Origin: Dehalococcoidales bacterium
GTDB taxonomy: Bacteria > Chloroflexota > Dehalococcoidia > Dehalococcoidales > GCA-2688105
Direction of reading: 5' to 3'
Length of the DNA: 42,167 nucleotides
Assembly: GCA_002688105.1 (NCBI GenBank)
Contig: NZBQ01000009.1
Location: forward strand, 21,389-63,555
The position numbers and the translations under genes were made by a program. This document shows positions 1-42,167 of this stretch, one piece after another (the first letter of the stretch is position 1; every line of letters begins with the position of its first letter). The notes beneath the pieces were generated by a model that was given only the letters and a program-made list of their open reading frames with translations, did no database searches and was not told the origin of the DNA.

Positions 1-1257
1 TGGAGGAGTTTCTTCCTTTGGCTCGACCGGCTTTTCAAAGCCGGGGAGAAGCTGCCCTTCAAGCCAGTCCGCCAGCTTGCCCTGCGTAAGGCTGAGAGGT
101 GGGTCACCGAGCACCAGGAAGCTGATGGGAGCTGGGGAGGTATTATGCTTCCCTGGGTATACTCGCTGATAGCTCTGAAATGCCTTGGCCACAACCTAGA
201 CCATCCAGTTATCGACAAGGGGTTAAAGGGGCTGGAAGACTTCATCATGGAAGATAGCGACGTGTTCCGCCTGCAGCCGGCCACCTCTCCAGTCTGGGAT
301 ACCGCCTGGGCGGTGATTGCGCTGGGCAAATCGGGCCTGCCAGCACACCATTCAGCACTGGTTAAAGCAGCCCGCTGGTTACTTGGACAGGAAATTCGCA
401 TTGGTGGTGACTGGCAGATCAAAAATTCCAAAGTCGAGCCTGGTTGCTGGGCCTTTGAGTTTGAGAACGACCTCTATCCTGATATTGATGATACCGCTGT
501 GGTGCTTGAAGCCTTGATGAAAGTGCGGCTCCCTGGTGGAGAAGACGCGGGCAAAACTGAAGCCATCAAAAGAGGCCGGCAGTGGGTAATAGCCATGCAG
601 AGCCATAACGGCGGATGGGCAGCTTTTGACCGGAACAACAACAAGAAAATGCTGGCATATATTCCTTTTGCCGATTTCATGACACCTCTTGACCCGACCA
701 GCCCTGACGTTACGGCTCATGCCGTTGAATTACTGGGAGAACCTAAAACCGATAGCTCTTCGCTCAAATTAGCGCTATCCTATCTGAAAAGGGAGCAGGA
801 ACCCGATGGAGCCTGGTACGGCCGCTGGGGTGTCAACTATATCTATGGTACCGGTTTGGTTCTTGATGCCCTGCAAGCAGCCAAAGAGGACACAACGCAA
901 AGCTATATCCGTCGGGCTGTTTCCTGGCTTAAATCTTGCCAGAACCAAGACGGGGGTTGGGGCGAAACCTGCCACACCTATGAAGACCCATTCTGCCGAG
1001 GCAAAGGTCCAAGCACGGCCTCTCAGACAGCCTGGGCGCTTTCGGGGCTGATTGCCGCCGGTGAACAGGTTAGTACGGCGGTCAAAAGAGGCATTAACTA
1101 TCTATTGAACTCCCAGAAAGACGACGGTTCGTGGCAAGAGGATGCCTATACCGGCACCGGATTTCCCGGAGCTTTCTACCTGAGATATGACCTGTATCGA
1201 ATCTATTTCCCGTTAATCGCCTTAGCCCAATACAGAGTCTTTTCGCAGGGGGTGTAA
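1..1257 (+). CDS. shc: Squalene-hopene cyclase, 3' part (5' end outside window)
   Basis: The frame is open from base 1, so the gene begins before the window; 418 codons of a normally ~630-residue enzyme are visible. The enzyme cyclises squalene to hopene/hopanol at the membrane. The catalytic DxDDTA motif appears as DIDDTA at visible codons 161-166. Several QW repeats typical of triterpene cyclases are seen, including QEADGSWGG (codon 39), QSHNGGW (200), QEPDGAW (266), QNQDGGWG (314) and QKDDGSW (372). The C-terminus GAFYLRYDLYRIYFPLIAL matches the family end, so the 3' part is intact. The stop lies one base before the GTG of the squalene synthase gene, indicating one operon for hopanoid formation. 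An internal ATG at 145 is not the real start. Confidence 0.95.
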   Translation, partial: WRSFFLWLDRLFKAGEKLPFKPVRQLALRKAERWVTEHQEADGSWGGIMLPWVYSLIALKCLGHNLDHPVIDKGLKGLEDFIMEDSDVFRLQPATSPVWDTAWAVIALGKSGLPAHHSALVKAARWLLGQEIRIGGDWQIKNSKVEPGCWAFEFENDLYPDIDDTAVVLEALMKVRLPGGEDAGKTEAIKRGRQWVIAMQSHNGGWAAFDRNNNKKMLAYIPFADFMTPLDPTSPDVTAHAVELLGEPKTDSSSLKLALSYLKREQEPDGAWYGRWGVNYIYGTGLVLDALQAAKEDTTQSYIRRAVSWLKSCQNQDGGWGETCHTYEDPFCRGKGPSTASQTAWALSGLIAAGEQVSTAVKRGINYLLNSQKDDGSWQEDAYTGTGFPGAFYLRYDLYRIYFPLIALAQYRVFSQGV

Positions 1258-1258
1258 G

Positions 1259-2299
1259 GTGAAAGCAAGGTTGGAAAAGCAGTTTAACCCACTGATAGAC
1301 ACAAAAATGGACTGGAAATATTGCGAGGAAATTTTACCCAAGGTATCAAGGACGTTTGCTCTAAATATAGCTCAGCTAAAAGGGGATATCTATAAGGCAG
1401 TTTTGCTCGGCTATTTACTTTTCCGGATTGCCGATACCTTTGAGGACAATAACTTTCAGAATGAGACTCAGAAAATAACCGCGCTTCGTGACTACTCAGA
1501 GATTTTCAGGGGAAATAAAAACTTAAATGAAAGATTGAAGCTGTATGAATCGTTAAAATTTAGGTGGGAGGAAGAGTCACCGGATAAGAACCTCGTAGAA
1601 AATGGAGGTAGAGTTATAGGATGTTATTTTGACCTGCCCGATGTTTATCGAGAAATTGTCGCCCCTCATATTGCCCGGACATCGGAAGGCATGGCGAAGT
1701 TTCAAAAAAGAAAACTGGAAAGTAATTCAAAGGTATTTCAGCTTCAGAATGTAAAGGATTTGGAAGAATACTGTTATTACGTAGCCGGTATCGTTGGTGA
1801 GATGCTTACCCAGATTTTCTGTCAGCAGGAAGATATCTCAGCCTTAAAATCAGAGCTGGAAAAATATCAGACACAGTTTGGCTTAGCTTTGCAAGTTATT
1901 AATATTGTAAAAGATTACCAGAAAGATATAGAAAGGGGCTGGTATTATATTCCAGCGTCAATAACAGAAAAATACGGCATTACGCTTGACAAAGTGACTA
2001 ACCTATCTATTTTTCAGAAGAAGAGGATACTAAGTGAGCTAGCCCCGGTAATACTGGACTACTTTAATTCAACCCTGAAATATATAAAGACTATACCGGA
2101 AAGTGAACGGCCTATCCGGATGTTTTGCATAATACCATTTGTCCTCGCCTATAATACGTTGCTTAACATTACCCAAATGAAAGGTAATAAACTCCCAAGA
2201 GACCAAGTTACCACCATATTGGTCAAATGCGATTCTTTCGCTAGGTCAAATAACTTGTTGGAAAAAGACTATTTACAGATTTACTCTAAGTTGATTTAG
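1259..2299 (+). CDS. Squalene/phytoene synthase family protein (probable squalene synthase)
   Basis: 346-residue trans-isoprenyl-diphosphate synthase (head-to-head condensing type), predicted to join two farnesyl diphosphates to squalene, the substrate of the cyclase encoded just upstream. Both Asp-rich Mg-diphosphate motifs are visible: DTFED at residues 59-63 and NIVKDYQKD at 215-223. The family signature KVSRTFAL is at 28-35. The GTG start at 1259 has a G-rich Shine-Dalgarno inside the end of shc and a one-base gap, implying translational coupling. Codon use is clearly more AT-rich than in shc. Phytoene synthase activity cannot be excluded from sequence, but the neighbour argues for squalene. 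No HpnC/HpnE partner is visible in the window. Confidence 0.85.
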   Translation: MKARLEKQFNPLIDTKMDWKYCEEILPKVSRTFALNIAQLKGDIYKAVLLGYLLFRIADTFEDNNFQNETQKITALRDYSEIFRGNKNLNERLKLYESLKFRWEEESPDKNLVENGGRVIGCYFDLPDVYREIVAPHIARTSEGMAKFQKRKLESNSKVFQLQNVKDLEEYCYYVAGIVGEMLTQIFCQQEDISALKSELEKYQTQFGLALQVINIVKDYQKDIERGWYYIPASITEKYGITLDKVTNLSIFQKKRILSELAPVILDYFNSTLKYIKTIPESERPIRMFCIIPFVLAYNTLLNITQMKGNKLPRDQVTTILVKCDSFARSNNLLEKDYLQIYSKLI

Positions 2300-2387
2300 C
2301 CCTTTCTCCTTAGAGCTAGATTATGGGTATAGACGGGATAGGGAACAATAGGCAAATATTAAGGTACTCGTACCATTGGAGGAAGCA

Positions 2388-3386
2388 GTGAAGGCACTTA
2401 TTTTAGCCCCTTTTGACCCTTCAGCTTTGCGAAGGCTGAGAGAAGGGTTGGAGATTATGTATGAAAGCTGGCTGGATACCAGAAGACTGCTCTCCCCAGA
2501 AGAACTGATAGAACGTATTCAGCGTCATGACTTACAAATCGTGGTAGTTGAGGCCGATTTCATTTTTGATGAGGTTTTCGAGAGCACAAACAGCCTTCGC
2601 TTGGTGGGAGTCTGCCGTAACTCGGTGAACAATGTCGATGTAGAGGCGGCAACCAGGCACGGGGTCTCGGTGATTAACACTCCAGCCAGAAATGCTGTCT
2701 CTGTAGCCGAACTCACCGTCGGGTTGATGTTGTCCCTGGCACGCCATATCCCCAGCGCGCACTCAATTGTGCAATCAGGAAAGTGGCTCGACCCGGTAGA
2801 ACCTTATATCACGCTGCGTGGGGTAGAACTGGCGGGCAATGTAGCTGGCATAATTGGCCTCGGAGCCATCGGTTCCGAGGTAGCCAAAAGGCTTCGTGCC
2901 TTCGATATGGTTGTTCTAGTCTATGACCCCTATGTTAATCCAGAAAGGATAACCCAAGCTGGCGGCAAAAGAGTGGGCTTACCTGAGCTAATGAGAGAGT
3001 CCGACTTTATTACCATCCATTGCCCGGTATCGCCTGAGACCATAGGCTTGATAGGCGCCAATGAAGTTGGCCTGATGAAGCCTACGGCTTACCTGATAAA
3101 TACCGCGGGCTGGGAGGTGGTGGATGAGAAAGTGCTTCTCCAGGCTCTCGAGCAAAGGCGTATCGCTGGCGCCGCCTTTGACACTTATCAGACCCACCCG
3201 GTGTCGCCACAGAATCCGCTTTTACAATTAGATAATGCAATTCTGACACCTCATATAGGTGGTGCCACCGATGGCACAGTTAAACGGTACTCCCAAATGA
3301 TGGTTGAGGAAATAGAGAGATTTGTTGACGGCAAGCGGCCAAAAAATTTGGTCAACCCAGAGGTGTGGAAACAAAATGTCCGCTAA
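2388..3386 (+). CDS. D-2-hydroxyacid dehydrogenase / phosphoglycerate-dehydrogenase-like protein with altered active site
   Basis: 332 residues with the two-domain D-2-hydroxyacid dehydrogenase fold. The NAD-binding loop GLGAIG is at 157-162, and the family PHIGG with its catalytic His is at 288-292. Two other catalytic positions look changed. The usual N-x-[AS]-R-G is NTAGW (238-242), putting Gly where the substrate-binding Arg sits, and the usual D-x-x-x-x-E-P is DTYQTHP (265-271), putting His where the catalytic Glu sits. I chose GTG 2388 because GGAGG lies five bases upstream; an in-frame TTG at 2376 is an alternative. The end overlaps the next gene's ATG. Context with a kinase and an aldolase suggests a sugar-acid or polyol pathway, not serine synthesis; substrate unknown. 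Confidence 0.85.
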   Translation: MKALILAPFDPSALRRLREGLEIMYESWLDTRRLLSPEELIERIQRHDLQIVVVEADFIFDEVFESTNSLRLVGVCRNSVNNVDVEAATRHGVSVINTPARNAVSVAELTVGLMLSLARHIPSAHSIVQSGKWLDPVEPYITLRGVELAGNVAGIIGLGAIGSEVAKRLRAFDMVVLVYDPYVNPERITQAGGKRVGLPELMRESDFITIHCPVSPETIGLIGANEVGLMKPTAYLINTAGWEVVDEKVLLQALEQRRIAGAAFDTYQTHPVSPQNPLLQLDNAILTPHIGGATDGTVKRYSQMMVEEIERFVDGKRPKNLVNPEVWKQNVR

Positions 3387-4902
3387 CTATGTCCTGGCCA
3401 TAGATGCTGGCACCAGTAGCGTCCGTTGCCTTATCACCGACCTCAACGGACACCCGATCTCATTTTGCCGCAAGGAGTGGAGTTACCAGTCGCCGGCGGA
3501 GGTCAATCCTCTTGGCAGGGAGTTTGACCCTGACGAATTCTGGCACATAATTTGTGAGAGTATCAAGGGAGCTCTTAAGGACACCAGCGTAAGTGGCAAG
3601 GCTATAGTCGGCGTCAGTGCTACCAGTCAGAGAGAAGGTGTGGTATTTTTGGATAAAGAAGGCGGTGAACTGTATGCCAGTCCTAATATTGACCTCAGAG
3701 CACTAACCGAGGGAATCTCAATTGACTATGAGTTTGGTAGTGAGATCTACTCCATTACCGGGCATGCTCCCTCTTTCCTCTTTGTCCCCGCCAAGTTAAA
3801 ATGGTTTGAAAGAAATCAGCCGGAGACTTACAACAGAATCGCCACCGTTTTGACTATCAGCGACTGGATTATTTACAAGCTATCTGGCGAGCGAGTGAGC
3901 GAAGTCTGTGGAGCTAGCGAACTGGGATTAGTTGATATCCAAAGCCGCATATGGTCTGATAGGTTAAAGGAACTTTTATCTCTACCCGAGGCTATCTACC
4001 CGGCACTTGATCCAGCCGGGAGCCAAGTGGGAACAGTTACTCGTCAAGCTGCTGACGAGACCGACATCGCCGAAGGTACTTCAGTGGCTCAAGGAGCACC
4101 AGATACTCACTGTGCCTTAATTGGTCTGGGAATAAAAGATGGAGGTCAGGCGGGTGTTATCCTGGGATGGAGTGCACCGGTTCAGATAGCTACCGATAAG
4201 CCAGTATTTGACCCTGGGGCTAGAATCTGGACGGGTTGTCACCCGCTACGGGCAAGGTGGATTTTGGAAAGTAGCACCGGCGAAGCGGGAAACGCTTATC
4301 ACTGGCTCAAAGAAATGATTTTCGGTAAAGAAGCCTCCTCAAATGACGGGATTTATGAACTGATGGATGATATGGCATTGCAGGCCCCACCGGGAGCTGG
4401 AGAGGTCCTGGCGTATATTGGTCCCGCAATTATGGACATGAGCCATCTGGCAATAAAATTTGGCGGCTTCCTTTTCCCGGTGCCCCTAAGCGTCACTGGG
4501 GTAGAGCGTGCTCACTTGGTAAGGGCGTCACTGGAAAACCTTTCCTTTGCCATCAAGGCTAATTACCTTCAACTCGAGGCAATTTCAGCTTCGAAAATAG
4601 GGGAAGTTAAGATTGGTGGCAGCTTGGCTAAGAGTCGGTGTCTTGCCCAGATCCTCCCCAATGTGCTTGAGGTGCCGGTCCATATTCCCGAGACCACCGA
4701 AGTCTCAGGGCTGGGAGCTGCGGTGTGTGCCGCTGTTGGCTCGGGAAACTACTCCAGTTTGGAAGAAGGCATGGAAGCTATGAGACCCAAGTTTAGAGTT
4801 ATTGAACCTGATCGGCCCTCTGCTTCGGAATACGCCGAATATTACCAAAGGTGGATTACTACCGGTAAATGGCTCGAAAAACTAAGTGAGGGAATGAAGT
4901 GA
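3376..4902 (+). CDS. FGGY-family carbohydrate kinase (LsrK/xylulokinase-like)
   Basis: 508-residue cytoplasmic sugar kinase of the FGGY family. The N-terminal phosphate loop AIDAGTSSVR is at about residue 7, the catalytic-Asp segment APDTHCALIGLG is mid-protein, and the C-terminal ATP-binding FGGY segment is IGGSLAKSRCLAQ. Stretches such as TISDWIIYKLSGE, and the overall layout, recall autoinducer-2 kinase LsrK more than xylulokinase; this is from memory of the families. The start ATG 3376 overlaps the stop of the dehydrogenase-like gene; an upstream in-frame start at 3322 would add 18 residues with no family resemblance. The gene ends in ATGAAGTGAGC, overlapping the aldolase by four bases. 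Likely phosphorylates a ketose or polyol that the aldolase then cleaves. Confidence 0.85.
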   Translation: MSANYVLAIDAGTSSVRCLITDLNGHPISFCRKEWSYQSPAEVNPLGREFDPDEFWHIICESIKGALKDTSVSGKAIVGVSATSQREGVVFLDKEGGELYASPNIDLRALTEGISIDYEFGSEIYSITGHAPSFLFVPAKLKWFERNQPETYNRIATVLTISDWIIYKLSGERVSEVCGASELGLVDIQSRIWSDRLKELLSLPEAIYPALDPAGSQVGTVTRQAADETDIAEGTSVAQGAPDTHCALIGLGIKDGGQAGVILGWSAPVQIATDKPVFDPGARIWTGCHPLRARWILESSTGEAGNAYHWLKEMIFGKEASSNDGIYELMDDMALQAPPGAGEVLAYIGPAIMDMSHLAIKFGGFLFPVPLSVTGVERAHLVRASLENLSFAIKANYLQLEAISASKIGEVKIGGSLAKSRCLAQILPNVLEVPVHIPETTEVSGLGAAVCAAVGSGNYSSLEEGMEAMRPKFRVIEPDRPSASEYAEYYQRWITTGKWLEKLSEGMK

Positions 4903-5561
4903 GCAAGTGGCAAGAGGAAAAGAGGCTCGTGCTGGATACGAGTCGAAAAATGCTGGAGAAGGGCTTGGTGGTAGGCAAATCCGGAAATGTCAGTCTGCGC
5001 CTGCCACCTGATGGTGGTCGGGAACTGCTGGCAATTACTCCCAGCTCCCGATATTATGATTTACTCACCATCGACGAAATACAGGTAATTGACTTCGAAA
5101 CCGAACCGGTAGAAGGAGACCTAACTCCGTCAGCTGAGACAATGTTACACATTGGTATCTACCAAGCCAGGAAGAACATTAATACCGTAATTCACACTCA
5201 CTCAGTCTTCGCCAGTGTCCTCTCAGTTGCCGGTCTGGAAATTCCATCCATTCTGGATGACCAGGTGACGTTTATTGGAGGCGAGATAAAGCTGGCCAAG
5301 TACGCTCTTCCCGGCAGCCAGGAACTAGTTGCCAATGCCATTGACGCTCTAGGGCAGAGAAACGCAGTATTACTGCCCAATCATGGGGCAGTGGGTATTG
5401 GCCGAACCCTGCGTGAGGCTTTTACTATATGTGAGCTTGTGGAAAAGACGGCAAAGATTTACTTCTGTTCCTCGGTTTTGGGGAAGATCAACCCCCTACC
5501 GGCAGAGGCAGCCGAAGTCGCGGAAACATTCTTCACCATGCTCCAGAGTGGCGATGAGTGA
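4899..5561 (+). CDS. Class II aldolase/adducin family protein (L-fuculose-phosphate-aldolase-like)
   Basis: 220-residue zinc aldolase that would cleave a phosphorylated ketose by a retro-aldol reaction. The family's acid and zinc ligands are all present: Glu in PSAETMLH, His-x-His in VIHTHSVFAS, and the third His in LLPNHGAVGIG. The phosphate-binding SGNVSLR and SSRYYD segments are at the N-terminus. GTG 4899 overlaps the kinase stop (GTGA overlap), so the two are translationally coupled. With the kinase and dehydrogenase-like protein it forms a compact three-gene catabolic set. The exact sugar cannot be read from sequence; L-ribulose-phosphate 4-epimerase is a less likely alternative in the same fold. 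Confidence 0.88.
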   Translation: MSKWQEEKRLVLDTSRKMLEKGLVVGKSGNVSLRLPPDGGRELLAITPSSRYYDLLTIDEIQVIDFETEPVEGDLTPSAETMLHIGIYQARKNINTVIHTHSVFASVLSVAGLEIPSILDDQVTFIGGEIKLAKYALPGSQELVANAIDALGQRNAVLLPNHGAVGIGRTLREAFTICELVEKTAKIYFCSSVLGKINPLPAEAAEVAETFFTMLQSGDE

Positions 5562-5672
5562 TAAACGCGTTGCATTATAAATAATGTTATTGTAGTGCAT
5601 AATAAAATCCTTGATTACTTGTTAAGAGGGGATAGTTACCATAAATCATTAGCTCTAAAAGGAGGTATAAGG

Positions 5673-6044
5673 ATGATTAGTGTACCACCATTCCTGCTTA
5701 AACGGCTGTATGTCAAAGGGAGCTTGCGTAACAATGAGCAAGGTTTCCAGTTTGAATTGAAGAATACTCTGGGCGCTGGTTATGGCACTGAGCTCCTGCC
5801 GCTAATGCTGGACGGGAATGAACTGCCTAAAGAGAATTCGTATTTTGGCCTTGACTCGGAAGAAATCCCCTTTTCCGCCATAAGTAATGAGAGACCGTTC
5901 ACCCTGGTGATGAACAAAGTGATAACAATCTTGGTTAAAGGAATAACCCTGACTGAGGAGCCTCACAAGTTAGGCTTTAACTTTGTTGCTCAGGGTCTTG
6001 GTAAACTGGGCTTTGAGGTGACTGACGTGGTCACCAGCGCCTGA
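5673..6044 (+). CDS. Conserved-looking small protein of unknown function
   Basis: 123 residues, no signal peptide, membrane segment or motif that I recognise. ATG 5673 is chosen because a strong AAAGGAGGT lies eight bases upstream (5657-5665); an in-frame upstream start at 5595 has no ribosome site. The protein is mixed hydrophobic/charged, begins MISVPPFLLKRLYVKGSL, and looks like a compact beta-rich domain (FQFELKNTLGAGYG, PFTLVMNKVITILVKGITL). Codon use resembles the flanking genes, and the good ribosome site supports it being real. It stands alone, about 110 bases after the aldolase gene, and could be the last gene of that operon or separate. Confidence 0.65.
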   Translation: MISVPPFLLKRLYVKGSLRNNEQGFQFELKNTLGAGYGTELLPLMLDGNELPKENSYFGLDSEEIPFSAISNERPFTLVMNKVITILVKGITLTEEPHKLGFNFVAQGLGKLGFEVTDVVTSA

Positions 6045-6067
6045 CAAAACATTTGCCAACTAAGTAG

Positions 6068-6265
6068 CAGAAGCATCCGCACAAGCCTGACCGGTATGCC
6101 AGAGCTGTAACAAGGTCTATCACCATCAAAGACGAAGCACATATCCAACTTAGAGAACAGTTGCCTGAATAGTTCGAAGGCGACTTTGAGATAGCACTCC
6201 AGTTAGCCAGTGAACTTGACTTCCTATCCGAAAATGGCGATAATAAGGTTCGGCATCCTTCCTAA
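6068..6265 (+). pseudogene. Possible decayed gene fragment with one in-frame TAG
   Basis: In frame 2 this stretch reads as plausible protein (KHPHKPDRYARAVTRSITIK, then EAHIQLREQLPE, a TAG at 6170-6172, then FEGDFEIALQLASELDFL and SENGDNKV) ending in TAA 6263-6265. It has no start codon with a ribosome site and is bounded upstream by TAG 6065-6067. The composition (acidic, Leu/Glu-rich helices) looks like a remnant of a coding region. The tRNA-Asn promoter lies inside its end, so any gene here is no longer functional. It may equally be chance; a recent nonsense mutation is a second alternative. Confidence 0.3.
6216..6244 (+). promoter_or_regulatory. Sigma-70-type promoter for tRNA-Asn
   Basis: TTGACT at 6216-6221 and GATAAT at 6239-6244 are separated by 17 bases. 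Transcription would begin near 6251, about 30 bases before the mature tRNA. Confidence 0.6.
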
Positions 6266-6282
6266 GTGGACAGCCAGAGCAC

Positions 6283-6357
6283 TCCCTGGTAGCTCAATGG
6301 TAGAGCGGGCGGCTGTTAACCGCTAGGTTGTAGGTTCGAGTCCTACCCGGGGAGCCA
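6283..6357 (+). tRNA. tRNA-Asn (anticodon GTT), CCA encoded
   Basis: A full cloverleaf can be folded by eye. The acceptor stem TCCCTGG (6283-6289) pairs with CCGGGGA (6347-6353). The D arm is GCTC/GAGC, and the anticodon stem GGCGG/CCGCT has loop CTGTTAA with GTT at 6315-6317. The T arm is GTAGG/CCTAC around TTCGAGT. The discriminator G is at 6354 and an encoded CCA at 6355-6357, followed by a T run (6360-6364) that may help termination. Confidence 0.96.
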
Positions 6358-6419
6358 ATTTTTCTCCATAATTACTAGAGCTAAAACTCACTACCACCAT
6401 AACCTTTCCTCCCCTTCTT

Positions 6420-6449
6420 TTGAGCGCAATTTAGAGGCTGTGATATAAT
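6420..6449 (+). promoter_or_regulatory. Extended -10 promoter immediately upstream of prfA
   Basis: TTGAGC (6420-6425), an 18-base spacer and TATAAT (6444-6449) preceded by TG at 6441-6442 form an extended -10. The prfA ATG is at 6461, so the predicted transcript start (about 6455-6457) leaves a leader of only a few bases. Confidence 0.55.
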
Positions 6450-6460
6450 ATTGAGGCAAT

Positions 6461-7543
6461 ATGGAAAAAATCATACAAGACCAATTGAAAAGAGTTGAGA
6501 AGCGTTCTCAGGAGCTGGACCACCAGCTAGCCACGCCTGAGATAACCTCCGACCTTGAACGACTGCAAGTCCTGGCTCAGGAGAAAGCCGGCCTGGAAGA
6601 ACTGGTAACCAGGTATCGGGAATATAAAGTTGTCTCCGGGTCACTAAAGGAAACCAGGGCAATGCTGGGTACTGGACTAGACGAAGACATGACGACTTTA
6701 GCCAGGCAAGAGATAGCCAGCCTTGAGTCACGCCTGGGCCAGCTACTTCAAGAGATAACACTCGCCCTACTGCCCAAGGATGCCAATGATGAAAGAGACA
6801 TCATCATGGAAATCAGAGCCGGGGCTGGTGGTGACGAAGCGGCTCTGTTTGCCGCTGACCTCTTCCGCATGTATAGTCGGTATGCCCAATCTAAAAGTTG
6901 TGGTATAGACATTATTGACCATAATGAAAGCGATATAGGCGGCTTCAAGGAAATCATTTTTGAAATAAAGGGTAAAGGTGCCTTCAGCCGACTCAAGCAT
7001 GAAAGGGGAGTCCACCGGGTGCAGCGAGTGCCCACCACCGAATCCTCGGGCAGAATTCACACCTCAACCGCCACGGTAGCCGTTCTCCCCGAAGCCAGTG
7101 AGGTAGAGGTATCAGTAAAACCCGACGACCTGAGAATTGACATCTTCCACAGTGGCGGCGCCGGAGGACAGCACGTCAATAAGGTAGCCACCGCTGTCCG
7201 TATCACCCATTTACCTACCGGTATCGTTACTACCTGCCAGGATGAACGCTCACAATTAAGAAACAAAAATAAGGCGATGTCAGTGCTCCGAGCCCGACTC
7301 CTGGATATAAAGCAGCGTAAACAGGACGATGAAATAACCTCTCAGCGCCGCTCCCAGGTGGGCACTGGCGACCGTGCCGAAAAGATACGAACCTATAATT
7401 TCCCTCAAGACCGGGTTACTGACCACCGCATCGGACACTCCCTCCGTAATCTGCCCCGAATCCTGGAAGGAGAGCTTGACGAACTCATTAATGCCCTAGC
7501 CGCCCACGACCAAGCCAAGCAGTTAGAAAAGCAACTGGCATGA
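6461..7543 (+). CDS. prfA: Peptide chain release factor 1
   Basis: 360 residues, the usual RF1 length. It recognises UAA/UAG stops and triggers peptide release on the ribosome. The universal GGQ loop is at residues 235-237 in SGGAGGQHVNKV. The codon-recognition tripeptide is PTT at 191-193 (PxT, the RF1 type; RF2 has SPF). The RRSQVGTGDRAEKIRTYNFP segment near the C-terminus is typical. ATG 6461 is preceded by GAGG at 6453-6456. The stop overlaps the start of prmC (ATGA), so the factor is co-expressed with the enzyme that methylates its GGQ glutamine, a widely conserved pairing. Confidence 0.97.
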   Translation: MEKIIQDQLKRVEKRSQELDHQLATPEITSDLERLQVLAQEKAGLEELVTRYREYKVVSGSLKETRAMLGTGLDEDMTTLARQEIASLESRLGQLLQEITLALLPKDANDERDIIMEIRAGAGGDEAALFAADLFRMYSRYAQSKSCGIDIIDHNESDIGGFKEIIFEIKGKGAFSRLKHERGVHRVQRVPTTESSGRIHTSTATVAVLPEASEVEVSVKPDDLRIDIFHSGGAGGQHVNKVATAVRITHLPTGIVTTCQDERSQLRNKNKAMSVLRARLLDIKQRKQDDEITSQRRSQVGTGDRAEKIRTYNFPQDRVTDHRIGHSLRNLPRILEGELDELINALAAHDQAKQLEKQLA

Positions 7544-8382
7544 CTCTAAAACAGGCTATTCATCACGCCCGAGGTAGTCTGGCCGCTAAGAACATAGAAG
7601 ACGCCCTACTGGAGAGTGAGCTGCTGCTAAGACACGCACTGAAGATAAGCCAGACTCAATTATATATAGACTTCGACCGGGAATTAAGTCCCAAACAAGA
7701 GAAAACCTTCTGGAATCTGGTTAAACGCCGCCTTAAGGGTGAGCCCACCGCCTATATAATCGGGCATCGCGAGTTCTATGGGTATGATTTCCAGGTGAAC
7801 CATGATGTCCTCATCCCCCGACCGGAAAGCGAGTTGCTGGTAGAAAAGGCTATCCAGATAGCGCAAAATCGCTCAGGAGTTACTATCGCCGAAATTGGTA
7901 CTGGCTGCGGGGCTATCGCCATCAGCCTGGCACTAAACCTGCCAAAAGCTAAAATCTATGCTACCGATATATCAGCCCCGGCCCTCAAAGTAGCCCAAGC
8001 CAACTGCCAAAAACACGGAGTGACCGAGAGAGTTTGCCTCTTACCAGGGGATATGCTCGACCCCTTGCCTGAGCCGGTTGACCTGATAGTAGCCAATCTC
8101 CCTTATGTTGGGGAATCAGAATTGCCTATCCAGACTAGTTCTGAACCGCGGCTGGCATTAGATGGAGGCCCGGATGGGCTGGAAAAGATACGCCAGCTAG
8201 CCAGTCAACTAAATAGCAAACTTAACCCTGAGAGCTACCTGCTCCTGGAGATGGGACAGGGACAGGAAAAGGCGGTAACCACCACTTTATCCAGCCTCTT
8301 CCCCTCAGCTAAGATAGAGGTAACGCCAGACCTGGCTGGCATAGACCGCGTAGTAAGTCTCCACCTGACCCGACTGTCCTGA
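7540..8382 (+). CDS. prmC: Release factor glutamine methyltransferase PrmC (HemK)
   Basis: 280 residues. It methylates the glutamine of the GGQ motif of release factors using S-adenosylmethionine. The N-terminal helical domain (about 1-75) recognises the factor. The SAM-binding motif I is EIGTGCGAIAISLAL, and the substrate-amide motif, usually NPPY, is NLPY at 186-189, a known variant. RPESELLVEKA is the conserved pre-motif. The ATG overlaps the prfA stop by four bases. It is the last gene of this plus-strand unit and converges on the EF-G paralogue with a seven-base gap; no terminator hairpin is visible between them. Confidence 0.96.
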   Translation: MTLKQAIHHARGSLAAKNIEDALLESELLLRHALKISQTQLYIDFDRELSPKQEKTFWNLVKRRLKGEPTAYIIGHREFYGYDFQVNHDVLIPRPESELLVEKAIQIAQNRSGVTIAEIGTGCGAIAISLALNLPKAKIYATDISAPALKVAQANCQKHGVTERVCLLPGDMLDPLPEPVDLIVANLPYVGESELPIQTSSEPRLALDGGPDGLEKIRQLASQLNSKLNPESYLLLEMGQGQEKAVTTTLSSLFPSAKIEVTPDLAGIDRVVSLHLTRLS

Positions 8383-8389
8383 TGCCAAG

Positions 8390-10438
8390 CTAATCCTTCT
8401 CAGCTTGCCTTTCGGCAATAACCTTCTGAGCAACGTTAGCTGGCACTTCCTCATAGTGGCTGAAGTCTACAGTATAGCTACCTCTGCCTTGAGTTATTGA
8501 CCTGAGGTCGATAGCGTAGCGCAAAATCTCAGCCAGCGGCACTTGAGCCTCGATAACATTGGCTCCATGTTCAAGATTCATACCCAGCACCTTGGCCCGT
8601 TTGGTATTAAGACCGCCAATAATATCACCGGTAAATTCCTCAGGAACCCTCACCTCAGTATTCATTATCGGTTCAAGGAGAATTGGCTGCCCTTGAGCTA
8701 ATCCCTTCTTCAGCGCCTGGGCTCCAGCAATTTTGAAGCATATTTCCGAGGAATCAACCGGGTGAAAGCTACCATCATACAGAGTTGTTTTTATGTCAAC
8801 TACCGGGTAACGAGCCAAAATCCCCTCGTGAACTGCCTCATTAACCCCTTTCTCTACCGCCGGGATATAATTCTTGGGCACAGAACCGCCAACTACCCTT
8901 GCCGCAAACTCATCGCCACTGCCGCGGGGTAAAGGCTCAATCTCCAACAACACATGCCCATACTGTCCGTGCCCTCCAGATTGCTTCTTGTGCTTATACT
9001 CAGCCTTGGCCGGCACGGTAATCGTCTCTTTATAGGGAACTCTTGGGGTGGACAGCTCGACGTTGACACCGAATTTACGCATCATTCTCTCCACCGCCAC
9101 TTCAAGGTGAGTCTCACCAAGCCCGGATAGAATTGTCTCATTGGTATCCGTCTCCCGACGCACCTGAAGCGTGGGGTCCTCCTCAGCTAGTCGAGACAAT
9201 GCCCCTCCCAGCTTATCTACATCAGCTTTAGTCTTAGGATGTACCGCAGCACTAAAAATCGGCTCAGGGAATATAATGGGAGCAATTTTTACCGGCTTAT
9301 CCTTGCTACACAAGGTATCCCTGGTATTGGTCAAGCTCAATTTGGCTACCGCTCCTATATCCCCAGCCCCAACCTTAGGCACCGGCTCCTGGTTCTTACC
9401 TCTCAGCATAAACAACTGCCCGATGCGTTCCATCCCATTCTGCAGCGCGTTCCACGCCTGAGAATTGCTCTCAATAGCGCCAGTGTAAACCCGAAAGTAG
9501 GTAAGTTTACCCACATATGGGTCAGCACTGGTCTTAAACACCAGAGCCGCCAGGGGAGCCTCCTGGCTTGGTTCGATTGTTTTATCGTCAGCCAGAAATA
9601 CCTCTCGCTCCTTGGGGGATGGCAAATAACTATGTACGGCGTCCAGCAGCGAGCTAACCCCTATATTCCTGGTAGCTGAACCAACCAAAACCGGCACAAT
9701 CTTGCCAGCAATCACACCCTGCCGTAAGCCGCTAATTATCTCCTCCGGACTGAGTTCTTCACCAGATAGATACTTCTCCAATAACCTATCGTCAATTTCA
9801 GCCACCGCCTCTACTAATTTCTCACGAAAAGAATCAACTTGAGCCGACAATGATGAGGGTATTTCCGACTCCTTGGCGGGAGAACCGGTATAGCCTTTCT
9901 TGGTCAGCAGGTCAACAACCCCCTGGAAATCATCCTGAGCGCCAATTGGTAACTGCACCGGTACACATTTACGACCGAGCTTCGATTGAAGCTCTTCCAT
10001 GATACGGTAGAAATCAGCATTCTCACGGTCCATCTTATTAACCAAGATAAGTCGAGGCAGATTAGCTTCCTCACTATATCCCCACACCTGCTCACTGCCC
10101 ACCTCAACGCCGGAGGCGGCACAGATTACAATTACCGCCCCTTCGCTGACCCGTATGGCTGCCCTGACCTCACTAACGAAGTCAGCATAACCGGGAGTAT
10201 CAAGCAGGTTAATCTTAGTCTCCTTCCACTCAGTGGGAAGCAGGGCTAAGTTAAGGCTAATCTTACGCTTTACCTCATCAGGGTCGTAATCCGAGGTAGT
10301 AGTACCATCGTCAACCTTGCCGAAACGGGTAACAACTTCAGCAGTAAACAAAATTGCTTCTGACAGCGATGTCTTACCGGCACCACAATGAGACAGTAAA
10401 ACAACGTTACGAATATTCTCCAACCCATACTGCTTCAT
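8390..10438 (-). CDS. Elongation factor G paralogue (EF-G2-type translational GTPase)
   Basis: 682-residue five-domain EF-G-family GTPase. The P-loop is SHCGAGKTS (16-24) where canonical EF-G has a His-Asp-Ala-Gly-Lys loop. The G3 motif is DTPGYADF (80-87), with Tyr in place of the catalytic His of DTPGH, and G4 is NKMD (134-137). Domain IV and V segments such as GGHGQYGHV, EPIMNTEVRVPEEFTGDIIG and QGRGSYTVDFSHYEEVP are intact. This matches the EF-G2/FusA2 paralogue group, not the main fusA. ATG 10438 is preferred over TTG 10441 because AGGTGAT lies five bases before it. It is monocistronic with its own promoter (10473-10502). Whether it translocates, recycles ribosomes or acts under stress cannot be told. 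Confidence 0.88.
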   Translation of the reverse strand: MKQYGLENIRNVVLLSHCGAGKTSLSEAILFTAEVVTRFGKVDDGTTTSDYDPDEVKRKISLNLALLPTEWKETKINLLDTPGYADFVSEVRAAIRVSEGAVIVICAASGVEVGSEQVWGYSEEANLPRLILVNKMDRENADFYRIMEELQSKLGRKCVPVQLPIGAQDDFQGVVDLLTKKGYTGSPAKESEIPSSLSAQVDSFREKLVEAVAEIDDRLLEKYLSGEELSPEEIISGLRQGVIAGKIVPVLVGSATRNIGVSSLLDAVHSYLPSPKEREVFLADDKTIEPSQEAPLAALVFKTSADPYVGKLTYFRVYTGAIESNSQAWNALQNGMERIGQLFMLRGKNQEPVPKVGAGDIGAVAKLSLTNTRDTLCSKDKPVKIAPIIFPEPIFSAAVHPKTKADVDKLGGALSRLAEEDPTLQVRRETDTNETILSGLGETHLEVAVERMMRKFGVNVELSTPRVPYKETITVPAKAEYKHKKQSGGHGQYGHVLLEIEPLPRGSGDEFAARVVGGSVPKNYIPAVEKGVNEAVHEGILARYPVVDIKTTLYDGSFHPVDSSEICFKIAGAQALKKGLAQGQPILLEPIMNTEVRVPEEFTGDIIGGLNTKRAKVLGMNLEHGANVIEAQVPLAEILRYAIDLRSITQGRGSYTVDFSHYEEVPANVAQKVIAERQAEKD

Positions 10439-10472
10439 CAAATCACCTGCTCTCTCTAGCTCACTTCAGCAT

Positions 10473-10502
10473 ATTATACTCAATAGCTTGCAGCTACGGC
10501 AA
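10473..10502 (-). promoter_or_regulatory. Promoter of the EF-G paralogue
   Basis: Read on the minus strand, TTGCCG (10502-10497), an 18-base spacer and a perfect TATAAT (10478-10473) lie about 35 bases before the ATG. Confidence 0.55.
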
Positions 10503-10519
10503 GTAACGGTGATTATGTA

Positions 10520-10580
10520 TCTACCTCGCCCCCTTTATCCCCCTCTCCTTCAAAGGAGAGGGGGAAGAGATTTTAGAAGG
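10520..10580. repeat. Dispersed palindromic repeat, copy 1, within the 10439-10756 intergenic stretch
   Basis: TCCCCCTCTCCTT (10538-10550) and AAGGAGAGGGGGA (10553-10565) form a perfect 13-bp inverted repeat with a two-base centre, preceded by TCTACCTCGCCCCCTT. A second copy in opposite orientation lies at 12396-12438. The rest of the 318-base gap (10566-10756) holds no convincing gene; it contains GGGGCTTTGCCCC (10578-10590), a short hairpin. Confidence 0.75.
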
Positions 10581-10756
10581 GGCTTTGCCCCTTAAACCCC
10601 TTCCGACTACCCACTCCTGTGAAGATACAGCCGGTTCTAACACAGGCAACTCTAACTTAGAAACTGGTACAACTAGTGGAGTAGGACAGGTCACCGGTAC
10701 ATAGCCGGAGAAAGACATGTGATGCCATCTTAGTATACGGAAATTTAGCTGTTTTG

Positions 10757-11314
10757 ATGGAATTTAAAACTAAACCACTTAAGCTAAAACGAACGATTAT
10801 TGATTGCGATTTTGATTCATTAATCGAAGACATAAATATGGCGTTCATTGAAAGTAATGAAAAAGATAAAGCTGCAAAACAGATAGACGAAACGATTAAA
10901 TCTTTAAGAAATGGTAGCCTTCATTTGAGTGGAATAGATACTCGTAATATTGCAAATTACTACCCGATAATAGTTACGTTTCAAAACTGGCCACTTGGCC
11001 CATTTGTATATGATTTAATTAGGAGAATGGTGAATACGTCAGGATTACTTAGACAATCATATTGCGCGCCAGTCGAAATTTGGAGTTGCGAAGAGCTTGA
11101 ATATATTGAGGCCATACTTACTAACGACAAAATATCCCCTTTAGATATCCCCTCAATTATTAGAGATAAGCTGAATAGCGGATATGGAAACATGAATATA
11201 TACTCCTTCTTATGGGACAAGCGCCATGATATGTTAAAGAATAATAAATATGTTACTGGTAAAATGGATGAGATGTTCGAGGTAATTAAGAACCAATCGG
11301 GACTAACTGAGTGA
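10757..11314 (+). CDS. AT-rich orphan protein of unknown function
   Basis: 185 residues, unrecognised. The reading frame is open only back to TAG 10682. ATG 10757 (or TTG 10754) has no clear Shine-Dalgarno, so the start is uncertain. The protein has no signal peptide or membrane helix. It starts with a basic segment (KTKPLKLKRTI), then a charged helical region, then PIIVTFQNWPLGPFVYDLI and WSCEELEYIEAIL. Base composition is clearly more AT-rich than in all neighbours and codon use differs (many AAT, ATA, TTA), which suggests recent transfer. It may be the tail of a longer protein whose front was lost next to the palindromic repeat. Confidence 0.55.
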   Translation: MEFKTKPLKLKRTIIDCDFDSLIEDINMAFIESNEKDKAAKQIDETIKSLRNGSLHLSGIDTRNIANYYPIIVTFQNWPLGPFVYDLIRRMVNTSGLLRQSYCAPVEIWSCEELEYIEAILTNDKISPLDIPSIIRDKLNSGYGNMNIYSFLWDKRHDMLKNNKYVTGKMDEMFEVIKNQSGLTE

Positions 11315-11482
11315 CTTCCCCATCTAGGTTACCAGATAGGTTTGGCCTGTCCCCGTGTAAATCAACGAGCGATGCGTTAGATACTGGGAGCGAACAGAAA
11401 ATTAACTTTTGTAGTGGCTACTCTCCGATAGAAACGTGCACAAAATTTCACACCCTTTCTAATCAAACATTCTGACGGAATG

Positions 11483-12322
11483 TCACCTCCGATAGCGAGC
11501 GCGTCTTCTCCTCCGGAATAGGGACAGCAACCATAACAAACCAATTATGCCAAAGAAAGGAAAGGGTCGGGCGGCAGTGCCTCCGTCGGCCTGGGTAACG
11601 GCAGCGGCTGGTGCCGCAGGCGGTTCTAATGGAGCTATGGCTTCTTCACCGACTTCATAGACAGCCAGCTCAACATTGATATACTCCTTGGGTACCCAGC
11701 CCAGAGGATTATTCCTGCCCGTAGCCTCAGCCCATACCCAACCCGTCTCACCCTCCAGCTCAAAAACTGACGAGGCTTTTTTATAATCAGGCAGGTAGAC
11801 CAAGACGGCGGTATGACCTGGACCAACCACTATCGCTGAGCGGTAGCCAGCCCCCTTATACATAACCGCCAGCAACACCACAGAGTCCTCACAATCACCA
11901 TAACCAACACCATTCTGGCCAATAACGGTCGCCAACTCGTCGGCATTCTGAGCATACTCATCATATTCAAACTGCTCGATGTCAGAGGTATAGTTTACCC
12001 TATCCCGCACGAAGTGAAATATCTTCTCTGCCCTCAGCAGCGGATCTGGATATTGGGCAACTAACTGTTCGCCCAGACGGTAAGCCACATCAGAGCTTTC
12101 CCCCAGACTCTCAAAGACTATAACCGGACGGAAAGCTGTCTTACTTATCTGATAAAAGCCGTCTTCACCAAAGGCTCTGGTTCTACTTATATTCCAGTCA
12201 TCATATACATCACCATTCGCTTCATAGAAACCAGACGACGGAGTCGCCAACACGTAACCAGCCGCTCCTAAACCAGCCACCAATGCCACTATCAAGCCCA
12301 GTAATACCTTAATCCCTTTCAT
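11483..12322 (-). CDS. Transglutaminase-like cysteine peptidase-fold surface protein with C-terminal anchor
   Basis: 279 residues, exported. An N-terminal hydrophobic signal (residues 5-26, ending near ATP) is followed by a transglutaminase-like domain with Cys144 in GYGDCEDSVVLLA, His170 in GPGHTAVLVYL, and an acidic third position at Glu199 in WVWAEATG. A Pro/Ala-rich linker (230-246) leads to a hydrophobic segment (255-269) and a tail with nine arginines in its last 11 residues. This Pro-linker, helix and Arg-cluster tail resembles C-terminal sorting or anchoring signals of the CTERM type. Expected to act at the outer face on peptide bonds or to serve as a structural domain. ATG 12322 is followed directly by the signal sequence. 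Confidence 0.8.
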   Translation of the reverse strand: MKGIKVLLGLIVALVAGLGAAGYVLATPSSGFYEANGDVYDDWNISRTRAFGEDGFYQISKTAFRPVIVFESLGESSDVAYRLGEQLVAQYPDPLLRAEKIFHFVRDRVNYTSDIEQFEYDEYAQNADELATVIGQNGVGYGDCEDSVVLLAVMYKGAGYRSAIVVGPGHTAVLVYLPDYKKASSVFELEGETGWVWAEATGRNNPLGWVPKEYINVELAVYEVGEEAIAPLEPPAAPAAAVTQADGGTAARPFPFFGIIGLLWLLSLFRRRRRARYRR

Positions 12323-12395
12323 AACAATAACTCCTGGGAGGTCATTTACCCAAGGCTATCCCTCCTTCATAACAAACGTTTAAGAGAGGCGCTAG

Positions 12396-12438
12396 CCCCT
12401 CTCCTTTTAAGGAGAGGGGGATTAAGGGGGTGAGGTAG
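12396..12438. repeat. Dispersed palindromic repeat, copy 2 (inverted relative to copy 1)
   Basis: CCCCTCTCCTT (12396-12406) and AAGGAGAGGGG (12409-12419) form an 11-bp inverted repeat, followed by GGATTAAGGGGGTGAGGTAGA. The reverse complement of this flank matches the TCTACCTC-CCCCCTT flank of the copy at 10520, so the two copies are the same element in opposite orientation. Confidence 0.75.
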
Positions 12439-12449
12439 ATGAAAATCTA

Positions 12450-12935
12450 TCAAAGTGATGTGGTTAACGCCGCATGAAGTATCAAGCCAAAGAAAATGAG
12501 ATAACCAAAGATATAGATACCCACCGCCACCCCATCCTTATTGATGTTCTTAAATGGTATTTTGGGTGTTAGCTTGTCAACAATATGAAATATAGCTACT
12601 CCGATAAGCAGGCTTATCACAAAGCTTACCGCCAATATCCCTAACTGCCTGAAATCAAAGAAGTAGCTAAGTAATGAGCCACCAAACACGGTCGGTGTAG
12701 TAGCCGCCCCGTGGACGACAAGACCCACCAGGATGAAAAAACCAGCAATGAATAGTCCTGTAGCCACCGGGCTTTCTCCTATACGTTGACGCTTATCAAT
12801 ATAAGGCATAAGAGCATCCAGGGCTCTAATTCCAAGCCACGCCAGAAAGACACAAATAATAACCAGCCATATCACTTTGGCCAGCCATACTAGAACAATT
12901 ACCCAAAAGGGGGATGCCAGACCCAGTTCCTGCAT
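12450..12935 (-). CDS. DUF350-like integral membrane protein
   Basis: 161 residues with four predicted membrane helices (about 11-37, 55-78, 92-117 and 135-157). Two halves show a similar pattern (ATGLFIAGFFILVGLVVHGA and AVGIYIFGYLIFFGLILHAA), both ending in hydrophobic-G-L-x-x-HGA/HAA, which is the internal-repeat layout of the DUF350/UPF0719 family. Function unknown. The ATG follows GGAGGA on the minus strand. It lies downstream of the SpoIIM-like gene in the same direction with a 20-base gap and is probably co-transcribed. Family assignment is from pattern memory. Confidence 0.65.
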   Translation of the reverse strand: MQELGLASPFWVIVLVWLAKVIWLVIICVFLAWLGIRALDALMPYIDKRQRIGESPVATGLFIAGFFILVGLVVHGAATTPTVFGGSLLSYFFDFRQLGILAVSFVISLLIGVAIFHIVDKLTPKIPFKNINKDGVAVGIYIFGYLIFFGLILHAALTTSL

Positions 12936-12955
12936 ATCATGTCCTCCTTATTATC

Positions 12956-13507
12956 CTAGTCTAACAAAAGTGGGGTGACAAATGTTTCAATGATAGCCGC
13001 TGGCACCAGTAAAGCGAAGGCTATGGCGAGATACTTCGAATTCTGTTTCAGGCTGGGCAATAATTGGCTCTTCTCCCTCTTTTTAAACATAATCAATATT
13101 ACCATGAAACCGAAGCTAAGAGCCGCTGCCTCACCCAGGATGAAAGCCGGAAGCTCAATAATGCCATGAGGTAGTAAACCAGCTAATACGAAACCAAGTG
13201 ATTCCTCCTGAATTATCATAGTTGACACCATAGTAAGAACCCAGCCATTGAGTATTAACGCCGCAATAGGCGCCAGACAAAAAATCGGGCTGAGGGCAAA
13301 ACTAAACAGCAAGGCTGAAGCATTCTTGAAAAAGATGACTACAGCAGTAAGAGCTGGAGGCAATGAAAATAAGAAGTCGCCAAGCTCGCCAAGGGCAACG
13401 ATGTCTTCGGAAAGAAAGCTGACGCTACCGGCTGGGACAACCAAACCCAGCGCCAGCCCAACGCCGAATAAGCCAATGGCAACTAAAATCCACCGCTTAT
13501 AGCTCAT
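12956..13507 (-). CDS. SpoIIM/DUF95-family membrane protein
   Basis: 183 residues with about five or six membrane helices. The hallmark LLPHGIIELPAFILGEAAAL at about 114-133 is the conserved core of the stage II sporulation protein M / DUF95 family, present in many non-sporulating bacteria. A cytoplasmic basic loop (FKKREKSQ) precedes the final helix. The role in non-sporulating bacteria is unknown; it is often beside other membrane proteins, as here (the DUF350-like gene starts 20 bases further). ATG 13507 has only a weak ribosome site, and the nitroreductase gene ends 12 bases upstream, so coupling is likely. Confidence 0.8.
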   Translation of the reverse strand: MSYKRWILVAIGLFGVGLALGLVVPAGSVSFLSEDIVALGELGDFLFSLPPALTAVVIFFKNASALLFSFALSPIFCLAPIAALILNGWVLTMVSTMIIQEESLGFVLAGLLPHGIIELPAFILGEAAALSFGFMVILIMFKKREKSQLLPSLKQNSKYLAIAFALLVPAAIIETFVTPLLLD

Positions 13508-13519
13508 ATAAATAGCATC

Positions 13520-14095
13520 TTACCCGGAGCCATATATATCATTAAAAACAATTTCAGAAAGTTCTTTTCTGGGCCTAACTTCGGGGTCTTCTACCGGGTA
13601 ACCTAAAGGAGTCATCGCCACCACACTGAAACCTGCTGGCACCTCCAGGATTTCCGCCACTTTTTTAGCATCTATCCCACCAACATACCTTGTGCCCAGC
13701 CCCAACGAACAGGCAGCCAGTACCAAGTTCTGCATAGCCAGGGCTACATCAAACATATACCAGTAATCGCCCTTATCCGTGTCTGGCTCCGGAGCACCCC
13801 TTGAACGACCAGATTGCCCCACCTCAGCACAAGCCACAATCACTACCGGCACCGTCTTTATCGCCTCAATGGCTGGATTAGGAATGTCTCTAATCAAATC
13901 ACCAACTAAGGTATCGGCAAGCCAGCTTTTTATTTTCTTGTCCCGCACCACGACAAACCGCCAGCATTGCGTATTAGCCCAGGATGGTGCCCAACGGGCA
14001 GCCCCCAAAACAACCTCAATAGTTTTATCATCTACCGGGGTAGTTTTATACTTGAGAATACCCCTCCTGGTTCTAATTGCTTCCAGAACTTCCAT
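13520..14095 (-). CDS. Nitroreductase family flavoprotein
   Basis: 191-residue FMN-dependent oxidoreductase. It opens with EAIRTRRGILKYK, the FMN-phosphate-binding RxRR region, followed by GAARWAPSWANTQCWRFVVV, and has the C-terminal Gly-rich segment GYPVEDPEVRPRKEL. It likely reduces nitro, quinone or enone groups with NAD(P)H. ATG 14095 has AAGGAGG a few bases upstream on the minus strand. It sits 11 bases after pcm in the same direction. Substrate cannot be inferred. An N-W-x-x-S-W-A-N-T-Q arrangement (NTQ where many members have NSQ or NAQ) is typical of the family. Confidence 0.88.
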   Translation of the reverse strand: MEVLEAIRTRRGILKYKTTPVDDKTIEVVLGAARWAPSWANTQCWRFVVVRDKKIKSWLADTLVGDLIRDIPNPAIEAIKTVPVVIVACAEVGQSGRSRGAPEPDTDKGDYWYMFDVALAMQNLVLAACSLGLGTRYVGGIDAKKVAEILEVPAGFSVVAMTPLGYPVEDPEVRPRKELSEIVFNDIYGSG

Positions 14096-14106
14096 AGTTT
14101 CCCTCC

Positions 14107-14745
14107 TTATTCTTGTTCCCAGGCATCTTTACCGATAAGGGAGACAAATCGACAGCCGCCTAAGTTACGAATTGTATTCTTAGTCCTATGCCTGGTAATT
14201 TTATATAACTCTTGAACATAGCGCGAGCCCACCGGAATTACCATTCGCCCGCCAATGGCTAGCTGAGCCACAAGGTCAGTCGGCACCTTGGGAGCAGCCG
14301 CCGTAACTATTATGGCATCATAAGGCGCCCCCACCCACCAACCTAAAGTCTCCTCAGCCAGGTGCACCTCAATGTTGGTATAGTCTAGGCTATCCAATAC
14401 TTTCCTAGCCGTCTCAGCCAGAATAGGTAGGCGCTCTGTAGTAATCACTAATCGAGCTAATTCAGCGAGAATAGCTGTCTGATAGCCACTGCCCGTCCCT
14501 ACCTCCAGCACCTTTTCACTGCCAGTAAGCTCTAAGGCCTCGGTCATAAGAGCAATAATAAAAGGTTGTGAAATTGTCTGTCCCAAGCCAATAGGCAACG
14601 GTCCATCTTCATAAGCTAAGTATTGCTCTTCTGGCGGTATAAAACGCTCCCGTGGAACACGAGACATAGCCGCTAATACCCGCTTATCCTTAATCTCAGT
14701 GTGAAGGTGCTCAATTAACTTAGCTCTTTCAGCTTCAAAATCCAT
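14107..14745 (-). CDS. pcm: Protein-L-isoaspartate O-methyltransferase
   Basis: 212 residues. It repairs isoaspartyl residues in aged proteins using S-adenosylmethionine. The family signature RVPRERFIPP (29-38) is followed by the substrate loop GQTISQPFIIALMTEAL and SAM motif I EVGTGSGYQTAILAEL. The later motif YDAIIVTAAAPKVP and the motif GGRMVIPVG are intact. The usual GDG acidic loop reads HLAEETLGWW, a mild divergence. ATG 14745 follows GGTGAGG-like sequence. Co-directional with the nitroreductase downstream and a small membrane protein upstream. Confidence 0.93.
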   Translation of the reverse strand: MDFEAERAKLIEHLHTEIKDKRVLAAMSRVPRERFIPPEEQYLAYEDGPLPIGLGQTISQPFIIALMTEALELTGSEKVLEVGTGSGYQTAILAELARLVITTERLPILAETARKVLDSLDYTNIEVHLAEETLGWWVGAPYDAIIVTAAAPKVPTDLVAQLAIGGRMVIPVGSRYVQELYKITRHRTKNTIRNLGGCRFVSLIGKDAWEQE

Positions 14746-14769
14746 ACTGAGCCCTCACCATAAGGTGAG

Positions 14770-15069
14770 TCAGGACAAAACTAACGATAGCACTATTAGA
14801 ATAACCAGCGCTATCCCGGCCAGAATACCGATTCTCCGCAGTTCAGTAGCTATAAAGGGATAGTGCACTGCAGTCGGTGCCGGCATCGAGGTAGGCACGC
14901 TTGCTGAAGGAGCAGCCACCTGAGACGGGGTAACCGGCTCATAGGTTTGAGTAGCTGCTGGCCGCTGAGCCTCCATAGTTGAGGCACCAAACTTGCCTCT
15001 CTTTTTTCTACTTTGAGACGAGTGCTTGCCCCGACTTCGCCGGGATGTACCAGACATATAGAACTTCAC
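14770..15069 (-). CDS. Small basic tail-anchored protein of unknown function
   Basis: Up to 99 residues: a strongly basic head (SRRSRGKHSSQSRKKRGKFG), a Pro/Ala/Thr/Ser linker, and one C-terminal membrane helix (about 77-98, GILAGIALVILIVLSLVLS) with no tail after it. This is a tail-anchored layout with the basic head in the cytoplasm. GTG 15069 sits three bases after GGAGG; ATG 15057 lies 15 bases after it, so the start is uncertain by four residues. Located between xerD and pcm in the same direction. The basic head could bind nucleic acid or membrane lipid; this is inference. Confidence 0.6.
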   Translation of the reverse strand: MKFYMSGTSRRSRGKHSSQSRKKRGKFGASTMEAQRPAATQTYEPVTPSQVAAPSASVPTSMPAPTAVHYPFIATELRRIGILAGIALVILIVLSLVLS

Positions 15070-15104
15070 CCCCCTCCCGGAGTTTTTTTAGAACTTCACC
15101 CAGG

Positions 15105-16013
15105 CTACTTAGCTCTGGGATGAGATTTCTCATAACTGCTCCGGATATGCTCGGTAGTAAGATGAGTATAAATCTGTGTGGTTGAGATATTGGCGTGACC
15201 CAACAGTTCCTGAACTGACCTTAAGTCAGCCCCACCATTCAGCATATGAGTCGCAAAACTATGCCGCAGGGTATGAGGAGTAATTTCAGTGTCCAGCTCG
15301 GCTGATTTAGCATGACCCTTTAATATTTGCCAAAGTCCCTGTCTGGTCAACCTCTCACCACGCGCGTTAAGGAATAGAGCCGACTCGGTATCACTATGTA
15401 CCAAACGAGAACGAGCTTCGTTTATATATTCGTCTACGGCTAAAGCAGCTTGTTTATGAATAGGGATAAGTCTCTCTTTGTGTCCTTTGCCAAAGCAACG
15501 CACATAACCACTCCCGGTATCAATATCATTCAAGTTCAAAGATACCAGCTCACTCACCCTCATGCCGCTGGCATATAATAGCTCCAGCATCGCCTTGTCC
15601 CTTTTAGCTTCCAGCGTAGATAGCTTGGTCGGCTGCTCTAACAAACGGCGAACCTGACTGACTGAGATAGGTTTAGGTAATGACTTCCCTGCCCTAGGTG
15701 AACCCATATCCCCTATCGGGTTAGTCTTGATAATACCTTCAGATACCATAAAGTTGAAGAAAGATTTAGCCGCCGCTACCTTGCGAGCCACTGTAGTCGG
15801 GGCATAATTCCTCTCCTTCAGGTTAAGCAGATAACTAAGCATGGACTGACGATTAAAACCAGCCCACGGAGTAATGACGCCAAGCTTGGTCGCCTCTTTC
15901 TGTATAAAGATGGCTAATTGCTGAAGGTCATTACGATAAGCCTCTATGGTATTTTGGGAAAGGCCTCTTTCCACAGCCAGATAGTCTATAAAATCTCTAA
16001 TAGCCTCTCTCAC
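15105..16013 (-). CDS. xerD: Tyrosine recombinase XerC/XerD
   Basis: 302 residues, typical length. An N-terminal SAM-like core-binding domain (1-100) is followed by a catalytic domain with all expected residues: Arg152 (ASGMRVSEL), Lys176 (GKGHKERL), His247 and Arg250 (HTLRHSF), His273 (LGHANISTTQ) and nucleophile Tyr282 (IYTHL). It would resolve chromosome dimers at dif. The N-terminal sequence RDFIDYLAVERGLSQNTIEAY resembles XerD. GTG 16013 has GAGGAG eight bases upstream. No phage genes or attachment repeats are near, so a housekeeping role is more likely than an integrase. A second Xer gene or dif site is not in the window. Confidence 0.9.
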   Translation of the reverse strand: MREAIRDFIDYLAVERGLSQNTIEAYRNDLQQLAIFIQKEATKLGVITPWAGFNRQSMLSYLLNLKERNYAPTTVARKVAAAKSFFNFMVSEGIIKTNPIGDMGSPRAGKSLPKPISVSQVRRLLEQPTKLSTLEAKRDKAMLELLYASGMRVSELVSLNLNDIDTGSGYVRCFGKGHKERLIPIHKQAALAVDEYINEARSRLVHSDTESALFLNARGERLTRQGLWQILKGHAKSAELDTEITPHTLRHSFATHMLNGGADLRSVQELLGHANISTTQIYTHLTTEHIRSSYEKSHPRAK

Positions 16014-16249
16014 GACACTACTCCTCTGTTAATCTCCCAGTGAACGACCCCCAAGCAATTTAGTTTATTTTAACATAACTTATGAACATTTAACACAAAA
16101 ACAAGAAAAACGCAAGAAAGCAGACGAATAAGCAATAGAGAATTTATCAACCAAGCTGATATTTAAGACCACAATAGCCAGGTTCTGCCCTTTGGTATTA
16201 CTACTTTCTTATCGATGGGTCACTGAGACGCCAGAACGCTTACATGGAG

Positions 16250-16278
16250 TTGACAAGGTTACTATATCTGTGGTAAAA
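16250..16278 (+). promoter_or_regulatory. Candidate promoter of the M24-cupin-deaminase cluster
   Basis: A perfect TTGACA (16250-16255) is followed after 17 bases by GTAAAA (16273-16278), a weak -10. A leader of about 145 bases would follow before the ATG at 16429. Confidence 0.4.
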
Positions 16279-16325
16279 AATTGGGGCAGCATGAAGCAAA
16301 GTAATTATCCCCACACAGGTACTTC

Positions 16326-16339
16326 CCAAATTAATTTGG
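16326..16339. promoter_or_regulatory. 14-bp perfect palindrome, possible operator
   Basis: CCAAATTAATTTGG is fully self-complementary and lies between the candidate promoter and the leader stem-loop. A dimeric repressor could bind here; no adjacent regulator gene is visible. Confidence 0.35.
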
Positions 16340-16344
16340 TAACG

Positions 16345-16400
16345 GGACCAAAATCGTGCTTTATAGTTTTGCCATTTAGCACGTGGAAGGTCCTGTTTTT
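16345..16400 (+). terminator. Leader stem-loop with T tract, possible attenuator
   Basis: Two nested stems can be drawn: GGACC (16345-16349) with GGTCC (16389-16393), and CGTGCT (16355-16360) with AGCACG (16378-16383). They are separated by a symmetric 5 x 5 internal loop and close a 17-base loop. TGTTTTTAT follows immediately, as in an intrinsic terminator. It ends about 30 bases before the start codon of the M24 gene. Confidence 0.4.
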
Positions 16401-16428
16401 ATATTAAAGCAAAGAAAGGAGTCTAAAA

Positions 16429-17751
16429 ATGGGGTTAAGAGACAATTGGACCAAGGAAGAACATAGTTGGGATTTTTTCAGCGCTAAAGATTTCAAGCAT
16501 GAGTGGTCACCTCGCCACCTTTATGGTCAGGATGGATGTGACTTCCAGGAGCGAATCAACTGGGCAAGGATGCGGGAGTACCGGTACGGAAGACTGCAAT
16601 GGGCTTTGAAAAAACATGGTATCCCGGCATTGTTACTCAATCTTGGCGATAATATTCGTTACGCCAATGGAACTTGGGATTACGCCTGGAAGGGCAACAA
16701 CGGTGCCAGATATCTGCTCGTTTTCCCAGATAAGCCGGCCTACTTCTTTGATACCATAGGGATTGACATGGAAGTAACCAGAATGCATTGCCCATGGGTT
16801 ACGGAAGACAGGTTAGATACCGCTATTACCTATAAATTTGCGGCTGGTGGATTCGCTGAGCAATGCAAGCGATACTGGGAGCAGATTAAGTCAGTCTGTA
16901 AGGCAAACGGTGTAGATATCACCAAAGAGAAACTGGGTATTGACAGTATTGAAATTGGCGGCTATGAAATCGCCAAAAGTATGGGCATCAACCTCGTACC
17001 CGCTGGTCAGCCGATCTTTGAGGCACGATACAAAAAGAACCAGGATGAACTGGAAGCCTTGAAAATTGCGGCCGCTTGGGGCGATATGGGCTACTGGAAA
17101 GCCAAAAACGAATTTGCCAAACCAGGTGTCCGTGAGAGAGAGGTTTTGGGGAAAGTTGTTGAGTTCTTGTATCAACTTGGAGCCCAGCACTGCTGGGGAA
17201 CGAATGTGGCCTCCGGGGGCAATACCAATCCGTACATCCGTGCCTTTACCGACAAGCTTATCCGCCAGGGAGACATGATTACTCTAGACCTTAATACCAA
17301 CAATTATTACGGTTATGTTCAAGATACCTGCCGTTCCTGGGTTGTGGAAAGAAAAATGACATCAAAACAAAAGGATGTCTACAAGAGGTGCTACGACCTG
17401 TTACAGAAATCCTTATCCATTGTTAAACCGGGGGCAACTACAGGTGACATCGCCAAAACTTGGCCAAGATATTATGACAACACCCAGAAAACGTGCACCT
17501 TGGTTCAGTTTGCCCATACCATCGGCTGTGGACTCTACGAAGGATTCTGGGTAAGCCAGGGATTTTCACCAGACTATCCGGTTGAAATTGAGGAGAACTT
17601 CTATATGGCTCTTGAGGTATTTACCAGCGACGGGCCTGGTGGAAACTGCAGTGTTCGACTTGAGGAGAATTTTGTGGTAACCAAGGATGGCATCTCGATA
17701 TTCAGCCTGTTCCCGTTTGAAGAAGAGGCTGTCGGGTTTATCGATAATTAA
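16429..17751 (+). CDS. M24-family metallohydrolase (aminopeptidase P/creatinase fold; DddP-like relative)
   Basis: 440 residues: an N-terminal creatinase-like domain (about 50-200) and a C-terminal pita-bread metal domain. Metal ligands are all visible: Asp287 and Asp299 (spaced by 11, as in some DddP-like members), His363 in FAHTIGCGLYE, Glu396 in MALEVFTSD and Glu412 in VRLEENF. The N-terminal MREYRYGRLQWAL and the overall layout recall the M24 branch that includes the DMSP lyase DddP, but I cannot assign a lyase. It could be a proline peptidase, a creatinase-like C-N hydrolase or a lyase. ATG 16429 has AAAGGAG eight bases upstream. First gene of a five-gene cluster with EthD-like, cupin, amidohydrolase and DUF6506-like proteins. 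Confidence 0.82.
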   Translation: MGLRDNWTKEEHSWDFFSAKDFKHEWSPRHLYGQDGCDFQERINWARMREYRYGRLQWALKKHGIPALLLNLGDNIRYANGTWDYAWKGNNGARYLLVFPDKPAYFFDTIGIDMEVTRMHCPWVTEDRLDTAITYKFAAGGFAEQCKRYWEQIKSVCKANGVDITKEKLGIDSIEIGGYEIAKSMGINLVPAGQPIFEARYKKNQDELEALKIAAAWGDMGYWKAKNEFAKPGVREREVLGKVVEFLYQLGAQHCWGTNVASGGNTNPYIRAFTDKLIRQGDMITLDLNTNNYYGYVQDTCRSWVVERKMTSKQKDVYKRCYDLLQKSLSIVKPGATTGDIAKTWPRYYDNTQKTCTLVQFAHTIGCGLYEGFWVSQGFSPDYPVEIEENFYMALEVFTSDGPGGNCSVRLEENFVVTKDGISIFSLFPFEEEAVGFIDN

Positions 17752-17773
17752 GGCTCGTCTGGTCGAGGTCAAT

Positions 17774-17810
17774 TCAGGGGAAGGGGAATCCTCTCCTTCC
17801 CCAATCCTGA
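17774..17810 (+). other. Intercistronic hairpin
   Basis: GGGGAAGGGGA (17777-17787) pairs with TCTCCTTCCCC (17792-17802), one G-T pair, closing a four-base loop; outer TCA/TGA can extend it. There is no T run, so it is more likely an mRNA-stabilising or processing element between the M24 gene and the EthD-like gene than a terminator. Confidence 0.5.
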
Positions 17811-17825
17811 AATGAGGTTAGGACC

Positions 17826-18149
17826 GTGGTAAAAGTAGTCTATATTTACAATCTGAAGGAAGGGGTAGACCCCAAGGAGTTTGAGAATTACTACTTCAAC
17901 CAGAGAATCCCCCAGGTCATGAAAGTTCCCAACCTACAGAAGTTCTGTTTCAATGTCGCTACCGGAGACGACCCAGCACCATACCGATATATGGCGGAGA
18001 ACTACTATAAGGACATGAAGACCGCCAAGGAGACGCTTAGCTCAGACTATTTCAAGGATGTCCACGGTTATATTGCGGGCAAACTGGCTGATATGAAGGT
18101 TATGTTCTACGAAACTCATGAATGGATTCCGGCTGAGTGGAAAGAATGA
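17826..18149 (+). CDS. EthD-like ferredoxin-fold small protein
   Basis: 107 residues. The pattern VVKVVYIYNLKEGVDPKEFENYY followed by the acidic/aromatic core and a C-terminal EWIPAEWKE fits the EthD / dimeric alpha-beta barrel group. Members often act as small partners of oxidoreductases or in breakdown of organic compounds; no catalytic residue can be fixed. The GTG start at 17826 has GAGG and AGGA upstream. It lies 75 bases after the M24 gene, past an intercistronic hairpin, and 33 bases before the cupin gene. Confidence is moderate for fold and low for function. Confidence 0.65.
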   Translation: MVKVVYIYNLKEGVDPKEFENYYFNQRIPQVMKVPNLQKFCFNVATGDDPAPYRYMAENYYKDMKTAKETLSSDYFKDVHGYIAGKLADMKVMFYETHEWIPAEWKE

Positions 18150-18182
18150 GACATCAACGGCAAGAAGAAAGGACTCAAATTC

Positions 18183-18542
18183 ATGGAAAAAGAACCGAAA
18201 TGTATTAAAATAGCGAATGTGGAGGCAAGTATACCACCCAATCACACTAAAACGTATGGCTGGGAATTAGCCACCAGGGATAATGTTGGTGCTGAGAATG
18301 TTAATGTGTTTATGAGTGAAATACAGCCAGGCGGAACCGCTGACCCGGACATACATCCTAATGCTGAGCAACTTACCTTCGTTCTGTCCGGGAGGGCGAA
18401 AGCGGTTATTGGCGGCAATGAATTCCTCATGGAACCGAACAGCTGTCTCTTTGTTCCCCCAAATACCGAGCACAGTATGGAGGTCATCGGTAAAGAAACC
18501 TTCAGGACTCTGGTTATTTTTTCACCGCCTTTGAAGAGATGA
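18183..18542 (+). CDS. Single-domain cupin protein
   Basis: 119-residue small beta-barrel. Motif 1 is GGTADPDIHPNAEQLTFVLSG, giving a His/Glu arrangement (His and Glu present, first His replaced by Asp). Motif 2 is LFVPPNTEHSMEVIG, giving the final His. It therefore keeps a plausible but reduced metal site, suited to a small isomerase, dioxygenase or ligand-binding role. AAGGA lies about nine bases before the ATG. It sits inside the five-gene cluster immediately before the deaminase-type amidohydrolase. Confidence 0.82.
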   Translation: MEKEPKCIKIANVEASIPPNHTKTYGWELATRDNVGAENVNVFMSEIQPGGTADPDIHPNAEQLTFVLSGRAKAVIGGNEFLMEPNSCLFVPPNTEHSMEVIGKETFRTLVIFSPPLKR

Positions 18543-18557
18543 GACTGGAAATTTAAG

Positions 18558-20324
18558 ATGGTAAACGAAAGAATAGTGCTGAGGGATACTGCCCTGGGCA
18601 AGGAAAGGGCTGACCTCATTATCAGGAAGGGCAAACTGGTCAATGTGTATACCGGTGAGATTTACCCGGCAGATATTGCCATCAAGGGAACCCGGATTGC
18701 CTGTGTGGGAGATGTGAAGCATACGCTAGGCCCGAAAACTCAAACCCTTAATGCTTCTAATAAATTCTTACTTCCCGGCTTCATTGATACCCATCATCAT
18801 ATGGGCGGCTCACAATTGTCCATGACCCGATGGGCTGAGACGCTTTTAGCTAATGGAACCACCTCCATTGCCACCGATCTTTACGAAATCGGCTCTGTGG
18901 CTGGCATAAAAGGGATTCGTTTCGCATTAGATGAAGCCCAAGCAATGGGCTTGAATATTCTCTTTCTCATACCCGTAGTGGCTTATCTGCAGCATAATCC
19001 ATTCGGTAATTCCGAGAGCATTAGTGAAAAAGAACTCTTTGAAATGCTCGATTGGCCAGAGAACATTGGTATCAATGAGCCGCCACCGGATTGGCTGCTC
19101 GATGGCAACGAAACTATGCTGAGGCTGGCTGACGAAACTTTGAAACGAGGCAAGTTGATTGAAGGTCACGCCGCTGAAACTTTTGATAACAGGTTGCAGG
19201 CATATATCAGTTTGGGGCCGAACTCAGACCACGAATGCCTGAGCGCTGATGAAGCCATATCGAAGCTTCGCCTGGGGGTGGAAATTTTGATGCGTGAGGG
19301 CTCTGCCGCCGTTGACCTAGCCAATGTGGTCAAGGCGATAACCGAGAACAGGATGCCCGCCGATCATTTTATGTTCGCTACCGATGAACGAGACCCCGCT
19401 GACCTCTACGATATAGGCCATTTCAACTTCACTTTGAAAAAGGCAATTCGTCAGGGTCTGAACCCGGTAACAGGTGTTCAGATTGCCACTATCAATGCCG
19501 CCCGCTATCTACGGAAAGACCACGATATAGGAAGCATCACCCCAGGCAGATTCGCCGACATCTTGATTACTGGTGACCTGACGGAATTTGACCTGGATTA
19601 TGTAGTCTCCAAAGGAGAAATCGTTGTCCAGAAGAGAAAATATGTCAAACCTACACCTAAAGTCAAGTATCCAGACTTCATGAAAACCAAAATCAACCTG
19701 AAGAGACCAACCGAATTAAAAGACCTGGCCGTCACCACCGATAAGAGTAAGGACTCGGTAAAGGTACGTGTGCTCCACTGTATCGACGGAACACTCGTCT
19801 CGGAAAGAAAAGAGGCCGTACTAAAGGTCAAGAATGGAGAAATCCGGCCCGAGGCAGCCAAGGATGTCGCCAAAATGGTGGTCTTGGAACGTCACCGGGG
19901 AACTGGCAAGATAGGAAAAGCCTTTATGTCCGGGTTTGGATTAAAGCGCGGCGCTTTCGCCCAAACCTATAATCCGGTAACGAATAATCTCACTGTCTTA
20001 GGGACATCAGATGAAGATATCTTATTCGCCATCCAACAAATTCAGAAAATGGGCGGAGGTTTTGTTGTTGTGGACAAGGGAAAAGTGCTGGCGTCGCTGC
20101 CTCTTCCCATCATTGGGGTATTGTCAGACCAACCGTTAAAGGTAGTTCAAAAGGGATTCAAAGAAGTCACCGATGCCATCCATAAGCTCGGCTCTCACTT
20201 TAAATCACCCATGCTGAGCGTTGGTTTTATGGCTATGGCTTACGGAATACCCACCTATAAATTAAGTGAATACGGGCTGGTAGATATTGATACCTTAGAA
20301 TTGGCCGACCTGATTATTGAGTAA
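18558..20324 (+). CDS. Adenine-deaminase-type amidohydrolase
   Basis: 588 residues, close to adenine deaminase (Ade, adenine to hypoxanthine and ammonia). Metal-site motifs: DTHHHMGGS with His79 and His81, the Glu segment ATDLYEIGSV, GHAAETFD, LGPNSDHECLSADEA and FATDERDPADL with the catalytic Asp. The C-terminal Ade-specific domain is present (RHRGTGKIGKAFMSGFGL, GGGFVVVDKGKVLASLPLPI). The central segment YLQHNPFGNSE is longer or different from what I recall for Ade, so a related substrate is possible. Fits with peptidase, cupin and EthD neighbours only loosely; purine or N-heterocycle salvage would link it to the BMP-type importer at 33-38 kb. The ribosome site is weak. Confidence 0.82.
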   Translation: MVNERIVLRDTALGKERADLIIRKGKLVNVYTGEIYPADIAIKGTRIACVGDVKHTLGPKTQTLNASNKFLLPGFIDTHHHMGGSQLSMTRWAETLLANGTTSIATDLYEIGSVAGIKGIRFALDEAQAMGLNILFLIPVVAYLQHNPFGNSESISEKELFEMLDWPENIGINEPPPDWLLDGNETMLRLADETLKRGKLIEGHAAETFDNRLQAYISLGPNSDHECLSADEAISKLRLGVEILMREGSAAVDLANVVKAITENRMPADHFMFATDERDPADLYDIGHFNFTLKKAIRQGLNPVTGVQIATINAARYLRKDHDIGSITPGRFADILITGDLTEFDLDYVVSKGEIVVQKRKYVKPTPKVKYPDFMKTKINLKRPTELKDLAVTTDKSKDSVKVRVLHCIDGTLVSERKEAVLKVKNGEIRPEAAKDVAKMVVLERHRGTGKIGKAFMSGFGLKRGAFAQTYNPVTNNLTVLGTSDEDILFAIQQIQKMGGGFVVVDKGKVLASLPLPIIGVLSDQPLKVVQKGFKEVTDAIHKLGSHFKSPMLSVGFMAMAYGIPTYKLSEYGLVDIDTLELADLIIE

Positions 20325-20348
20325 GAAATTTAAAAATGGAGGGTTGGA

Positions 20349-20660
20349 ATGGAGAAGATAAAAGCATTATACATGTTTTTGGATGAAAGTGCTGATTCAA
20401 CCAAGCATCGGGCAACCGTGGATACCCCTAGCGTAACGCTGACAGTAGTCGGGGTTAGTAGCCCGGAAGTTGCCATCCAAACCGCCAAACAGTTGATACA
20501 AGAAGGTAAAGCAGAGCTGGTAGAGCTATGTGGTGCCTGTGGGTACAGGGTAGCCAAAGCAGTTTATGAGGCGGTAGGTGACCAGGCTCCAGTGGGTATG
20601 ACAGTCCATCAATTTGACAACGCGCCCAAAATATGCGAATTAATAAAGAAGTGGGGCTAG
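20349..20660 (+). CDS. DUF6506-like small protein
   Basis: 103 residues, soluble. The segments KHRATVDTPSVTLTVVGV, AIQTAKQLIQEG and AELVELCGACGYRVAKAV suggest an alpha/beta fold with a conserved ELCGACG cysteine pair. This fits my memory of the DUF6506 family, which is uncharacterised. ATG 20349 is preceded by GGAGGG at good spacing and 24 bases separate it from the amidohydrolase, so it is the last gene of the cluster. Confidence 0.65.
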   Translation: MEKIKALYMFLDESADSTKHRATVDTPSVTLTVVGVSSPEVAIQTAKQLIQEGKAELVELCGACGYRVAKAVYEAVGDQAPVGMTVHQFDNAPKICELIKKWG

Positions 20661-20726
20661 TAGAACTACCGTAACTTATTCCAGCAGACAGATGAAGCCA
20701 GTGTTCTTGTAATCCTGACTTTGTTT

Positions 20727-20744
20727 GTTACTCCATTTAGTAAC
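20727..20744. terminator. Weak bidirectional stem-loop between convergent genes
   Basis: GTTACT (20727-20732) and AGTAAC (20739-20744) flank a six-base loop, with T-rich flanks on both sides, between the convergent DUF6506-like gene and the M20 gene. The stem is only 6 bp. Confidence 0.3.
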
Positions 20745-20753
20745 TTGGTGGCA

Positions 20754-21947
20754 TCAAGTCTTAGCTCCCCCTACCCCCTGGAATTCCTTTTTGATTTTCA
20801 TAACCACTTCGGAATCGGACACCAGGTCAACCACGGTCATAGCCAACGCCCTGGCACCATCAATGAGGCCGTTAATACCTGCATCCGAAGCGGCTGCCAA
20901 GGCAAACTCAGAGGTATGGAAGGCTACCCCTGGTGAGGTGATGCCCACCACAGCCTGAATGCTAGGTGCTAACTGGCTGACGTTACCCATATCAGTGCTG
21001 CCACTTAGTTTACTGGGGTCTGGCATAATTACTTTGCGTCCCAGAGATTGTAAGTTATAACTGAATAACCGGGCTAGAATCGGATTATTATCCATAGTAG
21101 CATAGCGTATGTCGGCCCACTTATACTCCAGACGGGCCCCGCTAGCGGTAGCGGCGCCAATGAAGCAATTCATAACTTTCTGTTTTAGTTCATCTAGATA
21201 AGTATCATCCTCAGCCCGTATCAGGAAGTCGGCAGCGCTATGGGCTGGAACTACATTAACCGCTTCTCCACCATCAGTAATAACACCATGAATTCGGGCT
21301 TTATCCCTGATGTGTTGTCTGAGTGAATTAATGCCGGCAAAAGACAGGAGCATAGCTTCTAGAGCATTAACGCCCGCCTCTGGTGCGGCGGCGGCATGAG
21401 CTGTTTTACCAAAGAACTCAACCTCTAAACCCTGAGCGGCAAAGGCATAAAAGACAGGGCTATTGTATTGTCCCAGATGCACCATCATAGCCACATCTAA
21501 GTTGTCAAAAGCCCCTCTATCAGCCATTGTTACCTTACCCCCGTGTATCTCCTCAGCCGGAGTGCCAATAACGAGGATAGTCCCTCCATAGCGGTCAATC
21601 GCTAGTTTGGAAGCTACTCCGGCACCAACGGCGCAGGTTGATATTAGGTTATGCCCACAGGCATGACCAAGGCCAGGCAAGGCGTCATACTCAGCCATAA
21701 TCGCTATAATCGGTTTTCCGTGTCCATACCCTGCCTTAAAAGCAGTCGATAGTTCACAGATACCTCGCTCCACAGAGAAGCCATTTTGCTCCAGGTACTG
21801 GGTTAGCCAAGCGGCTGCCTTTACCTCCCGGAAACCCAGCTCCGGATTGGAATGTATCTTTAGAGCCAGTTCACTGAGTTGGCTACGGCTAGCCTCTATA
21901 TCTTTTATGGTTGAGGTCTTCAGTGTCTCTACATCTGAACTGCTCAC
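20754..21947 (-). CDS. M20-family amidohydrolase (AbgB/M20D-like)
   Basis: 397 residues, cytoplasmic zinc or manganese hydrolase of N-acyl amino acids or dipeptides. Metal-ligand segments: GLGHACGHNLIST, GTPAEEIHGGK with the catalytic Glu, and a C-terminal VAFHTSEFALAAAS His. A lid/dimer domain occupies about 185-295. The sequence GSTDMGNVSQLAPSIQAVVGI recalls AbgB (p-aminobenzoyl-glutamate hydrolase subunit) and PM20D2 relatives. GTG 21947 has GGGGG seven bases upstream. Own promoter at 21980-22008. Substrate is not readable from sequence. Confidence 0.85.
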   Translation of the reverse strand: MSSSDVETLKTSTIKDIEASRSQLSELALKIHSNPELGFREVKAAAWLTQYLEQNGFSVERGICELSTAFKAGYGHGKPIIAIMAEYDALPGLGHACGHNLISTCAVGAGVASKLAIDRYGGTILVIGTPAEEIHGGKVTMADRGAFDNLDVAMMVHLGQYNSPVFYAFAAQGLEVEFFGKTAHAAAAPEAGVNALEAMLLSFAGINSLRQHIRDKARIHGVITDGGEAVNVVPAHSAADFLIRAEDDTYLDELKQKVMNCFIGAATASGARLEYKWADIRYATMDNNPILARLFSYNLQSLGRKVIMPDPSKLSGSTDMGNVSQLAPSIQAVVGITSPGVAFHTSEFALAAASDAGINGLIDGARALAMTVVDLVSDSEVVMKIKKEFQGVGGAKT

Positions 21948-21979
21948 GGAACAACCCCCTAATCATTTACAATACCACC

Positions 21980-22008
21980 ACTATACGACAAACCTGATTC
22001 CTCGGCAA
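21980..22008 (-). promoter_or_regulatory. Promoter of the M20 gene
   Basis: On the minus strand TTGCCG (22008-22003), a 17-base spacer and TATAGT (21985-21980) lie about 33 bases before the GTG start. The same TTGCCG -35 is seen before the EF-G paralogue. Confidence 0.5.
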
Positions 22009-22053
22009 GCAAGATGCTTTCTATAGCGAGTGTAGTTCTCAGCACACTTTTCG

Positions 22054-22920
22054 TCATATATTATGGACTAAAGTTGCCATCATTTCTGCTGCCTGAAAAG
22101 AGCTGCGTACAAAGGGACTGGAGGCTACAAAGTCAAAACCCATATTCTCCCCTATACTTTCATACTCGTCGAACTCCTGAGGGGTAACATATCTTATCAC
22201 CGGATGGTGCTCGAATGAGGGTGCCAGATATTGTCCAATAGTCAAGAGGCTACACCCTACAGCAAGAAGGTCTTCCATTACCGCTACCACCTCATCATGT
22301 TCCTCTCCCAACCCCAACATCAGCCCTGACTTGGTTAATATCCTCCCATCCATAGACCTCACTGCCCGTAGCAGATTGAGTGAGCGATGGTAATCAACCT
22401 CGGGACGCACCTCAGCGTATAAGCGAGGGATAGTCTCCAAATTGTGATTAATTACTTCCGGATAACTATCAACAATGGTCTGCAACGCACTGAGAGAACC
22501 CTTAAAATCAGGAATAAGAACCTCAACAGTAGGATGAGGTTTAACCTGCCTGATGGCATTCACGGTTTTACTGAAGTGTGCAACTCCCCCATCGGATAAA
22601 TCATCCCTGGTTACTGAAGTAACGACGACGTGCTTTAGCTGCAGTTCACTCACGGCTCGGGCGACATTGCCGGGCTCATCCGGGTTGAGGAGAGATGGTT
22701 TTCCCTTTTTGACAGCACAAAAACGGCAGTGGCGAGTACAAATATCTCCCATAATAAGGAAGGTGGCAGTTCGATGCGAAAAACACTCCCCTAAGTTGGG
22801 ACACAGGGCACTTTCGCACACGGTATGAAGTGATAGTCCGCTCAGTAGCTCCCTCATCTCATTAAGGACAGATGGAGAAGGAGCCTGCTTTCTCAACCAC
22901 TCAGGACGCCTACTGGACAT
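22054..22920 (-). CDS. lipA: Lipoyl synthase
   Basis: 288 residues, radical-SAM enzyme that inserts two sulfurs into protein-bound octanoyl groups. The auxiliary cluster cysteines are Cys35, Cys40 and Cys46 (CESALCPNLGEC) and the radical-SAM cysteines are Cys61, Cys65 and Cys68 (CTRHCRFC). The C-terminal serine ligand is present in VRSSFQA. It overlaps the 3' end of lipB by 28 bases, with GGAGGA inside lipB serving as ribosome site. Last gene of the 2-oxoacid dehydrogenase and lipoylation operon. Confidence 0.97.
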   Translation of the reverse strand: MSSRRPEWLRKQAPSPSVLNEMRELLSGLSLHTVCESALCPNLGECFSHRTATFLIMGDICTRHCRFCAVKKGKPSLLNPDEPGNVARAVSELQLKHVVVTSVTRDDLSDGGVAHFSKTVNAIRQVKPHPTVEVLIPDFKGSLSALQTIVDSYPEVINHNLETIPRLYAEVRPEVDYHRSLNLLRAVRSMDGRILTKSGLMLGLGEEHDEVVAVMEDLLAVGCSLLTIGQYLAPSFEHHPVIRYVTPQEFDEYESIGENMGFDFVASSPFVRSSFQAAEMMATLVHNI

Positions 22921-23618
22921 AGAAATCTATTGAGTTCCTCCACAGAACCTTGCCTAATATCTGTATTAAAAACCTGTGCGCATTGCTCTAGCATACATGA
23001 AGTTACCTCTTCTAAGGCAATGTCCCGTCCCAGTAACTGAGACATTGAAGTTACACGCCTATCGGCAATGCCACAAGGAATAATGCAATTGAAGTACTTC
23101 AGGTCAGTATTTACATTCAGGGAAAAACCGTGCTTGGTGACCCAGCGACTGACCCGGATGCCCAGGGCACAAATCTTATCCTGTCCCACCCAGACACCAG
23201 GGTACTGAGGATTGCGATAGGCTGGGATAGAGAAAGCGCCCAAGGTTCGTATGACCACCTCCTCCAGGTTACGCACATATTGATGGATGCCCCTCCCCTT
23301 GGTCTTCAGATCGAAAATCAAATAGCCCACCAACTGCCCTGGTCCGTGGTAGGTTATATCTCCACCACGGTCAATGTGAAGGACAGATATTCCCTCACTA
23401 TCCAGCCAATCCCTGGAGGCAATGATGTTTTCCTCACTCCCGGAGGCCCCAATGGTAAATACAGGAGGATGCTGAAGAAACAGGCTTACATCTGGAATTT
23501 CACCAGCAATACGGGCTGATACCAGTTCATCCTGCAACCGCAGGGACTCCTCATACTCAACAACACCCAGGTCATATGCCCGGCACCGGCTTACCCTTGC
23601 GATAGATTCTCTCTCCAT
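22893..23618 (-). CDS. lipB: Octanoyl-[acyl carrier protein] transferase (lipoate biosynthesis)
   Basis: 241 residues. It transfers octanoate from ACP to the lipoyl domain of E2. Family motifs: GGDITYHGPGQLVGYLI, KICALGIRVSRWVTKHG with the conserved Lys, and the catalytic Cys in IIPCGIADRRVTSM. ATG 23618 lies 18 bases after lpdA and 28 bases of its 3' end are shared with lipA. The C-terminus is slightly extended beyond the usual end. Confidence 0.95.
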   Translation of the reverse strand: MERESIARVSRCRAYDLGVVEYEESLRLQDELVSARIAGEIPDVSLFLQHPPVFTIGASGSEENIIASRDWLDSEGISVLHIDRGGDITYHGPGQLVGYLIFDLKTKGRGIHQYVRNLEEVVIRTLGAFSIPAYRNPQYPGVWVGQDKICALGIRVSRWVTKHGFSLNVNTDLKYFNCIIPCGIADRRVTSMSQLLGRDIALEEVTSCMLEQCAQVFNTDIRQGSVEELNRFLCPVGVLSG

Positions 23619-23636
23619 CCGCTTATCAATCCTTTT

Positions 23637-25022
23637 TCAGAAATGGATGGTCTTTCCCTCAGCATTTAGAGCGGCTTCCAGTACTGCTTCTGATAGTGTG
23701 GGGTGAGCATGAATAGTAGCCGCAATTTCTTCCAAAGTGGCTTCCATTTTTATGCCGAGAACAGCCTCAGCAATGAGGTCGGTGGCATGAGGACCGAGGA
23801 TTTGCACACCCAGAATTTGTTTATAGCGAGCCTCAGCAATAATTTTCACCATACCCGCTGTCTCATCCAGTATCAGCGCTTTACCATTAGCCTTAAAGGG
23901 GAACCGGCCAACCTTAATATCCCCATACTCCTCTTTAGCCTCAGCCTCAGTTATCCCCACCCCGGCTAGTTCCGGAGAAGTGTAAACACATCGGGGGACA
24001 GCCCAGTAATCTATTTTACAGTCAGCACCCATGATATTCTCGGCGGCACACTTACCCTCGTCCATGGCTACATGAGCCAGCATCAGTCCCCCTATCACAT
24101 CGCCAACAGCATAGACACCGGGGATATTTGTCTCCATCCGTTCATTGGCCACGATTCTACCCTTCTCCATAGCCAACCCCAGCTTATCCACTCCCAGGTC
24201 ATCGGTATTAGGTTGCCGCCCCACCGAGAGCAGAACCTTCTCCACTATCACTTCCTGTTCACCTTTACCATCTTTAGTGGTGAACGAAACCAAACTCCCC
24301 TTTCGTCCGGCACTTGCGATGCTTTTGACCGTAGCACTGGTGAATATCTTAATGCCATCTTTCTCTAATATACCACCGAGCATGTTGGCAACCTCGGTAT
24401 CCTCGGTAGGTAATATCTGAGGCATCATCTCTACGATAATTACCTCACTTCCCAGCCGGCTCATAATCTGGGCAAACTCCAGTCCAATCACCCCACCACC
24501 GATGATGACAATACTCTTGGGAGATTGCTCCATAACTAAAGCTTCATCACTGGTTATTACCCCGGACTCATCAATGCCCTTAACCGGAATCGTGGAGGGC
24601 TTTGAGCCAGTGGCAATAATAATATTATCGGCAGTTACCCGCTCACTTCCCCCTAAAATCTCTACTGTTTTGGAATCAATCAGGGTGGCAATACCTTCAA
24701 TAACCTTAACCTTGTTCTTCTTCATCAGGAAGGTAACGCCAGACACCAGCTGTTCAACGACGGCGTTTTTCCTTTTAGTTACTGCTGAGAAATCTATGGA
24801 GACTTTTCCCGCCGAGATACCGAAAACACCAGCTTCCTTGATTTTTGCCAGCATATCGGCTGATTGAAGCAGGGCTTTGGTCGGAATGCAACCCCGGTTG
24901 AGGCAGGTGCCTCCCAGAGCATCCTTTTCAATTAAGGTTACCTGAGCACCCAATTGGGCGGCTCGAATGGCAGCTACGTAACCGCCAGTTCCGCCACCAA
25001 TTACTATGATACTTTTAGCCAT
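23637..25022 (-). CDS. lpdA: Dihydrolipoyl dehydrogenase (E3)
   Basis: 461 residues. FAD/NAD flavoprotein that reoxidises dihydrolipoyl groups. FAD-binding GGGTGGYVAAIRAAQLG (9-25), redox disulfide Cys40/Cys45 in GGTCLNRGCIPTKAL, NAD-binding GGGVIGLEFAQ, second FAD motif YAVGDVIGGLMLAHVA, and catalytic His-Glu in HAHPTLSEA. The gene follows E2 by 41 bases. Complete and of normal length. Confidence 0.96.
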   Translation of the reverse strand: MAKSIIVIGGGTGGYVAAIRAAQLGAQVTLIEKDALGGTCLNRGCIPTKALLQSADMLAKIKEAGVFGISAGKVSIDFSAVTKRKNAVVEQLVSGVTFLMKKNKVKVIEGIATLIDSKTVEILGGSERVTADNIIIATGSKPSTIPVKGIDESGVITSDEALVMEQSPKSIVIIGGGVIGLEFAQIMSRLGSEVIIVEMMPQILPTEDTEVANMLGGILEKDGIKIFTSATVKSIASAGRKGSLVSFTTKDGKGEQEVIVEKVLLSVGRQPNTDDLGVDKLGLAMEKGRIVANERMETNIPGVYAVGDVIGGLMLAHVAMDEGKCAAENIMGADCKIDYWAVPRCVYTSPELAGVGITEAEAKEEYGDIKVGRFPFKANGKALILDETAGMVKIIAEARYKQILGVQILGPHATDLIAEAVLGIKMEATLEEIAATIHAHPTLSEAVLEAALNAEGKTIHF

Positions 25023-25063
25023 TGACTCGCCCCTTACTTGGTGAACTAATGAGATGAAGCTAT

Positions 25064-26287
25064 CTACACAATCACACTGACCGGACTTTCGATATAATTC
25101 TTCAGACTCTGCAGGAACTGTGCCCCAATAACACCGTCCAGAACCCGATGGTCAATGGACAAAGTCATTGTCATTATGGGTCTTATTACTACCTGCCCGT
25201 CTCTCACCACGGCTTTGTCGGCAAGGCGGCCCACGGCCAAAATAGCCGCCTCAGGGGGTTGGAGAATAGCACTGATCTGGTCTACCCCAAACATTCCCAT
25301 ATTGGAGATGGTGAAAGTGCTACCTCTCATCTCTCCCAGACTGAGTTTGCCATCTCTTGCTCGCTGAGCTAGCTCAGCTCTGTCTTGAGAAATCTCGGCT
25401 AATGACATCTTATTTGCCCGGCGAATAATGGGAACAATCAGCCCCCCCTCAACAGAGGTAACCAAGCCTATGTCTATTCGCCTGAAGAGCTTGACAGAGC
25501 CGTCAGCATAAGCACAATTGACCGACGGGTTATCCTCCAGCGCTTTGGCAACTATCTTAATCAGTAAATCAGTAATAGTTAGTCGTATTCCAATTTTGCT
25601 CTCTATGAGAGGTATCAATTGTGTACGTGTCTTGACCAATTCCTGTCCGTCAACCTCCACTGTCAGGTAGAAATGTGGAGTTTGAAAGCTCTCAATCATA
25701 TGACAGGCAATGACCTCTCGCATAGAGGATAACGAGGTTATTTCCTCTTCAGCTAATGCCAATTCCTCCCGAACAGGTTGAGCGGCTCCTACCTTGCCCT
25801 CCTCCACAGCCCGCAGGACATCTGCTCTGACTATCCTGCCACCCGGACCGGTTGCCCTTACCACAGCTAGATTGATATTATGCTCTCTGGCTATCTTCTT
25901 AGCCGACGGGGAAGCCTTTATTCTGCCTCCGGCTCTCTCCAGTGTCTCCGGCACTTCAACCGACACTGCTACCGTAGACGCTTCAACTGCTGCTTCTTTT
26001 TTAACGGCGGCTACCGGCTCCGGAGCCTTGGGGGCCTCCGGCGCTTTTTCACCCGGCTGCAGGATATAGGCAACGACTGTTTTTATCGGCACCTCCTCCC
26101 CCTCCCCCACCACTATCTTTAAAATACCTGATTCTTCCGCTTCAATCTCAAAGGTTACCTTCTCAGTTTCTACTTCAAGAAGAGCTTCACCTTTTTTCAC
26201 CTGTTCCCCATCCTGCTTCATCCACTTCACGATTCTCCCTTTGGTCATTGCTTCATCAAGTTTAGGTAATAACACTGCGGTAGCCAT
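25064..26287 (-). CDS. pdhC: 2-oxoacid dehydrogenase E2 (dihydrolipoamide acyltransferase)
   Basis: 407 residues. One lipoyl domain (1-78) with lipoyl Lys43 in VETEKVTFE, an Ala/Pro/Glu/Val-rich linker (79-120), the E3/E1-binding domain near 125-160 (ASPSAKKIAREHNI, GPGGRIVRADV) and the catalytic domain with DHRVLDG near the C-terminus. The substrate (pyruvate versus acetoin or a branched 2-oxoacid) is not certain from sequence; the single lipoyl domain and AcoA/AcoB-like E1 also fit acetoin dehydrogenase. ATG follows GGGGG by a few bases. Confidence 0.92.
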   Translation of the reverse strand: MATAVLLPKLDEAMTKGRIVKWMKQDGEQVKKGEALLEVETEKVTFEIEAEESGILKIVVGEGEEVPIKTVVAYILQPGEKAPEAPKAPEPVAAVKKEAAVEASTVAVSVEVPETLERAGGRIKASPSAKKIAREHNINLAVVRATGPGGRIVRADVLRAVEEGKVGAAQPVREELALAEEEITSLSSMREVIACHMIESFQTPHFYLTVEVDGQELVKTRTQLIPLIESKIGIRLTITDLLIKIVAKALEDNPSVNCAYADGSVKLFRRIDIGLVTSVEGGLIVPIIRRANKMSLAEISQDRAELAQRARDGKLSLGEMRGSTFTISNMGMFGVDQISAILQPPEAAILAVGRLADKAVVRDGQVVIRPIMTMTLSIDHRVLDGVIGAQFLQSLKNYIESPVSVIV

Positions 26288-26354
26288 CTTAATCCCCCCA
26301 TTGGTTTTCCCTCAGCTTCTGCCTTTGAAGTTGAGGTATTGGTTCAACCAGAGA

Positions 26355-27347
26355 TTACCGGGCGGAGACTTCTTTCCCCATCAACTCCCGAGCTCCAGCT
26401 ATAATGTCGCCCTCATTAGGGATAATATAGTCTTCTAACCTGGGATTAAAGGGAATAGGCGAATCCAGAGCCGTCACCCGCTTAATCGGCGCATCCAGAT
26501 AGTCTATCGCCTTTTCAGCAACAATAGCGGCTACCTCCCCACCAAATCCCCCCGTCTTACAAGCCTCATGAACAACCATTAATCTGCTTGTCTTCTTAAC
26601 CGAATCCAGTATCGTATCCTCATCTAAAGGCAACAGCGTCCGTGGGTCAACGACCTCTAAAGATATGCCTTCCTTCTCCAGAGTCTCAGCAGCCTGCAAA
26701 GCCAGAACGAGGCTCTTGGAATAGGCAACTACGGTAATATCTTTGCCCTCGCATTTAACCTCTGCTTTGCCTAACGGCACCAGATATTCTTCCTCGGGAA
26801 TCATCCCCGACTGGCCATAAAGTCCCTTGTGTTCGATAAACATAACCGGATTATCCTCTCGGATACTCGACTTGAGCAGGCCTTTGGCGTCATAAGGGAT
26901 AGACGGCATAACCACCATCAGCCCCGGCATGTGAGTATATAGTGCCTCCAGAGACTGAGAATGGTGAAGTCCTGCCGATACCCCCCCACCACCCTGGGTC
27001 CGTATCACCAGCGGCACCTTCACGGTACCCCCAGTCATGTAGCGAAACTTCGCTATCTGGTTAAAAATTTGGTCCATGGCGATGGGCGAGAAGTCAATAT
27101 ACATTATCTCAGCTACCGGTCGCATTCCCACCAGAGCAGCTCCCAGCGTAGCCCCGATTATTCCGGCCTCAGCTAAAGGGGTGTTCCTGACCCGCTCATG
27201 ACCAAACTCATCAACTAATCCCTGTGGTACCTTATAGGAGCTGCCATATTCAGCTATATCCTCACCCAACAGGAAAACGGACTCGTCACGCTTCATCTCC
27301 TCCCGGAGCGCTTCACGCAGTGCTTCTCTATAGGTTAACTCTTTCAT
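26355..27347 (-). CDS. pdhB: 2-oxoacid dehydrogenase E1 beta subunit (pyruvate or acetoin type)
   Basis: 330 residues. Begins KELTYREALREALREEMKRD and contains LGEDIAEYGSSYKVPQGL and FGHERVRNTPLAEAGIIG, typical of transketolase-like E1 beta subunits. The C-terminal domain contains VVDPRTLLPLDEDTI and VHEACKTGGFGGE. It forms an alpha2-beta2 E1 with the neighbouring alpha subunit. ATG 27347 lies 18 bases after the alpha gene's stop. Confidence 0.93.
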   Translation of the reverse strand: MKELTYREALREALREEMKRDESVFLLGEDIAEYGSSYKVPQGLVDEFGHERVRNTPLAEAGIIGATLGAALVGMRPVAEIMYIDFSPIAMDQIFNQIAKFRYMTGGTVKVPLVIRTQGGGGVSAGLHHSQSLEALYTHMPGLMVVMPSIPYDAKGLLKSSIREDNPVMFIEHKGLYGQSGMIPEEEYLVPLGKAEVKCEGKDITVVAYSKSLVLALQAAETLEKEGISLEVVDPRTLLPLDEDTILDSVKKTSRLMVVHEACKTGGFGGEVAAIVAEKAIDYLDAPIKRVTALDSPIPFNPRLEDYIIPNEGDIIAGARELMGKEVSAR

Positions 27348-27365
27348 ATTTTCACCCTCTTGCCT

Positions 27366-28337
27366 TTATCTTGCTGTATAGTAAATACCACTAAGGGCAT
27401 CTTCAATCTTTGGTTCGGGGCTCTCAGCAGCAAACTTAACCGCCTCATCGAGTTCCCTGTTCACGTCAGCTTGTATTTCCTCGATATCCGATTTAGTTAT
27501 TACCTTTGCCTTGAGCAGGCGGGATTGAAGCCTTGCAATCGGGTCTTTTTTCTTCCAATCCTCTACTTCCTCTTTGGTCCGGTAACTAGTCCCCGGGTCG
27601 CCCATGTGATGTCCATATATTCGATAGGTCATTCCCTCAATAAAGGTAGGACCACCACCTTTCCTAGCCCTCTCTATTGCCTCACTGGCTACCTCAGCAA
27701 CCGCCGCGACATCATTTCCGTCCACGGTTACTCCGGGAATCCCGTAAGCTTTAGCCCTATCAGATATGTGCTCAAGTTTAGTATATACCTTCTGAGGAGT
27801 ACTCAGAGAATACAAATTGTTGGCGCAGACAAAGACTACCGGCAGGTCCCAAACTGAGGCAAAGCAAAGAGCCTCATGGAAGGCGCCGGTACAGGTGGCA
27901 CCGTCACCGAAGAAGCAAACAGTTACCCTATCGAGCTTCTGCATTTTACAGCCGAGGGCAACTCCAGAAGCTATAGGGAGACCAGCACCAACAATCGCCG
28001 TAGCGCCCAGCATATTGCGGTCTGTGGCTACGATATGCATTGAACCTCCCCTACCTTTGCAGTATCCGGTCTCTTTAGCGAAGAGCTCAGCCATCATCTT
28101 GTCAAATCTGGCCCCCTTAGCAATAATATCACCGTGACCCCGGTGAGTGGTCAGAAGATAGTCATCCCCTCTAAGGAAGGCTCCGACCGCAGCCGGGATT
28201 GCCTCTTCCCCAATCGAGGAATGTATAAACCCAGGTATTCCCTTGTGGTATTCCACTATTGCCCTCTCCTCAAAAGCCCGGATCCTTAGCATAATGATAT
28301 AAATTTCCTTAAGCTTCTCTTTACCTATTTTCGACAT
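27366..28337 (-). CDS. pdhA: 2-oxoacid dehydrogenase E1 alpha subunit (pyruvate or acetoin type)
   Basis: 323 residues. Thiamine diphosphate motif GDG at CFFGDGATCTGAFHEAL with the metal Asn in CANNLYSLSTP, and RGHGDIIAKGA near the start of the fold. ATG 28337 is chosen because AAGGAGG lies just upstream and MSKIGKEKLKEIYIIMLRIR matches the family start; an in-frame upstream start at 28391 would add 18 unrelated residues. First gene of the operon E1 alpha, E1 beta, E2, E3, lipB, lipA. Confidence 0.93.
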   Translation of the reverse strand: MSKIGKEKLKEIYIIMLRIRAFEERAIVEYHKGIPGFIHSSIGEEAIPAAVGAFLRGDDYLLTTHRGHGDIIAKGARFDKMMAELFAKETGYCKGRGGSMHIVATDRNMLGATAIVGAGLPIASGVALGCKMQKLDRVTVCFFGDGATCTGAFHEALCFASVWDLPVVFVCANNLYSLSTPQKVYTKLEHISDRAKAYGIPGVTVDGNDVAAVAEVASEAIERARKGGGPTFIEGMTYRIYGHHMGDPGTSYRTKEEVEDWKKKDPIARLQSRLLKAKVITKSDIEEIQADVNRELDEAVKFAAESPEPKIEDALSGIYYTAR

Positions 28338-28402
28338 AGCCCCCCTCCTTACAATCTTTTCACAGAGGTTAACACCAAAGTCACGACTCACCTACCAGTG
28401 AG

Positions 28403-28473
28403 GGTAAGTAAATTACCGACCCACTAGAACAAAAGCTACCGGTAGGATTTAGATGCAGATTATAAATTGTCAA
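28403..28473 (-). promoter_or_regulatory. Candidate promoter/operator region of the dehydrogenase operon
   Basis: Minus-strand TATAAT (28464-28459) and TTGACA (28473-28468) are both present but only four bases apart, so they cannot act as one promoter; each would need a weaker partner. A perfect palindrome CTACCGGTAG (28436-28445) and GGTAA-gtaaa-TTACC (28403-28417) lie downstream of them and could be operators. Confidence 0.35.
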
Positions 28474-28528
28474 AACACTTGCTTGCTCAACTGAAATAAG
28501 TTACCAAGTCAGGTAATTATAGCACAAC

Positions 28529-29122
28529 CTACACTTTCTCTAAAACAGGTAGCATATCAACTCCCGGAATTACTTTTTCCCCATCCTTGCCAACTATTTT
28601 CACCCTGGCACCTAAAGCAATTAAGACTGGAGCGGTATCTGATTGGAGAATCCTTTTTTGACAGCCCCTGTCTTCTTTATCCACATAACACACCTTACCA
28701 CCCAGTTTATAGCATGGCGTCCAGCTTCGATGCCAATCATGAGATTGATTATAATACCAGCACCTGGACTCCTGACAGATATTACCGGCGATGGAACCGA
28801 CATTCCTGACCTGGAGGTAAGCCACCCGGCCGGCAGCCTGAGCTAAAACACCGAGCTTTTCCTGAATTACCGAGGAAGTCTCTATAGCACGAAGGGTAGT
28901 TAAAGCACCGATTTTTATCCCGTTCCCGCCGTCTGAGTTAATATAAGCTAAACCGGGGATTCTCTTAAGGTTCACTAAGTAATGAGGTGTAACCACCTCC
29001 TGTTTCATCAGAACTAATACATCAGTACCACCGGCAATTAACTTCGCCTTCCCCTTATATTTCTTAAGTAGGGAGATCGCTTCCTCAACTGTTTTTGGTT
29101 CAAGGTACTCAAAGGTTTTCAA
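28529..29122 (-). CDS. Truncated molybdo-hydroxylase FAD subunit with Fe-S-type cysteine insert (HcrB/CoxM-like)
   Basis: 197 residues against about 290-325 in the family. The FAD-binding PCMH domain is recognisable: FEYLEPKTVEEAISLLKKY, AGGTDVLV (30-37) and NVGSIAGNICQ (107-117). An insert carries Cys116, Cys121, Cys137, Cys145 and Cys154; the spacing of the last four (16, 8, 9) resembles the [4Fe-4S] site I recall in the beta subunit of 4-hydroxybenzoyl-CoA reductase. The protein stops at DMLPVLEKV, where the C-terminal CO_deh_flav_C domain should follow; no continuation is seen in any frame before the E1 alpha gene. TTG 29122 after GGGGGGAAG fits the family start; TTG 29164 is the upstream alternative. 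No large or small subunit is nearby. Confidence 0.75.
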   Translation of the reverse strand: MKTFEYLEPKTVEEAISLLKKYKGKAKLIAGGTDVLVLMKQEVVTPHYLVNLKRIPGLAYINSDGGNGIKIGALTTLRAIETSSVIQEKLGVLAQAAGRVAYLQVRNVGSIAGNICQESRCWYYNQSHDWHRSWTPCYKLGGKVCYVDKEDRGCQKRILQSDTAPVLIALGARVKIVGKDGEKVIPGVDMLPVLEKV

Positions 29123-29279
29123 TACTTTACGTCTTCCCCCCAGATTTGTGATTACCTCTGGCAACCATTTAGCACATACTTACTCGCACGATTATCTCGC
29201 CGAGATCGGTCGGTTTTCCAATTTCCCGGCTTCTAATCAGGAACGAGACTTGCGGTAAGCTTCCTTCTTAATTATCCTA

Positions 29280-30479
29280 TTATTTCTTTTTCTTACGATA
29301 GATAAACTGGCAGTTTTGACAAGGACCGTATTCCAGAGCGAAGGTGCAGTAACCGGTGGGTTGTTCATCCTCAATTTCATCCTCTAAACCGGCAAGTTCG
29401 ATAACGTAATGGTTCACTCTAAGGGAAAGGGAATATTCGGTTTTGTAGTATGCCATTTTTCTGGCGTGAACATCAGGCGGTCCTAACTCCGGATTAGGAC
29501 ACCAATGCACTTCAGCAATCCACTCGTCTTCCGTATCCTTCACCACCTTATATCTTGAAGGCACATCAAGGAAGAATGCTTGATGTATTCTGCCTATGTC
29601 TCGGGCGGTCTTTGGCTTTTCCATACCTAACTTCTCCAAGGCGGCGTTGTAAGACATAACCAGCAACTGCTTCCAACACTCCCAATATAATTCTTCAGCT
29701 ATTTCCGGCCCAAATTCAGCATTCAGACACTTCCAGGTAAGGTAAACACCGGCATACTGATTTTTGGTCGCAATCAGCGCCTGTTCATCAGATGTCCGGT
29801 TGGTTACCGCCATACAATAGTCCAGAACATCGTCCAGGCTTAAGTCACGGCAGTCACCCAATCTCCCCTCTTTCTTGGCCGGCGCTACTTCCCCAGGTTC
29901 TTTCTTGGTCGTCTTCCACTCGTAGATGCCACGGCAAACATGGTCTGCCTTGTCCAGACAGGCAAATTTGTCTGCGGTAGCTACTACTTTATCTTCCAGC
30001 CCAGCCAACTCTATCAACCTGGGATAAATCCATTCTTCAGTGGCAGCAGCTGCCTTCAACCAGGTAGAATCCAAATCTTCACCAAAAACTTCTTTGGCTA
30101 TTTGAACCAAAGGACAAGCCAGGACAGTCATAGTAGCACGACCGGGTTCTTCGCTTATTTTAGAAGGACAAGGAGTTCCGTCATTGATAAACATTCGTAT
30201 CCGAACCAGCTTGTCAAGGTCATCCACTTTATCTATACCAAGTACTTCCTTAGCAGCTTTGAATGCCCCATCTACCACCGACTCCCACTTTTTGCGGTGC
30301 ATTTCTATGGCTTTTTCCGGCCCATACTTAGCTTCAACAGCAGCCACCAATTGATGGTCAACCGCCAGAGAGCCCACCATAGCCGCCTTAGCATGCTCAT
30401 ATGTAGACCTACCGGATTCCTTCAGCACCTCAAAAAACTCTCTTTCCTCAGGTTCAAGTTTTTTCATGTCCAGTACCAT
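29280..30479 (-). CDS. Internally duplicated Cys-rich protein, possibly L-2-amino-thiazoline-4-carboxylate hydrolase-like
   Basis: 399 residues, soluble, no signal peptide. Two halves are related. YGPEKAIEMHRKKWES at 52-67 matches FGPEIAEELYWECWKQ at 256-271, and the identical octamer IELAGLED recurs at 156-163 and 360-367, both pairs exactly 204 residues apart. Cysteines cluster at the end of each half (Cys174 and Cys182; Cys378, Cys387 and Cys390). The pattern of helical repeat plus late cysteines suggests the ATC-hydrolase/DUF6125-like group, but this is from memory and weak. ATG 30479 has AAGGAGG eight bases upstream. Its neighbour upstream is a C-N hydrolase, which would suit a ring-opening then carbamoyl-cleaving route. 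Confidence 0.6.
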   Translation of the reverse strand: MVLDMKKLEPEEREFFEVLKESGRSTYEHAKAAMVGSLAVDHQLVAAVEAKYGPEKAIEMHRKKWESVVDGAFKAAKEVLGIDKVDDLDKLVRIRMFINDGTPCPSKISEEPGRATMTVLACPLVQIAKEVFGEDLDSTWLKAAAATEEWIYPRLIELAGLEDKVVATADKFACLDKADHVCRGIYEWKTTKKEPGEVAPAKKEGRLGDCRDLSLDDVLDYCMAVTNRTSDEQALIATKNQYAGVYLTWKCLNAEFGPEIAEELYWECWKQLLVMSYNAALEKLGMEKPKTARDIGRIHQAFFLDVPSRYKVVKDTEDEWIAEVHWCPNPELGPPDVHARKMAYYKTEYSLSLRVNHYVIELAGLEDEIEDEQPTGYCTFALEYGPCQNCQFIYRKKKK

Positions 30480-30545
30480 AGCATTAACCTCCTTTTAATT
30501 AATTTGTGGCTTACCGCTTAACCACATAATCAGAGTCTTAAGCCC

Positions 30546-31397
30546 TCACCTTTTCGGTGGAAAGTATAAATCTTCAGCTATATCAGCCACTCGCCTTAAA
30601 ATCTCGGGTCTGACGTCACGCAGCAATGGAAGGTCCAGCCTGGCCTGCGTGATGATATCAGGGTCTAATTCCCTCTGAATGATTTCGTCGTTAAGGTCCT
30701 CTCCATATTGTGCGCTCTCTATAATTTGAGCAGCGTTATCGACTATGCAGGAGCCGCCTTCAAAAACCACTCCTTCCTGTGGGCCAATCTCATTCACAAA
30801 GGCGAAAAAGGCTTGATTTTCCACTGCCCGGGCTTGGGCGAGAAGCCGGAAAACATCAGGGACTTTAAAAGGAGAAGCCGAAATGTTAAACAGCAGCCAG
30901 GCTCCCTGGAGCGCACAGCACCTCTCTATCTCTGGGAACCAGAAATCGTAACAAATTTCTACCCCAATTTTACCGAACCTGGTATCAAACACCTTGATGT
31001 CAAAGCCCGGTTTAAAGAAGAGATGCTCTTCGTATCGGACCCCGGCATATTCAAAGGTTACCAAATGGAGCTTTCGATAGACCCCTAAAACCCCGTCAGG
31101 CTCAATTAACACTGCTGAATTATGGGCTAAGCTCCCGTTCAACTCCGGCATACCGAAAAGGATATCAATGTTCTTATCTTTAGCCAGTTTGACCACTTTT
31201 TCAGTTGCAGGTCCTCCAATTGGTTCCGCATGTTCCAACCATCTTTTACCACATACATACCCGGTCAGAGCCATCTCAGGAAAGGCAACGAAGTCAGCCC
31301 CATCCTTGGCCGCCTGGCTGGAAAGGTCCAGAATCTTTTCCAGATTCCGCTTTTTGTTATGAAGCTCTGGCTTCATCTGCACTAAAGCTAATTTCAT
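30546..31397 (-). CDS. Carbon-nitrogen hydrolase (nitrilase superfamily)
   Basis: 283 residues. The catalytic triad is complete: Glu41 (FPEMALTGY), Lys109 (YRKLHLV) and Cys149 (GVEICYDFWFPE). Members cleave amides, N-carbamoyl groups or nitriles. The gene lies between the duplicated Cys-rich protein and a PreA-like dihydropyrimidine dehydrogenase. This supports an N-carbamoyl (beta-ureidopropionase- or N-carbamoylcysteine-type) substrate, but amidase or omega-amidase activity is equally possible. TAGGAGG precedes the ATG by about nine bases. Confidence 0.9.
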   Translation of the reverse strand: MKLALVQMKPELHNKKRNLEKILDLSSQAAKDGADFVAFPEMALTGYVCGKRWLEHAEPIGGPATEKVVKLAKDKNIDILFGMPELNGSLAHNSAVLIEPDGVLGVYRKLHLVTFEYAGVRYEEHLFFKPGFDIKVFDTRFGKIGVEICYDFWFPEIERCCALQGAWLLFNISASPFKVPDVFRLLAQARAVENQAFFAFVNEIGPQEGVVFEGGSCIVDNAAQIIESAQYGEDLNDEIIQRELDPDIITQARLDLPLLRDVRPEILRRVADIAEDLYFPPKR

Positions 31398-31446
31398 AAA
31401 ACCTTCCCTCCTAAGATTTTGGGCTATATAGAAATTATCCTCAGGC

Positions 31447-32724
31447 TTACCACTCTATCCATCCGGTATCAACCGGACCTTCTCCTGCCCAGATCGTCTT
31501 GCCCGTTTTAGCATGAACGATAGAGATGGCACCAGTGGGGCAAATCCCGGCACAGAATCCACAACCCACGCACTCCACGTCATCTACCCCAATTTCGTCC
31601 TTATCTTTATCGGCACTTATAGCATCATGAATGCAGGTGATAACACACTGCATGCAGAAGTTACATTTGCCAACATCAAACTCAGGCAGAACAGGAGTGG
31701 ATACACTCTTTAGATCCAGCATTGCCTCTTCATGAGGAACATCTTTATATAGCTTCAGCTGAGGCAAAAGCTTACCTTTAAAGTCATTGATGCTGTTATA
31801 TCCTTTTCTCTCCATAAAGGCTTCAATTCCGTTAAGGATTTCGGGGAACACTCGCGCACCCTTAAAATATAGCGAAGAAACCATCTGAACCGTCGGACAG
31901 CCGAGAAGAATGTACTCGAGAGCATCCTCTGTCTTGAAAATGCCACCGCAGCCTGATACTTCAAGGTCACAGGCTTGTTTGATCTGAGCCACTTTGGCAA
32001 TTCCCCACCACTTCAAAGATGGCCCGGGAATATAACCGACCAGGGTGTTTGCTCCCCTGATTACTTCATTCTCCACATCAATTGAAAAGCCTCCAGGTGC
32101 ATTGACCGCCGTGCAGAAATCAGCCCCACCGTCCCTCTGAGCAATAACAGCTATCCTATCAAGCCTTCTAATGGTAGGTGAAAGTTTAATGCCGACGGGA
32201 ATATTTACTGCCTTCTTTACCGCGGCAGTCAGCCTGGCGGTAATCCCGGGGTCTTCTCCAAGCTCAATTTCATCGTAATTATCCGATTCTCCCGGCGCCA
32301 GCGGACAGCCTAAATCCAATTCAATGGCTTCAACCCCAGCCGCTTCTACCAACTGGGCTAACTCGCCCCAATCATCTAAGTCTGCCCCCCGACCAACAAT
32401 ACTCTGTATCCACCTGGCATTGTATTTCTGGCATATTTCCTTGAATCTTGGAGCCTCTTCTTTAGCCCAAACATCCGGGGGTATGGTGCTTAACAATTCC
32501 CCCTCTGTCATGGCTCCTTTTAGGCCATGCCTGCTTAACGGATAAAAGGTCGGCCTAATATAACTGCGTAACTTTGGGTCAGATGTTACCGTTTTGGCGA
32601 GTACACCGCCAGCCCCGGCTTTCAGCCATTTCTCGGTAACCTTCGCCCACTCGGTTATACCGGCACAACCGGCAATCAGCGGATTTTTAAAGGTCAATCC
32701 TACCATTCTCGTCTTTAGTGACAA
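31447..32724 (-). CDS. preA: PreA-like dihydropyrimidine dehydrogenase subunit (FMN barrel plus 2x[4Fe-4S])
   Basis: 425 residues. A dihydroorotate-dehydrogenase-like FMN barrel (1-345; LTFKNPLIAGCAG, IELDLGCPLAPG, GIKLSPTI, SGCGGIFKTEDALEYI) is fused to a C-terminal ferredoxin domain with CNFCMQCVITC and CVGCGFCAGICP. This is the PreA layout, not PyrD. It would reduce uracil or thymine, or a similar ring, with electrons through the clusters. TTG 32724 lies six bases after AGGGGAG and gives the family N-terminus; the ATG-type start at 32778 has no ribosome site. The usual PreT partner is not adjacent, so another electron donor is expected. Active-site Cys cannot be confirmed by eye. Confidence 0.8.
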   Translation of the reverse strand: MSLKTRMVGLTFKNPLIAGCAGITEWAKVTEKWLKAGAGGVLAKTVTSDPKLRSYIRPTFYPLSRHGLKGAMTEGELLSTIPPDVWAKEEAPRFKEICQKYNARWIQSIVGRGADLDDWGELAQLVEAAGVEAIELDLGCPLAPGESDNYDEIELGEDPGITARLTAAVKKAVNIPVGIKLSPTIRRLDRIAVIAQRDGGADFCTAVNAPGGFSIDVENEVIRGANTLVGYIPGPSLKWWGIAKVAQIKQACDLEVSGCGGIFKTEDALEYILLGCPTVQMVSSLYFKGARVFPEILNGIEAFMERKGYNSINDFKGKLLPQLKLYKDVPHEEAMLDLKSVSTPVLPEFDVGKCNFCMQCVITCIHDAISADKDKDEIGVDDVECVGCGFCAGICPTGAISIVHAKTGKTIWAGEGPVDTGWIEW

Positions 32725-32802
32725 CTTAACTCCCCTTTCTTTTTCGAGATAAAGAAATCGCATTATACCCAGAGACACATATTAGTCTCGCAATAATGAA
32801 AT

Positions 32803-33732
32803 TTAGACTTCTCCCTTGATGTAAGGGACAGCCAACTTCCTAGGCGGAACAGCTTTCCTCACCACACCGACTATACCGACTAAGACAATTACGGTTACAA
32901 CATAGGGCAACATAAGGAGTAGCGGGAACGGGACAGGAACTCCTGCCGCCTGCAGCTGCATCTGTAGGGCATCAATAAAAGCAAACAGAAGTGAACCACC
33001 AAGTATACCCCACGGGTTCCACCCGCCGAAGATGACAATACAAAGAGCTATAAATCCACGGCCGGCGGTCATATTCTCACTGAATCTATGTAATACTGCT
33101 AATGGTAGATATGCCCCACCAAATCCTGACATGGCACCAGTGATAAGAACACTGAGGTAACGCATTTTGGGGACACTGTATCCAGCCATATCAACTGCTA
33201 ATGGGTTCTCCCCCGTTGCTCTAACAAGTAAACCAAAGCGTGTCCGGAACATAATAAGGGCAAAAACGACAACCAAAAGCATGGCAATGTAAAACAGGAC
33301 ATTCTGCTGGAAGATGACTGGACCGATTCCAGGGAGGTCGCTCAGCACTGGTATTTGAACAGATGCAAAACCATCTAGAGGGTCCGTGATGCCCACTGTT
33401 CTAAATATAAAGGAACTAATTCCCATACTAAACAGCCATATGGCTATGCCACTGATTATCTGGTTAGTTTTAAATGTTATCGACAAACAGGCGTGGACTA
33501 GACTGAGCGCCGCACCGGCCAGCATTCCTATAACTATGCCAAACCACACATTGCCGGTAGTAACCGCCGCAAGGTATGAGGCTACAGCACCCATTAACAT
33601 ATATCCTTCAACACCTACGTTATATACTCCAGACCGCTCTGAAACTGCCTCACCCAACGACGGAACGAGCAAAGCAAAACTCATCCGTAGGGTAGCCGCT
33701 AACACCGGGATTATAAGTGGGTAAAAATCCAT
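32803..33732 (-). CDS. BMP-type ABC importer permease (nucleoside family), second permease
   Basis: 309 residues, about eight to ten membrane helices, BPD_transp_2 family. The conserved segment GVYNVGVEGYMLMGAVASY is at about 36-54. ATG 33732 has GGGAGGGG at proper spacing; TTG 33756 upstream is less likely. It lies four bases after the first permease's stop. It forms the membrane channel with the preceding gene. The substrate is most likely a nucleoside or purine-like base, as for the family. Confidence 0.88.
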   Translation of the reverse strand: MDFYPLIIPVLAATLRMSFALLVPSLGEAVSERSGVYNVGVEGYMLMGAVASYLAAVTTGNVWFGIVIGMLAGAALSLVHACLSITFKTNQIISGIAIWLFSMGISSFIFRTVGITDPLDGFASVQIPVLSDLPGIGPVIFQQNVLFYIAMLLVVVFALIMFRTRFGLLVRATGENPLAVDMAGYSVPKMRYLSVLITGAMSGFGGAYLPLAVLHRFSENMTAGRGFIALCIVIFGGWNPWGILGGSLLFAFIDALQMQLQAAGVPVPFPLLLMLPYVVTVIVLVGIVGVVRKAVPPRKLAVPYIKGEV

Positions 33733-33760
33733 ATATCTACCCCTCCCTTTTAACAATCAG

Positions 33761-34825
33761 TTAATCATGATGAATCTTAAATAGATTTTCAAAGCGTTGC
33801 TCTAGGAATGGCAGTAGCACCAAAGCCAACATAATGACAGCCACTAATACATGAACCACGGTAACATCAAGGCCAAGACTTGACTGAACATAATGGCTCC
33901 CAGATAATAACCCTCCCAGGAATATCGCCATAATCACTGCCCCCAGAGGATGCAACCTTCCAACAAAAGCAACTACTATGGCTAGAAACCCGTAACTAAC
34001 AGAAATATTATCTGCCAGCACATGGAAAATCCCTGATACCTGAGCCATCCCGGCAATACCAGACAGACCACCACTTAAAATCATAGAAGTTACAACAATT
34101 TTCCTAACCGGTATACCACCATACAATGCTGTATCAGGATTTACACCTACAGCTTTAATATGATAGCCGTAGGTACTCTTTTGCAAAATGAACCAGACCA
34201 CTACTGCCAGTACCAAGGCTATTATGAATCCCGCATGTGCGCCAGTTCCCGGCAGTATTGGCAGCCAGGCGGTAGGCCATATTTGTTCACTTACCGGAAA
34301 ACCGGCCGCAGTAGTTGACCTCCACGGAAACTTTATCAAATAAGATACAAACCATACAGCAATGAAAACCATGAGTAGAGAAGTGATGATTTCGTTGGTA
34401 TTGAATCTGGCTCGTAAATATCCAGGTATTGCTCCCCATACCGCCCCAAAAATGAAGGCAAATATAACCATTAAGAGAATCTGCAACGGCCCGGGTATAC
34501 TGGGAACAAAATATCCGGCTATAAGAGCCCCTACTGCTCCCATATACAATTGCCCTTCAGCACCTATGTTCCATATTCCAGCCCTGAATACCAGTAAAAG
34601 TCCTAAAGCACAAAATAGAAGAGGGGTCGCCTGATTTAGCGCCTGACCTAGCCTATGTAAACTCCCAAAGCCTCCGCTAAACAAGCCCAAAAACACTTCT
34701 CCGGGATTGAACCCGGAAATAGCAACTAAAATTGAAGTAATCCCAAATGCTACAGCAAACACGATTAATAAAGGGATTACCTTGCTAAGATAATAGCCCC
34801 GCCTTGGGGATAAACGTAATCTCAC
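33761..34825 (-). CDS. BMP-type ABC importer permease (nucleoside family), first permease
   Basis: 354 residues, about ten membrane helices, BPD_transp_2 family. It starts with a basic cytoplasmic segment (RLRLSPRRGYYLSK), then the first helix (about 16-38). The family signature GIWNIGAEGQLYMGAVGA is at about 83-100. The GTG start at 34825 is two bases after the ATPase gene's stop, with GAGG upstream. Confidence 0.88.
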   Translation of the reverse strand: MRLRLSPRRGYYLSKVIPLLIVFAVAFGITSILVAISGFNPGEVFLGLFSGGFGSLHRLGQALNQATPLLFCALGLLLVFRAGIWNIGAEGQLYMGAVGALIAGYFVPSIPGPLQILLMVIFAFIFGAVWGAIPGYLRARFNTNEIITSLLMVFIAVWFVSYLIKFPWRSTTAAGFPVSEQIWPTAWLPILPGTGAHAGFIIALVLAVVVWFILQKSTYGYHIKAVGVNPDTALYGGIPVRKIVVTSMILSGGLSGIAGMAQVSGIFHVLADNISVSYGFLAIVVAFVGRLHPLGAVIMAIFLGGLLSGSHYVQSSLGLDVTVVHVLVAVIMLALVLLPFLEQRFENLFKIHHD

Positions 34826-34827
34826 TG

Positions 34828-36360
34828 CTAGCCCTCACCTCCTCCACCGCCAACCATCAGTCTTTCTATCTCACTTCTATTAATTTTGTCGTGGGGGAAC
34901 ATCGTCATTTTCCCCTCAAACATAACTCCAACCCTATCGGATAATCTCAAAACCTCATCCAGGTCATAAGAGACTAATAAAGTCGCTTTCCCATTTTCTC
35001 TCTGCTCTACTAGTCTCTCATTCACAAACTCAACAGTTTTGGCATCCAAGCCTCTGACCGGTTGGGCAGCAATTATAAGCTCCGGCTCCCAGGCGAATTC
35101 TCTGGCTAAGACCATCTTCTGTAGATTCCCGCCTGATAAATGCCTGGCTAGCGCATCTATTCCCCTCGTTATCACATTATACTTTTTGACCTGCTTTTCA
35201 GCGAAGCTCCTGATGGGAAGAAAATTCAAAAACGGGAAACGATTGGAAAGAAATCTGTAGATAAAAGGAGGCTTATCTTCTCGTCCCAGGATTAGATTCT
35301 CGCTAATGGCCAAATCACTAAACGAGCCCATCTTCATCCGCTCCTCGGGGATATGCGCCATTCCCATCTCCCTCCGAGCTTTTGGCGAGTAATTGGTTAC
35401 CTCTTTCCCTTTGAACAATATACTGCCTTCTTCAACTTTGCGCAGGCCAGTAATAGCCTCAATCAGCTCTTTCTGACCATTACCAGCTACACCAGCTACA
35501 CCCACAATCTCGCCTTTTAAGACATTAAAGGATATTTCTTTAATCCTGGTTAGCCTCCGAACATCCTTGACATGCAAATTTTTTACCTCTAAAACTGGGG
35601 ATCTATCCTTGGCGGCTATTGGCTTATATTCCCGAACAGTTACCTTTCCCCCAAACATTGCCTCAACCAATCCGGCATGAGTTGCGCCCTTGGCATCCTG
35701 CTCTGAGACAATCTTCCCATCTCTTAAAATTGTTATCCGGTCGGTGAGGAGTGCTTCCATCAATTTATGGGTAATAAATATAACCGATTTTCCTTGGCTG
35801 GTCATTGAGCGCAGTATCTTGAACAATTCCTCTGTCTCCTGAGAAGTAAGAACAGCCGTTGGCTCATCCAGAATGAGGATTTCCGCACCTTGGTAAAGGG
35901 CTTTAAGGATTTCGACACGCTGTTGCTCTCCCACCGATAGCTCCTCTACCTTTGCCTGTGCTTCTATGTGAAAGCCACAACTTTCTGCCAGAGCTAACAC
36001 CCTCCTCCGGGTTTCTTTCTCATCGATTAGAACGTTTCTGGCAGGAATATCTCCAAGAACAATATTCTCGCTGACGGTGAGCGGCAGAACCAAACTAAAG
36101 TGCTGAGATACCATCCCTATTTTCTGATTTATGGCATCTCTAGGGGACCTCAGCTTCATCTTTTGGCCTCTGATGTATAGCGCCCCTTCATCTGGCTGCC
36201 ATAAGCCGTAAAGAACGTTCATTAGAGTTGTCTTGCCGGCGCCATTCTCACCAAGCAGAGAATGTATCTCCCCCTCCTCCACCTGGAGAGTAATATTATC
36301 ATTAGCTACTAACTCTCCAAACCGTTTAACAATGTTCTCCATTTTCAGAATTGGTGCCAT
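34828..36360 (-). CDS. BMP-type ABC importer ATPase, two ABC domains
   Basis: 510 residues. The first ABC domain is canonical: Walker A GENGAGKT (37-44), signature LSVGEQQRVEIL and Walker B LILDEPTAVLT. The second has the degenerate P-loop GVAGNGQKEL and intact signature LSGGNLQKMVLAREF, the usual asymmetry of RbsA/YufO-type ATPases. ATG 36360 lies five bases after GGAGG; TTG 36372 is the upstream alternative. It couples ATP hydrolysis to the two permeases immediately downstream. Confidence 0.92.
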   Translation of the reverse strand: MAPILKMENIVKRFGELVANDNITLQVEEGEIHSLLGENGAGKTTLMNVLYGLWQPDEGALYIRGQKMKLRSPRDAINQKIGMVSQHFSLVLPLTVSENIVLGDIPARNVLIDEKETRRRVLALAESCGFHIEAQAKVEELSVGEQQRVEILKALYQGAEILILDEPTAVLTSQETEELFKILRSMTSQGKSVIFITHKLMEALLTDRITILRDGKIVSEQDAKGATHAGLVEAMFGGKVTVREYKPIAAKDRSPVLEVKNLHVKDVRRLTRIKEISFNVLKGEIVGVAGVAGNGQKELIEAITGLRKVEEGSILFKGKEVTNYSPKARREMGMAHIPEERMKMGSFSDLAISENLILGREDKPPFIYRFLSNRFPFLNFLPIRSFAEKQVKKYNVITRGIDALARHLSGGNLQKMVLAREFAWEPELIIAAQPVRGLDAKTVEFVNERLVEQRENGKATLLVSYDLDEVLRLSDRVGVMFEGKMTMFPHDKINRSEIERLMVGGGGGEG

Positions 36361-36673
36361 CTCACCCTCCAAACCAGCCTCATAGATATCTCCTCTGACG
36401 AAAGTTCTAATCTATTTACCATACTGAAGTCTGAATCCGCTCGACAGAATTATCTATAAAACTGCCATTACATATTTTACCCTACATCACATCGCACACC
36501 GACATACCCGCACTTTCTATGGCGTGCAGTCTATAAGTCAAATTACGCACCAAGTTCGCATCTCCAGGCAACCCTTGGGCAAGTCCTAAGACCTGCCCAA
36601 GAATCACCCCTTCTCCTCCCCTTTCCCTAGAGTAGAGAGGATAAAGTAAAGCCGACTACGAAGTGATCAAAGT
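36361..36673. other. 313-base intercistronic region between the binding protein and ATPase genes
   Basis: No gene is visible. On the minus strand a promoter-like pair TTGACT (36541-36536), a 16-base spacer and TAGAAA (36519-36514) could drive the ATPase-permease part separately. A strong hairpin at 36574-36601 is listed on its own. Confidence 0.4.
36574..36601 (-). other. Stem-loop downstream of the binding-protein gene
   Basis: CTTGGGCA (36574-36581) and TGCCCAAG (36594-36601) form a perfect 8-bp stem with a 12-base loop and no T run on the minus strand. It lies 73 bases after the stop of the solute-binding protein; such elements often stabilise that message relative to the transporter genes. 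Confidence 0.5.
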
Positions 36674-37834
36674 TCAGGGTAATTCTATGCCTAGTTCTTC
36701 AGCAGATGGTATATCGTAGTCATCAGGCCATACGGTCCCTATATAGTTTAGGGTTCTTAGCGACGGGACGTGTATCACCTCGGTGGCGATAGCCTCGGTG
36801 AGTTTGTCAGCTACAGCCGCGATTTCATCTGACACATTACTCACTGGAGCGATAGCTGGCCAGCCTTGTATGAGGGAATAATTAGAGGCCGTATGCGTAA
36901 TGGTGCCAGATCTGTAGTCCAGTAAGGCGCGTTCTGCCAAGAGATAATGGTCCAGAAGAACACTGGTTAGGATTATGTCAGGCGCCATGTCATGTTGATC
37001 ACGGACAACTCCTACAAACCATTTATTTTCCTCTTGGGCGGCCTTAAGAACTCCTAAGCCAGACTCATCGGCGTACTGAAAAATCACATCAGCACCCGTG
37101 GCAATCATCGCTTGGGCACTCTCATAGCCCTTCTCTGGGTCAATCCAACTGCCAACCACCATGAACTCCACTTGTATATCCGGATTAACCCACTTAGCCC
37201 CCAACTCCATACCGGTACCACACCTAATTAGCTCCGGATAATCAACGCCAACAACCAGGCCAATATGTTGGGCCTCTGACTTCATAGCGGCGATAGCTCC
37301 AGCTATGAAATAACCCTGTTCCTCTCTCCGGTCATAACCAGCAACATTACGTGGCAGCAGAGCAATCACCCCGGCATCAGAACCAGGTACAGCATACCAG
37401 GTATCCGGGTATTTAGGGGAAACCGCTTTCATAGCCTCACCCCAGGTTTGGCCGGAATCAGTGTAAAGAAGCTCAGTCCCCAACTCCCCTTGTACCTCCA
37501 GGAACGTAGGAAAATCACCCCAGGGAACCAAATCAGTAAAGGTGATATCAACTATATCCCCATACCTATCCTGGAGATATAGGTAAGCTTCGTAAATACC
37601 TTGAGACCAGGCGCCATCTGTCCTCGACCCAATGGTGGCGACGGCCACCGTGGTCTTCTCAACTTCCGGGACCGGGGCCGGTGCTGGCGCTGGGGCCGGG
37701 GCCGGTGCTGGGGCCGGTGCTGGCGCTGGGGCCGGGGCCGGTGCCGGGGCCGGTGCTGGAGCGGCACAACCAGCAATAGCTAATCCCGTTACCACTACCA
37801 CTGCAATCAGTAGCATTACCATTCTATTTTTCAT
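36674..37834 (-). CDS. BMP-family substrate-binding lipoprotein
   Basis: 386 residues. An N-terminal signal with lipobox IAGC (Cys23) is followed by a long Ala-Pro repeat (about 24-54), then the BMP/PnrA-like periplasmic-binding fold from about residue 62. Family segments include VATIGSRTDGAWSQGIYEAY, GADVIFQYADESGLGVLKAA and GVDYPELIRCGTGMELGA. It binds the ligand outside the membrane and delivers it to the two permeases. The Ala-Pro linker is a spacer that lifts the domain from the membrane. TAGGAGG lies nine bases before the ATG. First gene of the transporter operon. Confidence 0.9.
   Translation of the reverse strand: MKNRMVMLLIAVVVVTGLAIAGCAAPAPAPAPAPAPAPAPAPAPAPAPAPAPAPVPEVEKTTVAVATIGSRTDGAWSQGIYEAYLYLQDRYGDIVDITFTDLVPWGDFPTFLEVQGELGTELLYTDSGQTWGEAMKAVSPKYPDTWYAVPGSDAGVIALLPRNVAGYDRREEQGYFIAGAIAAMKSEAQHIGLVVGVDYPELIRCGTGMELGAKWVNPDIQVEFMVVGSWIDPEKGYESAQAMIATGADVIFQYADESGLGVLKAAQEENKWFVGVVRDQHDMAPDIILTSVLLDHYLLAERALLDYRSGTITHTASNYSLIQGWPAIAPVSNVSDEIAAVADKLTEAIATEVIHVPSLRTLNYIGTVWPDDYDIPSAEELGIELP
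37681..37752. repeat. Two 36-bp tandem repeats in the Ala-Pro linker
   Basis: 37681-37716 and 37717-37752 are the same 36-base unit with a single mismatch (37709 T versus 37745 C). Each unit codes for six Ala-Pro pairs, and the flanks contain further partial 12-base units. Confidence 0.85.
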
Positions 37835-37981
37835 TTATTGTAACCTCCTATTCTTCCCGTAGTACCACATAGAACTGAAACTCGTCTTACTCTTCCTATA
37901 GGCACCCACCTCCTTCATAATGAGATTATCAATTAAGCGTTACAACAGACTTAAAATAGTTTCCACCAAATTTACCTAGAC

Positions 37982-38011
37982 ACGATACATTAAGAATACA
38001 AAACAAGTCAA
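37982..38011 (-). promoter_or_regulatory. Candidate promoter for the ABC importer operon
   Basis: On the minus strand TTGACT (38011-38006), an 18-base spacer and TATCGT (37987-37982) lie about 150 bases before the binding-protein ATG. A well-formed AAGGAGG occurs at 37909-37915 in the leader without a matching gene. Confidence 0.35.
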
Positions 38012-38030
38012 GTCCAAACCTACGAATTTT

Positions 38031-39263
38031 TCAGTCTTTCTTGGAAGTTCCTTTCATCATTTCATCAAACAACATTACTGCCTTCTCCGAGAAAGCCGGG
38101 TCATTGATAGTCATATCCAGTTCAATAAACCTAACTGCGCTAGGATTTATCTTTTCCCTTATTACCTCAATGAATCTCCGACGACCTTCAGGGTCATGCA
38201 TCGGTGTCCCCTCTTCATCCAGCCGGGAAAAACTCCGAAGCGGGATTAGTAAAACGACAGGCCCTTTTGCTTTGTTTAGCCTCTCCGCCATTATCTCGGC
38301 TATTTCCACCTTCTCTTCTTGGCTAACCGGCACCTGAGCCGTCAAAGGATTGTGCCATCTAACCTCTCGGTTCTTATATTTCGCTGGCAGGGTATCTATG
38401 GCTCCGTTCCACTGGAACCAACTTATAGCACCCGGAGCAACAACCTGCGGAATACCCGTTTCACCGGCCGCCGTTAACTTCTCGTCACCGCCTTTAATCA
38501 CGCCACCACACACATAATTGGCTATCTCAAACATCGTGAAATCCAGTATGCCATCAATGTGTCCCTGTCTGATGAGAGTCTCGCAAGTCTTCATCCCTAT
38601 GGAATGGAAGACCGCCGGGTCATACCCCCTCTCAATAAGCATGTCCGAGCAATAATCGACGTGAGAAAATGCCGATGCACCCAGCGTGGTTATCGCTACC
38701 AACGGCTTCTCATCCTTTTCCTCCTGCTGGGTTTCCACCATGCCGCTTATCGCTCCAGCCGCCCTCCTCAATACCATCTTCGTTACTCTGTCCACACCAC
38801 ACGAATGCGTAACCGATTGCATCATTACCTGGTCCATCGCCACCGACTCGGGCGTCACCAATGCCGTATAGGTTATCGTCGATACCATTAACTTCGGGAT
38901 ATTAAACGGAAGCTCCTTCATCACCTTCAAACAAAGGGATGTCCCCATAGACCCACCAAGTCCAACTATGCCATCCAACTTTCCACCCGAAAGTAGCCTC
39001 TGAATAATATTTGAAGCTCCCTCAGCCATCACCGATATAGCTTCCGCTTCCTCCATGCCGGCAATCTCCTTGATGTCCTTCCCAATCGCCTTAGCTACTT
39101 CCTCATGAGTTACATCAGACTTAAAAGGAGGCTCCTTTAAGGCAGTACAAACATCTACCACTATGGTATTATGACCCCTCTCCCTGATGCGGTCTCTGAT
39201 ATATGCCGCCGCCTTACCTCTGGTATCTAAGGTAGCAATAATGGTGATACTCTTACTTTGCAT
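38031..39263 (-). CDS. UPF0261/Tm-1-like ATP-binding domain protein
   Basis: 410 residues. It begins KSITIIATLDTRGKAAAYIRD, the typical UPF0261 N-terminus. Family segments include GIVGLGGSMGTSLCLKVMKE, MVSTITYTAL and VVAPGAISWFQW, and the C-terminal half carries EGTPMHDPEGRRRFIEVI. The tomato Tm-1 relative binds ATP, but the bacterial role is unknown. Gap to the PEP-dikinase-like gene upstream is 33 bases, so it is probably co-transcribed. ATG 39263 has GAGGGGA nearby. Confidence 0.88.
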   Translation of the reverse strand: MQSKSITIIATLDTRGKAAAYIRDRIRERGHNTIVVDVCTALKEPPFKSDVTHEEVAKAIGKDIKEIAGMEEAEAISVMAEGASNIIQRLLSGGKLDGIVGLGGSMGTSLCLKVMKELPFNIPKLMVSTITYTALVTPESVAMDQVMMQSVTHSCGVDRVTKMVLRRAAGAISGMVETQQEEKDEKPLVAITTLGASAFSHVDYCSDMLIERGYDPAVFHSIGMKTCETLIRQGHIDGILDFTMFEIANYVCGGVIKGGDEKLTAAGETGIPQVVAPGAISWFQWNGAIDTLPAKYKNREVRWHNPLTAQVPVSQEEKVEIAEIMAERLNKAKGPVVLLIPLRSFSRLDEEGTPMHDPEGRRRFIEVIREKINPSAVRFIELDMTINDPAFSEKAVMLFDEMMKGTSKKD

Positions 39264-39296
39264 AAGTTATCCCCTCAACTATTTGGCTCTCTTTCT

Positions 39297-40943
39297 TTAA
39301 GCATTTTGCCTGGTTAGATAGTCCCCTATCTTTTGCCCCGCCGGGGACGACTCAGCCAACTTTAGCAGTTTATTTAAATCCTCATCCTGGTCAAGACTTA
39401 CCACTGGTACCTCCCCAAGTATTACCTCACCACTGCTTCCGTCGATAGAAATCTTATCCCCTTCCCTTATTATAGTGCCTTCAGGCATTCGGCACTGCTT
39501 GTCCTTATACTCAATACAAATTCCCTGGCATCCAACCACTGATGGTTTTCCCAGGTCACGGCATATAATAGCGGCGTGGCTAGAGGTACCACCCCTAGAA
39601 GTAACCAAACCCACAGCTGCCTTAATCCCGGCAACATCGGCCGGGGAAGTTTCTTGTCGCACCAGGATTACTTGTTCTCCCTTACCTTTCCAAACCAGAG
39701 CATCTTTAGGGGTAAAGACGACACGACCACTAACCACACCTGGAGAAATAGGAATCCCTGAGGTAATAACTTTTTTCTCGACAGAGTCAAGCTGAGTAGC
39801 CACTGACTGTTCCAACTGCTCCGTTGAGATTCTTGATAAGGCTTCTTCCTTAGTTATTAACCCCTCCTCCACCATATCAACAGCTATTTTTATCGCTGCC
39901 TTAGGCGTCCGTTTAGCGGTTCTACTCTGTAGCATAAAAAGTCTGCCTTCATCCACCGTGAATTCAACATCCTGAACGTCTTTATACCTCTTCTCCAATT
40001 TCTCCAAAGTTTTCTCTAAGGCAGGGTACACTTCCGGCATCTCTTCTCTTAGCTCCTCAATTTCTTTTGGTCTCCTGGTTCCCGCAACCACATCCTCTCC
40101 CTGGACATTCGTCAGATACTCACCATAGAGTCCTCTATTCCCCGTAGATATGTCCCGTGAAAAAACGACACCCGAACATGAGTTATCCCCACTATTGCCG
40201 AAGACCATTGTCTGAACGGTTACCGCCGTGCCCGGGAGGTCACCCGATATGTTTTTCATCCGGCGATACTCAATCGCCCTTGGGGTATTCCACGATTGGA
40301 ATACCCTGCCGATAGACCTCCACAACTGCTCATCAACACTTTCCAGAAAACTCTTACCATGTTTCTGGAAAACTTCCTCGAACTCCTGGGTGACATCTCG
40401 CAGGTCCTCCACTTCAAGCTGGGTTTCAGAGGTTAAATTCCCTTCGCTAACCTTATTCCTGATTATTATGTCAAACTCGCCATCTTCTATCCCCTCAACA
40501 GCAGTTCCAAAGCTTTGTAAGAGACGCCGATAGCAGTCCCACACAAACCAAGGGGCTTTATTATTCTTAATCAGCCTATCCACAATACTCCTGTTCAAAC
40601 CTATATTGAGCACTGTGTCCATCATGCCAGGCATAGAAACGGCTGCCCCAGAACGAGCCGAAACAAGAAGATGGTTTTCTGGGTCCCCAAACTTCCTGCC
40701 CGTGGCTCTCTCCAGCTTCCTGAGATTCGCATTAACCTCGTCTTTTAGCCCTGGTGGATACTGGCCTTCACCAGTGTAATATTTACCGACTTCGGCGGAT
40801 ATTATAAAGCCCGGAGGCACAGCTATTCCGATACTAGCCATATCCGCCAACCTAGCCCCTTTATTACCTAATATATCCCGTATTTCAAGGCTACCTTCAC
40901 CCTCACCGCTTTGGAAAAAGTAAACACGCTTCTCTACGCCCAT
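39297..40943 (-). CDS. PPDK/PEP-synthase-like protein lacking the PEP-binding barrel
   Basis: 548 residues against ~880 for pyruvate phosphate dikinase and ~800 for PEP synthase. It has the N-terminal ATP-grasp domain (about 1-370; GNKGARLADMASIGIAVPPG, SARSGAAVSMPGMMDTVLN, DVEFTVDEGRLFMLQSR) and a phosphohistidine swivel domain with His456 in RGGTSSHAAIICRDLG. The C-terminal PEP/pyruvate-binding TIM barrel is absent: the protein ends DYLTRQNA with a clean stop. It could phosphorylate its own His from ATP, but needs a partner for phosphate transfer to a substrate. Its ATG overlaps the stop of the winged-helix-like gene by ten bases. Confidence 0.85.
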   Translation of the reverse strand: MGVEKRVYFFQSGEGEGSLEIRDILGNKGARLADMASIGIAVPPGFIISAEVGKYYTGEGQYPPGLKDEVNANLRKLERATGRKFGDPENHLLVSARSGAAVSMPGMMDTVLNIGLNRSIVDRLIKNNKAPWFVWDCYRRLLQSFGTAVEGIEDGEFDIIIRNKVSEGNLTSETQLEVEDLRDVTQEFEEVFQKHGKSFLESVDEQLWRSIGRVFQSWNTPRAIEYRRMKNISGDLPGTAVTVQTMVFGNSGDNSCSGVVFSRDISTGNRGLYGEYLTNVQGEDVVAGTRRPKEIEELREEMPEVYPALEKTLEKLEKRYKDVQDVEFTVDEGRLFMLQSRTAKRTPKAAIKIAVDMVEEGLITKEEALSRISTEQLEQSVATQLDSVEKKVITSGIPISPGVVSGRVVFTPKDALVWKGKGEQVILVRQETSPADVAGIKAAVGLVTSRGGTSSHAAIICRDLGKPSVVGCQGICIEYKDKQCRMPEGTIIREGDKISIDGSSGEVILGEVPVVSLDQDEDLNKLLKLAESSPAGQKIGDYLTRQNA

Positions 40944-41503
40944 TCATCCCTCTCTTTGCCTAAAAGATTAATAAGATCCTCATGTAACTCGAACCATATA
41001 GTATGATAGGAATCCACACTGTATTTGGCTAGGTACTCTGTCTTGCCATCCTTAAGGTTCTGGAGAGCCCGGCTAAACCGGCTGGGATAAATTTCATACC
41101 TCGGAACTAGCTCGGTTAACCCCTGGAAAATTTCACCTACCCTAGCATGAACACCTTCTAACTCATCAAGAGCCTTTTGGTCATCCTTTCCTATCTGCCA
41201 TTCACTCACTATCTTTTTGAAAGTATTATTCTCCTCATCAAACTTTTCATAGACAGTTTCCAACTCCTTCTCCCGACCTTCCACCTCGGCTTTTCTAAAT
41301 TGACTAATCGCTTCTTCTCCGCTTTCAGTGAGCATCCACATACCATTATCCTCAGAAATATAACCCGTTTTAACACAGCCACCAAATAGTTCTCTCGTCT
41401 TGGCCGGCTCCATTTCAACTATTGAGGCGATAACATCCGGGTCTTCTATTGCCTGCCTGATATTTATATAGTTGAGAATCTTAAATTCATCCAGTGACAC
41501 CAT
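40934..41503 (-). CDS. Winged-helix-like partner protein of the PEP-dikinase cluster
   Basis: 189 residues. The N-terminal ~75 residues look like a winged helix (EPAKTRELFGGCVKTGYISE, then a short wing and GMWMLTESGEEAISQF). A long charged helical middle (75-125) and a C-terminal region SRFSRALQNLKDGKTEYLAK follow. No DNA-binding specificity can be read. The 10-base overlap with the PPDK-like gene implies tight coupling and a role as regulator or subunit. ATG 41503 has only a weak ribosome site (GGATGG). Confidence 0.65.
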   Translation of the reverse strand: MVSLDEFKILNYINIRQAIEDPDVIASIVEMEPAKTRELFGGCVKTGYISEDNGMWMLTESGEEAISQFRKAEVEGREKELETVYEKFDEENNTFKKIVSEWQIGKDDQKALDELEGVHARVGEIFQGLTELVPRYEIYPSRFSRALQNLKDGKTEYLAKYSVDSYHTIWFELHEDLINLLGKERDEWA

Positions 41504-41587
41504 AATACTACCATCCCTTATAGACTTTATCGTCCCAAGAAAACTTATAATTTCAGAAATTCAAGATTTCCTTGAGTTGATTCTAGC

Positions 41588-42167
41588 TCAAACACGTTTA
41601 AGAATTGTCACAATGCCTTCATCACCATCCACCCTGATAATATCCCCGGTCTTGATTTTACGGGTGGCAACCCTGGTGCCCACAACGGCGGGAACCCCTT
41701 CTTCCCGGGCAATGATAGCCGCATGACACATGTTCCCACCGGCATCCAGCACTACGCCTTTGCTCCTTACCAGAACCGGCCCCCAGGCCGGCGCTGTCGA
41801 AGACGTAACCAGGATATCACCATTCTTTACCTTATAGCTCTCTGAGAATCTGGGGATGACTACGGCCGGCCCTTCAGTAACACCAGCCGAGGCGGCTACA
41901 CCATTCACCACATCACTTTCCTCTTCCTCAGCCCTTTCCCATTCTTCCAGCCTCTCCTTGGTTATGCCCCATAGCATTACCGTAGATGGGTCAGAAAACT
42001 CTCCCTCAGGAAATACCCCAAGCAAGGTAGGAGGAGTATACTCACATAACTTCTCCCACATCATTTTTCTCTTGGCCACCTTCTTCTTCCAGTAAATATC
42101 CTTCACCGGTATGCCTACACCCCACGCCTGACAGACATCAAATATTACCTCATCTAATTCATACCTC
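41588..42167 (-). CDS. PEP-utilising-enzyme mobile-domain protein (5' end outside window)
   Basis: The frame is open to the window's right edge, so the gene begins beyond 42167; 192 C-terminal codons are visible (an internal GTG at 42106 is not the start). The C-terminal ~90 residues form a phosphohistidine swivel domain with GGNMCHAAIIAREEGVPAVVG, where Cys stands in the usual Ser position next to the catalytic His. The preceding segment MLWGITKERLEEWE resembles PEP-synthase-like proteins such as phenylphosphate synthase subunits, from memory. It sits 84 bases before the winged-helix-like gene in the same direction. Confidence 0.75.
   Translation of the reverse strand, partial: RYELDEVIFDVCQAWGVGIPVKDIYWKKKVAKRKMMWEKLCEYTPPTLLGVFPEGEFSDPSTVMLWGITKERLEEWERAEEEESDVVNGVAASAGVTEGPAVVIPRFSESYKVKNGDILVTSSTAPAWGPVLVRSKGVVLDAGGNMCHAAIIAREEGVPAVVGTRVATRKIKTGDIIRVDGDEGIVTILKRV

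Follow-up and report, generated by a model that had tools for sequence, protein, structure and literature searches.

Gene cluster at the contig end

The 42,167-nucleotide stretch of Dehalococcoidales DNA analyzed here (the window) closes with four minus-strand genes, encoding a UPF0261 protein, a barrel-less PPDK of 548 residues, a 189-residue protein (D189), and the C-terminal part of a second swivel-domain protein (PepA), and genes for a transporter and two further proteins follow downstream:

30546 to 32778, minus strand: PreA-like dihydroorotate/dihydropyrimidine dehydrogenase-family protein and carbon-nitrogen hydrolase
32803 to 36372, minus strand: ABC transporter ATPase and two permeases (NCBIfam matches)
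36674 to 37834, minus strand: BMP/PnrA-type substrate-binding lipoprotein, downstream of the UPF0261 gene and in the same direction
38031 to 39263, minus strand: UPF0261 (Tm-1-like) protein (open reading frame with Pfam N- and C-terminal UPF0261 domains)
39297 to 40943, minus strand: 548-residue barrel-less PPDK, VadK-like (PPDK-type ATP-grasp and swivel, His456)
40934 to 41503, minus strand: D189, a homologue of the domain found at the C-terminal end of fused VadK-type proteins
41588 to 42166, minus strand: PepA, an HpeH/PpsA-type subunit, C-terminal 192 residues with swivel (phospho-His is residue 563 of the completed 607-residue protein)
Contig C11 (L010, 7877 to 9219): remainder of PepA, joined via a contig overlap

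The last four open reading frames of the window lie where the original prediction had placed them, with a 10-bp overlap between the D189 and 548-residue protein genes and the UPF0261 gene beginning 33 bp past the end of the latter. As judged from sequence, this operon most likely encodes an unusual ATP-driven enzyme that is spread over three genes and phosphorylates a small food molecule. The BMP/PnrA-type lipoprotein likely serves uptake for the pathway; the ABC ATPase and one permease score best in NCBIfam against putative B6/BMP-type transporters, without reaching the curated cut-offs. The PreA-like protein and the carbon-nitrogen hydrolase could possibly catalyze downstream catabolic steps.

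Two swivel proteins without a PEP-binding barrel

The 548-residue protein matches PPDK_N (2e-45) and PEP-utilizers (8e-23) in Pfam, with nothing C-terminal to them, which bears out the view that an ATP-grasp and a swivel domain are followed by a clean end and no barrel. Its ATP-grasp and swivel are homologous to those of PPDK over ∼520 residues (E values down to 1e-140 against PDB chains), and its catalytic motifs align with those of solved PPDKs; every aligned ATP-site motif is kept, as is the phospho-His, which is residue 456 as proposed. What PPDK has and this protein lacks is the PEP/pyruvate-binding barrel (PF02896).

The second swivel protein, PepA, is cut by the window edge, and its cut part matches Pfam PEP-utilizers (6e-23). 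That edge is the real end of contig C9 and not an arbitrary cut, and the last 99 bases of the window match the end of contig C11, from the same genome, without a difference. Extension past position 42167 through this overlap completes PepA to 607 residues, again without a barrel. The only close intact paralogue, on contig C7, has 1.1 kb of sequence identical to C11 but differs from it by 8 to 24% just before the 99-bp overlap, and so the C11-C9 join that we infer from the overlap is well supported. The completed protein aligns over its full length, at 34.6% identity, with the PpsA-position protein of the annotated pps-ppc cluster of Azoarcus KH32C, a PEP-utilizing enzyme encoded immediately upstream of PpsB-like, CBS-domain (PpsC-position), and ppcBDAG genes. 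A 38% identical PepA homologue (L063) gave a high-confidence predicted structure (pLDDT 90, pTM 0.88), most of which matches rifampin phosphotransferase (RPH; 5fbt/5fbu/5hv1; E ∼1e-18). The PepA swivel motif, GGNMCH, has the GG, Met, Cys, and His in place, and in the alignment a Leu occupies the position that is Thr/Ser in RPH and in the motif reported for the HpeH family (T/SxxGGxxxH, Met being two residues ahead of the His; PMC12167813). By these sequence comparisons, PepA is a barrel-less, full-length homologue of the phenylphosphate synthase subunit PpsA/HpeH, with a predicted swivel histidine of its own, His563.

The absence of a barrel extends to the genome. PF02896 had no match in the whole assembly (91% complete), while the same search was positive in 14/14 control genomes, and the barrel is present in 52 of the 60 searched members of the same class. 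Profile searches recovered a PPDK front half and a second swivel but no barrel.

The D189 family and gene linkage across phyla

D189 has a conserved signature, SYHTIWFELHEDLI, which contains His167 and His174. The proteins encoded next to VadK-type genes in Mycobacterium (L147) and on the M. avium plasmid pP7a belong to its family, and in dozens of Chloroflexota and Actinomycetota that family is fused to the end of a barrel-less PPDK; such ATP-grasp, swivel, and D189 fusions account for 56 of 80 D189 loci. D189 had been described as winged-helix-like, a description to which weak profile matches and the modeled fold of a fused homologue, itself weakly PadR/VanR-like (E ∼0.05), lend partial support; a profile search with D189 matched no solved structure, and homologues are often annotated as MarR regulators. 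Because many genomes encode the family as part of the ATP-side protein, the proposal of a free regulator is disfavored and that of a third subunit retained: D189 probably belongs to the ATP side, either as an integral domain or as a subunit.

On a phylogenetic tree, the 548-residue protein groups with full-length PPDKs on a long branch, outside the VadK and fused clades. Topology tests did not reject one clade holding every D189-linked protein (p-AU 0.08) and rejected a clade of the 548-residue protein with the fused Chloroflexota group (p-AU 0.02). Given the grouping with PPDKs, the pairing with D189 may have arisen more than once, although the single D189-linked clade is not rejected.

Neighborhood analysis revealed that HpeH-like, D189-type, and VadK-like genes are linked in Chloroflexota, Actinomycetota, and Pseudomonadota. 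Plasmid-borne copies of the triad occur in Rhodococcus, Mycobacterium avium, Diaphorobacter, and Novosphingobium; in Diaphorobacter the gene order, HpeH-D189-VadK, is that of the window, and L076, from a different genome of the class, has an HpeH-type gene immediately before the gene for a VadK-D189 fusion. Of the 17 Chloroflexota D189 loci that span 13 kb or more, 15 have second-swivel/HpeH-type genes and 16 have CoxL. The second swivel protein is absent from 23 of 58 long D189 loci, nearly all from Actinomycetota. HpeH-like matches were found in 12/12 actinobacterial genomes (in 11, none lies near VadK); much of this is shared swivel homology, and the count carries no weight as evidence. A survey of 301 Chloroflexota genomes, scored by the number of PPDK-type matches per genome, so that full-length PPDKs blur the barrel-less count, found, with G000 and G226 left aside, a second match in all 13 D189-bearing genomes, versus 3 other genomes.

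The two kinds of ATP-side partner are mutually exclusive: HpeI-type proteins (ATP-grasp only; 11 loci) and VadK-type proteins (86 loci) were never found together in 97 loci. UPF0261 is a recurrent neighbor of HpeH-type subunits, and it recurs with CoxMSL molybdenum hydroxylases beside VadK/D189/HpeH-type clusters; in the genome studied here, the linkage of CoxMSL and MttB to the cluster depends on the 99-bp contig overlap. UbiD genes adjoin HpeH-HpeI pairs in three loci (L061-L063). Several neighbors (the PreA-like protein, the carbon-nitrogen hydrolase, the BMP transporter, MttB/corrinoid, and DUF1989) are suggestive of the breakdown of nucleobases or N-heterocycles, none of them specifically.

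A candidate small-molecule dikinase and its relatives

We propose, with a probability of roughly two in three, that the cluster encodes a small-molecule dikinase in which PepA is the acceptor side and the 548-residue protein with D189 is the ATP side, replacing HpeI/PpsB. The original prediction of an ATP-driven, split phosphotransferase that resembles phenylphosphate synthase and acts on a non-pyruvate acceptor is supported by the PpsA/HpeH homology, the linkage across phyla, and the missing barrel. The ATP side would be the ATP-grasp and swivel (His456) of the 548-residue protein acting with D189, and the acceptor side would be the helical acceptor-binding domain and swivel (His563) of PepA. 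As in the chemistry of PPDK and HpeHI, ATP would phosphorylate a histidine and AMP would be released; the PepA swivel, either docking directly on the ATP-grasp of the 548-residue protein or receiving phosphate from His456, would carry the phosphate to an acceptor bound in the PepA N-terminal domain. The VadK-type/D189 pair would then do the job of HpeI/PpsB in the known two-component enzymes; that VadK with a 189-type domain replaces HpeI is the best reading of the sequence data, and the mutual exclusion of HpeI-type and VadK-type proteins fits substitution and not added regulation. The acceptor is probably a catabolic substrate tied to the adjacent CoxMSL molybdenum hydroxylase and imported by the BMP-type transporter; that it resembles a nucleobase or an N-heterocycle is a guess from the neighbors. 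UPF0261 probably acts in the same pathway. A bolder version, which we advance tentatively, places two swivels in series (ATP to His456, via D189 as docking element or carrier to PepA His563, and on to the acceptor), a PTS-style relay without PEP in which VadK proteins generally, the mycobacterial one included, would be ATP-side parts and not dedicated protein kinases.

The only VadK-type protein studied, Rv1127c of Mycobacterium tuberculosis, has been interpreted as a kinase that regulates the methylcitrate cycle: it autophosphorylates His422 and interacts with enzymes of that cycle, and it is made more soluble by Rv1126c, its operon partner (PMC13400623). By analogy, the 548-residue protein and D189 might be a regulatory histidine kinase acting on neighboring pathway enzymes, with PepA a subunit of a separate dikinase, a role that the weakly PadR/VanR-like fold and MarR annotations of the D189 family would suit. 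We consider this unlikely, given the mutually exclusive partners beside HpeH-type genes and the varied contexts of the triad across phyla; HpeH-type proteins are not mentioned in the VadK paper (PMC13400623). The genome also encodes, on contig C10, a 340-residue ATP-grasp-only HpeI-type protein that could be the real ATP-side partner of PepA, leaving the 548-residue protein and D189 as bystanders. That arrangement is improbable, since the C10 gene directly precedes an HpeH-type gene of its own (563 residues) and UPF0261, while the HpeH-D189-VadK order recurs in Diaphorobacter and an HpeH-type gene directly precedes the fused gene in L076. Decay of a PPDK into a truncated protein without function would account for the long branch and lost barrel, but is very improbable for an intact, cleanly ending frame that overlaps D189 by 10 bp and keeps its ATP-site motifs and phospho-His, the more so as many genomes conserve a barrel-less form together with D189. 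An assembly artefact splitting a complete PPDK or PEP synthase, which the original prediction had named as its possible undoing, is extremely improbable even though the cluster does stop at a contig break and the C7 paralogue has 1.1 kb identical to C11, being contradicted by the end of the 548-residue frame within the contig (UPF0261 following 33 bp later), the barrel-less completed PepA, the genome-wide lack of PF02896, and the same arrangement in independent genomes.

We found no literature report of the HpeH-like, D189, and VadK-like triad, and the key papers on HpeHI (2025) and VadK (2026) do not mention each other's system (PMC12167813, PMC13400623). Gene linkage, domain fusion, and mutual exclusion together suggest that a single enzyme design can have either the HpeHI or the VadK ATP side as one of its halves. 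The dikinase reading links two recently described, previously unconnected kinase families, with a new way to test the function of each, and sets against the protein-kinase view of VadK an alternative that can be tested directly; it also makes the D189/Rv1126c-type family, often annotated MarR, a likely enzyme domain and connects small-molecule phosphorylation with UPF0261, a family whose function is unknown. A 25-hydroxysteroid kinase considered as a related dikinase was dropped; a term search of its paper revealed no dikinase or PEP-synthase relationship.

Among known systems, RPH has the acceptor domain and swivel fold of the HpeH-type subunit, but on one chain with one swivel. VadK shares with the 548-residue protein the ATP-grasp and swivel of a PPDK and the lack of a barrel, both in the protein and in the genome, and Rv1126c would correspond to D189 as the small adjacent partner, as judged from the Mycobacterium L147 and M. 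avium pP7a proteins. Unlike VadK, described as a regulatory kinase, the window protein has an HpeH-type acceptor subunit encoded directly upstream and branches with PPDKs rather than VadK-type proteins. PpsABC of the Thauera/Aromatoleum/Azoarcus type shares the full-length PepA/PpsA homology, a separate ATP-side protein, and a small third protein, which is a CBS-domain protein there and D189 here; a UbiD profile had no match in the joined C11-C9 locus, and neither a CBS protein nor a phenylphosphate carboxylase (ppc/UbiD) was found among the genes examined beside the window cluster, whereas Azoarcus has both UbiD and CBS. The two-component small-molecule dikinases HpeHI, CreHI, and PpsAB (PMC12167813) likewise are barrel-less, place an acceptor-binding domain and C-terminal swivel on one subunit and the ATP-grasp on another, lie beside catabolic genes, and lead us to expect AMP-forming chemistry. 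PepA has the Met-Cys-His of HpeH at its phospho-His, but Leu in place of the conserved Thr/Ser. Whereas HpeI and PpsB are ATP-grasp only, the window has a PPDK-type ATP side that carries a swivel of its own, with D189 as an extra component. We conclude that the window system is a variant of the two-component dikinases and not a strict member.

Genes at the contig end and the completed PepA

Four genes occupy the right-hand end of the window:

38031-39263, minus strand: UPF0261 protein with both UPF0261 domains (Pfam)
39297-40943, minus strand: 548-residue protein with PPDK_N and PEP-utilizers and nothing beyond (Pfam)
40934-41503, minus strand: 189-residue protein (D189), overlapping the 548-residue protein gene by 10 bp
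41588-42166, minus strand: cut swivel-domain protein with PEP-utilizers (Pfam)

This layout bears out the original observation, in which D189 overlaps and UPF0261 adjoins the gene for an ATP-grasp plus swivel protein with His456 and no PEP-binding barrel. The 548-residue protein scores slightly over the cut-off of a 534-residue "pyruvate, phosphate dikinase" model and far under that of full-length PPDK (NCBIfam). Its residues 4 to 527 align with solved PPDKs, matching up at the ATP-site motifs GNKGARL, SARSGA, DVQDVEFT, and LQSRTAKRT and at the swivel motif with His456.

The second swivel protein, described as cut by the window edge, was restored by extending past 42167, as had been proposed. 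The window covers positions 21389-63555 of contig C9, which terminates at that edge and whose final 99 bases match the end of contig C11 exactly; the joined protein, PepA, has 607 residues, a terminal swivel with phospho-His 563 in GGNMCH, and no barrel. A PepA paralogue on contig C7 (L011, 4064-5896), which adjoins a BMP transporter, is 100% identical to C11 over its 5' 1.1 kb and then diverges by 8 to 24% before and through the overlap; thus, the C11-C9 join, which rests on assembly overlap, is favored. The shared stretch could reflect recent duplication, strain variation, or a chimera. On contig C5 (L012, about 7755-8523), a remnant of a PepA paralogue, spread over two reading frames with Arg at the phospho-His position (MCRAAI), is likely a pseudogene.

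Upstream of PepA on C11, and in the same direction, are genes for a corrinoid protein, an MttB-family methyltransferase, CoxM/S/L-type molybdenum hydroxylase subunits, and DUF1989. Another MttB-corrinoid pair in this genome (L014, 2322-6535) is accompanied by genes for a nitrilase-like protein and a BMP transporter.

PepA belongs with HpeH/PpsA. It aligns over its full length (34.6%) with a PEP-utilizing enzyme in the PpsA position on an Azoarcus plasmid, followed directly by a PpsB-like protein, a CBS-domain protein, and ppcBDAG, in line with the predicted split phosphotransferase akin to phenylphosphate synthase. The predicted structure of a Chloroflexota homologue 38% identical to PepA (pLDDT, 90; pTM, 0.88) most closely resembles entries for rifampin phosphotransferase (E, about 1e-18; query-based TM-score, about 0.6), and this is the arrangement that PMC12167813 describes for HpeH. 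Unlike HpeH, PepA has Leu at the Thr/Ser position of the HpeH motif in the alignment.

The missing barrel and the role of D189

The absence of a PEP-binding barrel, first noted at the locus, extends to the whole genome (91% complete), in which PF02896 has no match. All 14 control genomes and 52 of the 60 class members searched carry this domain, which makes a conventional split PPDK unlikely. Within the same order, several genomes contain PPDK-like ORFs of about 650 to 810 residues (L192 to L198) that miss roughly 80 ATP-grasp profile positions.

In other Chloroflexota, the homologue of D189 forms the C-terminal section of a single long chain (ATP-grasp, swivel, D189). At least 581 D189 relatives emerged from a scan of 84,980 species; among the 80 kept for locus counts, the locus encodes a barrel-less PPDK-type (ATP-grasp plus swivel) protein in 69 cases and D189 is fused in 56, while several nonfused relatives are separate neighbors, as in the window. 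The family ends in a near-invariant SYHxxWFELHEDLI signature. MarR regulator annotations are common among the homologues, and the predicted structure of the fused protein (pLDDT, 87.5; pTM, 0.65) matches PPDK and, weakly, PadR/VanR regulators, a resemblance that presumably arises from the D189 part. Of the two roles originally offered for D189, regulator or third subunit, the fusions favor an integral subunit over a separate regulator.

Two plasmids carry variants. A Rhodococcus protein annotated as "AMP-binding" has a D189 domain at its end, directly before a VadK-type gene (L176, 7375-9546). In Methylibium petroleiphilum PM1 (L167, 6684-17552), a D189 gene and a free 149-residue swivel-type protein lie just upstream of a B12-dependent mutase cluster; at this locus, the acceptor subunit may be further subdivided.

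Conserved gene association

The proposed neighborhood survey across Chloroflexota found conserved linkage: among 17 D189 loci spanning 13 kb or more, 15 have an HpeH-type (second swivel) gene and 16 have CoxL. Annotated plasmids of Rhodococcus, Diaphorobacter (gene order as in the window), and M. avium carry the PepA-type/D189/VadK-type triad, and profile searches found it in Novosphingobium and two further Rhodococcus. Among 117 loci, HpeH-type genes occur with an ATP-grasp-only HpeI-type protein in 11 and with VadK-type plus D189 in 51, never with both; because D189 itself served as the seed of the D189 survey, its constant presence there is by construction, which does not hold for the lack of HpeI-type proteins. 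Next to one type of acceptor subunit, the two ATP sides seem able to substitute for each other. In an independent check across 301 Chloroflexota genomes, a second PPDK-type match occurs in 13/13 D189-bearing genomes outside G000 and G226, whose sole match is the VadK-type protein itself, and in 3 other genomes.

UPF0261 and an HpeH-type gene are both present in 21 of the 301 genomes and lie ≤15 kb apart on one contig in 14 of these, from five families. The source genome has a second dikinase operon (contig C10; L085, 60-6870) with, in order, HpeI-type (340-residue), HpeH-type (563-residue), UPF0261, DUF849-like, and OadA-like genes, the last two named by eye. Its third UPF0261 gene (L234, 4228-7270) adjoins a GTP-type PEP carboxykinase-like gene, also named by eye. 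PF09370, which we take to be the TIM-barrel partner family of UPF0261, is absent here; UPF0261 usually coevolves with a TIM-barrel protein (PMC5028733).

Proposed mechanism and known systems

The PepA/548-residue protein/D189 system most likely works like phenylphosphate synthase. From family chemistry, ATP would phosphorylate a histidine with release of AMP, and the PepA swivel would pass the phosphate to an acceptor held in PepA, through either a His456-to-His563 relay or direct PepA docking; D189 is proposed to have a stabilizing or docking role. For the acceptor, a hydroxylated or N-heterocyclic compound is a guess based on the neighboring molybdenum hydroxylase, PreA-like, carbon-nitrogen hydrolase, and BMP transporter genes.

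In one Mycobacterium locus and one M. avium plasmid, the gene for a D189 protein comes straight after that for a barrel-less PPDK, the arrangement of VadK (Rv1127c) and its partner Rv1126c (PMC13400623), from which we infer that D189 is the Rv1126c counterpart. VadK autophosphorylates His422 and is more soluble when coexpressed with Rv1126c (PMC13400623). On a tree of 76 ATP-grasp plus swivel regions, the 548-residue protein sits on a long branch among full-length PPDKs; a single clade uniting all D189-linked proteins was compatible with the AU test (P = 0.08), but a grouping of the 548-residue protein with just the fused Chloroflexota proteins was rejected (P = 0.02).

The original finding is genuine and broader than the sequence alone could reveal: VadK/D189 is now joined to the HpeH/PpsA dikinase family, and PMC12167813, on HpeHI, is silent on VadK, as PMC13400623, on VadK, is on HpeHI. 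Unlike in the two-component HpeHI/PpsAB dikinases, the ATP side here is not ATP-grasp only, and the whole system is therefore a variant, rather than a member, of that family.
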